Assembly (NCBI GenBank): GCA_954871525.1
Contig: OX940868.1
Span: 19,897,056 to 19,961,055, forward strand
Source: Parietaria judaica
Taxonomy: Eukaryota > Streptophyta > Magnoliopsida > Rosales > Urticaceae
Reading direction: 5' to 3'
Length of the DNA stretch: 64,000 bases
In this document: positions 1 through 64,000 of the stretch, one piece after another
How positions within the stretch are numbered: the first letter of the stretch is position 1
Layout: the number at the start of each line of letters is the position of its first letter
The notes under the pieces: model-generated
The model's database searches: none
What the model saw: only the letters and a program-made list of their open reading frames with translations
What the model was told of the DNA's origin: nothing
Program-made: the position numbers and the translations under genes

Positions 1-1560
1 ACCCAAAAGGCCAAAACCATGAAAATTGGACCAATGAATATTCGTAATATTATATTACTAACCACCATGTTATATATAAACAATAAATCAACCATACTAT
101 AACAAGTCAATTATGTCTACTAAATAATATAGATAATTTAAGTCCTCAAGTAAAAAAATTAAAAAATGATAGTGGTTCACTCTTAGTATACGAGGGCACA
201 TGCCGCAGCCACTTGTAAATCTTGATCAACTATAATCTCAATCGGAGTTGTTTAAACACATAATCCTCGTCTCGCTCTCACTCTTTTTGTACTACACCAT
301 ATTAATGACGGCCACATATAACTATAATGGCAATTATAAACCAAGTAAAAGTCTAAAATACCCTTGACTATACTGATCTCTAATCTCTGCATCGCGTCTT
401 CGTTTCTGAGTAAATTATGTTTCAGAATCAATAATAATTTAATAATTTTAGTTACAGTCGGAACTCGGAACCACACAAAAATATTTTCAATTAAAATTAT
501 TTAATTACCGGAGTATGAAATATTATAATTTAGATGAGAATCTACTATACACCGTATCTAAATCTATCAGCGTGTAATTAATTTATATGTAAGAAACACC
601 CTTCAGTTTTACCAGCTTTAGTTGTTATACTGTAATTTCAGCTTTCCAAAAATAAATAACGAAAGCATGCAGTGATACATTATTGTGTCATCTTTATTTT
701 AGGTTTTCTTTTAATGTCTAAACGAAATCTTTGTCATAATAAATTCATGTGTATCTACTAAAACATATGAAAGAGAGTTGTAAAACCTAAAGATGATATA
801 TATTGAGATTTTTACTCTATTATTTCCTTTTTAGTAGGTCTCTCACTTTAATGCATTCTTTTTTTTTTTTAAAGTAAAGAATGCATTCTAAAGTAGCTAG
901 TGTGGTGATTATTTATTTATTTATTTATTGGACAAAGGGCAAATTGAATAAAAGGCTATAAATGTGTACACATCACTCTATAGTATTGACATAAATGAAG
1001 AGCAATAACGACATCTGTGGATCATTTTACACATATATTTTAAACAGAAAAACAAATTATATATATATATATATGTATGTATAAATTTCCTTAGTAGGGT
1101 TCTTATCTTCACGTCCTCTTGCCATGTTAAATTTTTTATGCATAGAAACCTAAAAAAAAAAGATAATATAATATTGATATTAGTGTCCAATATTAATTGT
1201 AAAGTAATCCATGCATGCATGCACTTATTAAATAGATTATCCTGTTTTCTTTGTCTTTCATATTCTTTTATCATTTTTCCAATTACTATAGTTTATATGA
1301 AAAACATGCAAACTGAAACGGGGGATTATTGATTCATAAAGTGGTTACATGTTTCGGCCATTCTAATATAAATTAATGGGACCAATAATTTCATTTTCCT
1401 ACAAACAAAAAAAAAATCAATTTTTATTATAAAAATAAGCAAAGAAATATACTATCTAAATATATTTTGACAAGTATATCCTCTGTTTTTTTTTTAATAA
1501 TTTTTATAAACAAAATGAAATCATATATCTAAATAATAAATGGTAATACATTTTTTATAT

Positions 1561-1656
1561 AGAAAAGCATTATATTATAAAAACGAACTAAAATACATTA
1601 GAATATTAATAAGAGAAAAGCATTATATTATAAAAACGAACTAAAATACATTAGAA
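1561..1656. repeat. Two-copy direct tandem duplication, period 53 bp
   Basis: A 43-bp segment beginning AGAAAAGCATTATATT at 1561 is repeated without visible change from 1614. About 10 bp of AT-rich spacer separates the copies. Near-identity implies a recent local duplication. No coding potential. Confidence 0.85.
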
Positions 1657-3899
1657 GATATATTTTATTTTTATTTTAAAATAGTTGGTATGGATTAACT
1701 GATACAAAATGATGAACAAGTTACACTCTGGAGAGTTAAATATACGATGTACAATAATAATATTAATAATATTCTATATAACGAAAATAATGTATTTTTG
1801 TAGTTTTGTGGGTTTAGTTGTGTGGTCCGAATAAAAAATATAAGAGGTGGGTGGAATTTCAATAATAATAAGAGGAAGAAAGGTGCACTTTATTTTATCC
1901 ACAATTCTCTCCAGGTACGTTGTTGTTCAATTATTGCATTATTATCAAATCGGCTTGATTTTGTTGACCCAACATAAACACTGACATGAGCCATTGCCAT
2001 ATATATTATTTGAGAAAAATATATATTTATATATAAATATTTGGTACTATATACATTGGAAATAATGGAATTAATTATAAGAACAAGCAAGAACCAATCC
2101 TTTGGTACCAAGTTCAAAAGAAGTGGTATTAATATTTAATTTTATAACATTGGCTTCATTCAATTCCAATTCTAATTAAAAAAAAATTAATGAAAGGCCA
2201 TGTCTCATTTCTGCAGTAAAGTCTTACTTTAAATTAACTATGTTTCTTATTTATTTTAATTATTTTGAGTCCCTTTTTTTCTATCATAACGTTTATAGAA
2301 GAAAAAAATTGGACGGAGCTAATGTTTTTAAAAATTCAGGTACTTATTCCACTAAAAAATACTTGAATGCCCACCGGCACAATTGACTATAATTTAAGTA
2401 CTTCCACCACTATTATCTGTAGAACGGATTATAATATTATAGTAAATTTCCTTTGAAGTTTTTATATGTATTATAATTGTATTTATATAAGATTAATAAT
2501 TGTTAGCTTTTAAAGATTTATAAATCTTGTATTAGATTTCATAACATTATTTAATCAGGGTTCTAATCGAAATTCAACAGTCTAGATTAATTTTTTACAA
2601 GGTTAGTCTAGAATTGGTAAATCCAAATCCGAGAAAATATCGAAACCGAGTGTTTGATTCCGGATGTGGCTGGCTGTATTTACACCCGTTTTATATTTGA
2701 CTGTATATCAATTTTAATATATCATGATATATATATATATATATGAATATATATATTATAGTAAAGTAGTAGAAATAGAATAAATGATCAAGTGGACCTT
2801 TTGCCAGCTTTGGCTTCATTCTGCATTAATATGTTTGATGTAAAATCAGTGGCTGATTTTTGATTTTTGGTGTTGAATTCAACAAACTTCATAAATTGCT
2901 ATACACGCAAACTTGCCATCGAATCTAATCCCATATCTTCACTTATATAAACTCATATATACATAAGTCAACAATTTCTATCAACCATTAATTTTCATGT
3001 TCGTAAGTGCCTTCAATCGATTTATAAAATACAATTGAAAAACTATACATATTTCATATATTTATCTGTGTAATATTTGTGAATTAATATGAGGCCACAG
3101 TACTATAATCATGATTAAACGTGTGATTTGTCTTCCACAACAACTACATTAATTAATTTATCAATCACTTTATTTATGTTAATTATGAGCTTCATAATTT
3201 AATTAATACAACCATTTTATTTATTAAAATACTGAAAGAGAATGCAAATGAGGCTTAGAGGATAGTCCAAGTAACTGCTAAAATAAATATGTACCAAATT
3301 TTTTACAATATTTTTTACTTATGTGGTGTTTTACGGTTTATCTGTCGGAATTTACAATAGTTTAAATTAATTAAACTAGAAACGTGTGAAAGACGTGGTA
3401 TTTTAAGTTGAAAATATTATATCTATGAAAAACAGTCATTAGATATATTAGTACTGTAGGGTTAATATCCAACGTGCATGACCTTTTTCACGTTATTCTC
3501 GTTGACTTGTCGATGGCGATTACCCGTCGGAAAGGAAAGAATCGGGAAGACTAGTATAAAATTCGACGAGCCGATCAAGAATAAAAGGCAATAAAACTTG
3601 ACGAGGATACAATAGTCCAAAGATTTAAGTTTCTTCTTATAAATTAGTCAAAAAGAAAATAAAAGAATATTACTATCAAATACAAAGTGTAAAACATTGC
3701 ACTTAGAACAATTTTTTTATTATTATTATCACTTTGTTAGCTATGTAGTATCTGTAATATTACTCATAAGAAAATGACACATGAGTTAGAATTTCTAACA
3801 TTTATTCCATATATATAATGACTCATCAACTTTGACTTCCTTAACAAAAGGCCTAACCTAAATGTCTGCGAAGACCTTTTGTCGTTATAGGTGTCCAAG

Positions 3900-3933
<34 letters not shown>

Positions 3934-6576
3934 CCCATCAAATAAAAGGAACACATTGATACCAGTAATTAATCAATAATATTTGTATACACATAGTCAA
4001 AGAAGAACAGGGCTAGATGAGAGGTCATTAATATATTAATGATTAATATAATGAATGTCCTTATATATCCGCAAAATTAGGCCATTTTCTTGAATTATTA
4101 CGTGTCCATATTATGTACGTATGGGATAATAATATCCTTTTATTTATTTTTATTTATTTATTTTATAATAATTATGTGATAATATATTGATGGGCATGTC
4201 AAGCTTGAGTAACACTCTTTGTCCCTGAAAGAGAGGACATTACTTCTCTGGTGATTTACCTTTTCATGTTGTGAATATAACATGCTGTTGAATCGAAAGG
4301 ACGTATAATTTATAAACACCATTCCTTTTTGTAGTTTATAAATCTAAGAAAATATTTCTCTTATTTTTGAAATATTTGTCTGAGTTAAAATAGATATGTT
4401 ATTTGAAAATTTCCTAAATTTACGTAGAGTGGCCAACTCTCCGAAGAACTGTCCGTTGTCGCGTTTGTGTTATTCTTTAGGCCGTTAATTTTATTGTTAT
4501 TCTTTTCTTTATGTTGAAGTTTTGCCCTTTTCGTAATTTGTAAGACTGAGAATGACTATGTATATATTTATGTGATTTTATCTTTGTTGACTGAAAAATA
4601 GAGAATCACATGTATCGTGTTGAATTTTGATCGCTGAGTTCCGGAGGAACGTGAGGATGATGTCAAGAACACGCGCTACTATGGCCCGGAAAAATGGTCT
4701 TGATCATGCGAGGGTAAGCAAAACTCTGAAAACCCGTCCTCGGTTCATGTTGTAGTAATCGCTGGTCAACAACACGATGAGAATTCATTCCCGGACTTTA
4801 TACGTGCCGCCCGTTATACTTGTCGTTATTTTAACCGCAATATATATGTACGTATAGATTATCAATATATATTGACCATAAAAATGAATCCAAATTTACT
4901 TATGGAGTACTGAAACTCTTATGCCTAAACCTTGTGTATAAAATGGATCAAAATACCCGATGTGTCCTAATAATAGAAGGCCAAATATATGAACATCCTC
5001 TTAATTAAGTAAAAAAAAGTGAATGAAAAGTGTGGAATTAGTTCACACATCACATGGATTTCTTTCACGATTGAAAAGTTGCATTGAGCTTTTGAAAAAC
5101 TCGAAGTCACTTTAACTTTTGAACGACTTTATTAGACAAAGCAGCACCAAATTTGAAACTTGATTTTCTACCTCTCAATACTAAATATTAATAATATATA
5201 GGGTTTACCGTTTTACCAAAAGCTTTCTACAGTGACCGTACGTTGGAAATTTGAAATTGCCATGCTCCTAAACTAGGCCACTACAAATATAAAATATATA
5301 TATATATATATTGTATAAACAGTAGCACATCGTTAAACTAATACTCAATAAATTAATAATCTTGATAAAATAATATTTTTGTATAGTCCCGACTGTAACT
5401 TATATGACTAAATGTTACCTCGATAAATTAATAACCTTGATAATATAATACAATTCTCTGACCCCAACTATATTATTTTAAAGAAGTTTTAGTGTATATA
5501 TATAACTTGACAATATATACAAATTTTCATCCTCCATCTCTAGAGTAACTACTAACTACAATAAGTAGTATTACAAAACGAAATATTATTATTTTAGTCA
5601 AACAAAATTCTTCATTAAACATCAGTGTCAGCGTTAAAATTTCATCGATATGTGTTAGTTAATATGAAAGAGCGGTATCTGGCTATATTATTTTGTTTTC
5701 ATAACAACAAGATAATCTGGACCAACGAAAATCCGAAGACTGGCCGGATGAATTAAAAGTATAAATGAAAGTAAATTTACCAAAATCCGTTAGCTCGGTT
5801 CTACTAAAACGGGAATGCGAATTTCCGGTTTGTTCTTTCCTTCACCGATACTATATTTAATACTCTTCGAATTTTACTGGATAACAACTTACAAGATCCA
5901 AAGTTTCCGAATCCCCATATTTACCGCATTCGAAACCACAAACAGTACACTACTATGCAGTTAGTTATACAATACGAGTGAATGACCTAAAAATCTGGTT
6001 AAAAATAGTTAAAGAGAATTGAGCATGTCCTTAAAGCGTATCTTCTTTTGGAGTTTGAGGGGACAAAAATGTGGGTTTTGACGTTGAAGCCGTCAGTGAT
6101 TGTGTGTAAGAGAGGGACCCAAATGTCATAAATCGTAACTAAAGCCTTGTATTATTTTCAGCGTTAAGGCTTATCATACCCTATATTTGTCTCGGGGTCC
6201 ATGAAATGCACAAACTTCACACACTCTTTACACATTTGTCCTTGCATTGTATCGTGTGGTTAGGAAGAGCCAAAACTCAAAGGAACACCACACACTCTTT
6301 CGCTAAAATAACAAGCTTCTTATCTTCATCACGGAATATAATAACACATGCAATATAACACGACAATACTCCGTTTTTTTTATCACAAAAATACAAAAGA
6401 TGGTAAAATGTGTTACGACTTTCGTGTCAATTATTAAAACAGACGCCATATATAATATATTTTTTTACATTATATTAGAGTATTTGACAAAAATATCCCA
6501 TGTTTTGACGGTAATATTTTTTTGCTCTTAAAAGGTAACACATTGCTCCTACACTTTAAAAAAAAAAAAGTTATTT

Positions 6577-6690
6577 TGAAAAATTCCCATTTTGTGTCAA
6601 AGGTTTAAGAAAAATGCTCACTGTGTGTATTTTTTACTATCACACATGGGCAGTTTTCTTAAACCTTTGACACATAATGGGCATTTCTTA
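6577..6690. repeat. Short inverted-repeat (MITE-like) hairpin
   Basis: Two arms of about 50 bp (6577-6627 and 6641-6690) are inverted copies of each other with a few mismatches. They share the core TGTCAAAGGTTTAAGAAAA and its complement and surround a 13-bp loop. Transcribed RNA would fold into one long stem. No target-site duplication is clear, so calling it a MITE is inference. Confidence 0.6.
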
Positions 6691-7536
6691 CAATTTCTAT
6701 AAAAAAAAGCCTTAAATTTCTTGCAACACATAATTATAATTTATTTTATTTAAATCGTACTTTTATATTATTATGAAAGGGCACATAAGACTATTTAAAT
6801 TATAATTTTTCCTCGTGCTTGTGGAATTTTCATAAAATAATTCTTCGCCAACTAGACACAATAATCGCATAATCTAATATATCAATCTCCTTTGGAATAT
6901 TTTTGAAACCATACTATCGACTAAGTTATATATTCCGCACAAGTTAATATTTTTGTCATTTTAAATTCCTAAGAACAATGTCACGTTCGCTTCTTTCTTA
7001 AAGACGAAGAATAATTATTGCCAAAAACTAGTCTTTCCGCTAAAGTCAACTTTCGGAACTTCTCCAAAAAAATAATGAAAAATGTTGGCCAAATTTTTTA
7101 ACTTTATGGAAACGAAATGCCCAACATGCAACATCAAGGGGCATTACCGTAATTTCCATACTATAATATATATACTATAATATTGCCCGAAAAGTAAATG
7201 GGTGAAATGACAAACTTTGGATTACCGACGGAAAAATTGGTGACACGGTGAAAATTTTGGTGCCCCATAAAGTGTGTCTTTGGTTTGCCCACATTTGGCA
7301 CGTCCTATTTTATTTTGGATCGTCAAATAACTTTCACGTATAACCGAGCACATATTTACCTAAATTTATGCACTTTCGCCCCTCAAGAATCTTTAAGCAA
7401 CAAAACAAAAAGCTCTAATTTCATATTTGACATATAATACTAATTACATTTTCCGAACGAACACATGATCAGTATTCTACCAAGTACCCAGTTCGATTTT
7501 CCCGAGAAAGTTTGCGAATTTGATCGGAAACTTTCC

Positions 7537-8364
7537 TCAGGGGAGATCGGCGAGGTCGAACCAGATTTGCTTGAAGACCTTGATGATCGTGCCGTGATAC
7601 TCGTCGGAGTTGAGCGAGAGGTAGCACGCGAGCAGATCCTCCAGATCCTTCGAAGCCCTGATGTGGTGCTCCTCGATCATCTCCATCATCGAATCCTTGA
7701 AATCCTTCTGCGGATTCGCCGAAGATTTCACCACCGCGAAGCTGTCCGAGAGGCTCCTCGACCGCCTCGCCCCCGCCGCTTTTCTCGTCGCCGCCGCCGC
7801 CTTTTTCGGGACGATCCTCGGCGAGTGGCTGATCCGGAGCCGGATGCCCGGGGAATTCACGCTGCATCTCTTCGAGTCCGGCCCGGGCTTGGTGATGATC
7901 GGGGCGAGCTCGGGCTTGGCGAAGTCGTCGTCTGGCTTCAGCGATGCCTTGTCGACGTTGATCACGACGTCGCTCTCGCAGGAGGCATTCTCCGGCGAGA
8001 ATTCCGACGAGGGTTTGGTGGCGGAGCTCCGTCTCCGCCTCCGGGTCGGCCTCGGCTTCGCCGAGGCCGACTTTCGAGGCGGCTGCTCGTCGGGGAGGTC
8101 GCGGGTGAAGTAGTAGGACTTCCTGGGGCTGAAAGGGTGGTGGTGCGGCTTCGAGGAGACGGTGGTGGTGGTGGCCGTGGTCGACGGCGACGACGAGTAC
8201 GAGGAAGACGAGTTGTGGAACGTGGCGTTGCTCCTCTTCTTCTTGGCAATGGCGGCGATCTTCTGATGAGGCTTCTTCTTGCTCCTGGTTCTCCCCATGT
8301 CTCTGAGCTTGTAGAACCAGGCGTTGGGCATCATGTCGGCGAGTCTGAACCTGTAATTCCCCAT
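7537..8364 (-). CDS. OFP: OVATE family protein (transcriptional repressor)
   Basis: Intronless, 275 aa. The conserved OVATE domain lies at the C-terminus (about residues 207-267, from [10 protein letters not shown] to [16 protein letters not shown]). The N-terminus [20 protein letters not shown] is the signature of the OFP1/2/4-type subgroup and includes the region linked to DNA binding. A conserved RKSYYF patch lies near residues 81-86 and an LxLxL-like IRLRI at 174-178. The middle is serine-, lysine- and arginine-rich and probably disordered. OFPs are plant-specific nuclear regulators that interact with TALE homeodomain proteins and affect organ shape, growth and cell walls. The ATG at 8364 was chosen because the family N-terminus begins there; the frame extends upstream only to a GTG. 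The gene stands alone, with no operon-like neighbours. The family assignment is firm; the exact orthologue is not. Confidence 0.95.
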
Positions 8365-8520
8365 TGAAGGAGCTCTCTCTCTCTCTTCTCTCTTTCTCTC
8401 TCCTTCTTCGTCGCCGTTGCTGTGTGTGTCTGGTTCGTGTGCGGATAGATAAATAGAGAGGGAAAGTGGGGCCCACGAGGGTGTTGTATTAGTGGGTGGG
8501 TCCCTCACGTGGGTTAAGTA
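8365..8520 (-). promoter_or_regulatory. OFP 5' leader and core promoter
   Basis: Reading away from the OFP start on the minus strand: a GA-rich (CT on the plus strand) leader at about 8371-8405, a TATA-like TATTTATC at 8448-8455, the 11-bp palindrome GTGGGGCCCAC at 8466-8476 that fits TCP / site II motifs, and a G-box CACGTG at 8506-8511. The order and spacing are those of a conventional plant promoter. Which factors bind is inference. Confidence 0.6.
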
Positions 8521-10014
8521 ATTAGGGTTTGTTAATGATGATTAGCTAGAGAAAGAGAGGGAGAGAGCACGCAATGTCTGTGAGTAGGAAATGGCCTGAT
8601 TTATCGCGAGGTGTCGCGTTACGGAGAAGGGTGAAATAGTAAATATATATATATTCACTTTGTGCGAGCTTAGTAGTAGAATGAGTGTCTCTTTTTTGAC
8701 CCTACAAGAACAACCGCTCTTTTACTCTAATTCATCTACATGATTTACTTAGCAATACGGGATAATAAATTCACAATCGTGAGGAAAGTTCTCAAATTTT
8801 AATCAAAATTTGTATTTGTTAACTTTTAATATTTTGTTGTTATTTTTTTACTTTGAACTCGTACCAATGTAGTTAGTCAAAGTTTGATACACAATATACT
8901 CGCTAAGAATGGACAGAAAAGATTGTAATGAAACTACTTATACCGAGTGTTGTCTCGACGGGATGGGCGGTCATGTGTTCTAGGCGGCGGGCATTTTAGA
9001 TCCGGGTAATTGGATTTAGGTACAGGTGCTCCACTTGCAATGAATTGTTCGGGCTGGTGGGTGTATTTCGTTATTGTATGTATATTTTTAAAATTACTTT
9101 GTAAATACAAAAAAATAATCAACGAAGAGGCTGATGGGGCGAAGACAACACAAAAAAGATGGGGTTCAAACATCTTAGTTCTGCCACTTCAGGGAAGCTC
9201 AACTTGTAATTTATAAAAAGCGCCAAGCTGCACATTAGCGCGGACTGCCGTTGCACTTAATAATAATTTTAGACGGTTATTTTTCTATTTATAAAATTAG
9301 AATCTCGATCTGTTAAATAGTAGTACATCCAATTTGTATGCAAAAGAAATTACAATGAATACCGTTTTAACGGCGGTTTAGGAATCTATCACATATTTGG
9401 TGTATTTGCCGTTACTCTATGATATAGATGTCGTCCTCTACACTCAACTATTTTCTCGTTTATTATTAACCTACAATTCAATAACCAACAATGTGTAAAA
9501 AAATAAAAAACAAATTAGAATAAATGTGATAATTGCTAGAAGAATATGAAAAAGAAAAAAAAAATAGTACAATGTTTTTGGGTTTTGAATTGGAAATATA
9601 CTACACGTGTTTTGATTGATATTTTGGGTAGGAAAGAGTGGGAGTGAGTGAGTGTACAGGCTCGCTAAGCTTTATGGTCGTACGGCGGCTAATCAGAGCC
9701 CTTGCATGCCTTTCCTAACCGCTTCGCCTACGTGGCTTCCATGCTACAGACACTGGGTCCCACTTGATCTATTTCTTTACCCACTGTTTCTTTCCCTCTC
9801 CTCCATTTATAAATAAACTTTAATTATGGAGCATAAATCAAATCGTACAACTTATCTTATATGAATAGGAAGGATAATAACGGTAAAAGTACTTAATGTT
9901 TTGCATAGCAAGGATAGAAGTTTTTTATTATTATTTTGAGGTGAAAGTTCTCAATATTAATATGTAATCGCAGAAAAATGTATCAAGTACCGATTAAAAA
10001 CACTAAGTACTTAT
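8521..10014. other. Intergenic spacer, no gene found
   Basis: Mostly AT-rich. A less AT-rich patch at about 8940-9260 contains short open frames on both strands that begin only at TTG or other non-ATG codons; I could not match either translation to a family. A promoter-like sequence with CATTTATAAATAAAC lies near 9800, but no reading frame follows it. Confidence 0.6.
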
Positions 10015-11278
10015 TGTTGATGCCGAAAAATGGATCAAACAGTGTAGCGGTCCAAAGTTGAAAATTGGGACGGGCCTATCACCGTTTGTTGACTTTTCTG
10101 GGCTAGATGCTTGACTCACTTCTTGAAAGATCTGACAATTCGGACCCTTCGCTTACTGTTGGCCCGGAACCGGATCCTTTGACCCGTTACCGCAAAGTCC
10201 TAAGACTCGGGATATAGGTCGGCGACCGCAGAGAGCTGGAACTTCCGTAAGGCAGGTCGACGATCGTGGCTGGAGCAGTCGATGATTGAGAGAGTCTGGG
10301 GATGATGATGATGTGATGCCGCGCCTCGTTGAGTGTGGTGAGGCTACCTACATACCCACTTGCAGCTAAATAGGATCAGGTCATCTCGTAGTTCAAAGCA
10401 GGCGTTGATAGAGTCGTTCCTAGCTGGCTTGGACGAGCCGGGAGTTAATGGTCGTGGAGACGTGGATTTGTTCGACGCCTTCTCTATAGGAGTCGGTGAT
10501 TCATTCGGCGCTTCCGCTTTAGTTGGTGGGAGTATGACGGCGCTCGGACCTTCCTCTGGGGAGTTGGCGATTCCTCCGGCGATTCCGCTCTAGCTGGTGG
10601 GAGTAGGACGACGCTCGGAACTTCCTTTGGGGAGTTGGCGATTCCTCGGTAGGCCGGGAATTTCTCCAGCGCTTCCGCTCTAGCTAGATCCTCCACCAGA
10701 TCAAACCCTCCGCTTACCGGACCGGAACCGGGTCCTCCAACCGGTTACCGCAAATTCGTAGGACTCGGGATATAGGTCAGTGACCACTGAGAGCCGGAGC
10801 CTCGGTAGGGCAGGTCGGCGATCAGGCGCTTCCGCTCTAGCTGACACCTCCGTTCCGACCTTAGTAAGGTAAACCTGCCGGAATATATATATAGAAGAGA
10901 GAAAACGGTGTTTATTGCTATATAGAGCGTTTGAATCAGAGTTACCGTTTGAATGAAATCAAGCTCCTATTTATAGGAGGGGTCAGGGGCCTAGGAGCAA
11001 TAAAATATTGTCGTTTTTGGTCATACGCGCCGCGGCGCCGCAGGTTTTGTGGCGCGGCGCTGCGGGGTTCGCGCCGCGGCGGCGCGGGGTAACTTTTCTA
11101 GGCACGAAAGTGCGTCTTGACGTCCCGTTACAGCGGGGGGATGGTGCGTTTTATTAATTAATCTTTATTTCAATAATTAAAATTGTTTCCGTGGTTTTTG
11201 GGCTTCTCGGTTTTGAGATATGGGCTTCCTTGGGGCGTTTTGGGCCGAAATTGATTTGGGGAAAAATCACTCATAACA
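10015..11278 (+). mobile_element. Probable solo LTR of an LTR retrotransposon
   Basis: About 1264 bp, far more GC-rich than its flanks, beginning TGTTGATGCC and ending CATAACA (TG...CA). It is flanked by CTTAT on the left and CTTAC on the right, a 5-bp target duplication with one change. The inside holds promoter- and polyadenylation-like AT islands (TATATATATAG near 10886, CTCCTATTTATAGGAG near 10965) but no gag or pol frame. Internally it is repetitive: a segment of about 110 bp near 10161 recurs diverged near 10719, and a unit of about 78 bp with GGGGAGTTGGCGATTCCTC is tandem at 10550-10650. Its ends match those of 31872-32523. Gypsy versus Copia origin cannot be decided. Confidence 0.6.
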
Positions 11279-12672
11279 CTTACGATAATTTCAACTTCTT
11301 CTTTTTTAACAATATCGAATGAGTTTAATGGGAATTAAAAGGAAGATAATGATATTTAGAACTCTTAATGCGGAAAAAATAATAGTCTACTTTTTTCGCT
11401 ATCAATAAAAAATCTAAAATTTTGCCACAATAATAGGATAATATTGAGAACTTTTATCGCATACAAAACTTGGGAACTTTCCGTGGTATTTATGTAAAAT
11501 ATAAGCACGGTTGGCCCTACGTTGGCGTATTATTTCTGGTAACAAGAACAAATAAATTTCCGAAGCCCTTAAATCGAAGCCTTTAGATTTAAGGGCACGA
11601 AGCTGGCCTTGCTCGTCTAAAACTAGGGCTACGCCTAAATATTAGGTACCTTTTTGTTGGGTTTTCGATGACTTTTTCTCAATCCCTTGACGGAAATCAT
11701 GGGATATCATCGAACAATATAGATCTAGAATAAATTCAAAAATTAAGAGTTCGTTTCAGGAACTTTACCGAACTTTGGTACTTATGCCAACAGTACCAAA
11801 AACGCAGACTCTTGCCGATTTCAAGGTAGGCCGAATCTTTCTCCGCCTCCGGGATTTAGCACGCCAATTGCCGTGCCTCTACGTCGTCGACCATGTCATT
11901 GCGGGAACGTTTGATAATCAGAAAGTACCTCGGGGCTTGGAGGATAGGTTAGATCCTTGTCGGTACTTAGACGATGAATCGATGAAGAACCGGGAGAAAA
12001 GCCAAATTCGAGTTCCGATGGAAGGGAGCTCGAATTCTCTCTAACTTATATATTTTGGATTAGGTTTTAATTACGATATAAACAAGTATTTATAAAACCT
12101 TGTTTTTTACCTAATGGGCTTTTTCTATAAAAGGCTCGTTAGTCCTTTTATAATCAATTAATATAATTAATTAATAGTATCATAGTTAATGCTCGGGCCA
12201 AATTGGGCCCGTTGAGTCGGTTACTGGTCTCATGTCGTTACCCGAATTCCCGATAGATAAAATTTCCGGTTCGGGCATAACCTACTTTACCCCTATGGAA
12301 TCTTTTAAAATGATAAAGGAGGTTGTATTGTTTAGTCACGTTATGGACCATATAGTAAATGGCCGGTTACATTGTATAGTCTAATTATGGACCATAGATT
12401 AAATATGACACGATATTACACAACAACAAGAAGTATGGGCAATAAATCAAATTTGAGAAGGTAGTATATATATATATATTAACGAAGACAAATGAAAAAA
12501 GAATGATTATAATGTTTAGTGAAATTACCGACATTAAATCAAATATAGTGTTGTGATATGGGTATTTGTCAATTGTCACCGATCTTAAAATTTGGTAGCT
12601 AGGTAACAAAATGGGATTTGTTGAGACGTCATTACTCTAAACAAATTGCTACCAAACGAATATATAAAATAA
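11279..12672. other. Intergenic, probable unclassified repeat debris
   Basis: No gene. The segment at about 11640-12320 has intermediate GC and LTR-like landmarks (TATTTATAAAACC, GGGCTTTTTCTATAAAAGG), but I could not find paired ends or a target duplication. A perfect 11-bp inverted repeat (GCCCTTAAATC, 11565-11575, and its complement at 11586-11596) forms a small hairpin. The 89-codon open frame at 11775-12044 starts at TTG and resembles nothing I know. Confidence 0.4.
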
Positions 12673-13396
12673 GAGTTAATTGCGGCAAAAATACCCAACC
12701 TTTGGTCAAATTCTCTGCTGTGTATACAATCTCCGTAAATAGCGGCAAAAGTACCCAAAATTAGCATTTAGGAGTTGACCGAGAATATCTATCTATGTGG
12801 CAATCAGTCTTTGCCACGTGGCATGACACATGGCACTTGGCTGCCACGTGGCATGCCACGTAATTATTATTTTATTTTAAAAAAAATTTAAAAAAACTTT
12901 TTTTTAAACGAAATTGTTTTTTTTAAACAAAATTATTTTTAATTTTTAATTTTAATAATTTTTTTAATAATAAAAAATAAAGAACATTTAAATTTAAATA
13001 TTCATTATTGGTAATAATTTTATTTTTAAAAAAGTGGGTAGAACGAATTAATTTTCACCGCTCACGGTTCACTTGAACTCCGTTCAATTTAAATAAAGAA
13101 TATTTAAATTTAAATATTCATTATTGGTTTTTATGGAAAAATAATTTTATTTTTAAAAAAATTAAAAAGTTTTTTTTTAAAAAATAATTAACAAAAACAT
13201 TTATTTTTAAAAAAAATTATTTAATAATATAATAATTACGTGGCATGCCACGTGGCAAAGGCTGAGTGTAACATAGATAGATATTCTCGGTCAACTCTCA
13301 AATGCTAAGTTTGGGTACTTTTGCCGCTATTTACGGAGGTTGTATACACAACAGAGAATTTGATCAAAGGTTGGGTATTTTTGCCGCAATTAACCC
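12673..13396. mobile_element. Long-TIR MITE, Mutator-type, with 10-bp TSD
   Basis: 724 bp with terminal inverted repeats of about 190 bp: left GAGTTAATTGCGGCAAAA, right the complement of GGGTTAATTGCGGCAAAA. It is flanked by TATAAAATAA at 12663-12672 and at 13397-13406, a perfect 10-bp target duplication that fits Mutator-like elements (usually 9-11 bp). The arms include repeated CCACGTGGC motifs. The AT-rich centre contains a further internal duplication (around 12985-13020 and 13095-13130). No coding sequence, so it must be mobilised in trans. Confidence 0.88.
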
Positions 13397-14044
13397 TATA
13401 AAATAATTATATAAAACATTTGGGAATCTAAACGTGTATGGTAAGTCATTCGTCAATATAACAAAATATTAATGCTATTACATGGTATATAAAATAATTA
13501 TATTAATTACGAATTAGGATCATCACAGAAGGTGTTTCACTATCCACCACCACTAATTCTAATATTCTATACGTGTATTTGCAATTTGCAATAGGGTGTA
13601 GTGTACAAAATGTACATGAAAAAAAAAAATACCACAATAAAATTTATGGATACTAAATTAAAATTCGGGTATGAATTCATCATTTCAAAGAAAGAAAAAA
13701 AAATCATAATTAGAAATTTTTAGATCCGAAAAAATTCGAATCCATAATTTTAGATTTCGAATTGTACCTGAATCGAAAGTTTCTGTTCCGGGTTTGTATT
13801 TTTTTTAAATGATTTAAATCTAAATTGTAAAATATTTTAGTAAATATGCAATCCTAAGAAAATCTAGAACCAGAAGTTCTGCATTTGATTTTTTCTGCGA
13901 AAAATAAGTAATCTTGGTTTCCCGAGCAACTACATTGACAACATGAGATATTACGCCATTAAAACTTCGCTTTATGTATTACATTGTCATTGACAACTAT
14001 ATTAAAAATTCACTTTATGTATTAAAATTGCAGGAAAAATATTT
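13397..14044. other. AT-rich spacer, nothing recognised
   Basis: No open frame or repeat boundary could be supported. The stretch at about 13650-13930 has words similar to 22900-23240 (GAATTTCGG-like motifs), possibly from a decayed repeat. Confidence 0.55.
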
Positions 14045-14460
14045 GGGCTAATGACGGCAAAAATACCCAAATTTTTGTCCAAGAACCCCTTTGTACCCAA
14101 AGTTTAAAAATGATGGCAAAAAAGTCGCATTGGGGGAGTTGACCATTCCATTCTCGTAATGCCGTTTACTTATCCATTAGCTCTGGCCACGTGGACAAAT
14201 ATGGGTTGCTAACATAACAATTTTTGTGACGTAAAGGATCCCTAATTAATACTATTTAATACAACTAATTAAACCCCTCATGATTACACTTAACAGATTT
14301 GTCCACGTGGCCAGAATTCACAGGTAAGTTAACGGCGTTACGAGAATGAAATGGTCAACTCTCTAAATTTGACTTTATGTATTTTTACCATCACTTTTAA
14401 ACTTTAAATATACGATGAGTTCTTTGACCAAAATTTGGATATTTTTATCACCATTAACCT
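14045..14460. mobile_element. Inverted-repeat MITE, same type as 34697-35151
   Basis: Left end GGGCTAATGACGGCAAAAAT; the right end is the complement of AGGTTAATGGTGATAAAAAT. The inverted arms run about 170 bp inward and share GGCCACGTGGACAAAT-type words and GGAGTTGACCATTCCATTCT with its complement. No clear target duplication survives. No coding sequence. Confidence 0.7.
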
Positions 14461-14564
14461 TAATAACAAACAGTAATTTGAAGTTTGAACTCTTTGCAGC
14501 TTTATCTGTCAGCTACTTGATATTTAGCTTACTCTAAGCCCTAACTTGCATGTATGAGTATTTG

Positions 14565-14735
14565 TAGATTTTTTTTTTTTTGTGTAGTAATGTTAGAGTG
14601 ACATGAGATTGGGATATACGACGAAATGAAGAAAGATTAATAAATCATAATGTGGACAACAAGAAAAGTTCTTTCAGTGGGGTATCGAACCTAATGCACG
14701 TGCGTGCCTGCACACTCTAACTAAAGAACAAATTT
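14565..14735 (-). mobile_element. tRNA-derived SINE-like element
   Basis: On the minus strand a head with TTTAGTTAGAGTG (box A-like) is followed about 30 bp later by AGGTTCGATACCCC (close to the pol III box B consensus GGTTCGANTCC). Then comes about 110 bp of unrelated body ending in a poly-A run (a 13-T run at 14569-14581 on the plus strand). This is the layout of a plant SINE. A complete cloverleaf does not fold, so it is not a functional tRNA gene. No convincing target duplication was found, which limits confidence. Confidence 0.4.
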
Positions 14736-16601
14736 TTATTACTCTTGTGATACATATATTTCAGAACCAATAATCAAAGGAAACATAAAAGGAGAAAAAT
14801 AAATAAGGTATATATATAGATTATAGAGTGTTATCTCTGTTTTTCAGACGCTGGAAAAAAATCATCGGCTCAATTCAAAATTAGAGTTCCAAAAGCTCAA
14901 ATTGAAGAAAAGCCCGAAAAAGACAATCTTGCCCCGCCCAAAGATAAGTCTAAAAGTCAACTTTGACCCGTCTCAAAAAATGCAATCGGACCTGGTCCAA
15001 AAAGTTAACTCTGACTTGCTCAAAAAAGTCAAACGGACCCAAACCAATTGGTCAACATTTCGACCAGATCCGGAAAAGTTAACTTGAAATCAATGCTATG
15101 ACTCACTCCTAAAAGTCAACCAAAAAATCAATGTTTTTGGTCCGTTCTAGCGCGGAAGGGCGCCAAGAAGCGCCCAATGACCCAAAAATGACCTTGTTTG
15201 GTATTACTAAACACCCAAGCCCTTGGCTAAAATACTAAGCTCATTCAAATTTTATGTCAACCATTAGCATAAGAGAAGTGCTATTTACAAAGGTACTCGT
15301 ATCTAAGTTATTTTCATTTAAATTCAATTTATTTTAAATTGAAATGAAAAAGTAAACGACTCAATCATAGATTACCCAAAAAAGCTTAGTTTTTGACAAA
15401 TAATAATCTCATAGACGGGTCCATTTTTTTTGTCCGATTGCATATTTATAAATCTATTTACTTTTTGACAAATAATATACAAAAAGGGTAATTTGATAAA
15501 TTTGTAAGTCAAATTCATGGCCACTAATTTATCTAAAAGAGTAAATGCAATTTAGGCCCCAAAACGTCGAGTCAGAATTGCTTCTGAGTTGTGACACGTC
15601 TATAATAACAGTAATAATTACTTACTATTAGTATCGAATTTTCTGGAGAATTATATTATTAATTTTATTATTATGAAAGAAATAAAAATCGAATCATGCA
15701 TTACCCATGGTTTTGTTGTTTTTATTTCAACTGCTTCTGATTTCTGAATTTTTTTGGAGGGGTCCGTCTGTCAATTCTCACATCACTTCAAAGTTCAAAC
15801 CCATCACATTTGTTTGATTGTCATATAATATATATGTATATATGTACATTATAATACAAATATTTTTACTAACAAACATAACCATTAGCCTTCGTTCATT
15901 AGAATTTACACACACACATATCCCACTCAAACCCTAGCTAGCTTTAGCCTTCATTCATTAGAATTTAGTATTTACACACATATGACATATCCCACTCAAA
16001 CCCTAGCTAGCTGCCTTGACATAAAATTGCAAATCTATATATTATAACGACATTTCCGATCAATCAAAATATATACATATCATGCATTCATGATTGTGAC
16101 CATATAAGATTTCTCTTTGCTTTAGCTCTTTTTCACACTTTATCGGAGCGGAATCCGAAATTCTCGGGCATAATGCAAAGAAAATGTTGGGTTCCTTTCA
16201 CAAATTAATAATAGCAGTGTATATAAAGTATAAACAATAGTAGACTTAAGTTTTTAGACCATTCAATGAATCGTTTAACATTTTTAATGTAAAAATATAA
16301 ATAAATTTGTTACAAATTTTGAGCTTTGTATGTAATTATAAAATATTATTATCGAGTATAATTTTTTAAAAAGGCCTCTTAAATTCGGGACTTTAGACGC
16401 ACACATTTCATACCTAAAGCAATCGAGGGTCGGCTCTAACTATTCATTTGATCATAGGTTAACTAGTTTCCATTTAGAAATCTTGAAAATAATTTAAAGA
16501 TATTATTGATTTCGATCCAAACAAGTTAATATTGTTGCAAAGTGAGGATCCGTACGAGTATATTCATGTATTCAAATGTGTATATGGATCATTTTTGCAG
16601 G
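14736..16601. other. Intergenic spacer with one tandem duplication
   Basis: No gene. The patch at about 14850-15240 is less AT-rich and may be old repeat sequence; its 61-codon frame starts at TTG. A two-copy duplication lies at 15885-16012. The end at about 16425-16440 (GAGGGTCGGCTCTAAC) resembles a decayed hAT terminus of the 28134-31005 kind, without a partner. Confidence 0.5.
15885..16012. repeat. Two-copy tandem duplication (59 and 69 bp)
   Basis: Copy one (15885-15943) and copy two (15944-16012) both run from TTAGCCTTC through CACACA-rich sequence to CCCACTCAAACCCTAGCTAG. Copy two has a 10-bp insertion in its middle. Confidence 0.85.
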
Positions 16602-18967
16602 CACTAGTAAAAATATGATTTTTAGAAACTGAATTTTTACCCACTGAATAATTAGTTTCTATAAACTTTTTATAGACACTGATTTTGAATATATATCACT
16701 TGCTAAAGAGTTCAGCATAATTATTTAGAATGTGTAATTTTGGCAACTGATTTTTAATCTTTTAGCAACTGATAATTGGCATTATATTATTTGAGTTTTA
16801 GAAACTGATTTTTTAGTTTCTAAAGAATTAAAATCAGTCGGTAATTATCATCTTTGCCGGAAAATTTTAAATTCCGGCAAAGAGTTTTATCTACTGATTT
16901 ATCAGTTTTTAAAATGAATTTAAGATTTTTGGCCATTGAATTTTTAGTATTTGTTTCTACAACATCAGTTGCCAATAATATATTCTAACAAAAAAAAATT
17001 CTACTGATTTATTAGTTTCTAAACATGATTTTTAGATTTTTGGCCACTGAATTTTCAATAGCTATATATCCAATATAAGTCGCTGATTGATGTATCATTT
17101 AGCAACTAATTAGTCAATTATTAGCAACAAACTTTTCAATGATTAAATATGTAAAATTCAATTTTGTATTTTAGGCAACTGATTGCTCAGTCGGTAAGAC
17201 TCTAAAATCAGTTGATAATAGTCTAAAAGCTCAGGAGACTCTAAAATTAATTAATTAAATCAAGATAGAGCAATAATTATGAGTATAGTGTGACACTTTG
17301 GATCAAAGAGGATGATAATGATTGTGCTGAAATAATTCGATTCTATTTAAGAACCTCAAATTGAAAAAATAAGGAATCGTACTTTTTCAATCCGCATAAC
17401 CAAACTTATAGAATTTAGTTAAATAGTGGTTACACTATGTTTCCAAGATCTTTTCCCTTAGTCCCCAATAATGTTATCTTCCTAACATTGAATCATAGAT
17501 ATAGTTATAGTGAATCATAGATATAGTTTGTGATTATCGATAAACTTTTAAAATTGTATACTATGAACTATAAAGTACTATTTACTATCATTATTAATTT
17601 AGCATAGTGTAATACATATATATATATATTTATTGAAATGTGATATGTTATAATTTATAAATGATGGAGTAGCTAACATACAAATTAATATTTTGAATCA
17701 TTTTAACACATAATATGCCACTGCTTGACCACTAAGAAATAATATTAATTACTAACAATATCCATAGCATTGTTGAATATTGACTATATGTAATATTTAT
17801 CAATTATTTATTAAATTTTAGCCTCTAAAAGCAGAATTTCGTATAGTATTTTTTTTATATTTTTTCATTGATCATTTACTTATCAATAGACTAATAGATT
17901 AAAATAATATTATTATAAATATGTTACTGATATTGTTTACTGTTTATGGCTCTATGCATCGTAATAATTTAATAATTCTTAACATATATTCTTAAATAAA
18001 AAAAATGTGGGAAAGTTTTGGCGGCAATAAATTTTAAGAATTTGGTAAGGGGGGAATGATCTTGCGCCATTGAAAATTTGAAATTAACTTTAAATTTGTT
18101 AGTGGTGTTGCGCAAGTACTTATTCTAAAGTCTATTAATTTTCCCTTCTCTGTAAATACCATCCAAAAATCCACCCACCGCACCTAAAGGTTTGATTTCT
18201 CTTTCTCTCCTGTGATTTTTTTTTCATATTCCGTTGAAAGGAAAATGAGGTTTTGCTTTTTCTCAGTATTGCAAGCACAACACGGGTCGAGGACGAGGCC
18301 GTGCGTGATGGTGATGGATCTGGTCCGGTGGAGGGAAAGGAACTACAGGAAAAGGATCGAGAATTGAATGAAGGTGCAGAGGAAGAAGCGGATCTACGAT
18401 CTTGGGTCTTTTCCACCATTCTTGCTGGTGTTCGGAGGTAATGGGGAGGCCATTGACCACCGGTGGAACCAGCACGGGATCAGCGGCGACAACGTTCACA
18501 GGTCCGGTGAGCCTGCTGCACTGGACAGTCTCTGGGAGCCATACGATCTAATCTTCAAGCCCAATCGATCTGAGCCAATCGTCGTCCCCGTCAGAGGTGG
18601 TGTACCGCGGGGGGAGATCGAGGTCGCTCTTTCTTCTCTGGGCATGATGGTGATGACAATGGCAATTACGATTCTTTGACACATAATTATTATTGATTCT
18701 TTGGTCATTGTACAGATTTATTTTTAGGGAATTATATTTATTGTACATACTGTAAATGTTGTTGGTTTAGTTTTTTTTTTTATTACGTATAGGAAGAAAT
18801 GATTCCTAGTTGGTAGGAACAATTTTGTTGAAAAATGTATCTTTAGCCACAAGGTATTACTAACTAAACTTAGAAAGTGATTTTTCAGTGTCAAAAACAT
18901 TTTAGCAACTGATTTGAATTTATAAAAACTGATTTAACAGTTGGTGAAAACATTATTTCTACTGGTG
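16602..18967. mobile_element. Non-autonomous CACTA (En/Spm) transposon
   Basis: 2366 bp. The left end is CACTAGTAAAAATAT and the right end the complement of CACCAGTAGAAATAAT, the terminal signature of plant CACTA elements. Both sides are flanked by AGG (16599-16601 and 18968-18970), the expected 3-bp target duplication. The subterminal regions (16610-17250 and 18840-18960) are packed with short motifs of the form TTAGAAACTGATTTT or AGCAACTGATTT in both orientations, as expected for transposase-binding repeats. No TNPA/TNPD-like transposase is present. The interior carries a GC-rich, gene-like segment at about 18150-18680. Confidence 0.9.
18368..18679 (+). CDS. Hypothetical ORF in the GC-rich insert of the CACTA element
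   Basis: 103 codons from an ATG, inside the only GC-rich part of the CACTA element. The translation is charged at the start (MKVQRKKR), and its middle is rich in G, H and R with no recognisable domain. The opposite strand and another forward frame are also open over parts of this segment, so composition rather than selection may explain the ORF. The sequence just upstream (18120-18250) looks like a plant 5' leader (pyrimidine-rich, TTCTCAG at about 18261 could be a splice acceptor). A fragment of a captured host gene is plausible. I do not recognise the gene. Confidence 0.25.
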
Positions 18968-18970
18968 AGG

Positions 18971-19967
18971 GTATGGTATTAATTATACGCGTCATATATG
19001 CAACACTTTTTATAATTCCCTATATATAAAACCCTTTTTGTATTTATACACTGTATGAAGAATTTATTGTGCTTGATTTTATGTGGAATAGAAATTAGTT
19101 TAAAGAAGATTACTAAAAATAATAGGATTTTGCTTGCGCTTAGCAACTCAAGATCTATTTTAGGAATTTTCATTTTTTTTAAATGAAAATAAACATATAA
19201 AGGGCATAACATTATTTAATTACATATTACTTGGCTGGTATACTTTTTGCGAAATTAAAAATTAAAAAGTATATAGCAAAATGGTCTGCAAACTTCACAA
19301 ATTATTAGACTTTGATTCCAAGTTTTGTCTAATCAATTTCCCTATTCTTACGTGAATCAATGAATAACGAATTATGTGTATTATTAAGCATCAATTTTTA
19401 ATTATAGGTTGTTGCTGTCGTAATAAATTAAATGATTGACTTGATTTATTGTCTTGGTTGGAAAATAAAAATAAAATAAAAAGAAAGCAAGCTAGTAGCC
19501 CATACTCTTCCTATACCTATAGTGATAGATTTCCACTTAACTGTTCACAATAATTTAATATATGCATACGCACAAAAATGTGTATGTGCATATGTATGCA
19601 TGCGTCTGTGAATATATACAAGTAGAAAAAAAGTCTTTCGGTGTCAACGTCTTGTCAAAATTTGTAAATATTTATATCTTTGATGTAGAAAGAAAGATCA
19701 ATAATTGAGATGGTTATAGATCATTTTCTATTTTCTAATAAAATCATGAAATAAATTGAAAACTCTAGGAAATTGAAACTCCAATAATAAAGCAACTTAG
19801 TTTTACATTCATAGGGGTAATATCGATAAAAGTGCTTAACATTTTTATCTTTTGTTGGAGCATAGAACTTATCCTTTTTTATGGTCGAAGTTTTCAGTTT
19901 TTAAGTTTTTTTTTTTTCTAATCTACTTTTTGATAACATTTGTTTAAGGATATCAGAAAAGAGAATA

Positions 19968-20007
<40 letters not shown>

Positions 20008-23000
20008 TGACTAGTCGTCTAAGACTTTATGGCGCATCTTGAACTTTTTTAAATCGATTGAATTCGCTTAAATTACTAGTTAAGCTCATAGATAATGATT
20101 TATAATTTATATTAAGTGTTAGGGTTTTGTTCTTTGAGTTCTTAAAATACCTACATATTAGAGGATTCTTAACGTGAAAGTATAACTTCTTTTCAAATTT
20201 TATTAGGGTTTTGAAGATTCTCAAATCATGTATAAGGGTGAAAGGTAAAACCAAATCAACACAAAAACACATCAATAATTCAAATTTCTTCCCCTGAAAG
20301 GATGAAAATAACATCTCGATAAATAAAAAAACATAAACAAATTTACTATAAAGAGACTCGATAGATAGATGCTGTGCAGATCTATTGCTCCATGATTTCA
20401 TGCATAAATGCATTCAGTTTCAGCTAGATGTTGTCGGAATATATTCACATATATATATATATATATGTATATATGTATTTATATGTGTACAACTTGCATA
20501 CAGTAACTCTGTGCAGAGCGACCATATCGTAGCTGGATAAGAAGACGACATGTTCTCTTGGCCAAAAGTCTTGATCAAACTAGGGTTTTGTTTCTTTGCT
20601 CAGCCCTAGCTAGCAAACCCTAACTTTACACGAGTCATTTGGTCCCAAAGTTTGTTAGAGACCCTTTTGAAAGGAACATGACCCAACAACAACACACAAC
20701 CCATCTTTACGAAGCTAGGGCATAGGGGACCATTGAAGCTTTGTGACTTGTTGTCTTAATGTCACTTGATTTTTTATTTTTATTTTTTTCATGGTGAGAA
20801 TTTAAAATTTGGAACTTAGAAAAAAAAAAAAATACATGCAATAAATGTTCCATGTTCTCGTCTAATTGATGTTATGATTGTTATGAGGAGAATGTTTGTC
20901 CAAGGGTTCGTTTGGGGTATGGCTTGGAATAATAATAATATTTCGATTTTCACGAGTATAACACTTTTGTCTCTCTTGATTTTTGTATCGTTTCTTTGTC
21001 TTTGTCACCTTGTGGAATTCGGCATTGTTCGAGAGTATCTAGAAAAAAGAGAGAACGATATGAACCCTTTTGGCTAAATATCTTGTGTTTATTCTGTGAA
21101 GGATGAGCTTTAAAAGAAAATATGAAGATTATTAACAAATTACATGTCTAGCTTTAATGGAATTAAATTAACAACAACAAAAAATCAGAATTGATGGTTT
21201 TTTTATTGTTATAGCGATGAGTAACGGGATTAGCGATAGATTTTTTTTTTTTTTAAAAAAAAGGTATGCCGACAACTAAATATATGTTACAATCATAATT
21301 GTATTAAAAAATAAGAGAGATAACTGCAAGTTGATGCAAATTATATCTAATAATTAATAGAAATGTGACCCACATATATTCTTTTCTCTCTTATTCCATT
21401 TCCATTTTTATTTTTCTATCTTTAGATGTAAATATTTATATATTTTTATATAAAAAAAAAAGAGTAAACAGATACTGCAAGAAAAAAAACGAAAAGTTAA
21501 ATTTTCCAAATATTAAATGCATGCGGAAAGTAAGTCAGGGCATTTAAAACCATGCTACATATTACACTTGTTCATACTTATTACTTCATACATGAGTTTA
21601 ACTCAAGAATACAAATGGTGTAATAACTTGTCATTTGGACTTTAAAGTGGAGTGTAGTGATAGCCCAATTCTGATAAGTATTTGTAGGCCCAATACTGAC
21701 TTGGTGTGTTCATGGGCCAAGCCCACATAGCATTTCTAAACATACCTTCGTTGATCTTTTTTTGTAGGTGTTTGTAGAAGTTGGGATAAATTTACATGCA
21801 ATCAATGTATTAAATGTTAGGAGTTTAAGGTTTATATGATATAATGAATCCAATGACTATTCAAACTAATGACCGGAATATTTATGCTCACCTATTATAT
21901 AATTTTTTTTAGTGTCAAAGAGATTTATTTATTTTTTCTTTCTAATGAGTAGCTTTATTGGTCAATGTTACCTGAAATCGCATTACAAGATTTTATTCAT
22001 AGTGTTTGAACAGGTTGAAATTATTAGCCGCATGTACGATCGGTCAAGATTACAAATATACGTGATTTTTGCGTCCAATCGAGATTGAACCAAGACTCTT
22101 AAAGAGTCTTGTAGTGAGTTTACCACAGACCAAGCAAAGTTAGTCTTAGTCGTTTTATATGTTACAACGTATTAAAACAATTTCCATATTTGAAAACTTC
22201 CAACGTGGATGAGGTACTGATCTTATCCATAAATAAAATAAATAGCAATATCATAAACTCCATATATTATTTTATAACCATCTTACTAGCTATTAATGGC
22301 AAATGATTCACACGAAACCAAGTGATCTCTTTCATTGACGGATTTATCTACATTAGTTCTGATTTTTTTAATCCACAATAACTTCTATTTATATAATTTA
22401 ATTAATAAAACCAAAAGAAAGGAGTAAATTTCATCTTTTTAATATATATATATATATATTATGAATGAATCACAAAAATTTCATCTTTAAAAAAACAATA
22501 TCAATAAAGTCGGCAGTAATTCGGTACTTGGAAGGAAGCTTTTGTTTTCTGAAGAAATATTTTAACTTTTTAATGAATTTTTGAAGAGGTCCATGATTGA
22601 AGTCAACCAAATACATAAATTAAAACTATTACACGAATCACGATTAATTATATAGTCAATTGCGCAGAAGGCATGCCAATTAATATTATATTCGAATTAA
22701 TCAGTCGATTTTTGAATGTTTCTACTTTCTAGGCATGATGAAAGTGATTATAAAAAGACTAGCCATTGCCCATTAACAAGGATTTAACAAGTTACAAGGT
22801 CAATAATTTAATTAATATCTTGTTAATTTACTGGTCGCCCCTTTTTTGTCACTTACCCTTTAAATACGGCTAAAATATTGTATTCTGAAGAATAAAATTA
22901 GAACCGGAGCGTTTTGGATTCGGAAAACCTTTTTTTTTCTTTCTTGTCATTCTTAATTGGATCTTAACATCTAATTGTGGTCCTAATTTTTATGATCATA

Positions 23001-23556
23001 CTTTAATGTTAAACCCGAAATCAGAACTTTAAGTTCCGAATATTATTTGAAAAAAATCAATATTTCTGATTTACCAGAATTTCTGGTTCCGGATTTTATT
23101 AGAAGAAAAAAAAAGTAGTTCTGATTTTTTGAACTAATATTTTTACAAAATAAAAAATTAGCTAGTATTTCTGTATTTTTGTAATTCTGGATTTTATCTT
23201 TAAAAATTAGTGTTTCTGTTTTTTGGATAATTGTTTTTAGTTTTTACAGGGTCAAGCTCACGTTAAACATATATTCCATGATTACCCTTGTATACAGTTG
23301 CCAATGCCATCATGCAAATCTAAAAAAGAAAAAAAAAATAAAGCAAAAAAGATATACGATACTATTAATGTCAAGTTTGTAGTGAAATCCCATTACAGGA
23401 AATCTCCCGTGGGCTATATCGTAACTTTGAATGTAAAAAAAAAAAAGATCAAATGAACAAATCCATGCATGATTTACGTGGATGACGAAATGTCAACCCT
23501 AACAAATAGAACTATTCAACCAAAGAATCTCTATTATTTACAATTTACAACCAACG
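18971..23556. other. AT-rich intergenic region, no supported gene
   Basis: Contains TA microsatellites (about 19972-20000, 20450-20470, 22443-22460), homopolymer runs and a lone MITE-like terminus at about 19813 (GGGGTAATATCGATAAAAG) without a right partner. A 128-codon ATG frame on the minus strand (20027-20413) and a 67-codon ATG frame on the plus strand (20874-21077) have no recognisable motif. Bases 20520-20760 are less AT-rich with several AAACCCTA words, but I could not fold them into a known miRNA precursor. Confidence 0.6.
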
Positions 23557-25584
23557 TCACGTGCTTTGCAACGTGACCTCGGCCGCGCCGGAATCCACCG
23601 CCATCAAGTCCAGCCCCGCCGCCCACCGCCGCATTATCCGTAAAAGCGAAGCCGCCTTGCGCCGACCCCGCGATGTCCCCGACCCCATCACCTCCCACAC
23701 CACCCGCTCGATCCCCGCCACCTCGGCCAGCTCTCCCACCATCTCGCTCCCGCCTTTCCGGCATATCGTCACCAGTGTGGCCGCCGCACATTCTCGAGCT
23801 CGGTCGGACCCGTTCCGAAGGACTGACCCGAGCTTTTTTATCACAGCGTGCGTGGCCGCCACTGCCAACAACCCGCCCCGCCGCACCACGACCTCGATTA
23901 TCGTCACCGCCTCCTCCTCAAGCCCGTCGTCGATGACCGCTGCTGCCACGTCAACAACCCCAGCTTCCACAAGCCTGTAACACCCGTCCCTATCCGAAGC
24001 CAGATTTAAAATCGCTGCCAGTGCGTCGCGCTTAGCTGGCACGGGCCCGGCCCTCACCAGCTCAAGCAACCCCCTAACGACACGTTGCTTCTTCCCAAGC
24101 CGCTTCCGGTGGGCCGGTACGGCGGACAGAGAGAATATCGCAGCAGCCGCATTTCCTTTGGCCTCCCATGTGGCCCCGGTTTTTAGGACTTCGGTCAATC
24201 CGTTGACCACACCGGCGGTATCCATGATAAGGTCCTTGTTCGCCTCGAGAATCGAAAGGTTCAGAATCGCCGTCACCGCGTTGACCTGGATGCTCGGATT
24301 CTCCGAGCCTATGTGATGGGCGAGGTACGGCAGAGCTCCGGCTTCCGTCACGCACGCTCGGCTCTCGGAATCAGTCTTGGCTAAAACCCGAAGCTCGTAA
24401 ATAACGGCATTTAAGTCCGGCTCCGAGAGCTTCAGCCGGTTGACCAGAAACGCCGCCGCCATTCTTGTCGCTTCCATTGCTGTTTTGTTTGAACCGAATT
24501 TTGCTCTCGGCTTACCGTTTTCACCGCCATCCCGGCAACAATCCGACACCGTCTCGAAGGGGATCCTCTGCTTGCGGCACCAGACGGCTATGAAGTTCCG
24601 GAGAGCGCAATTGGGGATGAGATTCGTATTGGCCAGGGCCTGGCCTGTCTTGGGACACGTGTTATGTCCTGATTCGATCCACAGGGTGATCGAATCCCGA
24701 TCGTACGTCTGTCCTGTCGCCACCACCACCGGGTCCCGCATCAAATCGAGACTTATCGGACACCGGAAGTCTGTCGGAATAACTACCTCCATCGAAGATG
24801 AAGAACAAGAAAGGGAAAATTTCCGACGAAGAATCTCGCCGTATTTCGGTGTCGACGGACCAAAGAGAACGCACTTCGCGTACCGGACGAGTCCGATCAA
24901 AGAAACCAGAAGCTCGGATTTCCCCGTGTCTTCCGCCGATTGCGTTTGAAGCTCGTCTTGCAAGAGCTCGAGTTCTCCTCGGCAGCTTGACGAGTCTCCA
25001 ATTCCGATACCGGAAAAGATATCGGCTAGCTCCGATCTATCGGGAACAATTTCCATCTTGATCCGATCCAGCAAATCCAGAACCCGGTGACGGAGAGCAT
25101 CGTCACCGGAATCAACCTCCAGCCTCGTCTCCGAGCACTGCTTCCTCACCAGCCCAACAAGCTCCCCAACGTCGTCGCTGAGGTCGATCTCCTTCGCCGG
25201 AAAAATATCCAGCAGCGTTGAGAGCTCCGCCGTGAGCTCGTGGAACGCGTTCGCCTTCGACTGGCTCTGCATCAGCGCCCAGACTCGGCTTCCCTTCGAG
25301 CAATCCTCGATCAACGCCTTGACCCGCTGCAGCGCGATGAGGATCTCCTCGAAGCAGAGGATGGCCGAGGTCGAGAACGCCGTCGACGGCCCGTGCAGGA
25401 GCTCCTCGAATAGGATGGCGAGGAGCTTGGCCTTGCGGATGATGGAGACGGAGTTTTGCCGGAGCGGGAACCGCAGCGGGGCCGTGTTCCCGATATCCCG
25501 GGTCACGACGAGGAGCGAGTCGAGGAGGGTGTCGCTGGAGAGGCGCCGCCTCCGGGGCGGAAACGCTTGCGGGTTTATTGCCAT
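23557..25584 (-). CDS. PUB16: U-box / ARM-repeat E3 ubiquitin-protein ligase, PUB16-like
   Basis: Intronless, 675 aa. In order: an N-terminal U-box-associated helical region (about 1-245); a U-box (about 269-340) with the hallmark FRCPISLDLMRDPVVVATGQ, then TYDR and the CPKTGQ segment; and ARM repeats (about 370-650) rich in AILNLS/AIFSLS-type helices. The U-box recruits ubiquitin-charged E2 enzymes and the ARM repeats bind substrates or receptor kinases; relatives act in the cytosol or nucleus in defence, drought and development. The first ATG, at 25584, gives MAINPQAFPPRRRR. The frame continues upstream only to a GTG, so the ATG was preferred. Length and N-terminus fit the PUB16 type better than PUB17 or PUB18/19. 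The U-box/ARM class is certain; PUB16 orthology is likely. It stands alone, with no close neighbour. Confidence 0.95.
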   Translation of the reverse strand: MAINPQAFPPRRRRLSSDTLLDSLLVVTRDIGNTAPLRFPLRQNSVSIIRKAKLLAILFEELLHGPSTAFSTSAILCFEEILIALQRVKALIEDCSKGSRVWALMQSQSKANAFHELTAELSTLLDIFPAKEIDLSDDVGELVGLVRKQCSETRLEVDSGDDALRHRVLDLLDRIKMEIVPDRSELADIFSGIGIGDSSSCRGELELLQDELQTQSAEDTGKSELLVSLIGLVRYAKCVLFGPSTPKYGEILRRKFSLSCSSSSMEVVIPTDFRCPISLDLMRDPVVVATGQTYDRDSITLWIESGHNTCPKTGQALANTNLIPNCALRNFIAVWCRKQRIPFETVSDCCRDGGENGKPRAKFGSNKTAMEATRMAAAFLVNRLKLSEPDLNAVIYELRVLAKTDSESRACVTEAGALPYLAHHIGSENPSIQVNAVTAILNLSILEANKDLIMDTAGVVNGLTEVLKTGATWEAKGNAAAAIFSLSAVPAHRKRLGKKQRVVRGLLELVRAGPVPAKRDALAAILNLASDRDGCYRLVEAGVVDVAAAVIDDGLEEEAVTIIEVVVRRGGLLAVAATHAVIKKLGSVLRNGSDRARECAAATLVTICRKGGSEMVGELAEVAGIERVVWEVMGSGTSRGRRKAASLLRIMRRWAAGLDLMAVDSGAAEVTLQST

Positions 25585-28133
25585 TGGATATGAAGATATC
25601 GGAATCGGGGGATCAACGTTTCGAACCACTCGACGCTACTGAGCGAATTCGGATTAGAAGAAGTGAATGATTTGGTTTTGGTGGATGAGTTTATTACAGA
25701 GCATAAGCTGAATTGGCATTCAAGATAGATAATAAGACTAAGAGACCTGAGTTGGCTTTTTCTTTTTTCTTTTTCTTGTTTTTATGCTCTTTTCTGTCTT
25801 TTCTTTTTCTTTTTATTATTTAAAAGAAAACAAAGTTTGGTATTATTGTTTTAAAGTGTGGATTAGCACAATGATTTTAGGGAATTATCTTTTTCTGTTA
25901 TGTTTAAAGTTGACTGCTTCATGGTTTGACTGCTTTGGGTAATTTTAGTTAGCTTAAACTTTTTACAAATTTTGTTTCTTTGAATTTCCATAGCATATTT
26001 ATATTTATATTATTTTTATACACAGTCGAAATGCCCACTTAAAAAAAAATTATGTCAAAAAAGAATACTGTAAATCGTATGCACTCATGTTAAAAATAGA
26101 TTACTACTCACGTAATCGAAGTTTTCAATATGCTAATGAGTACTTAAGCGGAATTAAAGATATTAATTAACAAAATACTTATTTTGTGTAATTTTTTTTA
26201 AATTACATATAATGGGTAGTTGTTTAAAAAAATTGACACAAAATATATATTTCGTATAATTTCTTTATATATTATGAATGATATATGTTATTCGAAGCCT
26301 AGTAAATGGTTTAAATATGTATTAAAGAGCTAGCATAAAATTAGAATGAATATGGTAAATGAATAATGATAAGTCATATGTCATATTATTGGTATAATGA
26401 AAATAAAAATAAAAAATAGGATAGAATATAGTATTTATTGGAAACTGTGGGCCGTTGGATCGGGTCTCAATCATGGAGCAGTAGTCCTTCCTAACGGCCG
26501 CCGGCATGCAGTGTATGACATAATAATATTATATATTATATTATATTATATTATATAGTATTAAAGAATACGTTATTTCTTAAACACGAAATGATTTAAT
26601 AAAAAAAATATGTTTTTTGCGCCGAGCTCTATCTTATTTTCTGGGCAAAATCCAATTGACAAATTGTACTCCTATAATTCACAAATTGGTCTAAGCTTAT
26701 AGAGCCTCTAGGGTAAAGACTAATTTTAAGGCCTCTTACAAAATTATAAAAAATAAATTTTAATATGAAAATACAAAAAAAAAATGTTTGTACAATTAAT
26801 AATATTTAGTTAAATATAATGCGTCTAGTATTTTTAAAGCTAAATTATTAATTAAATTTATATAGTCAAATTTTTTAATCATATATTTTTTGATAAAAAA
26901 TTATAAAAATAATTTTAGGATCATTTTAAAGCCCCTAAGTTTAGTTTTTTTTTTTTTTTGTTACGTAGGCGCAGGCTTGTTGGGTCTCTCCTTAAGGTCA
27001 ACCCTGGTATGATATTTATACATAGTTTTTTATTATCATACGGTAAATTAACTCACTTAAAAGTAAGTCAATAAACAATCATAACATAATATATTGATCG
27101 TCCTTAATATGTCTTATTATAATGTTAATAGTTTTGAAGCTTGAACACATAAAGTACCATCTTTTGTACATATATCTTTGCTTTAAATTTGCGCTTTTTT
27201 TTTTCTAATTAAAGCAAACAATGTTAATTAGGTCTCCAAATATAGATTATTCTCTTAATATACTCTATTTTATTCGTATTTATAGTATTTCATAAATCAT
27301 AATAATTTTGACGCTTTTTTGTTTCACAATTCGGTGTCACGTCAAGTACAAATTGCAATATGCATGAATTTCCAAATGGGCATGCACTAACTAAAACCAA
27401 ACTATGGAGTAATTAAGGTAAATAATATTAATGTATATTAGAGAGAGGTAATATCCAAGAGTTGTTATGGACTTTTCTTCCTCGTCATGCACATACCAAA
27501 TAAGAATATTTATATTTTGACATATTCATTTTTGGAGACATTCTATATTGATGTATTCGCGAAGATCACTTTTCTCTAAACCTAAACGGTTTGTCCTTTT
27601 CCAAGCCCATCACAAAGGAAAAAAGAATGGTAATAAATTATTATAATATTTAATTAATTAATCAAAGAGACTTCCTATGTGCTTATAAAGTTATATATCG
27701 ATGCGTGTATATGAAATAATGTATGTGTGTTTTCGTCACTTTTTAGCTGTATATGTCGTTTCACAATGGCAAGAACATGAGATTGCTTAACTCGTTTTCT
27801 AATATTCGACCAAATTATTAGTGATGTTAAGAAGAAACACGTAATAATATTGAGATACTTGTTCAAGAGGGTTTCTTAAATCGTGGGGTCCTTTTTTATA
27901 ATTAGAGAATTGTGCTATTATGTAATTTAAAAAAGAATTAATATAGACTATCAAAGTGTACTTGAATTTATTTTCGATACTACTATATTATTTTCATAAT
28001 TTATGATCGTCTCACATTAAATGTTTTCAAATTAAACTTAGAGAATTAAATAGGTTTTAGATTGTAATTATTTCTAAAGTTACTCTCAAAATAGAAAAGT
28101 AAAAAAGTATTATTTTCAAATTATACATAGAGG
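25585..28133. other. Intergenic, including the PUB upstream region
   Basis: The first 150 bp or so upstream of the PUB start on the minus strand should hold its 5' leader; no unambiguous TATA box is visible, and a pyrimidine-rich tract lies at about 25755-25815. The rest is AT-rich without supported genes. The block at about 26700-27010 (AGGGTAAAGACTAATTTTAAGGC ... AAGGTCAACCCTGG) may be a decayed hAT-type MITE, but its ends are not clear. Confidence 0.55.
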
Positions 28134-29372
28134 CAGCGCCGGCCCTCCCTATAGGCAAGGGAGGCGGCAGCCTAGGGCCCCCGAATTTTGGGGGCCCAAA
28201 AAAAAAAATCTTTACATATATATAGGCTCTTGATTTTTTTTTTAGTTATATACGGTAACTTCCTAAAAAATAATTACGAAAAAATTTATAAAAAAAAAAT
28301 TAAATTTAAAAATCACATCTAATTAGAATACGCAAAAAAATAGCATTAAAGGAAATTAAAAAAATGAAAATATACTTACCATATACAAAATCTCTAAACA
28401 CAAGAAAAAATCCCAAATAAAACTTCACCCTTAAATCGGTGCTCATATTCTAAATCTCGGACTTAATCGATCATAGAAACTCACGGCGGCGAACGGCAAT
28501 CGGCAATTATTTTTCGTTTTGCTTCGAAGAAGAAGAAGTAAGCTCACTGACTCCTCGGCCTTTTCTTCGATTCCTTTGCCTGTGATGTTCTAGTTTCTAA
28601 ATCTGATTTGGAGAAGGAGAGATTTTTTTTCATGGCTGTTTTTTTATTTACTCTCGAATGGTTCAGATTTTAGATGAAGAAAAAAGGTTTGCAACATATA
28701 ATGAATATGATGATAAGTAAGTATGCATTGATACATGTGTTGGACTTAGGCGTGTGTCAGTAGAGAAAAGCACTGCAACCCCATGCTATGTGTAGTGTCT
28801 TGTTAGTGCCAGCTATAAGGAAAATTATTATTAAAATAAGGAAAAAATATTGTCATTGATTGTTGAAATCTTGAAGACAATAAGAATTCGCTTTTTGTCA
28901 TTTATGTTATGTTTGTTTGTATTGTTGTGTGTTTTAATTTTGTGAAGCAGTAAGTACTTTAAACCATGGTTCAAATTACCGATGTTACCGATAAACCGAT
29001 TACCGTTTTCGACGGATTAATCGATAACTTACCGATTAACCGACGGAAAACCTATAACACAGTAGCCTACCGATTATCGATACTTTTTGATGATTATCGA
29101 CGGATTATCGATACTTTTCGATACTTTTTGACAGAAAACTTATAAAATATTTTGATAATATCATACCACAAAACATATGTTAAATTATTAAGTGTATAAT
29201 TATAATATTAATATTAGTTGAAGTGTATAATATTAAATGAATATACATATTAAGTGTATATGTATGTTAAGTGTATAATATTATTTGAAGTGTGTAATAT
29301 TAAGTTAAATTATTAAGTGAAGTGTATGTGTATGTTAAGTGTGAATGTGTGATATTAGTTGAATAAAAAAAA

Positions 29373-29415
29373 GTCCCACATTGATAGATGACAAGAGTTT
29401 GGTGATGTTTATATA
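29373..29415 (+). promoter_or_regulatory. U6-snRNA-type (USE + TATA) promoter-like module, copy A
   Basis: GTCCCACATTG at 29373-29383 matches 10 of 11 positions of the plant upstream sequence element (consensus RTCCCACATCG). It is followed by exactly 24 bp and then TTTATATA at 29408-29415. That spacing is the one used by pol III-transcribed plant U6 genes; pol II snRNA genes use about 33-34 bp. By analogy transcription would start near the G at 29439. The motifs and spacing are seen directly. Promoter activity is inferred. Confidence 0.55.
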
Positions 29416-29438
29416 CCAAATATTAGGGACAAGGGCTT

Positions 29439-29585
29439 GGGCCTTTTGGGTCATAGGATTTTGTGGATGGGGGAGGACTCACACAAATGTTACACCACCA
29501 CACGCGCGCGCCGCCGCCGCTTGCGTGGCGGGGTGGGGTGGGGTGCTCTTGTGTAAATATAATTATGTTTGCCAAATTTTTTTTT
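29439..29585 (+). ncRNA. Putative pol III transcript from the MITE, copy A
   Basis: Predicted only from promoter geometry: start at about 29439 and end in the T9 run at 29577-29585, about 143-147 nt. The region contains a GC-rich inverted repeat: ACACAA ... CACCACACGC pairs with GCGTGGCGGGG ... TTGTGT, with a loop of CGCC repeats. Copy B conserves the stem-forming parts although its loop differs. Two T4 runs (about 29443 and 29456) could cause some early termination. No similarity to U6 or another known RNA is seen. Confidence 0.3.
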
Positions 29586-29827
29586 ACCGAAAAGTCCCTT
29601 TTTTTTACACTAATTTTGCCGAAAATAGGTTGGAAAAGGTTTTATCGAAAAGCTCGAAAATCGTCGAAAAGTATATAAAAACGATAAGTATTACAGCCGG
29701 CAACTTACCGGTAACTACCGAAAAGACCGATTATCGCCGATTATCGACGATTATCGTCGAAAATTCGAACCATGCTTTAAACTAGTATCTTACTATTTAT
29801 TTTAATTATAATATTTTTAGGTTAAAC

Positions 29828-30856
29828 ATGAGTTCAAGTAGAATCTACAAATCGGGAGCGGCAAAAAGAAAAGAAAAATAAAAAAAAGAGGCTTCGGACA
29901 AATCTCAATCAGGTTCTCTTGATAAGTATTTTCTTAAAAATGTGTTTATCGATAGAATAGAAGATCCGATTACAATTCAGAATGAAGTAGTTGGTCAAAA
30001 TGAAGAGAATGATAATGTGGATGTCGACGACAATGATGGCAATGATAATGTCAATGAGGAGAACGGTGATAAAAGAAGTGATATTGGCATTGATAAAGAT
30101 GATCCGGTAAATTAGAATTCAATTAGTCAAAGTCTTAGAGATTTTATTGTTGAGCGAGGCCCAAGAAGAGACTTGAATGTAACGTTTGAAAAAGATGAAT
30201 CTGGTAGAAGTTTTTCTTCGATTCATTATGAACGAGTTCTGCCAAATAATGAGAAGCAAGACAGAAAATGGTTGGTATATTAATCTTCGGCTCATAAAGT
30301 ATTTTGCTTTTGTTGTAAGTTATTTGCAACAAATCATCATCTTGTGGGCCAATTTTCTCATGAAGGTGTAAATGATTGGAAAAATATTTCAGCTCGACTT
30401 CAAAGCCATGAAAAAAAATCCGAAACACATTGAAGCTATTTTTGACATTAAGGCAATAAGATATCAAGCTCCACAAATAAGAGACGCTTTACTCGGTTTG
30501 GCAAGAAGTAATGAAGATGCGAAAATTAAAAGTGAAGCTGAGACTCTAGCAGTATACAATATTCAGAATTTTGAGTTCTTATTGGCACTGGTTATTTGGC
30601 ATGATTTGCTATTTGTTGTTAACAATGTTAGCAAAATTCTCCAGACTAAAGATATGCAAATTGATGTCGCCATCAAAGAAGTTTCTCAAAGTTGAAATTG
30701 ATCAAGTCATATCTTCGGTCGACTATGTCCCAAGAAAGGTTGAGCGGCTTAGCTATGTTATCTATTGAGAAAGATATGGTTGAGAAACTTGATTATACAA
30801 GTCTTATTAGTTCTTTTGCATCTAAAAATGCTAGACGCGGCGTTATATTTCAATAA
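29828..30856 (+). pseudogene. Degenerate hAT transposase (TTF-type zinc finger class)
   Basis: An ATG at 29828 opens a frame resembling plant zinc-finger hAT transposases. It has a basic then acidic N-terminus, the SLDKYF motif, a TTF-type zinc-finger segment around KVFCFCCKLF (about 30298-30327), part of the catalytic-core region around NFEFLLALVIWHDLLFVVNN (about 30566-30628), and a remnant of the C-terminal dimerisation domain (RLSGLAMLSIEKDMVEKLDY, about 30737-30796), ending at TAA 30854-30856. In-frame stops lie at 29879, 30113 and 30281, and further frame changes follow 30430. Most of the catalytic region between core and dimerisation domain is deleted. It cannot encode an active enzyme. 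Confidence 0.85.
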
Positions 30857-31013
30857 TTAACTTCTATTGTTATATGTATCGTTTTATTTTGTGTCTTTGA
30901 ATAAATATCATTTTTTATATTTATGTTTTTTTATTAAAAAAAATTGACAAGGGGCCCCAAAAAATTATTTCGCCTAGGGCCCCGCCGAAGTCAGTGCCGG
31001 CCCTGCATAGAGG

Positions 31014-31871
31014 GTACCATGTTTTGATTATTTTGAAAATATAAGGTATATTTTTTTGTAAATAAAATAAAAGATAGAGGGTGTAAAAAAGATTCCCTTA
31101 CAATTATTGAGTATAAATTATGTGATAAACTATAATAAATCTAAAAATGGAAAAACTAAGAAGTTGGGTCAAATCCTTAAGTAACACTCTTTATTTTTTT
31201 ATTTGAAAGATTATATATGTCCTTTTTTTAATTGAGGAAACGTACCTAAAGTTTGTTACGTGAAAATAGAAGTGATGAAATATTTTTACTTAATTAACAT
31301 ATATAAGTATGTTGATTCAATATCTCCTATGGAGTTGGTAAAATGTCAACTATATATTGGCGGAAGATTTGTTGGATCAATATGTTAAGCCAAGTATAGG
31401 ATTAGTATATATATATATATATATATATTGTATGTGTGTATATTATTATTAAAATATATGTTTTGGGTTAGGAACAAATATGTATAGTTTATTAGTGTTG
31501 TGGACCCTATGATTTGGCGTACCTTACATCAAACCATCGTCTTTGGACAATAACAGGAGTTGAAAATAGAGCATTATTAACATAATTCATGAGTTCTTAT
31601 AAATTTCTACTTTATGAAAAGTAATAATCTTGAGTAAAACAAATTTACCGTAAACAATTAATCGTCGTGTTTATCCTTATTTCTTAATAGCTATTCAGTA
31701 TGTTATTCTAATATGATTATATATATGGCAAGTGGCAACGGTTGTTGTCTCACTATAATATTATAATTATAATCTGTCCAAATTAGAAGAGAGTAAATGG
31801 ATTTGGTTCAATATAAAGGAAATGAACACATAAGAACATAAGAGATAAATATGAAAGTGTAATTGGCTATT
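31014..31871. other. AT-rich spacer, nothing recognised
   Basis: Contains a TA microsatellite at about 31411-31430. No open frame, repeat boundary or RNA gene could be supported. Confidence 0.6.
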
Positions 31872-32523
31872 TGTTAATGCCGAAAAGATTGATCAAAGTT
31901 AAATAAGTCCGCGGGTCGATTTTAGACCGGGCCTAATGACCGTGTAGCGGTCAAACTAGGCAAGGTGTTCATTTCTTCATCTGTAATAGGCTAATAATAG
32001 TCATTTTTGGAAATCTGCCTCTGCTCATGTTCTTGAACAAGTAGAAAAAATAAACTCTTAAGGGGGGAGGGGGACCTACGTCGCAAGCTCCGTTGTTCAA
32101 CATTAGTAGAGTATTTTAGATGTCGAAATGTAAAAGTGACGAACATAGGATTTTTTTTTTTTTTTTTGCTTCGAGCAATCTAACCAAAATGTAGGGAGGG
32201 TGGGGAGTGACCTCGTATTTATATAGGGTGAAAGCCTTGTCCACCTCGAAGCATGTTTTATGCCTTTGGCCCCCTAAGCCATGTTTTTGGTCTTTGAGGC
32301 GCACTGCGCATCCTGAAAGCATGTTTTTCCAAACGAACTTCGTGTCAGTATTTCTAGGCCGGAGTGAGGTGGAATTTTTGAACTGCCAATTTTACTTTTT
32401 TGGACCAGGCCGAGTTGACTTTCTTCAAGAAAATGTCTGTTTGACTTTGTGGGCCTATGATATATTATGCCTTTTTTGGATTGAGCCGTCACTTTTTACA
32501 AGTTCCGAAAGATACTCTTAACA
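31872..32523 (+). mobile_element. Second solo LTR, related to 10015-11278
   Basis: About 652 bp, beginning TGTTAATGCCGAAAA and ending CTCTTAACA. The start and the internal word GTGTAGCGGTC near the left end are shared with 10015-11278, as is a TATTTATA island before the 3' part (about 32214-32224). Flanks share only CTAT (31867-31870 and 32525-32528), an imperfect target duplication. No gag or pol sequence adjoins, so this is a solo LTR or a very short non-autonomous element. It is about half the length of the other copy and lacks that copy's internal GC-rich repeats. Confidence 0.5.
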
Positions 32524-34696
32524 TCTATAATACCCTTGAATTTTGTATATTGATGCACTAGGCTCCTTGAATTACTTAATAGCTTGCTCGAAAAATGATA
32601 ATTTATGTGCATAAAATAGCTTGCTCGAGAGTTTTTTTTGTCAAATAATTACTGAATAATGAATATGATGATAACTATAATACATTATACGACTCTTGGG
32701 ACTTGGGAGACAATCAAAGAGTTTATAAAGAAAGCTCTATGAGATTGGATAGAATTAGTAAAATTGATAAATAAAAACTCAAAATCAAATAATATGTCAC
32801 AGATTAACATTTTTCGTCATTCACGCGTAAGGTAAAATGTGACATTTACAAAGAATAGGGACATAAGTGCTAAATAAACAAAAACCTGGGGGCAAACATA
32901 ATGAGGGCGCAGAATTCAAAGGCGTTGTTTCGATTACTCATTAAACCATGCTCATAAGGAAAGGCCGTTGACTTATCAAAATAAGTGTATTATATATTAA
33001 TTAAGAATAAAAATAAAATAAAAAACTGTATGAGATTAACTAATTGGATTTTGACATCTTCGTTCACATGACACAACATGAATTTTTTTACCAAAAAGAT
33101 TTCCGCTTGGACTTGAGTACTTACAAGTTCCCTAATCCAATTATAGAGCATTGAATATTCCACAAATACCCTCGTTTATTACCCCACAAAAGTGCACTTT
33201 TTGTTATTAAACTAAAGAAGAAGAAAAAAAAGAATTATTTATTTTAGAGATAATCATGGCACAAGTACCTCAATTTTGACCTATTGAAATGGTAAGAGTT
33301 CAGAGTGAAAAAAAAAGGCAAACGTGCTTAAAATAATCTAATGTAAGATAACACGTTATCATGTCTTGTTTTTCAATGATCTCAAATGAACGAAGATGTT
33401 AAATAGCCAGATAAGCCATTAATGTGTATATTAAGTATGATTTAATAGAATTATGGTAAAATAATTGACCAACGTCCTTAAAAGAAAGTGCACGAATATA
33501 TATATATTGTCGACTTTAGATCTTTTTCACGTTAAATTTGTGCCACTTCAGTTAATTAAAATTTATATATTTTTGTCGCGATTATCTCTATCACCATATA
33601 ACAACATGCTATAAACAGATCCTAAAACAATACCATAACAATTGACAAGAGTCTAGAGAGACAATTATCGTACTTGAATAGGATTTCCACATCATATTAA
33701 TGCACGTGTAACACATGTTCACTTTGTAATGCTATATATATATATATACAACGAGAATTTCATTGACTTTCACTAGCAAAGTTGTACTTTTGCTTATCTC
33801 TTCTCTAGTGAGATTATTTCATTAAATAACATCGTTCACACGTAAATTTGGTCCCTTTAATGAATGATAAGACAATTCATGTTCACGTGTGCTTAATGTA
33901 TAAGACAATTTGATCCATTTGTGGAGATTAATCTACATGAAAACATTTTTCAGACTTGACGCATAACAGTCAAAACTGTGATTAAAGAGTTATGTAACAC
34001 AAATATTGTAAATGTTTCACATCATTTACATTGTTTTCCTAAGCTCCTTACATATATTTGGCCTTAAGTCGTCGCTGTGCAGTGGGTTGCACGAGAAGGA
34101 AAAAAAAAAAGCGAGCTTGACTAACGGATTGAGATTATAATGGATTGAGATTTAGCATATACCATATAAATTTTTTGTGCCAATTTTGTTCCCTTTCTAT
34201 TTACGCTTTTTTAAATTTGGAGATTTATGTCAAAATTCTAATAAATAAAAGAAGAAGCTTTAGAATCACGACACATCGTAACATGTAAACGACATGCATT
34301 ACTTGAAGTTTCTACAAATTACAAGGTTTAATGTTGGCTTTCTTGCAATCTTGTTCAATTCGGGCAATAACGAAATTGATACAGGCTCAGTTACAAGAAT
34401 AAGAAAAAACTTAACTTGTGAAGCCTCTAATGTTTGATAACTTGAATTCAAAAGTACGAGAGCAACAAGGTAGTTATAGGCCCTTAATATCTTAAATAAC
34501 GACCCTAAAATTCGAATCAAATAAAGGAAAAATCATAAATGAATAGATGGAGTAACCAATATTAAATAATAAATGGTTAGGAAACCCGAAAAATATTTTG
34601 AAAATGTAAAGGAAAATTTGAATAAATATTCCTCAAAACACCACTTATTGACTTTTTATCCTACCAAATACCAAAACTCTAGAATTAATTCATAAA
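32524..34696. other. AT-rich spacer with one MITE-like unit
   Basis: No gene. A short duplication of AATAGCTTGCTCGA occurs at about 32579 and 32617. The inverted-end unit at 33245-33590 is listed separately. The 73-codon minus-strand frame at 34299-34520 shows no known motif. Confidence 0.55.
33245..33590. mobile_element. Possible MITE with TAGAGATAATC termini
   Basis: The 11-bp ends TAGAGATAATC (33245-33255) and its exact complement GATTATCTCTA (33580-33590) enclose 346 bp of non-coding DNA that includes CATGGCACAAGTACC near the left end and TTGTGCCACTTC nearer the right. No target duplication is visible, so this is tentative. Confidence 0.35.
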
Positions 34697-35151
34697 GGGT
34701 TAATGACGGTGAAAATATCCAAAGTTTAGTCAAAGAACCTCTCGTGTACCCAAAGTCTAAAAGTGGAGGCATAAGTACCCAAATTCACGTTTGAGGTGTT
34801 GACCACTCCATTCACGTAACGTAGTTAACTTACTTGTTGACACTGGCTACGTGGACAAACGTGGGTTGCTGACATAGCAATTTTCGCCACGTGGATGAGC
34901 CCACATCAGCCACGTTTACGACAAAACAACGAATTAAACCCCTAATTGGGCTCGTCCACGTGGTAAACATTTTTCATGTCATCAATCCACGTTTGTCCAG
35001 GTGGCCAGAGTTGACGGATAAGTTAACTGCGTTACGAGAATGGAGTGGTCAACTCCCCAAATGCTACTTTCGATACTTTTGCCACTTCTTTTAAACTTTG
35101 GACAGAAGAGTTCTTTGACCAAACTTTGTGTATTTTTATCGTCATCAACCC
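34697..35151. mobile_element. Inverted-repeat MITE, Mutator-type
   Basis: 455 bp, with ends GGGTTAATGACGGTGAAAAT and the complement of GGGTTGATGACGATAAAAAT. Inverted arms of about 180 bp share GGAGTGGTCAACTCC-type words and CCACGTGG/GTGGCCAG motifs. Flanks ATTCATAAA (left) and ATTCCTGAA (right) agree at 7 of 9 bases, a decayed 9-bp target duplication. Clearly the same family as 14045-14460. Non-coding. Confidence 0.8.
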
Positions 35152-37181
35152 ATTCCTGAAAATAAACTGGACAACTATACTTCAGTCTTAATACAATTTT
35201 ATTTCAGACGATTTATATATTTTTAAACAAAGGTAAAAAGTTGTCCAAAAACTTTGAAAAATATATAGTTTTAGAATTTTGATGGTCGGTAAAAAGTCCA
35301 TTTAGTAGAAAGAATATTTGTTCAAATTTTCCATTTAAGAAAAAGCATCCAACTACAATAGAAAATCTCAAATTCAAAATTAAGAGTATAAAACCGACCT
35401 CCAAATGGTGTAGACGATGTTTCTACTTCAAGTACAATAGACTTAGGAAGAATATCTAAAGTGCCATAAATAATTAGAGAAATGACATCTAGAGAATTTA
35501 CATAAAATAGATTCCAGCAAATATTTTCAACATATGATATTCCAAGGCCAATCCTTCAAAACGTTAGGTAATCCACTGAAGTCCCTCAAATTATCTACAT
35601 AATGCTCAATACCAGCTCACTACCACCACTCGCACCTGAGAACAACATGTGGTGAGATGATCCACATCCCAATAATACTCAATACTAGCTCACACCTGCC
35701 AGGATTTCTATCTCACTGAAAGTCAACGACAAAAAATAATTGGCTTTTTAGAAACCGATGAAAAAGAAACTCTTATTCTTAATAAAAACCAAAATCCCAT
35801 ACAAAATGTTGTAGCGCTTAAAAGTTAAAAGTGACAATTTTCGTCCAAAGTGTAACGTAGACATATGTATATAAACAATATTAATGCTTCAAAATTCACC
35901 TAGGATGTGGTGTTAGACATATTTATTGTCATTTCTTTAGTTTGAAATATTTGGATGAAAACTAGCATTTAAAAACTGCAATAATTCCTAAACTTATTTT
36001 ATGATATTAACTAAGTAAAGCAGACAATAAAAGCATGAGTATTTTGACTATAAATACGAAGTTAAGTCAAAGTAGATAAACAAATATGGCTCGTCGGACT
36101 AGAAAGTTCGCAATTGAGCCACCTCTTTATTCTAATAATTTAATGATGATTTGGTACAACTTGTCACATATTTAATTACATATATTATACTTGAATATGT
36201 CAATTTCAATCAACTTATTCAAATATAAGTCGTGAATCCGAACTGATCGTGACGACAATATTAAAATTTCTATAATATATTTTTAACCAAATTTGTGATT
36301 AAAATTACTTAATAGTAATTTTGAGTGAATTGGTATTGATGACATTTACTCTATTATTATAAGTTATATCAGCTCCATATAGTTCAGTAACTCCTAAAAT
36401 TTCAAACGGTTTAGAATGAAAGTAAATAATTTTATATTATGTAGAAGTATTAGTGTAAATTCATAAGTATTGTGGCCATTTTCTGTAATGTATTTGGTAT
36501 TTACAACAGTGGTGAAAATTTTGTACACAACTTCTGGTTTCGTTGTCAGTGTTTTTATCGGTTTTTTTTTATATATATTTTTAATATGTATGTAAATTAT
36601 ATTTTTGGAATCCTATTTGAGTTTTATGTGTTCTCTAGTTTTGTCACTTGAAATCAAACAGTTCTATCTTCTTCGAGTGGACTAACAGCTGGCTTAACAT
36701 ATTATACATAACCATAGTATATAATATATATATATATATATATACGACACACGTATATCTATCTACGTGATATACTTCATCTCCACTCTTATTATAAATA
36801 CTTCAATAAGATTCAAAAGAGACTAGAGATATGTATCTGTTATATAATCTTTTTATCAATAAAATGTTAAGTATTGTGGCCATGTATAATTCTCTATATG
36901 TTGATGACTTCATGAATAGTTTATGGAGCACATTTATAAACATATCTACTTATACGATCAGAATTTTATATACAAATCCCCATCGATCATAACTCAAAGT
37001 AGCAGAATAATAGAATCATATATTCGATTCACTCATATTATCTCACCCTATTTTAATACATTCTTTTTGGCGAATTATTCCTTACCAACCAACAAATACA
37101 AAAGCTATGTTTGGTTCATCGAATAATATGTGTGATTATGTGACCATTTAACAACTTAATCAAATTATATTTTTTTGGAGA

Positions 37182-37228
<47 letters not shown>

Positions 37229-38570
37229 TGCATTTCATCAATAAATAAATAAAAATCTCTAATCGCTGTGATCCATCCATTTCATGATCAAATGAAAGGC
37301 CCAATCCAGACAATATTCTGAGTATATAAATGTTTGTTTGTACAATTTAATTTAATTAAATAGAAGAATAACCACTCGTATATATTATATATAGAAAGTG
37401 GTCGTGGGACATAATTTATTATAATGTCTCTAAGATACATACATATCAATCTTTGTGGCAAATATTCATTCATTGTTTGGGCCTTTATTACAATGACCCT
37501 CAAATTTAAGAAATGACAACTTGCTATTATACTTACCTAAAATATATTATGCAGTTTCTTGGAAAATCTCTTGCTGGCCGACAGATATATGTATATAACA
37601 ATATATACATATATATATATATAAGGATTTATATATGTAAGAAAAATGCAATAAATAAACATTTTAAGTCGTCTATTTGATTGATTTGGTGTCGTGGGTG
37701 TTTGTGTCGTTTTCTCGCGCGTAAATTAACGTATGAGTAAACACGTGGACACATGAAAATTATAGTAATTCCGCACTTTTAACAAAGTATATACTCCGCT
37801 ATATTGGCATTATGAGATGTTCTAATAAAAGTCGTTTTCTTTGTATTCGGACGGAATGTAATAAGAGATGAAAATAAAATATACGGAAATATTTCTATCG
37901 ACTTAGGGAGCGTTTTGGATGAATTTTTTTTTTTTTTTAGTCTCTTATGGTTGTTAATTGTGTTTTGCTCTTTATACTAACGAGGCTATTTTTTGCCGCA
38001 TAAGGCCCTTACAATGTCATGTACTGCAAGAATTGGGCCCTTTTTTCAATAGCAGGCCCAATATCTGTATATAGTGCTTAATTTTGGGTGGTGGGAGTCA
38101 ATTTTGGATTATAGATGGGCTTGCATTGCAATAACCCAATTGTAAATAGATACATTTCCTAGACTTGAGAAAGTATTATTTGATTGATCTTTTTTAGCTT
38201 AAAGTTTCTCTATTTTCCTAGACCTTCTTCACGTTTTCCAATTTTGATAAATATACTCATAAATATTGGCTTATACTTATATATATGGTTTTTAAAAATA
38301 AAAAATAAAAAAAAGACTGGTTAGAAAATTAGTGGGCCAATTCTGGCATGTGTACATGTTTTACTTTTATAGGAAAGATCAGTAATGAAACAAAAGATCA
38401 ATGCCCATATTTCCTTCTCGACTCTTGTAGCTCCAGTGCTTATGCTTTATGATCGTAATATAATTTTTTATGATCCAAAAATCCGGGGAGTCCGAATTTT
38501 ATCGGATTAATATATTTCAGCCTAAACCTTATTTTTTATTTTTATTTTTTTATACGAAGACTGGCGGGTG
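35152..38570. other. AT-rich spacer, no gene found
   Basis: Holds TA microsatellites at about 36727-36744 and 37186-37227 and several homopolymer runs. Short open frames here have no ATG-plus-motif support. Confidence 0.6.
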
Positions 38571-39195
38571 GAGTGTGCAAAAAAATTCAACCCAACGAAC
38601 AACTTAACCCAATGAACTCAATTCTAATCGAACACAAAATTAACCCAATAGTTATTGAGTTGGGTTGGGTCCAACTCAAACAAATAATTGGATTGATGGT
38701 GGGTAAAACACATACAGTTTGGCCGACTCAAATGACTAAACAAGTATTTTTAATAATTAATTAATATTCTAATGTATTTTTTAGATAACTAAAAACAAGA
38801 TAAAAGTATATATATATATACAATCTTAGAGTCTCATCTTTATATTTAGATATTATGTTATGTTTACGACTATGTTTCTAGTTTATACTTACGATTACAT
38901 GTCTAGTTTAGTTCACGATTATCCTACGTACTTCATTATTGTATGTTTAATACTATCATATTGCTTAGTTTATTAATTGGATGTTTAAAAACATATATTA
39001 AATTGTTTTATTAGGTAATTTTTTTATTTTTATTTTTAGTTCAATCCATTGACCCAACCCAACCCAGAGTTCTTTGGGTTTGATTTGTCTTCATTTTTTT
39101 GGGTCAGATTGGGTAGCTTTTTCAAAACTCAATAAGATTGGGTCGCGTTTTATTTTTGCCTCAGGTCAACCAAATCCAACTCGTGCACACCCCTT
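38571..39195. mobile_element. Possible hAT-type MITE with GTGTGCA ends
   Basis: The left side GGAGTGTGCAAAAAAATTC and the right side complement of AGGGGTGTGCACGAGTTGG form imperfect inverted ends. Just inside, both sides carry dense GGGTTGGGT/ACCCAACCC words. The centre is AT-rich and non-coding. No target duplication could be defined, so superfamily and exact ends are uncertain. Confidence 0.4.
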
Positions 39196-40365
39196 TGATT
39201 AACCTGTAAAATAACTCTTATGATACCGATAATGCAAAAAAGCTCTGACAAGCTTGAAAAAAGAGGAACTTGCAAGCCCAACAAACTAACACAATACTGA
39301 CAAATTTTAGATAAGAGAAAATCAAACAAACTAGCATATACTTGAGATTAATGCGGTTTAGCTTGTGCAATGATCTTATTGTGTCCCATTTGTGATGCGG
39401 ATACCGTTTCGGTACCCTAACAAGAAGTAAAATATGTCGTCATTTTCACCTAACACATAAGAATTTTCTATAAATATCCGTTAAAAAAATCCACTTTTAG
39501 TGGAATATTGTATTAAGTTGCATGGTTACGGGCAGTATTCACCAAACGAAAGAATGCGGGTTATCCACGCCCATAGCCCGTTTGGACTCATTCTCTGTGG
39601 GAGTGTGCAGCCGCGCCAACATTCATTTATGGGTTGGGTTGCCCACGCTTACACCGCTATGTTATCGAGTTGTTAGCCCACCATATAAAATACATATAAT
39701 TCAGTTCAATTAATAATATTTAAAAAATAAAATAAAAAATGGGCTGCCCGTTCTCACATTGGGCGATACGTCTGTTTTAACACCGGGATGGGAAACCCAC
39801 GCCCGGGTCCGACTAAATACGGTCCGTCCCACTTTGAGAGATCTAGTACTTGCAAGGAATTCAGAAGCATTATGCTGCTGATGAGAGACATTCCTTAAAT
39901 TCTGCAGGTTAATCACAATATTATTCATTGATTATTTCAAAGTAGTGGTTCAATATAATTCTGAAAGTAGTGGTTCATATCGTTTTGACCTTGTAACGTG
40001 TTGATTTTTTTGAAATCTACGAGGTCCTAGCTGATAATAATAATATACAATATTGTCAACGTCAAAATATAGCAAAGTACGTATATGCTTTCGTATATAA
40101 ATGAGTATATTATCAAAGTTATCACAAAGACGAGGCTAATTATAAATGAGTCATTTTCGAACACTAAACATTTAGAAAATACACATTTAATGAGAAAAAA
40201 AAAAGAGTTACTTGTCGTAACTCGACGATTGAAATATTTTTTTTTTTTCAAAATATCTAAAAACGGCAATTCCCATGCACCACGTTCAATAAACTTCCAA
40301 TACATTAGATGACCATTGCGATGTTGGTAGGGTTACGATTGTACGCATTTAAGTTTTACCTGTTT

Positions 40366-40403
<38 letters not shown>

Positions 40404-40598
40404 AAATTGTTGTGGCCCTTGAGAAACCAGAGCCACGAGTTGTGTTGTCGTCTTCAAAATGAATACGATTAAGAACTACACATTTATTTTTGGGGGAACA
40501 TGTACTATAGTTGAACAACTTGTTATTCACCATTATATATTCAAACGATCCCTTTATTCAGCACTCTTTTTCATATATAAACACACATGTATATATAG

Positions 40599-40774
40599 CC
40601 GGTCTTGAGTTTATTATATCTAGTCGGGGTCTTAACCTAAATTTTGGAGATCCTCATAGTATTTAAAAATATTTTTTAAGTTTAATTAAGTATATAATAT
40701 ATCTATAAAATTGGAACTCTTATAGATTAAGGGCTAAAAGGCCAACCGTGCTGGTCTATAATCAGGACCGACCC

Positions 40775-40775
<1 letters not shown>
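40599..40775. mobile_element. Possible decayed short MITE with AGCCGGTCTTGA ends
   Basis: The left AGCCGGTCTTGA and the right complement of GGGTCGGTCCTGA are imperfect inverted termini about 175 bp apart. They resemble the CAGGGCCGGCCCT end type of the hAT element at 28134-31005. Flanks are simple TATATA sequence, so a target duplication cannot be judged. Confidence 0.3.
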
Positions 40776-40805
<30 letters not shown>

Positions 40806-40912
40806 AAAGAAAAGGAAGATCACTCAACACCGACACCTAAAAATATTATATATACAAATTTCCTTCTTTTTTCAGAAAGGTATATCCGAGACAGACATTT
40901 ATTTGTGCTCTC

Positions 40913-41036
40913 ATAGTCCCATCTCAGACAACGTTCTTTGAATCGATATTTATATAATATATATATATATACACACACAGTCCCATTTCAGACAACGTTC
41001 TTTTAATCAAGTATTTATTATATATATATATATATA
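40913..41036. repeat. Two-copy tandem duplication, period about 65 bp
   Basis: AGTCCCATCTCAGACAACG at about 40914 recurs as AGTCCCATTTCAGACAACG at about 40979. Each is followed by TTCTTT(G/T)AATC, an ATTTAT stretch and a TA microsatellite. A local duplication with slight divergence. Confidence 0.8.
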
Positions 41037-41825
41037 CATATGAAGCTCTGACTTTGATGAAACTAAAATATTACTGTAATATATATATATATGAGATATT
41101 TTTTGCACAATATTCAAGATTAATACATAGAAACTTATGTAAAAAGTCAAGAAGTAATACATCAAATCACTAACAAGCTTGCGTAACTTAGTAATAACAC
41201 AACTACATACTTCTCGAAGAGATTATGGGTTTAAACTCAATAAAGACGCAAATGTATATCCCTTTATATATTTTAGACTTGGTTATTAATGTCACATGTT
41301 CCTGTACTTAATATATCTAGTGATATGCGATAGTGCATTGTAACTTTGCCGATAGTGTCAGCCCATTAAAAAAAATGGAAGTTGAAAGAAGTTGTTCTCG
41401 TTGACGGAAACAGGGTCTCAAATATTATCAGCACTACACTAAAATATCACGCCTCTTCAAGACATGGCTCATTTATCTTGATTTGGATGCTCATTTGAAG
41501 TTTTGAACTTACTATCATATAATTCTACTTTAAAATTAATTGAAAATCAAAGGAGTAACACTTAACTTTTTAAAATCATACTAAATATCTACGTCTTTTC
41601 TATCGTGGAATACAAGCGAGAACAAAACGTCAACGAAGTATTAACCTAATAATATATGCCGCGAAAACATAAATATATATACACCAATAAAAGAAATTCA
41701 AACTAAATACCATTATAAAAAGCCTCGTGACAAAGTTTCCTCACACGTTACCAGAATCTTAACGACGAAGTAAAAATAATGAAAAAATGAAAACCTCAGA
41801 AAATTCAAACTTCAGGGCAACAAAT

Positions 41826-42011
41826 TCAAAACATCCTTATAATTCTTCTCTTTCTCATTGTGGTGAAGTCAATAATGTCCAAAGGTAGTAAATAGGCATG
41901 ACAATTGCCATACATAGTCGCCACATTCACCCATAACGTACCGCCAAGAGTTGGTGTCATATCACCATATCCCGTCACTCTCCTTTTATTTATAGCTCTC
42001 TCATCTTTCAT
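41826..42011 (-). other. Small ATG open frame with a GYGDMTP peptide
   Basis: 61 codons from ATG at 42011. The peptide VTGYGDMTPTLGG near residue 12 resembles the potassium-channel selectivity-filter motif. There are no predicted flanking pore helices, no continuing exon is visible, and the rest of the peptide is not clearly homologous. A TATAAATAAAAGG stretch lies inside the frame. Most likely a coincidental ORF; listed so that the match is on record. Confidence 0.12.
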
Positions 42012-42382
42012 TAATTTTTTGACTTTTTAGTGAAAGATATATATATATATATATATGAAAGGAACAGTGATATCATAATATACAGATAGATTCAGTCATT
42101 TGGATATATATAGTCTTTTGGATTGATAGCTAAACATAAACTCATGAAGTCCACAAGTTTATCTTGTTGGTTGAAGGAATTGACATGAAATTCCGCATTA
42201 CAAATTGTCGAAAGAATCTAAACATACTCGGTGCAAGCTAGCTTGGGTTATTATTTGGACCACTATTTTATATATATATATATACATATATATAGTGCAA
42301 TTATATAAATATCATTTTTAATTATATCTATACCGCCACTTCCTTTTTTTAAGTTATATATTTTTTTAGATTTTTTTGTCCA

Positions 42383-42425
<43 letters not shown>

Positions 42426-42429
<4 letters not shown>

Positions 42430-43083
42430 TAATACCGACAAAAGTACCATTACTTTGCAAATGTGACCTAATAAGTACCAATTCTTTTTTATAGCGGACA
42501 AAGTACCAATTCTTTTTATTTAGACCTTCCGTCAGCTCACCATCTCCAACCGTTACTCTAAACCACGCGTCAATCCCACAAATCTTCTCAGTATTTTATT
42601 TTAAAGGTTTTAAATTATTTTTTTACTCAACTGAATTAAAAAAGAAAAAAGTAATAATAATGAAATTAAATTCTCTCTACTCTAACCCTAAATCTCTCGA
42701 TAGTTTCCCCTAAAAAAACCTTTCCTAAAAAACCTTTCTCTAAAAACTTTCCAACTTCCTTGCTATCGCGAGAACCCTTAGCCGCCTCAAATTGCCTTCA
42801 TGTCTGAGAAGACGTTGGATTACACGACACTAGTTGGCGTCATCGTTCTTCACAGGGTCCTCTGTTAGGTAAGTTTCTTACCCTAGTAATATTTTTGTTG
42901 GGATTGTTTAGGATGAGCTTGTCTTGTCTTGTTCTTGACACGTGGTTCCGAGTAACGGTTGGAGATGATGAGCTGACGGAATGTCCAAATAAAAAGAATT
43001 GGTACTTTGTCCGCTTTAAAAGAAGAATTGGTACTTATTGGGCCACATTTACAAAGTATTAGTACTTTTGTCGGGTTTAACCC
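42426..43083. mobile_element. Mutator-type MITE with gene-like interior
   Basis: 658 bp, with ends GGGTTAATACCGACAAAAGT and the complement of GGGTTAAACCCGACAAAAGT. Inverted arms of about 150 bp include GTACCAATTCTTTT and TTCCGTCAGCTCA with its complement. It sits in an AT microsatellite (42387-42425), so the TATATATA flanks cannot be called a target duplication. Unlike its relatives, the interior (about 42660-42880) looks like a captured plant 5' leader and first exon: CTCTAACCCTAAATCTCTC, pyrimidine-rich tracts, an ATG at about 42799 opening a 22-codon frame, and a TTAGGTAAG splice-donor-like site just after it. Confidence 0.75.
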
Positions 43084-43192
43084 TAATATATATACCTCTT
43101 TTTTTCTTTCTCCATCTTGCATCTACAGAGCCAGTCATCGTCATACACAAAAAAAATTGTATGTGTAGTCTCTTTTATTTTAATATAAAAAT

Positions 43193-43237
43193 TTTCCTGT
43201 TTATAATAGATAAATATGATCAATTATAAACAGGAAA
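43193..43237. repeat. Perfect 15-bp inverted repeat
   Basis: TTTCCTGTTTATAAT at 43193-43207 and its exact complement at 43223-43237 surround a 15-bp loop. It lies between the MITE at 42426-43083 and the Gypsy element. Function unknown. Confidence 0.75.
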
Positions 43238-43550
43238 TTTTGTAAAGCCATGAAATTCGGTCTTTCGTTTTTTCAATATCAGTAAACTTCACTAAATTCC
43301 GAGATACATAATACCGATCGTCTCATCATTTCATTAATCTATCGGTAAATTTAACCGAAAAGAATTAAATGTACAAATATTAGTCATACTTAACACCGAA
43401 GTAATAAGCCCGGGTATGGGGTTGTATATTATTGAGGAGCTCCAAGGCTGTCGCGATGCCTACCGCATCTGTTATATGATGCATCATCGAGCGGCAAGCA
43501 GCGGGAAGAGACCCGAGAAGGCTCTCGAAAGCCGCGAGGTCGGCTTATAG

Positions 43551-46500
43551 CAACTAGCCATCGCCGCCCCGCCTCCCCCGACGACGAAGCGAAGGAAGCG
43601 GCGCAAGAAGAGGGGGAAAGGAGGAGATCCCGGCATTCCGGGGATCCTTAGCGCCGAGGACGTGGAGGACCAGGCGACGGAAGAGCGGAGCGGTGGGCCA
43701 CAGGTCGAGGAGGTCGAGCAGGTCTGCATCGACGAGACTGATCCGACGCGAACCGTCGGAGTAGGTGCGGGACTTGATCCAGAGGTGAAGGCCCATCTGG
43801 TGGAGTTTTTGAAGAGGAACAAGGAAAGCTTCGCTTGGACCAGCGACGACATGCCAGGGATCGATCCTCCGGTGATCACTCACCGGCTCAACACCGACCC
43901 TAATCATCGACCGGTCATACAGAAGAGGAGGAAAATGGCGGCCGACAGGAACAAGATCATCAACGACGAGGTGGACAGGTTGCTGGCGATGGGAACTATC
44001 CGGGAGGTCAAGTACCCCGAGTGGCTGGCCAACACCGTCGTCATACAGAAGAAGAACGGCAAGTGGAGGGTTTGCGTGGACTACGTTGATCTCAATAAAG
44101 CGTGTCCGAAGGATAGCTTCCCGATGCCCCACATCAACCGCCTAGTCGAGGCGACCATCGGGTACGAGCTCATGAGCTTCATGGACGCCTATTCTGGGTA
44201 TCACCAAATCAGGATGCACCCCGATGACGAGGAGAAAACCGCCTTCATCAGCGAGCGAGGGACGTACTGCTACAAGGTCATGCCGTTCGGGCTGAAGAAC
44301 GCCGGCGCCACTTATCAGCGGCTCATGACGAAGATGTTCCACGATCAGATAGGGGAATCGCTGGAGGTGTACATCGACGACCTGGTCGTCAAGTCTCTGA
44401 AGGTGGCCATGCACATCGAGCATCTGGAGAAATGTTTCAGGGTCCTCAACGAGCATAAGATGAAGCTGAACCCGACGAAGTGTACCTTCGGCATCTCCTC
44501 CGGGAAGTTCTTGGGCTTCATGGTGACCCGTCGCGGAATCGAGGCTAGCCCCGACCAGGTCGAAGCCTTCCAGAGCATGCCCTCGCCGCGTAATCGAAGA
44601 GAGGTCCAGAAGCTTACGGGACGGATCAACGCGCTCGGGCGATTTATATCGCGGCAGACGAACAGAACCCTTCTCTTCTATGAGCTGCTGAAGAAGAATA
44701 AGAAGTTCGAGTGGACGCAGGAGTGCGAGGAGGCGTTCCAAGCATTGAAGGCTTACCTCTCGTCGCCACCAGTCATGACGAAGCCGGAGCCAGGAGAACC
44801 TCTGTTCCTATACCTCGCGGTGTCCGATCACGCGATAAGCCAGGTGTTAGTGCGAGAGGAGAAGGGGGAGCAGAGGCCCGTTTCGTACATTAGCCGGAAG
44901 CTCCTTGACGCCGAGACGCGGTACCCCCAGTTTGAAAAGCTGGCTCTCGCGTTATTCGACGCATCGGAAAAGTTGAGATTCCATTTCCAGATGCACACCA
45001 TCGTCGTCATGACGGACAGGCCCGTCAGGTCCATTCTTCACAGCCCGAACCAGTCAGGGAGGATCACGAAGTGGTCGATCAAGTTGGGAGCGTACGACAT
45101 CGAGTATCGACTCCGAACCAGCTTGAAATCACAGGTCCTTGCTGATTTCCTCATCGAGTTGCCAAAGGAACTCGTGGATTCGCGCGACGAGACAGGGATG
45201 TGGAGGCTCCTCGTCGATGGGTCGTCAACATCGCTCGGATCGGGCATCGGGATCAGGCTCGTCTCCCCGATCGGAGAGGTCGTGGAAAAAGCTTGTCGCC
45301 TCGCTTTCCGGGCCACGAATAACGAGGCCGAGTACGAGGCTCTCATCGTCGGGATGCAATCGGCTCTGGCTTTGGGCGTGAAGAAGGTAAACGCTTTCTC
45401 GGACTCTCAGTTAGTGGTCAAGCAGGTTAACGGGGAGTACGAGAAGAACGACGAAAGGATGGAGGCGTACGCCGGGGTTGTCGAATCCCTGTCGAAGAAA
45501 TTCGACTTTTGGACTTTATCGCAGGTCTCGAGGGGCGATAAAAACCACGCCGATGCGTTGGCAGGATTGGGCTCCACAACCGAAATCGACGAGCTCCGGT
45601 CGATCACCGTCGAGATGGTCGAGAGGCCCAGTATCAAGCGAGAAGAAGGTCCGCCAAAGAAGAAGCGTAGGGCCAACGACAACACCTCCGGGAAGCTGGA
45701 CGATGAGGTTGACGCTCAAGAGATCCTCGACATCGAGTGCGAGAACCTGAGTCCCGACGAGCAGGGAATCGTAGACGATGACGAAGAAGAGGATTGGCGC
45801 ACCCCTCTTCGAAGGTACATCCTCGACGGAACGTTACCCGATGACAGGCAGGAGGCCAGGAAGTTGCGAACCAAGAGCGCAAAGTATTCTGTTCTGAATG
45901 GCAGGCTATACAGGGCGAGCTTCGAGGGAATACTACTGCGATGCTTAGGCAAGAAGGAGGCAGAGTACGTTATGGGAGAAATCCACGGCGGGGAGTGCGG
46001 CAATCACTCCGGCGGCCGATCCCTCCTTCGAAAGGCCAAGCGGCAAGGCTTCTTTTGGGAAACCATGGTCGCGGATTGCGCCGACCACACCAAGAAGTGC
46101 AAGAAGTGCCAGCGCCATGCTCCAGCGATAAATTGCCCGGCCGAGAAGCTGTCGGTGGTGTCCGTCCCGTACCCCTTCATGAAGTGGTCGATGGATATCG
46201 TCGGTCCTATGCCTACCGGCTCCCGACAGCGGAGGTTTATGCTGGTAGTAACGGACTTCTTCACTAAGTGGTCCGAAGCAGAGGCGTACGCCAACATCAA
46301 GGATTCGGACGTCGAAAGCTATGTCTGGAAGAACGTGATTACACGTTTTGGACTGCCCCGTGAGATCATCGCCGATAACGGGTCCCAGTTCATCTCGAAG
46401 AGATTCCAGGACTTCTGCGCTCGATGGAGAATAAGGCTGAATACGTCAACGCCGAGATACCCGCAGGGAAACGGAAATGCGGAAGCGCTCAATCGCACCA

Positions 46501-47037
46501 TCGTCGACAGCCTCAAGAAAAGGCTCGACGAGAAGAAGGGCTTGTGGGCCGATGAGCTCCCCGGAGTTCTTTGGGCCTACCGCACGACCCCCCCACTCGG
46601 CCACCGGCGAGACCCCTTTCGCACTCGCCTTCGGGGTCGAAGCGGTGATACCGGCTGAGGTGGGAATACCCAGTCTGCGACGAACGTGGGCTCCAGGCCA
46701 TTCGGACGACAACAGCCAAGGACTCCTCCATCAACTGGACCACATCGACGAAAGGCGAGAGCGAGCTAAAGCGCACATCGCCAACTACCAAAACACCATC
46801 GCTCGATTCTACAACAAAAGCGTGCGCCCTCGACAGTTCAGGGTCGGCGAGCTGGTGCTCCGCAAGGTTTTCCAGAACACGGCGGAGCTGAACGCGGGAA
46901 AGCTTGGGCAGAACTGGGAAGGCCCATACAGGGTCGTGGAGGTAGTCAAACCAGGAGTCTACAGGCTGGAGAACTTGGCCGGCCTCGAGGTGGTTCGGAG
47001 CTGGAATGTCAAGCACCTCAAGAAGTTCTATCAGTAG
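43551..47037 (+). pseudogene. pol: Gypsy pol: RT, RNase H, archaeal-type RNase H, integrase
   Basis: The frame is open from 43551, just after a TAG at 43548, to 46658; residues here are numbered from 43662. Reverse transcriptase: catalytic SFMDAY (D175) and YIDD (237-240). Then the Ty3-type RNase H (about 380-500). A second, archaeal-type RNase H has LLVDGSS (D519), NNEAEYEA (E557), FSDSQ (D581) and HADALA (D631). Integrase has the zinc-binding HHCC (H775, H782, C813, C816) and the DDE triad D845, D905, E941. In the run of seven C at 46588-46594 the frame shifts, and the C-terminal integrase domain (the GPYRVVEVVKPGVYRLE region) continues in another frame to the TAG ending at 47037. All catalytic residues are present, so decay is limited to this one indel and the missing 5' part. 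It copies and inserts retrotransposon DNA in the nucleus when intact. Confidence 0.9.
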
Positions 47038-47485
47038 GTCTCGTCGGCCCAATTCCTTATATTTACATGCTATATTAATGGGAAGTCCCGACCCACTTGT
47101 TCGGGACCGCTCACGGCCCCGGCTGGTTTCTAATAAAGACAGGGAGTACTCTTCCCTCGCGAGCCGCACCCGTATGGGGGACTCGAAGGGTTTAACGAGG
47201 CTCGCTTTTATGGCAAACTATCTCTCTAACAATTTTGCAGGCTCAAAGTTACGAATAACCTCAAAGAAAGATCAGCGGCAACACAAGCATAGACGACGGA
47301 ATCAAAAACATTAATATAAAGCGCTGAGCAGTGTAAAAAAAAAATATATATATAGCCTAAATACGGCACGCGAGCAAAATCGAAAGGCAAAAAGTGCCAT
47401 CGTCATCGACCCTCTAACTGCGCCGCCGTGGCGAGAACGACATTATCATCGGACTCGTCACCGCCCCCGACTTAGAAGAAGAAGA

Positions 47486-48195
47486 AGAAAAAAGGGCCTC
47501 GACTACAGTCTCGATGGCACCATGCCTCGACAACAGTCTCGATGGCACCATGAAAAAGAAAAAAGGGCCTCGACTACAGTCTCGATGGCACCATGAAAAA
47601 GAAAAAAGGGCCTCGACTACAGTCTAGATGGCACCATGAAAAAGAAAAAAGGGCCTCGACAACAGTCTCGATGGCACCATGAAAAAGAAAAAAGGGCCTC
47701 GACAACATTCTCGATGGCACCATTAAAAAAAAAAAAGGGCCTCGACAACAGTCTCGAGGGCACCACGGAAAAGAAAAAAGGGCCTCGACTACAGTCTCGA
47801 TGGCACCATGAAAAAGAAAAAAGGGCCTCGACAACAGTCTCGATGGCACCATGAAAAAGAAAAAAGGGCCTCGACAACAGTCTCGATGGCACCATGAAAA
47901 AAAAAAAGGGCCTCGACAACAGTCTCGATGGCACCATGAAAAAAAAAAAGGGCCTCGATGGCACCATGAAAAATAAAAGGCCTCGACAACAGTCTCGATG
48001 GCACCATGAAAAAAAAAAAAGGGCCTCGACAACAGTCTCGATGGCACCATGAAAAAAAAAAAAGGGCCTCGATGGCACCATGAAAAAGAAAAGGCCTCGA
48101 CAACAGTCTCGATGGCACCATGAAAAAGAGAAAAGGGCCTCGACAACAGTCTCGAGGGCACCACGGAAAAGAAAAAAGGGCCTCGACATAAGTCT
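47486..48195. repeat. Minisatellite inside the Gypsy element, about 43-bp unit, about 18 copies
   Basis: The unit reads GGGCCTCGACAACAGTCTCG, then ATGGCACCATG and an A-rich spacer (AAAAAGAAAAAA) of variable length. About 18 units lie head to tail. Two are shortened by loss of the CAACAGTCTCGA part (about 47952 and 48065), and variants such as ACTACAG and GAGGGCACCACGG recur at separated positions. The long open frames on the minus strand here are periodic translations of the repeat and not proteins. Tandem repeats at this location are known for Tat-lineage elements. Confidence 0.92.
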
Positions 48196-48285
48196 TGAGC
48201 GCACCACAAAGAGCTAGCGATAAGGAGCGGTATCGCGACAAACTTCCCCCTCCCCGGTCATCATTTATTATGTTCGTTTCGTTTT

Positions 48286-48310
48286 AAAAAAAAAAGGGGG
48301 GGGGGGGGGG
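48286..48310. repeat. A10G15 homopolymer tract
   Basis: Ten A (48286-48295) followed directly by fifteen G (48296-48310) inside the 3' region of the Gypsy element, just beyond the minisatellite. It forms an uninterrupted purine tract on one strand. Exact length is likely to be unreliable in sequencing. Confidence 0.8.
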
Positions 48311-48512
48311 AAGGAGAGGATGCACATGCCAACATCCTCCACACTAAGATCCCGTATAAAGAAAGCTACATATATATACAACAATAACATAATTATAGAA
48401 GGTCTTTGTTTATTCATATGCCAAAAAGCTTATAACATTCACATTTACATCAGAGCCTCGTAGGCAAACCACTACAAATTACGTAAACTGGAAAAACAAA
48501 AACAGTTCAGCG

Positions 48513-48851
48513 TCAGCCCTCGTCGGATTTAAGAACGGAGTCGGCGAGGTCATCGATGCAATCCGACATCGCTCGGTCGAGAATGTCCCCGGCAAAGTCC
48601 GAGAAGGCGGCCAGATGACGCGGGTCTTGAGTTAGGAACTTCGTCAAAGCAGTTGGCGGCAGCAGGTCTAAGCGGTGAGCCGCAGAGGAACTATCTTCGA
48701 GACCCGCCGTGGGAGGTATCGCGACCCAAAGAGTTAGGTCGTTGATCAGGTCGCGCACTAGGGCGTAATGCTTTGGATCCTCGGCGAGGAACGATGCGAT
48801 CACGCCCTCGTCAGGCCTCAGAGGCCAAGAAACGAGAGGTAGCTCGCCGAC
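48513..48851 (-). other. Predicted last exon of the antisense ORF
   Basis: 112 codons and a stop, open without an ATG, directly after a pyrimidine-rich tract and CAG. The peptide contains an internal repeat: FLAEDPKHYALVRDLINDL and FLTQDPRHLAAFSDFAGDI, 45 residues apart. That suggests selected protein structure rather than a chance frame. It follows phase 0 from the donor at 49257. It is not recognisable by family. Confidence 0.45.
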
Positions 48852-51800
48852 CTGCGAGAAGAAGGGTGAGAGTAGTTGACCCCAATAAAACAAAAAACGT
48901 GAGGAAAACGACAGTCGCGATTCAATAACTAAAGTTCAGTAAAGGAAATAAAAATCTTTTTCATTCATTAAGTGTTCGGGGAGTACAAAGAAAAGGCCCA
49001 AGGCCAAAGCAAAAAATATAATAGCAAAGGTCGCAAAGGAAAAATCAAAATACACATAGGCAATTTCCCTATGGAAGATCGTCCTGTACCGTCGGCTCTT
49101 GGATCGAGAGGGTCTCGTCGTTGGTCCCGTACTCGTCGACGGAGTCCGAAGCGGAGGCAGTCGTCCCCGCGGCAAAGGCGGCCAGCCTCTCGGACTCGAT
49201 GGAGGGAGGATCGCAAGGCGAGAGAGGCGGCGAATCCAGAGGAAGAGCAGACCTCACCTCTAGCTCTTCCACCTTCGTGGAATGCTCCTAGATGATCCCG
49301 CGCCACTTCGGCAAGAGGGGCAGGAGTTTCCCCACCATCACGGCCGGGGGAAGCTTCTCGACCATGTCGAGGTTGGCCTTATAGCCGGCGACCATGCGGT
49401 GATGATCGACAGACTCGTCGAGAGCTGCGAACCTCTCATCGCGACGCTGGATTTTGGCCTTAGCCTTCTCGAATAGACGCAGCCGTGCACTGCGTTCCTC
49501 GACGACCTCCGCTTGCGCGCCCTCCAGCTCGTCGGCAAGCTTCTTCAGAGCGTTAGTCACCCGCGAGACCAAGCGACTCTCTTCCTCGGGGGACGCGCCG
49601 ATGGCCTCGCTCAGGCGAGCCAGCCTCCTCGTCTTCTTCTCGAGCGCTGCGGTGAGGTCGTGAGTCGCACGTCGATGGCGCTCTGCCTCGGTGACGAGGG
49701 CATGTTTCTGCTCCTCGACCTGCTGCTCGGCCTGCCGACGAAGGGAGGCCTCCTTCTCCAGGGCGGCCTTGGCTTCTTCGAGGGCCTGGCGGCCTCGAGT
49801 GGCTTCTTCCCGGTACCTTCGCTCCCCAGCGATGGAGATTTGAAGGTGATTCTCGAGCTCTCCGGCCTTGGCGTTCATCTCGCTCTTTTCGGCCGCATGG
49901 GCAAGGGCAGCATCGCGCTCGTCGTGGATCAAGTCTTCAAGAGCGCGATACCTTGGATCGTGAGAGCTGCTGCCTTGCGATAGCGAGAAGAGTCGGCCAA
50001 CGAGCTAGCGGAAGGACGGAACTGTTGAGGAGACATCGACAGTCCATGGAGTGCATCGGCCGCGTATGTCTCCCATTCCTTCGAGGAGGAAGCCAGAGAA
50101 GGCGGATCAGGGAAGCTCGGAAAGCAAATGACGGCCGAGGCCTTCGCCATGCCCTGCGAGAACATCGGCAGAAGGTCGTCCGGCGAGGAGGCGACCACTT
50201 TGGAAGGCTCTCCAGGAGCTTTCTTCCAAGGGTGAGGAGGTATTGCAAGGAGCGAACGCTCGCTGCTTGTCGCCTCATGCGCTGCCGAGGCCTCCTCATT
50301 GGGCGAGACCTCAATCGAAGACGACTCGCAGGAGACGTTCGGCCCGAGCGGCGAAGTGCTTGCGGGAGGAGCGCCGACGGCCTCCCGAGGCCCCTCGCCT
50401 TGAGGTCCGGCAGCGGGCTGAGAGGCGTCCGGCTGAGCTCCCGCAGACTGATCAGGCTGGGGAGCCGGTAGGGGAGTGATCGCGGGGGTAGCCTCAGCCG
50501 GTGCGACGGCCGCCTCGCGAGAAGATGGCAACGTGGTGGAGATCTTGTCGGCCCCGAGGGCAGAATCATCTCCGGCATCCTCGCCGCCAGCGACCCCGGG
50601 GGCCGGATCCGGAAGAGCCTGCGCGGCGATCTCCGCGGTAGAGGGAGGAGGATCGACGAGAGGCGTCGTCGACTGAGCGTCGACGACGGGCAGGACGACA
50701 TCAGAGAAGTCCACATTGCTGAAGTCGTCGTCGAAATTCACCTCCCGACGGGGGCGTCGAGAGTATCCGGTCGCGGGGCTGACGGAAGGAGTAACGACGA
50801 TCGGCTCGGAGGCGGTCCCCTTGCCCGGGGTGACCTCCGTCGCGGCCTCGGACTCCTCCAGCGAGAGGTTCTCGCGCACGGTTTCGAGGCCGGGTGTGGG
50901 AGCGACCGTCTCGTCGGCAAGGGTCTTGAGGGGAGACCGACGGGGCGAGAGGTCGATTTGGGAGTCGTCGCGTCGAGGGGGTTCTCGGGGGCGAGGAGCC
51001 TCCGACGGGCGACGGCTCGAGTCAAGCGGCGGCGTGTCGACAGCCCGACGGGGCGCGTTGGCATCGGCCGCGTGCTTGGAGCGACGCTCTGAGGAGGCGT
51101 CATGGAGCGAGGGGTCGCTGTGCGAGATCACGTGGTCCCTCCCTTCTCGGGGGACTAACCCCAAGTAACCATCTTGGGACCGGTCTCGCGGGGGCGGCAC
51201 CGGCGTCGGGGTGGTTTTGCTCTTCTGGCGAGAAGAATCTTCGCCGGTCTCGTCGAAACGAGATTTTCTCTTGCGGCTCTTCGCAGGAGCCTTGGGCGTC
51301 TTCTTCCGCTGAGGAGCCGACGAGCCCTTCCCGTCCTCGTCGGCCCGAAATCCGGGCGGGAACAGCGAGCGAGGAGGCGGCCCCATGATGTTGCAGAGGC
51401 GGTAAATGCCCGAGTTCACGATCCGGGCAGCGTTGAAGTCGAGGAACCAGTCGCGGCGATCACTAGCGAGAAGCGCGTTGCGCACGCTCGTGAAGCGAGC
51501 CACGACACCCTTGTCGGTCGACGGCAAGAACTTGGGCAAGTCCTTGTCGACGATCCAGGCGCGGGGGAGCTCCGCGTGGTTGGGTCCGAAGGTCGACACG
51601 CTCACGCGCGTGAAGAAGTAGCGATTCTCCCACATCGCCTCCTTGTTGGGGGGTTCAGAAGGATATGAGGCTGGTTGCGGTGCGACAGCGAAAGGCGCCC
51701 AATGTTCTTGGGGTTCTTTGAGAAGAAGAACAGGGTCATGAGGTCCTCCAGAGTGACCTCGACCCCCTGTTCCAGGCCCAGCACGAGGGTGCACAAGAGG

Positions 51801-52084
51801 AGCCGGAGAGAGTTGGGGCTCACCTGAGTTATCGGCACCTTGAAGGCCACTAAGAAGGCCACGATCAGGTTAGGCACCGGGAGGTGAAGGCCGACGTCGG
51901 TGAAGAAGTGCTCGTAGATGGTTATGCAGTCGTCTTGAGGCTCGTCGGCGCGCTCACCAAGATACGGGAGCCTGAGGAGGTATTTCTCGCTGTCGATGTA
52001 ATTCGCGATGAAGTGGTCCCGGTGCGCCTCCGTCAAGATGGACAGAGGGGACCTGGTCTGGAAGATTTTGCCGGCCATGTCCAT
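48513..52084 (-). pseudogene. Antisense ORF (aORF) of the Tat-type element, broken
   Basis: The minus-strand ATG at 52084 starts MDMAGKIFQTRSPLS. The first part, including QVSPNSLRLLL and GVEVTLEDLM, resembles the plant 'putative gypsy-type transposon' domain (PF04195). The frame shifts at a run of six G (51648-51653) and continues through a long, charged, proline- and serine-rich region to about 49950. There a second frame change leads into a coiled-coil-like segment (about 49932-49291, rich in E, A, K and R). An in-frame TAG at 49288-49290 follows, and the same frame then runs to a consensus donor GAG|GTGAGG (49258/49257). A phase-0 intron (48852-49257) with acceptor TTCTTCTCGCAG would join it to a last exon, 48513-48851. 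The protein would be near 1000 aa; function unknown, and extra antisense ORFs are known in this lineage. The domain call and the splice prediction are inference. Confidence 0.65.
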
Positions 52085-52641
52085 GTTCGGAGGAGGGCTG
52101 AGAGAGAGAGAGACAAACAGGGAGAAGACAGGAGCGTCGAGAGAGTAAGGAGGTGCGAATGCGAGTTTGAAAGTGGATGGAAGAAGGAAAAAAGAATTCC
52201 GAGTATAAGAAAGGGGACGGAAGAAGGCGGATGGGCGCGATTCGATCGGACGGCTCAGGATGGAAGCGTGTGCAGGCTGTCGACGGTCGAGATGAAGGAG
52301 CCGTTGGGAATCCCATAAAGTAGGTACTCGAGTGTCTGGGAAACCCCGCATTAAATGCGGGTGGGATTCGAGGCGTCGCTGCATGCGCGGTGATAGGACA
52401 TCGACACGTCGACTCTGGAAGTTGATTCCTCATCGCGAGGGTACTGTCGTCGAGCGGAGGTCCTCGGAAGCTTGGCCCCGTCGCCCGATGATAGCCGTCG
52501 CGCGGCGGGTCTCCTATGCATTTTCTCATCGCGGGGAGTTCGTCGGCAATCGATGACCCTCAGGAGGGTGATCTTGTCGCTCGGTGAGGATCATCGCGCG
52601 GAGTCTCTTACTCTTACATTTTCCCAAGTGCTCACACTTGG

Positions 52642-52652
52642 CAAAATGGGGG
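52642..52652 (+). promoter_or_regulatory. Polypurine tract of the Gypsy element
   Basis: AAAATGGGGGA, six bases before the LTR start at 52659. This is the expected priming site for plus-strand DNA synthesis and supports the LTR boundary. Confidence 0.65.
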
Positions 52653-52658
52653 ACTGAC

Positions 52659-53378
52659 TGTTAAGGTCGGATTTGGTCAAATCCACTCTCAACTTTACAC
52701 TTGTCGTTTTCCCATAAAACGACGAAGGTCGGGGTGGGCAAAATGGCGATGGGCCCTCGGCCCATCGATAGAGATTAGTGACCGAGAGGGGAGCCCGTGT
52801 TCCTCGAGGCTGGTCAGATTGCAACGGGCCCCCGGCCCATCGGGAGAAGCGATGACCAAGGAGGGGCCTCAAGCCCACTAAGGTCTAGGGTTTCTACCCA
52901 GGATGCGACAAGGAAGTACGGCCTGAGGGGACCACTGCAGGGTAGTGCGCTCAGGATGTGGCAGGGGGACAACGTTAGTGGAAACGAGCTCTCTTGGCAG
53001 CCGTCGAGAATGTCAGAGAGGAGGAGGACCACAGAATATTTGAAGGGGGGATCACCAGATGATCATTCAAGGGATTCGAGCCGAAGAGGCCCAAGCATCA
53101 ATATAAATAGAGAGGAGGCTCCCATTTGAGGGGGTTGGTCGATATCGAGAGAAAAGAGAGAGAACAGTGCCATCGCATAGTGTGGAGAGAGCCTCTTTGT
53201 AACGTGTTAGATATTGTTCATCTTAGTCGTATTCTCCTTCGAGGTTCCAAGCTATAAACGGAAGAAACCGATCCCCTTTGTAATCATAATCAATCAAAGA
53301 TACCCCTTCATTCGTATAATTCGTGTGTTTGCATTGTGTATTTTTGTGACTGTAAGGCGGTACGAATCGCCCTCTACA
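52659..53378 (+). mobile_element. 3' LTR of the Gypsy element
   Basis: About 720 bp from TGTTAAGGTCGG to CCCTCTACA; the ends form a short imperfect inverted repeat (TGTTAAGG against TGTAGAGGG). It contains a TATA box, TATAAATA at 53102-53109, preceded by GC-rich sequence and followed by A/T-rich termination-type sequence. The right flank is TATAT. With the 5' LTR missing, neither a target duplication nor LTR age can be measured. The right boundary is the less certain one. Confidence 0.65.
53102..53109 (+). promoter_or_regulatory. TATA box of the LTR promoter
   Basis: TATAAATA inside the 3' LTR, about 275 bp before its end. In an intact element the same sequence in the 5' LTR would drive the genomic RNA; here it would drive transcription outward into 53.4 kb. 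Confidence 0.5.
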
Positions 53379-53581
53379 TATATAATTGTTTGATAAGGAT
53401 TTTAAAACACTTACTTATGGGGTTAATGATTAATGATAATGTCTAGTTTGTAATTACGTATCGCTTTATCCGGTCTTTGTTTTTTATTGAAATTTATATT
53501 CCGATCCAAGAATATTCAAATTCTTAACTAAGCTAGCTTAAGGCAAAGAAACAAATTATAAACATCATCACAATCATCATG

Positions 53582-53632
<51 letters not shown>

Positions 53633-53888
53633 GGCAACAGTTGATTGATATTAATACATAATTGACGATTAACATTAAAAATAATAATCATCTCCTTAAC
53701 AAAATATTTTTTTTGACATTACATCAAACATGATGATTCAGCCATGAAAACAACTCATCATTTGTAAATTTGTAAAAAGGAATTTATAATGACACATAAT
53801 TATCACATGATCAATTAATTCTTCTACAGTCGAGGATTTTTATGTAAAAATTGGAGATAAACTAAATTAATAGTTATACCTAACAATT

Positions 53889-53922
<34 letters not shown>

Positions 53923-55323
53923 CACAGTGGAATTGATACCTTAAAGAGTACGTATTTTGTTTGGTAGGTGAAATCACCGTGCACTTATTTGTCCAAGTGT
54001 CATCACTCTCCTCATAATCATGAATTTATAAAAGTATGATATATGATTGATATCTCTTAAGTTGAACTACTTGATTACGTATAACATGTATAATATACAT
54101 AGTCAACTACTCCAGCCACGTTTGAGCTTTAAAAAATATTCTTTAAAAAAAAAGGATCATCAACTACAAATTTGTGAGATAACTCCGATATTACGTTGTT
54201 AGATATTTTTATAAAGATGATATTAAATTGAGAATGTTTTAATAACAAGTACCAGCTAATAAATTAGATCACTCGTATATTTGGTTTTGGATTTGACGAG
54301 CGTCAAATTGTAGTTTTGACTCGAAAAGTTGAACTGATTAATGTGTTTTGTTATTTTATAAAATAGAAAACGCAAAGGATTTCCGAGCGTTGAATGCTTT
54401 TCTTAAAATTTGACTAGTGTCCTCTGCGTATTTGAGGATTTTAGGCGAACAGGACTCGAGATATTATGGGACGACTACGAATTTTATAATAATTTTAAAG
54501 TCCGTTGGCGAACTGAACTTCTTTTAAATTTGCTACTAAAAAACTCAGAATATATAAAACAATGAGAAACATGAAATTGCGAACTTGAGAGTGAAAACCG
54601 AATAACAAATTCAACCATAATGATAAAAAACAATTTTAAACCAAATAACAAACTCACGATGTATAATTTCTAAATATTGTTCGGATGTCGAGACAATTTT
54701 CTGTAATTGTAAAGAGCACTCCCTCGAGTTTGATTTTTCAACCAATTTGAGAATCATTTTAATTTTTAATTTAAACCATAGGTGATGATATGTCATACCA
54801 TCTTTGGAAAAAATGGAAGACAAATCATTTCATAAAGATTACTACTTAATTAGCTAAAAAGAAAGTCTGGTCGAGACCTATATCTATTATGTATAGTGCA
54901 TATATATATAGATCATCAACCACAAAAGTGTCCAAGCTGTTTTTATTAATGATGTCAACAACGCAAATCGCGATGTTGCTGAGGAGATGAACTGAGAATT
55001 TGAGAAGAAAGTGAAGAGGAAATGAAAATTTTGTGTTGTTTATGTTCTCAGTATTGTGTATACATCTAGATTTATTTTAATGTTCGCGAGTTTGATAGTT
55101 TGAGTTTATTTATTATATTTGTTGTTGACGTCGTCACCGACTAAAATAGTGGACAAAAAAAATATAACAAAAGGTGAATGATCATGTTTACAGCTCGAGA
55201 AAAATATACTTAATCACTTTATAATTTTTAAGATTAATTTTATACCACTCTATTTTTAAACAATTTAAATATTTATATCGTTACTAATTCTAATATATAT
55301 ATCTACATAAAAGCAGTTTTGAA
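53379..55323. other. AT-rich spacer, no gene found
   Basis: Includes a long TA repeat at about 53586-53629 (around 22 units) and another at about 53890-53920. No open frame of interest or repeat boundary. Confidence 0.65.
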
Positions 55324-55507
55324 CAAGGTTGGAATTTTCGACGATAATCGTCGATAATCGTCGATTTTTCGGCTTTTTGATAGTTACCGGTAAGTTGCCG
55401 GTTGTAATGCTTATCGATTTTATATACTTTTCGACGATTTTCGATAAACCGATTACCAACCGATTTTTGGTAAAATCAGTGTAAAAAAAAGGTACTTTTC
55501 GGTAAAA

Positions 55508-55662
55508 AAAATTTCGGCAAAAATAATTATATTTGCACAACCCCACCCCACCCCACCCCGCCACGTCCGGACGGACGGACGGCGGCGGCGGCGGCGCGCG
55601 TGGTGGTGTAACATTTGTGTGAGTCCTCCCCCATCCACAAAATCCTATGACCCAAAGGGCCC
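55508..55662 (-). ncRNA. Putative pol III transcript from the MITE, copy B
   Basis: By the same geometry as copy A, start near 55662 and end in a T8 run (A8 on the plus strand, 55504-55511), about 155 nt. The stem-forming sides (ACACCACCACG and CGTGGCGGGGTGG) are kept while the loop is a different CCG/GTCC-repeat sequence. It contains four G4 runs separated by single T, a strong G-quadruplex candidate. Prediction only. Confidence 0.3.
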
Positions 55663-55685
55663 AAGCCCTTGTCCCTAATATTTGG

Positions 55686-55728
55686 TATATAAACATCACC
55701 AAACTCTTGTCATCTATCAATGTGGGAC
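55686..55728 (-). promoter_or_regulatory. U6-snRNA-type (USE + TATA) promoter-like module, copy B
   Basis: On the minus strand GTCCCACATTG (55728-55718) is followed by exactly 24 bp and TTTATATA (55693-55686). Motifs and spacing are identical to copy A at 29373-29415. From the USE through about 120 bp downstream I see only one base difference between the copies until the GC-rich hairpin. Confidence 0.55.
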
Positions 55729-56150
55729 TTTTTGTTATTCAACTTATATTACACAACTTAACATACACATACACTTTCACTTAATATTACACACTTCAAC
55801 TAATATTATACACTTAACATACATATTAACTTCACCTAACATACATATACACTTAATATGTATATTCATTTAATATTATACACTTCAACTAATATTAATA
55901 TTATAATTATACACTTAATAATTTAACATATGTTTTGTGGTATGATATTATCAAAATATTTTATAAGTTTTCTGTCAAAAAGTATTCGAAAAGTATCGAT
56001 AATCCGTCGATAATCATCGAAAAGTATCGATAATCGGTAAGCTACAGTGTTATAGGTTTTCCGTCGGTTAATCGGTAAGCTATCGATTAATCCGTCGAAA
56101 ACGGTAATCGGTTTATCGGTAAAATCGGTAAGTTGAACCATGGTTTTGAA

Positions 56151-58203
56151 GTTAGATAATAATCTCTACATATGAATTTGAAAGCAGTTTTGAATATAGA
56201 TAATAATCCATGAGTGAGTGATAATATGATGATGATGATGATCATCGAACTTTGGTCCACATGTATCTGTTTCCGCAAAAGACATGATTTCGTATTCAAC
56301 TATTTTTAAATCCTCCACTTTAAGCAACGAAACTCCACCACATGCATGTTCTTCTCTTCTGACCCCAAAAAATAAAGACATAAATAACTATATATTATAA
56401 TTATATATATGTCATCTTAGAAATTAGGGCCACGTTATAAAATGCTATCATGAATCACGAGATCATGAGCATATATCAGATAAATATATATAGACAGTTC
56501 AGTGACTATTTGAGACTTCGATTGCAAAGCCATGTAAAGGAGTTTTTAATTTTTATACCGGTTTATTCGACAATAAATATGATCTTATTAAACATGATTA
56601 TTAACAAGACAAATATGAGTTTTTTTATTCAATTGTTTATTTATTAAAAAAAGATACAATATACTAGCCATCATATTTAACACTTACATTTAGAAGAAAA
56701 AAAATAGTTTTTTTTTTTTTGGTTGAAAAATTAGTTCTTATTCATTAATATTATGATCATTTAATGAGTTTGTATTTATAATTATTAAACATTGAGAGTC
56801 TCACATAATTAAAAAAAATGAATCGGAATAAAAGCTAGCTAGTCAAATATGATTAAGATTGATATTATTAATACAAACACGAAAATAGTGAAGCAAATCA
56901 TTAATAACTTCCCTATATAAATTCAAATTGATCATCAAAACCGGTTATATCTAGTTTTCGAAATATAACTTCGTTAAGCTACGACTTCTCATTGGTCAGT
57001 GAGAAATAAAACTAGTATATTTTTAAGTATCATCCCACTTATGATTGTATCAATTAATATTTAATTATTAAGGTGGAATCTATTATGAAATTATTACATA
57101 AAGACTATTCTAACGTAGACAAACAATCTCTATATATATAAAATAAAAATGTTTTGGTAATATTAGGGTCGGTATAATAACTGATGGAACTACACACGCA
57201 CGAACGTAGGCACGTGTTCTAATTCAAATATCAAAAGAAAAATAATTAATCAAGTGATATTTTATTTGTTTTGCCTACAAATCTTTCGACGAAACACATT
57301 GAAATTTTTGAGACATTTCATTTGTTTTACGTATAAAATATGATTTATCGCATTTTATTTTGCTTGATCACGTACACTCTTATTATTTATATACTTTTCT
57401 TTATTTTTTCATTATTTAAAGAGATTATAGGAAGTTTAGTTATGATTTTATACTTTGTTATTTTTCTTGATTAATTACAGAATACGATAAGTAGCGTTTA
57501 AATTATTTAATGAAATTAAATAATTACTTACATATTTTTCACCAAAATTATGTAAGATAGTGCTTCGTATATGAAGCCGAAACCTGTCTCGTAAACTTTA
57601 ATAAAATAACTTAATTAATGGTTGTATGTTTTTCTTTAATTTATAGCTATTCTCTGGCAAGCATACTGGATTATATTTGGGTTCTAGATAGTAATAGTTT
57701 AAAGGATTAAGTTAACACGCGTATACATACATGATACATATATATAATTAAAGTAAATAATTGGCTTGATAATCAATTATGCTTTACACAAAGAAAAGAG
57801 AATCCCTAAGTTCCGAAACAGCAATAAAATTGGCGTCACACTCCACGTTATTTTGATCGAAGCTTTTAAGCAAAGGCATGTGGCTACTACAACCTGGGTC
57901 CCACTTTTTCATCACTTTTTTATTTTTGGAAAATAATCAACTTTTTGTTGCCACAAATATGTATTTTCCCGCTTGTGTATACATCGGATTTAATATATAT
58001 ATATATATATATCGTAATATATGGTGCGTAATAAGCGTGACAATCCATGCATGCAGAAAAAAAAAATAACGAAGAGAAAGTCTGAGCACATAGAAAATGA
58101 AAATTATCTATTTATTTATTTGAATCCTATGGGCTGTATAATGTAAACTACTGGTTGATAATTCTAGAGGTATTTGAATATATATATATATATATATATA
58201 TAT
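56151..58203. other. AT-rich spacer, no gene found
   Basis: Contains a short (GAT)n-like run at about 56230-56243 and a TA repeat ending at 58203. Several short open frames lack any motif. Confidence 0.6.
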
Positions 58204-58670
58204 GGGATAATAGCGGCATAAGTCCTCAATCTTTACTCAATTGGGGTGGCATAGCCCCAACCTCATTTAATAGCGGTATAAGTACCAAAAGATGATCTCC
58301 GTCCATATTTGACCAACGGAAGTAGTCAACGTTTGCGTGGTCAGCTTCTCGTCAACGTGGACGCCACATAGTCCGACATGTCACCATACATGTCATCCTC
58401 GCGTCATCAAATTTAATGCAAAATTAATTGAATCCCTCCATCACCCTTAATTTTGCATTAAATTTGATGACACGAGGATGACATGTATGGTGACATGTCG
58501 GATTACGTGGCGTCCACGTTGACGAGAAGCTGACCGCGCAAACGTTGACTACTTCCGTTAGTCAAATATAGACGGAAATCATCTTTTGGTACTTATACCG
58601 CTATTAAATGGGGTTGGGGCTATGCCGCCCCAGTTGAGTAAAGGTTGAGGACTTATGCCGCTATTATCCC
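58204..58670. mobile_element. Near-perfect foldback MITE, 467 bp
   Basis: The ends GGGATAATAGCGGCATAAGT and its exact complement enclose two arms of about 220 bp with very few mismatches, around a loop of about 20 bp centred near 58437. Internal words TTGACGAGAAGCTGACC, ATGTCGGA and TTAATGCAAAATTAA pair with their complements. Flanks are TATATATAT on both sides, which fits a 9-bp target duplication but is hidden by a microsatellite. The GGGNTAAT...GCGGCA end relates it to the other Mutator-type MITEs. The high arm identity suggests recent origin or conversion between arms. Confidence 0.88.
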
Positions 58671-61089
58671 TATATATATATATAATTTGATCAACAGTTC
58701 TTATTAAAAAAATATGGAATCATTTTTTCGAAACTAATTCTATGATTTTTGATATTTTGGTCCCAACTACGAACACAGACACGGCCAATTCGAAAATAAC
58801 CGGCAATCACTGCATCGTGATATTGCCAAATAGATATTTGTAGCAACGAATATCGTATTTTAAGCAAACTCACATTATTAGCAAACTCACATTGTAGCAA
58901 CATACTCACATTATAAGCAAACTCGGTTTGTTCTAGTATTTTAAAATCGTATAATTTTTTTTTTGAAATAAATCTTCAAAATTTTGAAAAACAATACAAT
59001 TTTCCCTCGATGAGATAATTTTTTTAAAATTTGTTTCTATCACTGTATATATATATATATATATATATAATACACACAAAATTTAAGTAAGCCTAACGGA
59101 TTTTCAAGTGACAAATCACAGCCAGAAAAGAAAAAAGAATATCATATAAATATTTCTACTCATAGTTTCTGATTAATAATCTTTTTTTTTTCTCATGCTT
59201 TCAATGTATTAATGAACTTTTGTTTTGGCGAAGACTATACGTACGATTGATTTATATTCATCACTCGTTATATCATCATATATGTACTAATTATGTTTGA
59301 ATCTATATAATGCATTGTCAAAGTTTACTTTTATATTGTCAAATAGCACTTAATGCGATTATTACCGCATGTGATAAAGATCCCATGCAAAGATGTTTTA
59401 TTTGTTTACCTAAACTTGTTTGGCATGTAGTAGTTCACTGTATACTTCTCCAAAAGATCACAAATGTGTGTTTCTTTTACAGATGTCATTTGTGGTTTAA
59501 CTTCACTTTCTATCGTTCTTTGAACGGATTTATTTTTTATTTTTTTTAGATCAATGGTGACAAATAAATTTAATTTTATTCAATTATAGCGGTATACATT
59601 AAAGGGTTTTTTTTTCTTCTTCAATATAAATATATTCATGTTTTATTTTATCAAAGATCTTGAGAGGTTTATTTTTGGACATGGGCTATATTCAAAATGT
59701 AAAAATGTGAAACTTAAATATATTTAAATTGTGATAAAGTAAAACATAAATACATTTGTTATTGAAAAAAAAAATTATACCGTCTCTATAAAATATATAA
59801 TTTGAGCACATTTGTCATTATTAACCCAAAATATATATATTTTTTAATTAAGTACTTAATGCTTATCTCTAATCAGAAAGTGACATCACCCCAATCAAAA
59901 AAGCTATGTGTTCAATCATTCGTATACATTATATAACTCAAATGTATAATCACTTTTAGAATCGTTCACATTGATTTTGGAGAACGAGATCAAAGAAAAA
60001 GGATAACACGTACGATAATATTTGCATGATTAGAGAAGTAAATAACATCTGAGTCCATATATTCTTTCTAACTACCAATAATAGAATATATGTCCAACTT
60101 GAAGTGTATAAGAATGGACATGCTATATGAGATTGAGTAATTGAATTGAAAATATATAATGATTCATTGAAAGAGTAAGTTTTTACTAAGGCTTTTGTGA
60201 AATATCTTTATTTTTTAATATATTAATGGATATGGATGAATAAACTATTGAAAGAAAGAAAAGAAAAGAAAAAGACTACATAGTAATATATATAGTTAGT
60301 TATAATTCGAAATTAGTGTTGGCGAAATTAAGGTGGGAACCCGCGGCTCCTGTGCCGATCTTATCTTGGCGTGGCCAGTGCCTGTTTGTTAATTTAAATA
60401 AAATATTAAAATAAAGCAGATCTTCGGTATAAAAAAAATCGAACAACCACAAAATTACAAAAGACGTGCATGAACAAACATACTTATGCACGGTTCGGGT
60501 GGCCTAGTTGTAACTTGTTACTCTTCTTTGTGGATAATTAAATATTTGGGCTGAGTGTTTTTTATTTTTAATTTGTTTCTTGATTCGAAGCAGATATAGT
60601 CATGTGACCATGAAATATTATTAAGGAGTGATACCCAAAAAAAATTTCATGTGTTGCTTACATTTGAGATTATGACTATTTGTTTCGTAAAATCATGTCA
60701 AAAATCATTTTGACCATCAATTTATTTTGTTATCTGACCATACAATCGCGTTCAAGTTTCTAACTTTCTATGATATGTATAAAAATTAAAAGAAAATAAG
60801 TTACTAAAATATATGAATATGAATAGCATTTAATGATTTACATTATTATTATTCACCATCATTTTTACCTAACATCAATAATACAAAAATAAAATTTTAA
60901 ATGTTATCTATTCAAACATTATTAATTTATTACATCGAACTCTTGCACAGTGCGATTTCCAATGTAACTTTTTTTATTTTCAATAATGCCGCTTTCACAA
61001 CCAATCATAAAACAAATAATAATAAAAATTAGAATCATAATTATGTTTTTTCCAAATAATTTAATTAAACGGAATCTTTTCCCTTAGAC
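58671..61089. other. AT-rich spacer, no gene found
   Basis: Short tandem words (AGCAAACTCACATTAT) repeat at about 58862-58922, and a TA microsatellite lies at about 59046-59068. Nothing else could be supported. Confidence 0.6.
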
Positions 61090-61708
61090 TTATCTCGAGA
61101 AAGAATCTAAGTATGTTCCTCTACGAACTACGCGCTTAGCGTACACCGTGAGACTGTACTTATCACCAAACAGAAGGGTATTTTCGTCATTATGACTATC
61201 AATAATGTAAACGCGCATGATTTTCATTAGTGGGCGCACCGTACTATACCATACGCCCACCACACGCAATCTCCGCGTCCCTGATTCGCTGAGAGGGACA
61301 AACAACCGTATCAAGCCCTCCAACTGAAACCCAGGACACGTGGGAGATCGCCGTTAGCTGTGACGTCAATGTTTCAACAGTAAAACAGCGCTCTCACTAG
61401 ACTGCGGTGAGTGACGTGTCCAAGCGTGGGAGTAACGGCGTTACCTCTGCACCGCAACAACGGTTTAAATACAAGCCTTTCTTATTTTTCTCTTCACAAT
61501 TCCTGTTTGTTTCCCGAGAAAATCAGTCGCGATTCTCGAAGCTGATCGTCACTGTAAGCTTCCACCGAATCGCCGAACTGAACTCCTCAATTCTCTCAGT
61601 TTCGGTGTCTTCAAGCTTATCTCTGTGTTGAATCGGTGGCTTAGAGTCAAATTTCGTATCCTGTTTGTTTCCCGAGAAAATTTCTCAAAGGGCGCATATG
61701 AACGAGCG
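61090..61708 (+). promoter_or_regulatory. CIPK promoter and 5' leader with ACGT-type stress motifs
   Basis: Composition rises from about 61110. Motifs seen: ACACGTGG (ABRE/G-box type, 61336-61343), the palindrome TGACGTCA (CRE/as-1-like, 61361-61368), GACGTGTC (ABRE, 61413-61420) and a TATA-like TTTAAATA at 61464-61471. The leader from about 61495 is pyrimidine-rich and carries a 23-bp direct repeat (61501-61523 and 61659-61681). ABA or stress control through bZIP factors is a reasonable inference, in keeping with CIPK biology. Confidence 0.6.
61501..61681 (+). repeat. Perfect 23-bp direct repeat in the CIPK 5' leader
   Basis: A 23-bp sequence starting TCCTGTTTGTTTCCCGAGAA occurs at 61501-61523 and again at 61659-61681, 158 bp apart, ending 27 bp before the start codon. 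The sequence between the copies is not repeated. Confidence 0.9.
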
Positions 61709-63037
61709 ATGAAGGAGACTCAGGAAAATTCCGGCGAAGCTCCGGCGAACTCGGAGACGGAGCTCTTCGGGAAGTACACGCTCGGGAAGCTGCTCGGGCG
61801 CGGCGCGTTCGCGAAGGTGTACCACGCGCGGACGGTGGGCACCGGCGAGAGCGTGGCGATCAAGGCGGTGAGCAAGCAGAAGGTGGCGAAGAGCGGCTGC
61901 GTGGCGCACGTTAAGCGGGAGATCGCTATCATGCGCCGGCTGCGCCACCCTCACGTGGTGAAGCTCCACGAGGTGCTGGCGACGAAGACGAAGGTCTACT
62001 TCGTCATGGAGTTCGCCAAGGGAGGCGAGCTCTTCACGAAGATCGCCAAGGGCCGGTTCGGGGAGGATCTCGGCCGTCGGTACTTCCGGCAGCTGATCGC
62101 CGCCGTCCGATACTGCCACTCGCGGGGCGTCTTCCACCGTGACCTCAAGCCGGAGAATCTGCTCCTCGACGAGAATTGGGACCTCAAGGTGTCGGACTTC
62201 GGGCTCAGCGCTGTCTCCGACCCAGCCCGGCCTGAGAACCCGATGCTCCACACGCTGTGTGGGACCCCCGCCTATGTGGCGCCGGAGATTCTCGCGAAGA
62301 AGGGCTATGACGGGGCGAAGGTCGACGTCTGGACTTGCGGTGTCGTTCTGTTCGTCCTAACGGCGGGGTATCTGCCGTTCAACGACGCCAATCTCATGGC
62401 GATGTACCGGAAAATCTACCGAGGCGAGTTCCGCTTCCCGAAGTGGACTTCGCCGGAGCTTCGGCGACTTATTTCCCGGATGCTCGACGTTAATCCTGAG
62501 ACGAGAATTTCGTTGGACCAGATCCTCCGGGATCCCTGGTTCAAGAAGGATCTCAAGCTCGAAATCTCTCCGGTGGAGAAAATGCGAGACCGGCAACCGT
62601 CGGTCCGGCTGCAGGGAAAGATCAAGAAGAGTTTGAATGCCTTCGATATAATCTCGTTCTCGTCCGGTTTCAGCCTCTCCGGTCTGTTCGACGAGCCCGA
62701 TATGTCCGCGTTGGAGGAGCGGTTCCTGTCGGCGGAGACGCCTGAGAGAGTGGTCGAGCGGGTGGGCCAAGTGGCAAAGGGGGAGGGGTTGAAGGCCACG
62801 TGGCAGGCAGAGGGGTGGTGGGCCCGGGTCGAGGAGGGGGAGGGGCAGAACGGGGATTTTTCGGCTGCGGTGGAGGTTCACCGGCTTACGGCGGAGCTTG
62901 TGGTAGTCGAGGTTAAGGTCAGAGAAAGCACTGCCGCGAAAATTTGGAAAAGCAAGTTGTGGCCGCAACTTGAGGGGTTGGTGTTCCAACCGGAAGGGGC
63001 CGGTCCGGTACCCGGTGGTGATAGTATTGAGAATTGA
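61709..63037 (+). CDS. CIPK14: CBL-interacting protein kinase (SnRK3), CIPK14/CIPK11 type
   Basis: Intronless, 442 aa, the usual length for the intronless CIPK clade. Kinase domain about 23-278: glycine loop GRGAFAKV (30-37), ATP-binding lysine in VAIK (K52), HRDLKPEN (catalytic D145), DFG (163-165), activation loop ending APE (191-193). The regulatory region has the NAF motif [20 protein letters not shown] (308-327), which binds CBL calcium sensors and relieves autoinhibition, then a phosphatase-interaction-like region (about 335-365) and a basic/acidic tail. CIPKs phosphorylate ion transporters at the plasma membrane or tonoplast in response to calcium. Residues around [13 protein letters not shown] and ERVVERV point to the CIPK14/11 subgroup. 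The ATG at 61709 was chosen because the frame upstream reaches only a GTG in the leader. No active-site residue is missing. Confidence 0.93.
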
Positions 63038-64000
63038 GATTCGATATTCATTACTTGCTTGTAAAATAGTAAACAGTGTTAATAGTTTATTTTTAATTAC
63101 CGGAAAGTAAAACGAAAACGAACAATCCGGTTCAAGACCTACCGCGTTGGCTGGTCTTCTACAGAACTCGTTTTGGAATTAATTATTTCCGAATTTTTCG
63201 CTTAAAGAAGTGAATATTTTTTAGTTCTTACAAACAAAACGAAAATATAAATCTCAAATTTAAATACTAACTAATAACCATAAGTGATTTCTAACTTGTT
63301 GCTTAGCTTTTAACTTATTAGAAAGCTTTGAAAAGAAAAGAAAAACTTAAAGGAGTGTCTTTAGCTTTACATATCTTCTATTTTTTTGTGTCAATTTCTT
63401 TGTTACTTTTCTCTTTTCAAATAGGAAATTAGTTTGCAATTCCTTTATTTTTTTTTATTTTTACCCTCACACTTTCGATTTTTATAAATATAGACCCTCA
63501 ACTTTCAAAACCAACACCAATCTATGCCATTAATATAAATTTGATAAAAATTCAATGTTATCCTTGCTAACATTTATCGAAAATTTGATTTAAAAAACCT
63601 TTTAAAAAAGTAAAATATATCTTCAAAAATATATAAATTAATGGCAATGACGCTCGTGGTGGCTGGTGTGGAAAGACAGCGTGGCGGCTCTAAAAGAAAC
63701 AGGATTTATATTTTTTTTTTTTAGATTTGCTCAAAAATATAAAAGTTAAAAATGTTAATTTACATATTAAGGGTATACTTAGCTGTTTTTTTAACATATA
63801 ATAAGTGTATATTTTTACAAAAAGTTAAAGTTAAGAGTATAGAAAAAGCAAATCTCATATATTTTTGTCATTGGGAATAACTCGATGCCTTTCTTTTTCT
63901 AATGATCGAAAACGTACACTAATGTGTACCCTCTCGTCCAAAACGATGAATGAACACCAAAGATAATACCACGATTAATATATTTATATATATATATATA
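63038..64000. other. CIPK downstream region and AT-rich spacer
   Basis: The first 100 bp or so should hold the CIPK 3' UTR (TTTTTAATTACC at about 63090), though no single polyadenylation signal stands out. The remainder is AT-rich and ends in a TA repeat at 63984-64000 that continues past the window. No gene. Confidence 0.55.

What the first reader, a model, noticed from the sequence alone, without database searches (positions are those of the whole stretch)
29373..29585. Mobile U6-like pol III promoter inside a hAT-type MITE (copy A)
Seen directly: GTCCCACATTG, then 24 bp, then TTTATATA, then a T9 run 161 bp beyond the TATA box. Known: plant U6 genes use RTCCCACATCG followed by TATA at this spacing, while pol II snRNA genes use a longer one. 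Inference: the MITE carries a working or recently working pol III promoter and may express a structured RNA of about 145 nt. A transposon with a snRNA-type external promoter would be able to seed new small-RNA genes. I do not know this family as described, but could not search for it.
Basis: partly seen in the sequence, partly recalled or inferred. Interest (0 to 1): 0.78.

Follow-up and report, generated by a model that had tools for sequence, protein, structure and literature searches.

The report
U6-type promoter carried by hAT MITEs
A small cut-and-paste transposon with many hundreds of copies in this plant genome carries, inside it, a promoter with exactly the layout of the plant's own U6 and 7SL small-RNA genes, so each jump may plant a ready-made small-RNA start site; whether it is actually transcribed is not yet shown.

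Summary
In detail: GTCCCACATTG (29373-29383), 24 bp, TTTATATA (29408-29415), T9 (29577-29585), inside an 810-bp hAT-type MITE (28965-29774) with 8-bp duplications. In the window's own genome (538.7 Mb) USE-N(22-26)-TTTATATA matches 1,360 times (reversed control 0); 98 of the 100 listed places carry this element's module, all at 24 bp. In the same genome nine U6 loci with a USE and five 7SL genes start exactly 66 nt after the USE start; in copy A that is G29439. The same core sits in families I and II, whose arms differ, and in a more diverged subfamily III. II and III consensuses differ at 1 of 51 predicted-transcript sites but 11 of 47 non-motif promoter sites. Against: in 27 copies sampled without regard to the promoter, USE+TATA change as often as neighbours (7/513 vs 25/1863); T>=6 is missing in 16 of 22 family II copies, though T5 is present in 21; TTTT lies at +21; no Rfam match, weak fold signal. 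So: a genuine, amplified U6-geometry promoter riding on hAT MITEs; transcription is plausible, not shown. My paper searches (titles, abstract starts) listed no such family.

The parts
28957..28964 (.). left target-site duplication CTTTAAAC of copy A
   Evidence: equals 29775-29782
28965..29774 (+). hAT-type MITE, copy A (family I), 810 bp, TIR CATGGTTCRAATT
   Evidence: 8-bp TSD and TIRs; 40 matches to 29300-29650 scored, of 2,074 candidates: this place and 39 others at 87-94% identity
29208..29576 (+). core shared with family II, whose arms give no blastn match to copy A
29373..29383 (+). USE GTCCCACATTG (identical to the USE of U6 loci L083 and L100)
29384..29407 (+). 24-bp spacer, the U6/7SL distance of this genome
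29408..29415 (+). TATA box TTTATATA
29439..29439 (+). predicted +1 (G), 66 nt after USE start as in U6 and 7SL genes
   Evidence: initiation itself not shown
29439..29489 (+). first 51 nt of predicted transcript; 1 of 51 differences between family II and III consensuses
29459..29462 (+). TTTT at +21, possible weak premature terminator; at +21 in 38 of 40 family I and 21 of 22 family II copies
29493..29547 (+). GC-rich imperfect hairpin, variable in length and sequence
29577..29585 (+). T9 run, possible Pol III terminator; T>=6 in 40 of 40 family I but only 6 of 22 family II copies
29775..29782 (.). right target-site duplication CTTTAAAC of copy A
55324..56142 (-). second copy (B) of the same MITE, 819 bp, TSD TTCAAAAC, 89% identical to A
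55718..55728 (-). USE of copy B; TTTATATA 24 bp further, from 55693 down

Best explanation
A set of related non-autonomous hAT elements carries an internal type-3 (U6/7SL-like) RNA polymerase III transcription unit. Shown here: the promoter motifs, their U6-identical spacing, its presence in very many copies, and its persistence across families whose arms differ. Inferred: a hAT transposase in trans moves the element by its ends, so every insertion brings a promoter able to bind SNAPc/TBP; in a fraction of insertions Pol III starts at the G corresponding to 29439 and reads the core to the T-rich stretch some 100-155 nt on (T>=6 in family I, usually T5 in family II). The unit was probably acquired once in an ancestral element and passed between MITE families with the core. 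Individual copies then drift neutrally.
For: Exact motif and 24-bp spacing in A and B; 1,360 exact genome matches vs 0 control; in the nine U6 loci that have a USE, of 24 U6 hits, the TATA-like box follows after 24 nt and U6 starts at USE start +66; 5 of 9 fetched hits of the same pattern outside the family are 7SL genes starting at +66 (their spacing was limited to 22-26 by the search, their start was not); position +66 is G in 40 of 40 family I and 21 of 22 family II copies; consensuses of I and II are identical from before the USE into the GC hairpin although the arms of II loci give no blastn match to copy A; II vs III consensus: transcript 1/51 changed, spacer plus TATA-to-+1 11/47, p = 0.0014; T>=5 in 40 of 40 family I (first at +115 to +154) and 21 of 22 family II, 19 of them first at +101 to +143.
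Against: No transcript data. In 27 promoter-unselected copies, USE+TATA change as often as neighbours (7/513 vs 25/1863) and USE more often than the spacer (5/297 vs 4/621) (one promoter-deleted copy, L141, dropped). Of 12 anchor-exact copies without the exact promoter, 10 have base changes in the USE and 2 are out of register. T>=6 is absent within 260 nt in 16 of 22 family II copies. TTTT at +21 in 38 of 40 and 21 of 22. No Rfam match. Weak fold signal. The II/III comparison is post hoc, rests on two consensuses, and the family III sample was chosen for exact USE and TATA.
Confidence: 0.55

Rival explanations
1. Inert passenger: the core is a fossil or captured U6/7SL-type promoter that was copied only because the hAT ends are mobile; the copies are silenced or too weak, and nothing depends on transcription.
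For: USE and TATA no better preserved than neighbours in individual copies; T>=6 not kept in family II; internal TTTT; the cores of I and II are so alike that recency alone could explain their identity.
Against: Between II and III the transcript is kept while the spacer diverges; the unit occurs with different arms; about three quarters of unselected copies are still exact (21 of 28; 46 of 58).
Confidence: 0.32
2. The USE/TATA block is a Pol II promoter, for instance the 5' region of the ancestral hAT transposase gene or of a captured retrotransposon LTR, not a Pol III promoter.
For: Plant Pol II snRNA genes use the same two motifs (PMC5079582, passages); LTRs with a CCCACATCG word are recalled from memory only.
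Against: Spacing is that of this genome's U6 and 7SL genes; all 98 listed family matches have 24 bp. The Pol II spacing control in this genome (U2) did not complete.
Confidence: 0.1
3. Chance co-occurrence of a motif, a TATA and a T-run in AT-rich DNA.
For: With mismatches allowed, USE-TATA pairs are as common in the window as in shuffles (4 vs 4.5 expected).
Against: The exact pair came up once in 60 simulated windows; 1,360 matches vs 0 in the reversed control; the layout matches U6 and 7SL to the base.
Confidence: 0.01

Closest known systems
Plant type-3 Pol III genes (U6, 7SL/SRP RNA; telomerase RNA/AtR8 from papers)
   Same: USE, 24-bp spacing, TATA, +1 at USE start +66 (U6 and 7SL tested in this genome)
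   Different: Located inside a mobile DNA element in very many copies; predicted RNA without Rfam match; terminator strength differs between families
hAT MITEs
   Same: TIRs, 8-bp TSDs, short, high copy number
   Different: Carries a snRNA-type promoter; no such family appeared in my paper searches (listed in Tried and rejected)
SINEs (type-2 A/B box) and Cassandra TRIM elements (5S, type 1) (recalled)
   Same: Transposons that carry a Pol III promoter
   Different: Retrotransposons with internal promoters; here an upstream type-3 promoter in a DNA transposon, whose movement does not need the RNA

Membership tests
hAT MITE | 8-bp target-site duplication | tested here: met
   A CTTTAAAC, B TTCAAAAC; exact 8-bp TSD next to CAAGG-like TIRs in 19 of 30 pattern loci by an automatic scan, the other 11 without a convincing pair; none found for L078
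hAT MITE | short terminal inverted repeats, length under about 1.1 kb | tested here: met
   TIR CATGGTTC.. (I) / CAAGGTTTAAAAT.. (II); 810 and 819 bp (A, B), about 1,050 bp (II)
hAT MITE | mobilised by a hAT transposase with matching termini | not tested
   no autonomous partner was looked for; the ORF 30372-30695 beside copy A had no Pfam match
hAT MITE | subfamily III copies are MITEs too | tested here: inconclusive
   only short stretches around the promoter were fetched; L078 is 84% identical to the family II core but no TSD was found
plant type-3 Pol III promoter | USE matching RTCCCACAT(C/T)G | tested here: met
   same TTG form in U6 loci L083, L100
plant type-3 Pol III promoter | Pol III spacing between USE and TATA | tested here: met
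   24 bp, as in 9 U6 and 5 7SL loci
plant type-3 Pol III promoter | purine +1 at the fixed distance | tested here: met
   G in 40 of 40 family I; G in 21 and A in 1 of 22 family II
plant type-3 Pol III gene | T-run terminator | tested here: inconclusive
   T>=6 in 40 of 40 family I but 6 of 22 family II; T>=5 in 40 of 40 and 21 of 22
plant type-3 Pol III gene | transcription by Pol III | not testable with these tools
   no RNA data held
known small RNA family | Rfam match in transcript | tested here: not met

The most novel reading that the evidence does not exclude
A DNA transposon lineage took up a type-3 Pol III transcription unit and kept it: it makes a conserved small RNA from many genomic sites, the unit has been handed on between MITE families while their arms were replaced, and new insertions seed new small-RNA genes. 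The RNA may act for the element (for example titrating SNAPc or silencing factors) or for the host.
Probability: 0.25. Interest if true: 0.85.

Novelty: new variant of a known kind. Interest (0 to 1): 0.62.

Why it matters
Known transposons with Pol III promoters are mainly retroelements using tRNA-, 7SL- or 5S-type internal promoters (recalled). A cut-and-paste element that spreads the upstream U6-type promoter would be a direct route by which genomes gain new U6-type small-RNA genes, and would place over a thousand potential SNAPc binding sites in one genome. It also cautions those who mine plant genomes for U6 promoters by motif: here 98 of the first 100 listed exact hits are transposon copies.

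Tried and rejected
Chance motif: rejected for the exact sites. A known RNA inside the element: no Rfam match in the window at gathering score, and in L001, L055, L078 at E 0.1 only a subthreshold match far from the promoter. tRNA-type element: ARAGORN found nothing. Copy-level selection on USE/TATA: not supported; the test drops L141 (promoter deleted) and sites changed in 15% or more of copies. Protein-database route to other species: the frame through the core gave 1 hit of 7 candidates, P0121, an ENA protein that looks like a chimera of a further copy and a bacterial transporter (transporter label recalled). Exact core words: 0 in viral contigs and 0 in genome contigs. The family II set (22 loci) was picked by eye from the 30 pattern loci; dropped were L048, L052, L054, L057, L060, L065, L072, L077. 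Family I is A, B and the 39 best matches to A, so leans towards A; L021 did not fit the promoter pattern and is missing from the T-run counts. Of the 22 subfamily III matches, picked by eye from 35, 21 were aligned; the one left out (C21:18656894) has a 23-bp spacer.

Literature (PMC open-licence full text; titles and abstract starts of the listed papers only): searches listed no plant MITE with a snRNA-type promoter; others (185 papers, 20 listed; 13,669 papers, 8 listed) were too unspecific to tell. PMC12133305, PMC5079582, PMC11961915 and PMC6765143 were seen as passages. Waibel and Filipowicz 1990 was seen only as cited there.

Not answered by the server: U2 genes as Pol II spacing control and USE variation in family III without conditioning on USE.

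Full report
Observation. They lie in an 810-bp element, 28965-29774, bounded by the 8-bp duplication CTTTAAAC and with TIRs CATGGTTC. A second copy, 55324-56142 minus (819 bp), has its own duplication TTCAAAAC, 89% identity and the same promoter. This fits a hAT MITE. An exact USE with a TATA at that distance came up once in 60 Markov-simulated windows; with two mismatches allowed in the USE the window is no richer than chance (4 vs 4.5).

Host. A CIPK kinase encoded at 61709-63037 is closest to Morus (72%), Ficus (71%), Humulus (69%), so the plant is probably a Rosales member near Moraceae/Urticaceae (inference).

Copy number. The window's assembly (538.7 Mb, 87 contigs) was searchable. A 351-bp query gave 2,074 candidates, of which 40 were scored: the query place itself and 39 others at 87-94% identity. 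RTCCCACATYG-N(22 to 26)-TTTATATA matched 1,360 times with a reversed control of 0; only 100 places, on the first 22 Mb of one contig, are listed: 98 carry this element's spacer, 1 is a diverged relative (L078), 1 is unrelated (L065). Genome-wide 35 of the matches have a spacer that does not begin with A, as the main family's does. A transcript-side anchor (27-mer, up to 3 mismatches) matched 1,722 times, control 0.

Geometry against real Pol III genes of the same genome. Of 24 U6 hits, nine (L079-L086 and the partial hit L100) have a USE with at most one mismatch; in all nine a TATA-like box starts 24 nt after it (TTTATA in seven, TTTAAATA in two) and U6 starts at USE start +66; the other 15 lack a USE. 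Of the 35 matches, nine belong to neither the main family nor subfamily III; all nine were fetched: five are 7SL (Plant_SRP) genes whose model position 1 lies exactly at USE start +66, four have no Rfam match at E 0.01. That plants use USE-TATA spacing to choose Pol III, and that the telomerase RNA/AtR8 gene is a SNAPc-dependent Pol III gene with these motifs, is from passages of PMC11961915, PMC12133305 and PMC6765143.

The core crosses families. Many pattern loci match copy A only over 29208-29580. They belong to a family II, about 1,050 bp, TIR CAAGGTTTAAAATACCGCTTGCCG, again with 8-bp duplications. The extreme ends of I and II resemble each other (CATGGTTC / CAAGGTTT) and the start of the right arms may be distantly related, but beyond the core blastn finds no match. 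The consensuses of I (41 rows: A, B, 39 loci) and II (22 loci) are identical from before the USE into the GC hairpin. Of the 35 matches with another first spacer base, 22 (by eye) are a more diverged subfamily III, 20 at 24 bp and two at 23. Twenty of these plus L078 were aligned. II and III consensuses differ at 0/11 USE and 0/8 TATA sites (both fixed by the search), 6/24 spacer sites, 5/23 TATA-to-+1 sites, and 1/51 sites of the predicted transcript; transcript against non-motif promoter p = 0.0014. This is the pattern of a gene with an upstream promoter, but it is one comparison, made after seeing the data (L078 alone: 3/51 vs 15/47, p = 0.0013, not independent).

Results against function. 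Copies chosen by an exact transcript anchor without regard to the promoter: 46 of 58 and 21 of 28 have exact USE+TATA; of the 12 others in the first set, 10 have base changes in the USE. Setting aside one copy that lost the promoter by a deletion (L141), USE+TATA show 7 changes in 513 cells and the other sites 25 in 1863 (p = 1.0); USE alone 5/297, spacer 4/621, TATA 2/216 (sites changed in 15% or more of copies were treated as subfamily markers and dropped). Copies thus drift as expected for dead insertions; selection, if any, acts only on source elements. T>=6 occurs in 40 of 40 family I copies (first at +126 to +189) but in only 6 of 22 family II copies within 260 nt; T5 is commoner, 40 of 40 and 21 of 22. 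A TTTT sits at +21 in 38 of 40 and 21 of 22. The 147-nt RNA folds only modestly better than shuffles (z -1.91, 8 of 200 shuffles as good); the first 62 nt not at all. Within family III the transcript diverges more than the spacer (0.14 vs 0.07 per site; truncated copies included), again as for dead copies.

Conclusion. The promoter is real in structure and is spread on a large scale by hAT MITEs. That it fires is likely enough to test, not shown. Searches of the open-licence library (titles and abstract starts of listed papers) showed no plant MITE with such a promoter; most subscription journals are outside it.

Noticed in passing
L168, L170, L171 (C9:35.302 Mb; C21:1.7177 and 1.7189 Mb): Three copies, two of them 1.2 kb apart, of an unidentified USE-24-TATA locus whose predicted RNA shares a stretch like TTTTCACSGTCGGCAAGCGGGTATCACTYGATGATCT; no Rfam match at E 0.01. 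Possibly an undescribed Pol III small RNA.
   Followed up: partly
L163 (C1:27.964 Mb): Another exact USE-24-TATA locus with CGGAAGTGGCTGAGGGATAATGGG at the predicted start, no Rfam match at E 0.01.
   Followed up: partly
L065 (C1:5,937,460-5,940,502): Non-MITE USE-24-TATA whose downstream strand carries telomere-like GGGTTTAGGG; no Rfam match at gathering score.
   Followed up: partly
P0121: ENA protein on a 977-base contig joining a MITE-core frame (80% identical over 50 aa) to what looks like a bacterial transporter; probably a metagenome assembly chimera.
   Followed up: partly
window 29828-30700: Copy A sits just upstream of an interrupted reading frame that resembles a plant hAT-type transposase start (recalled); Pfam found nothing in the piece 30372-30695.
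   Followed up: partly
window 47574-48283, minus: Tandem repeat read in three frames as CRGPFFFFMVPSRLL-like units.
   Followed up: no
window 43551-47037: Long ORFs that read as a Ty3/gypsy polyprotein (recognised by eye).
   Followed up: no
L048, L072; L154, L158: Core-bearing loci whose left side departs from family II (upstream of about -147 in L048, L072; close to the USE in L154, L158): further arrangements around the same promoter.
   Followed up: no
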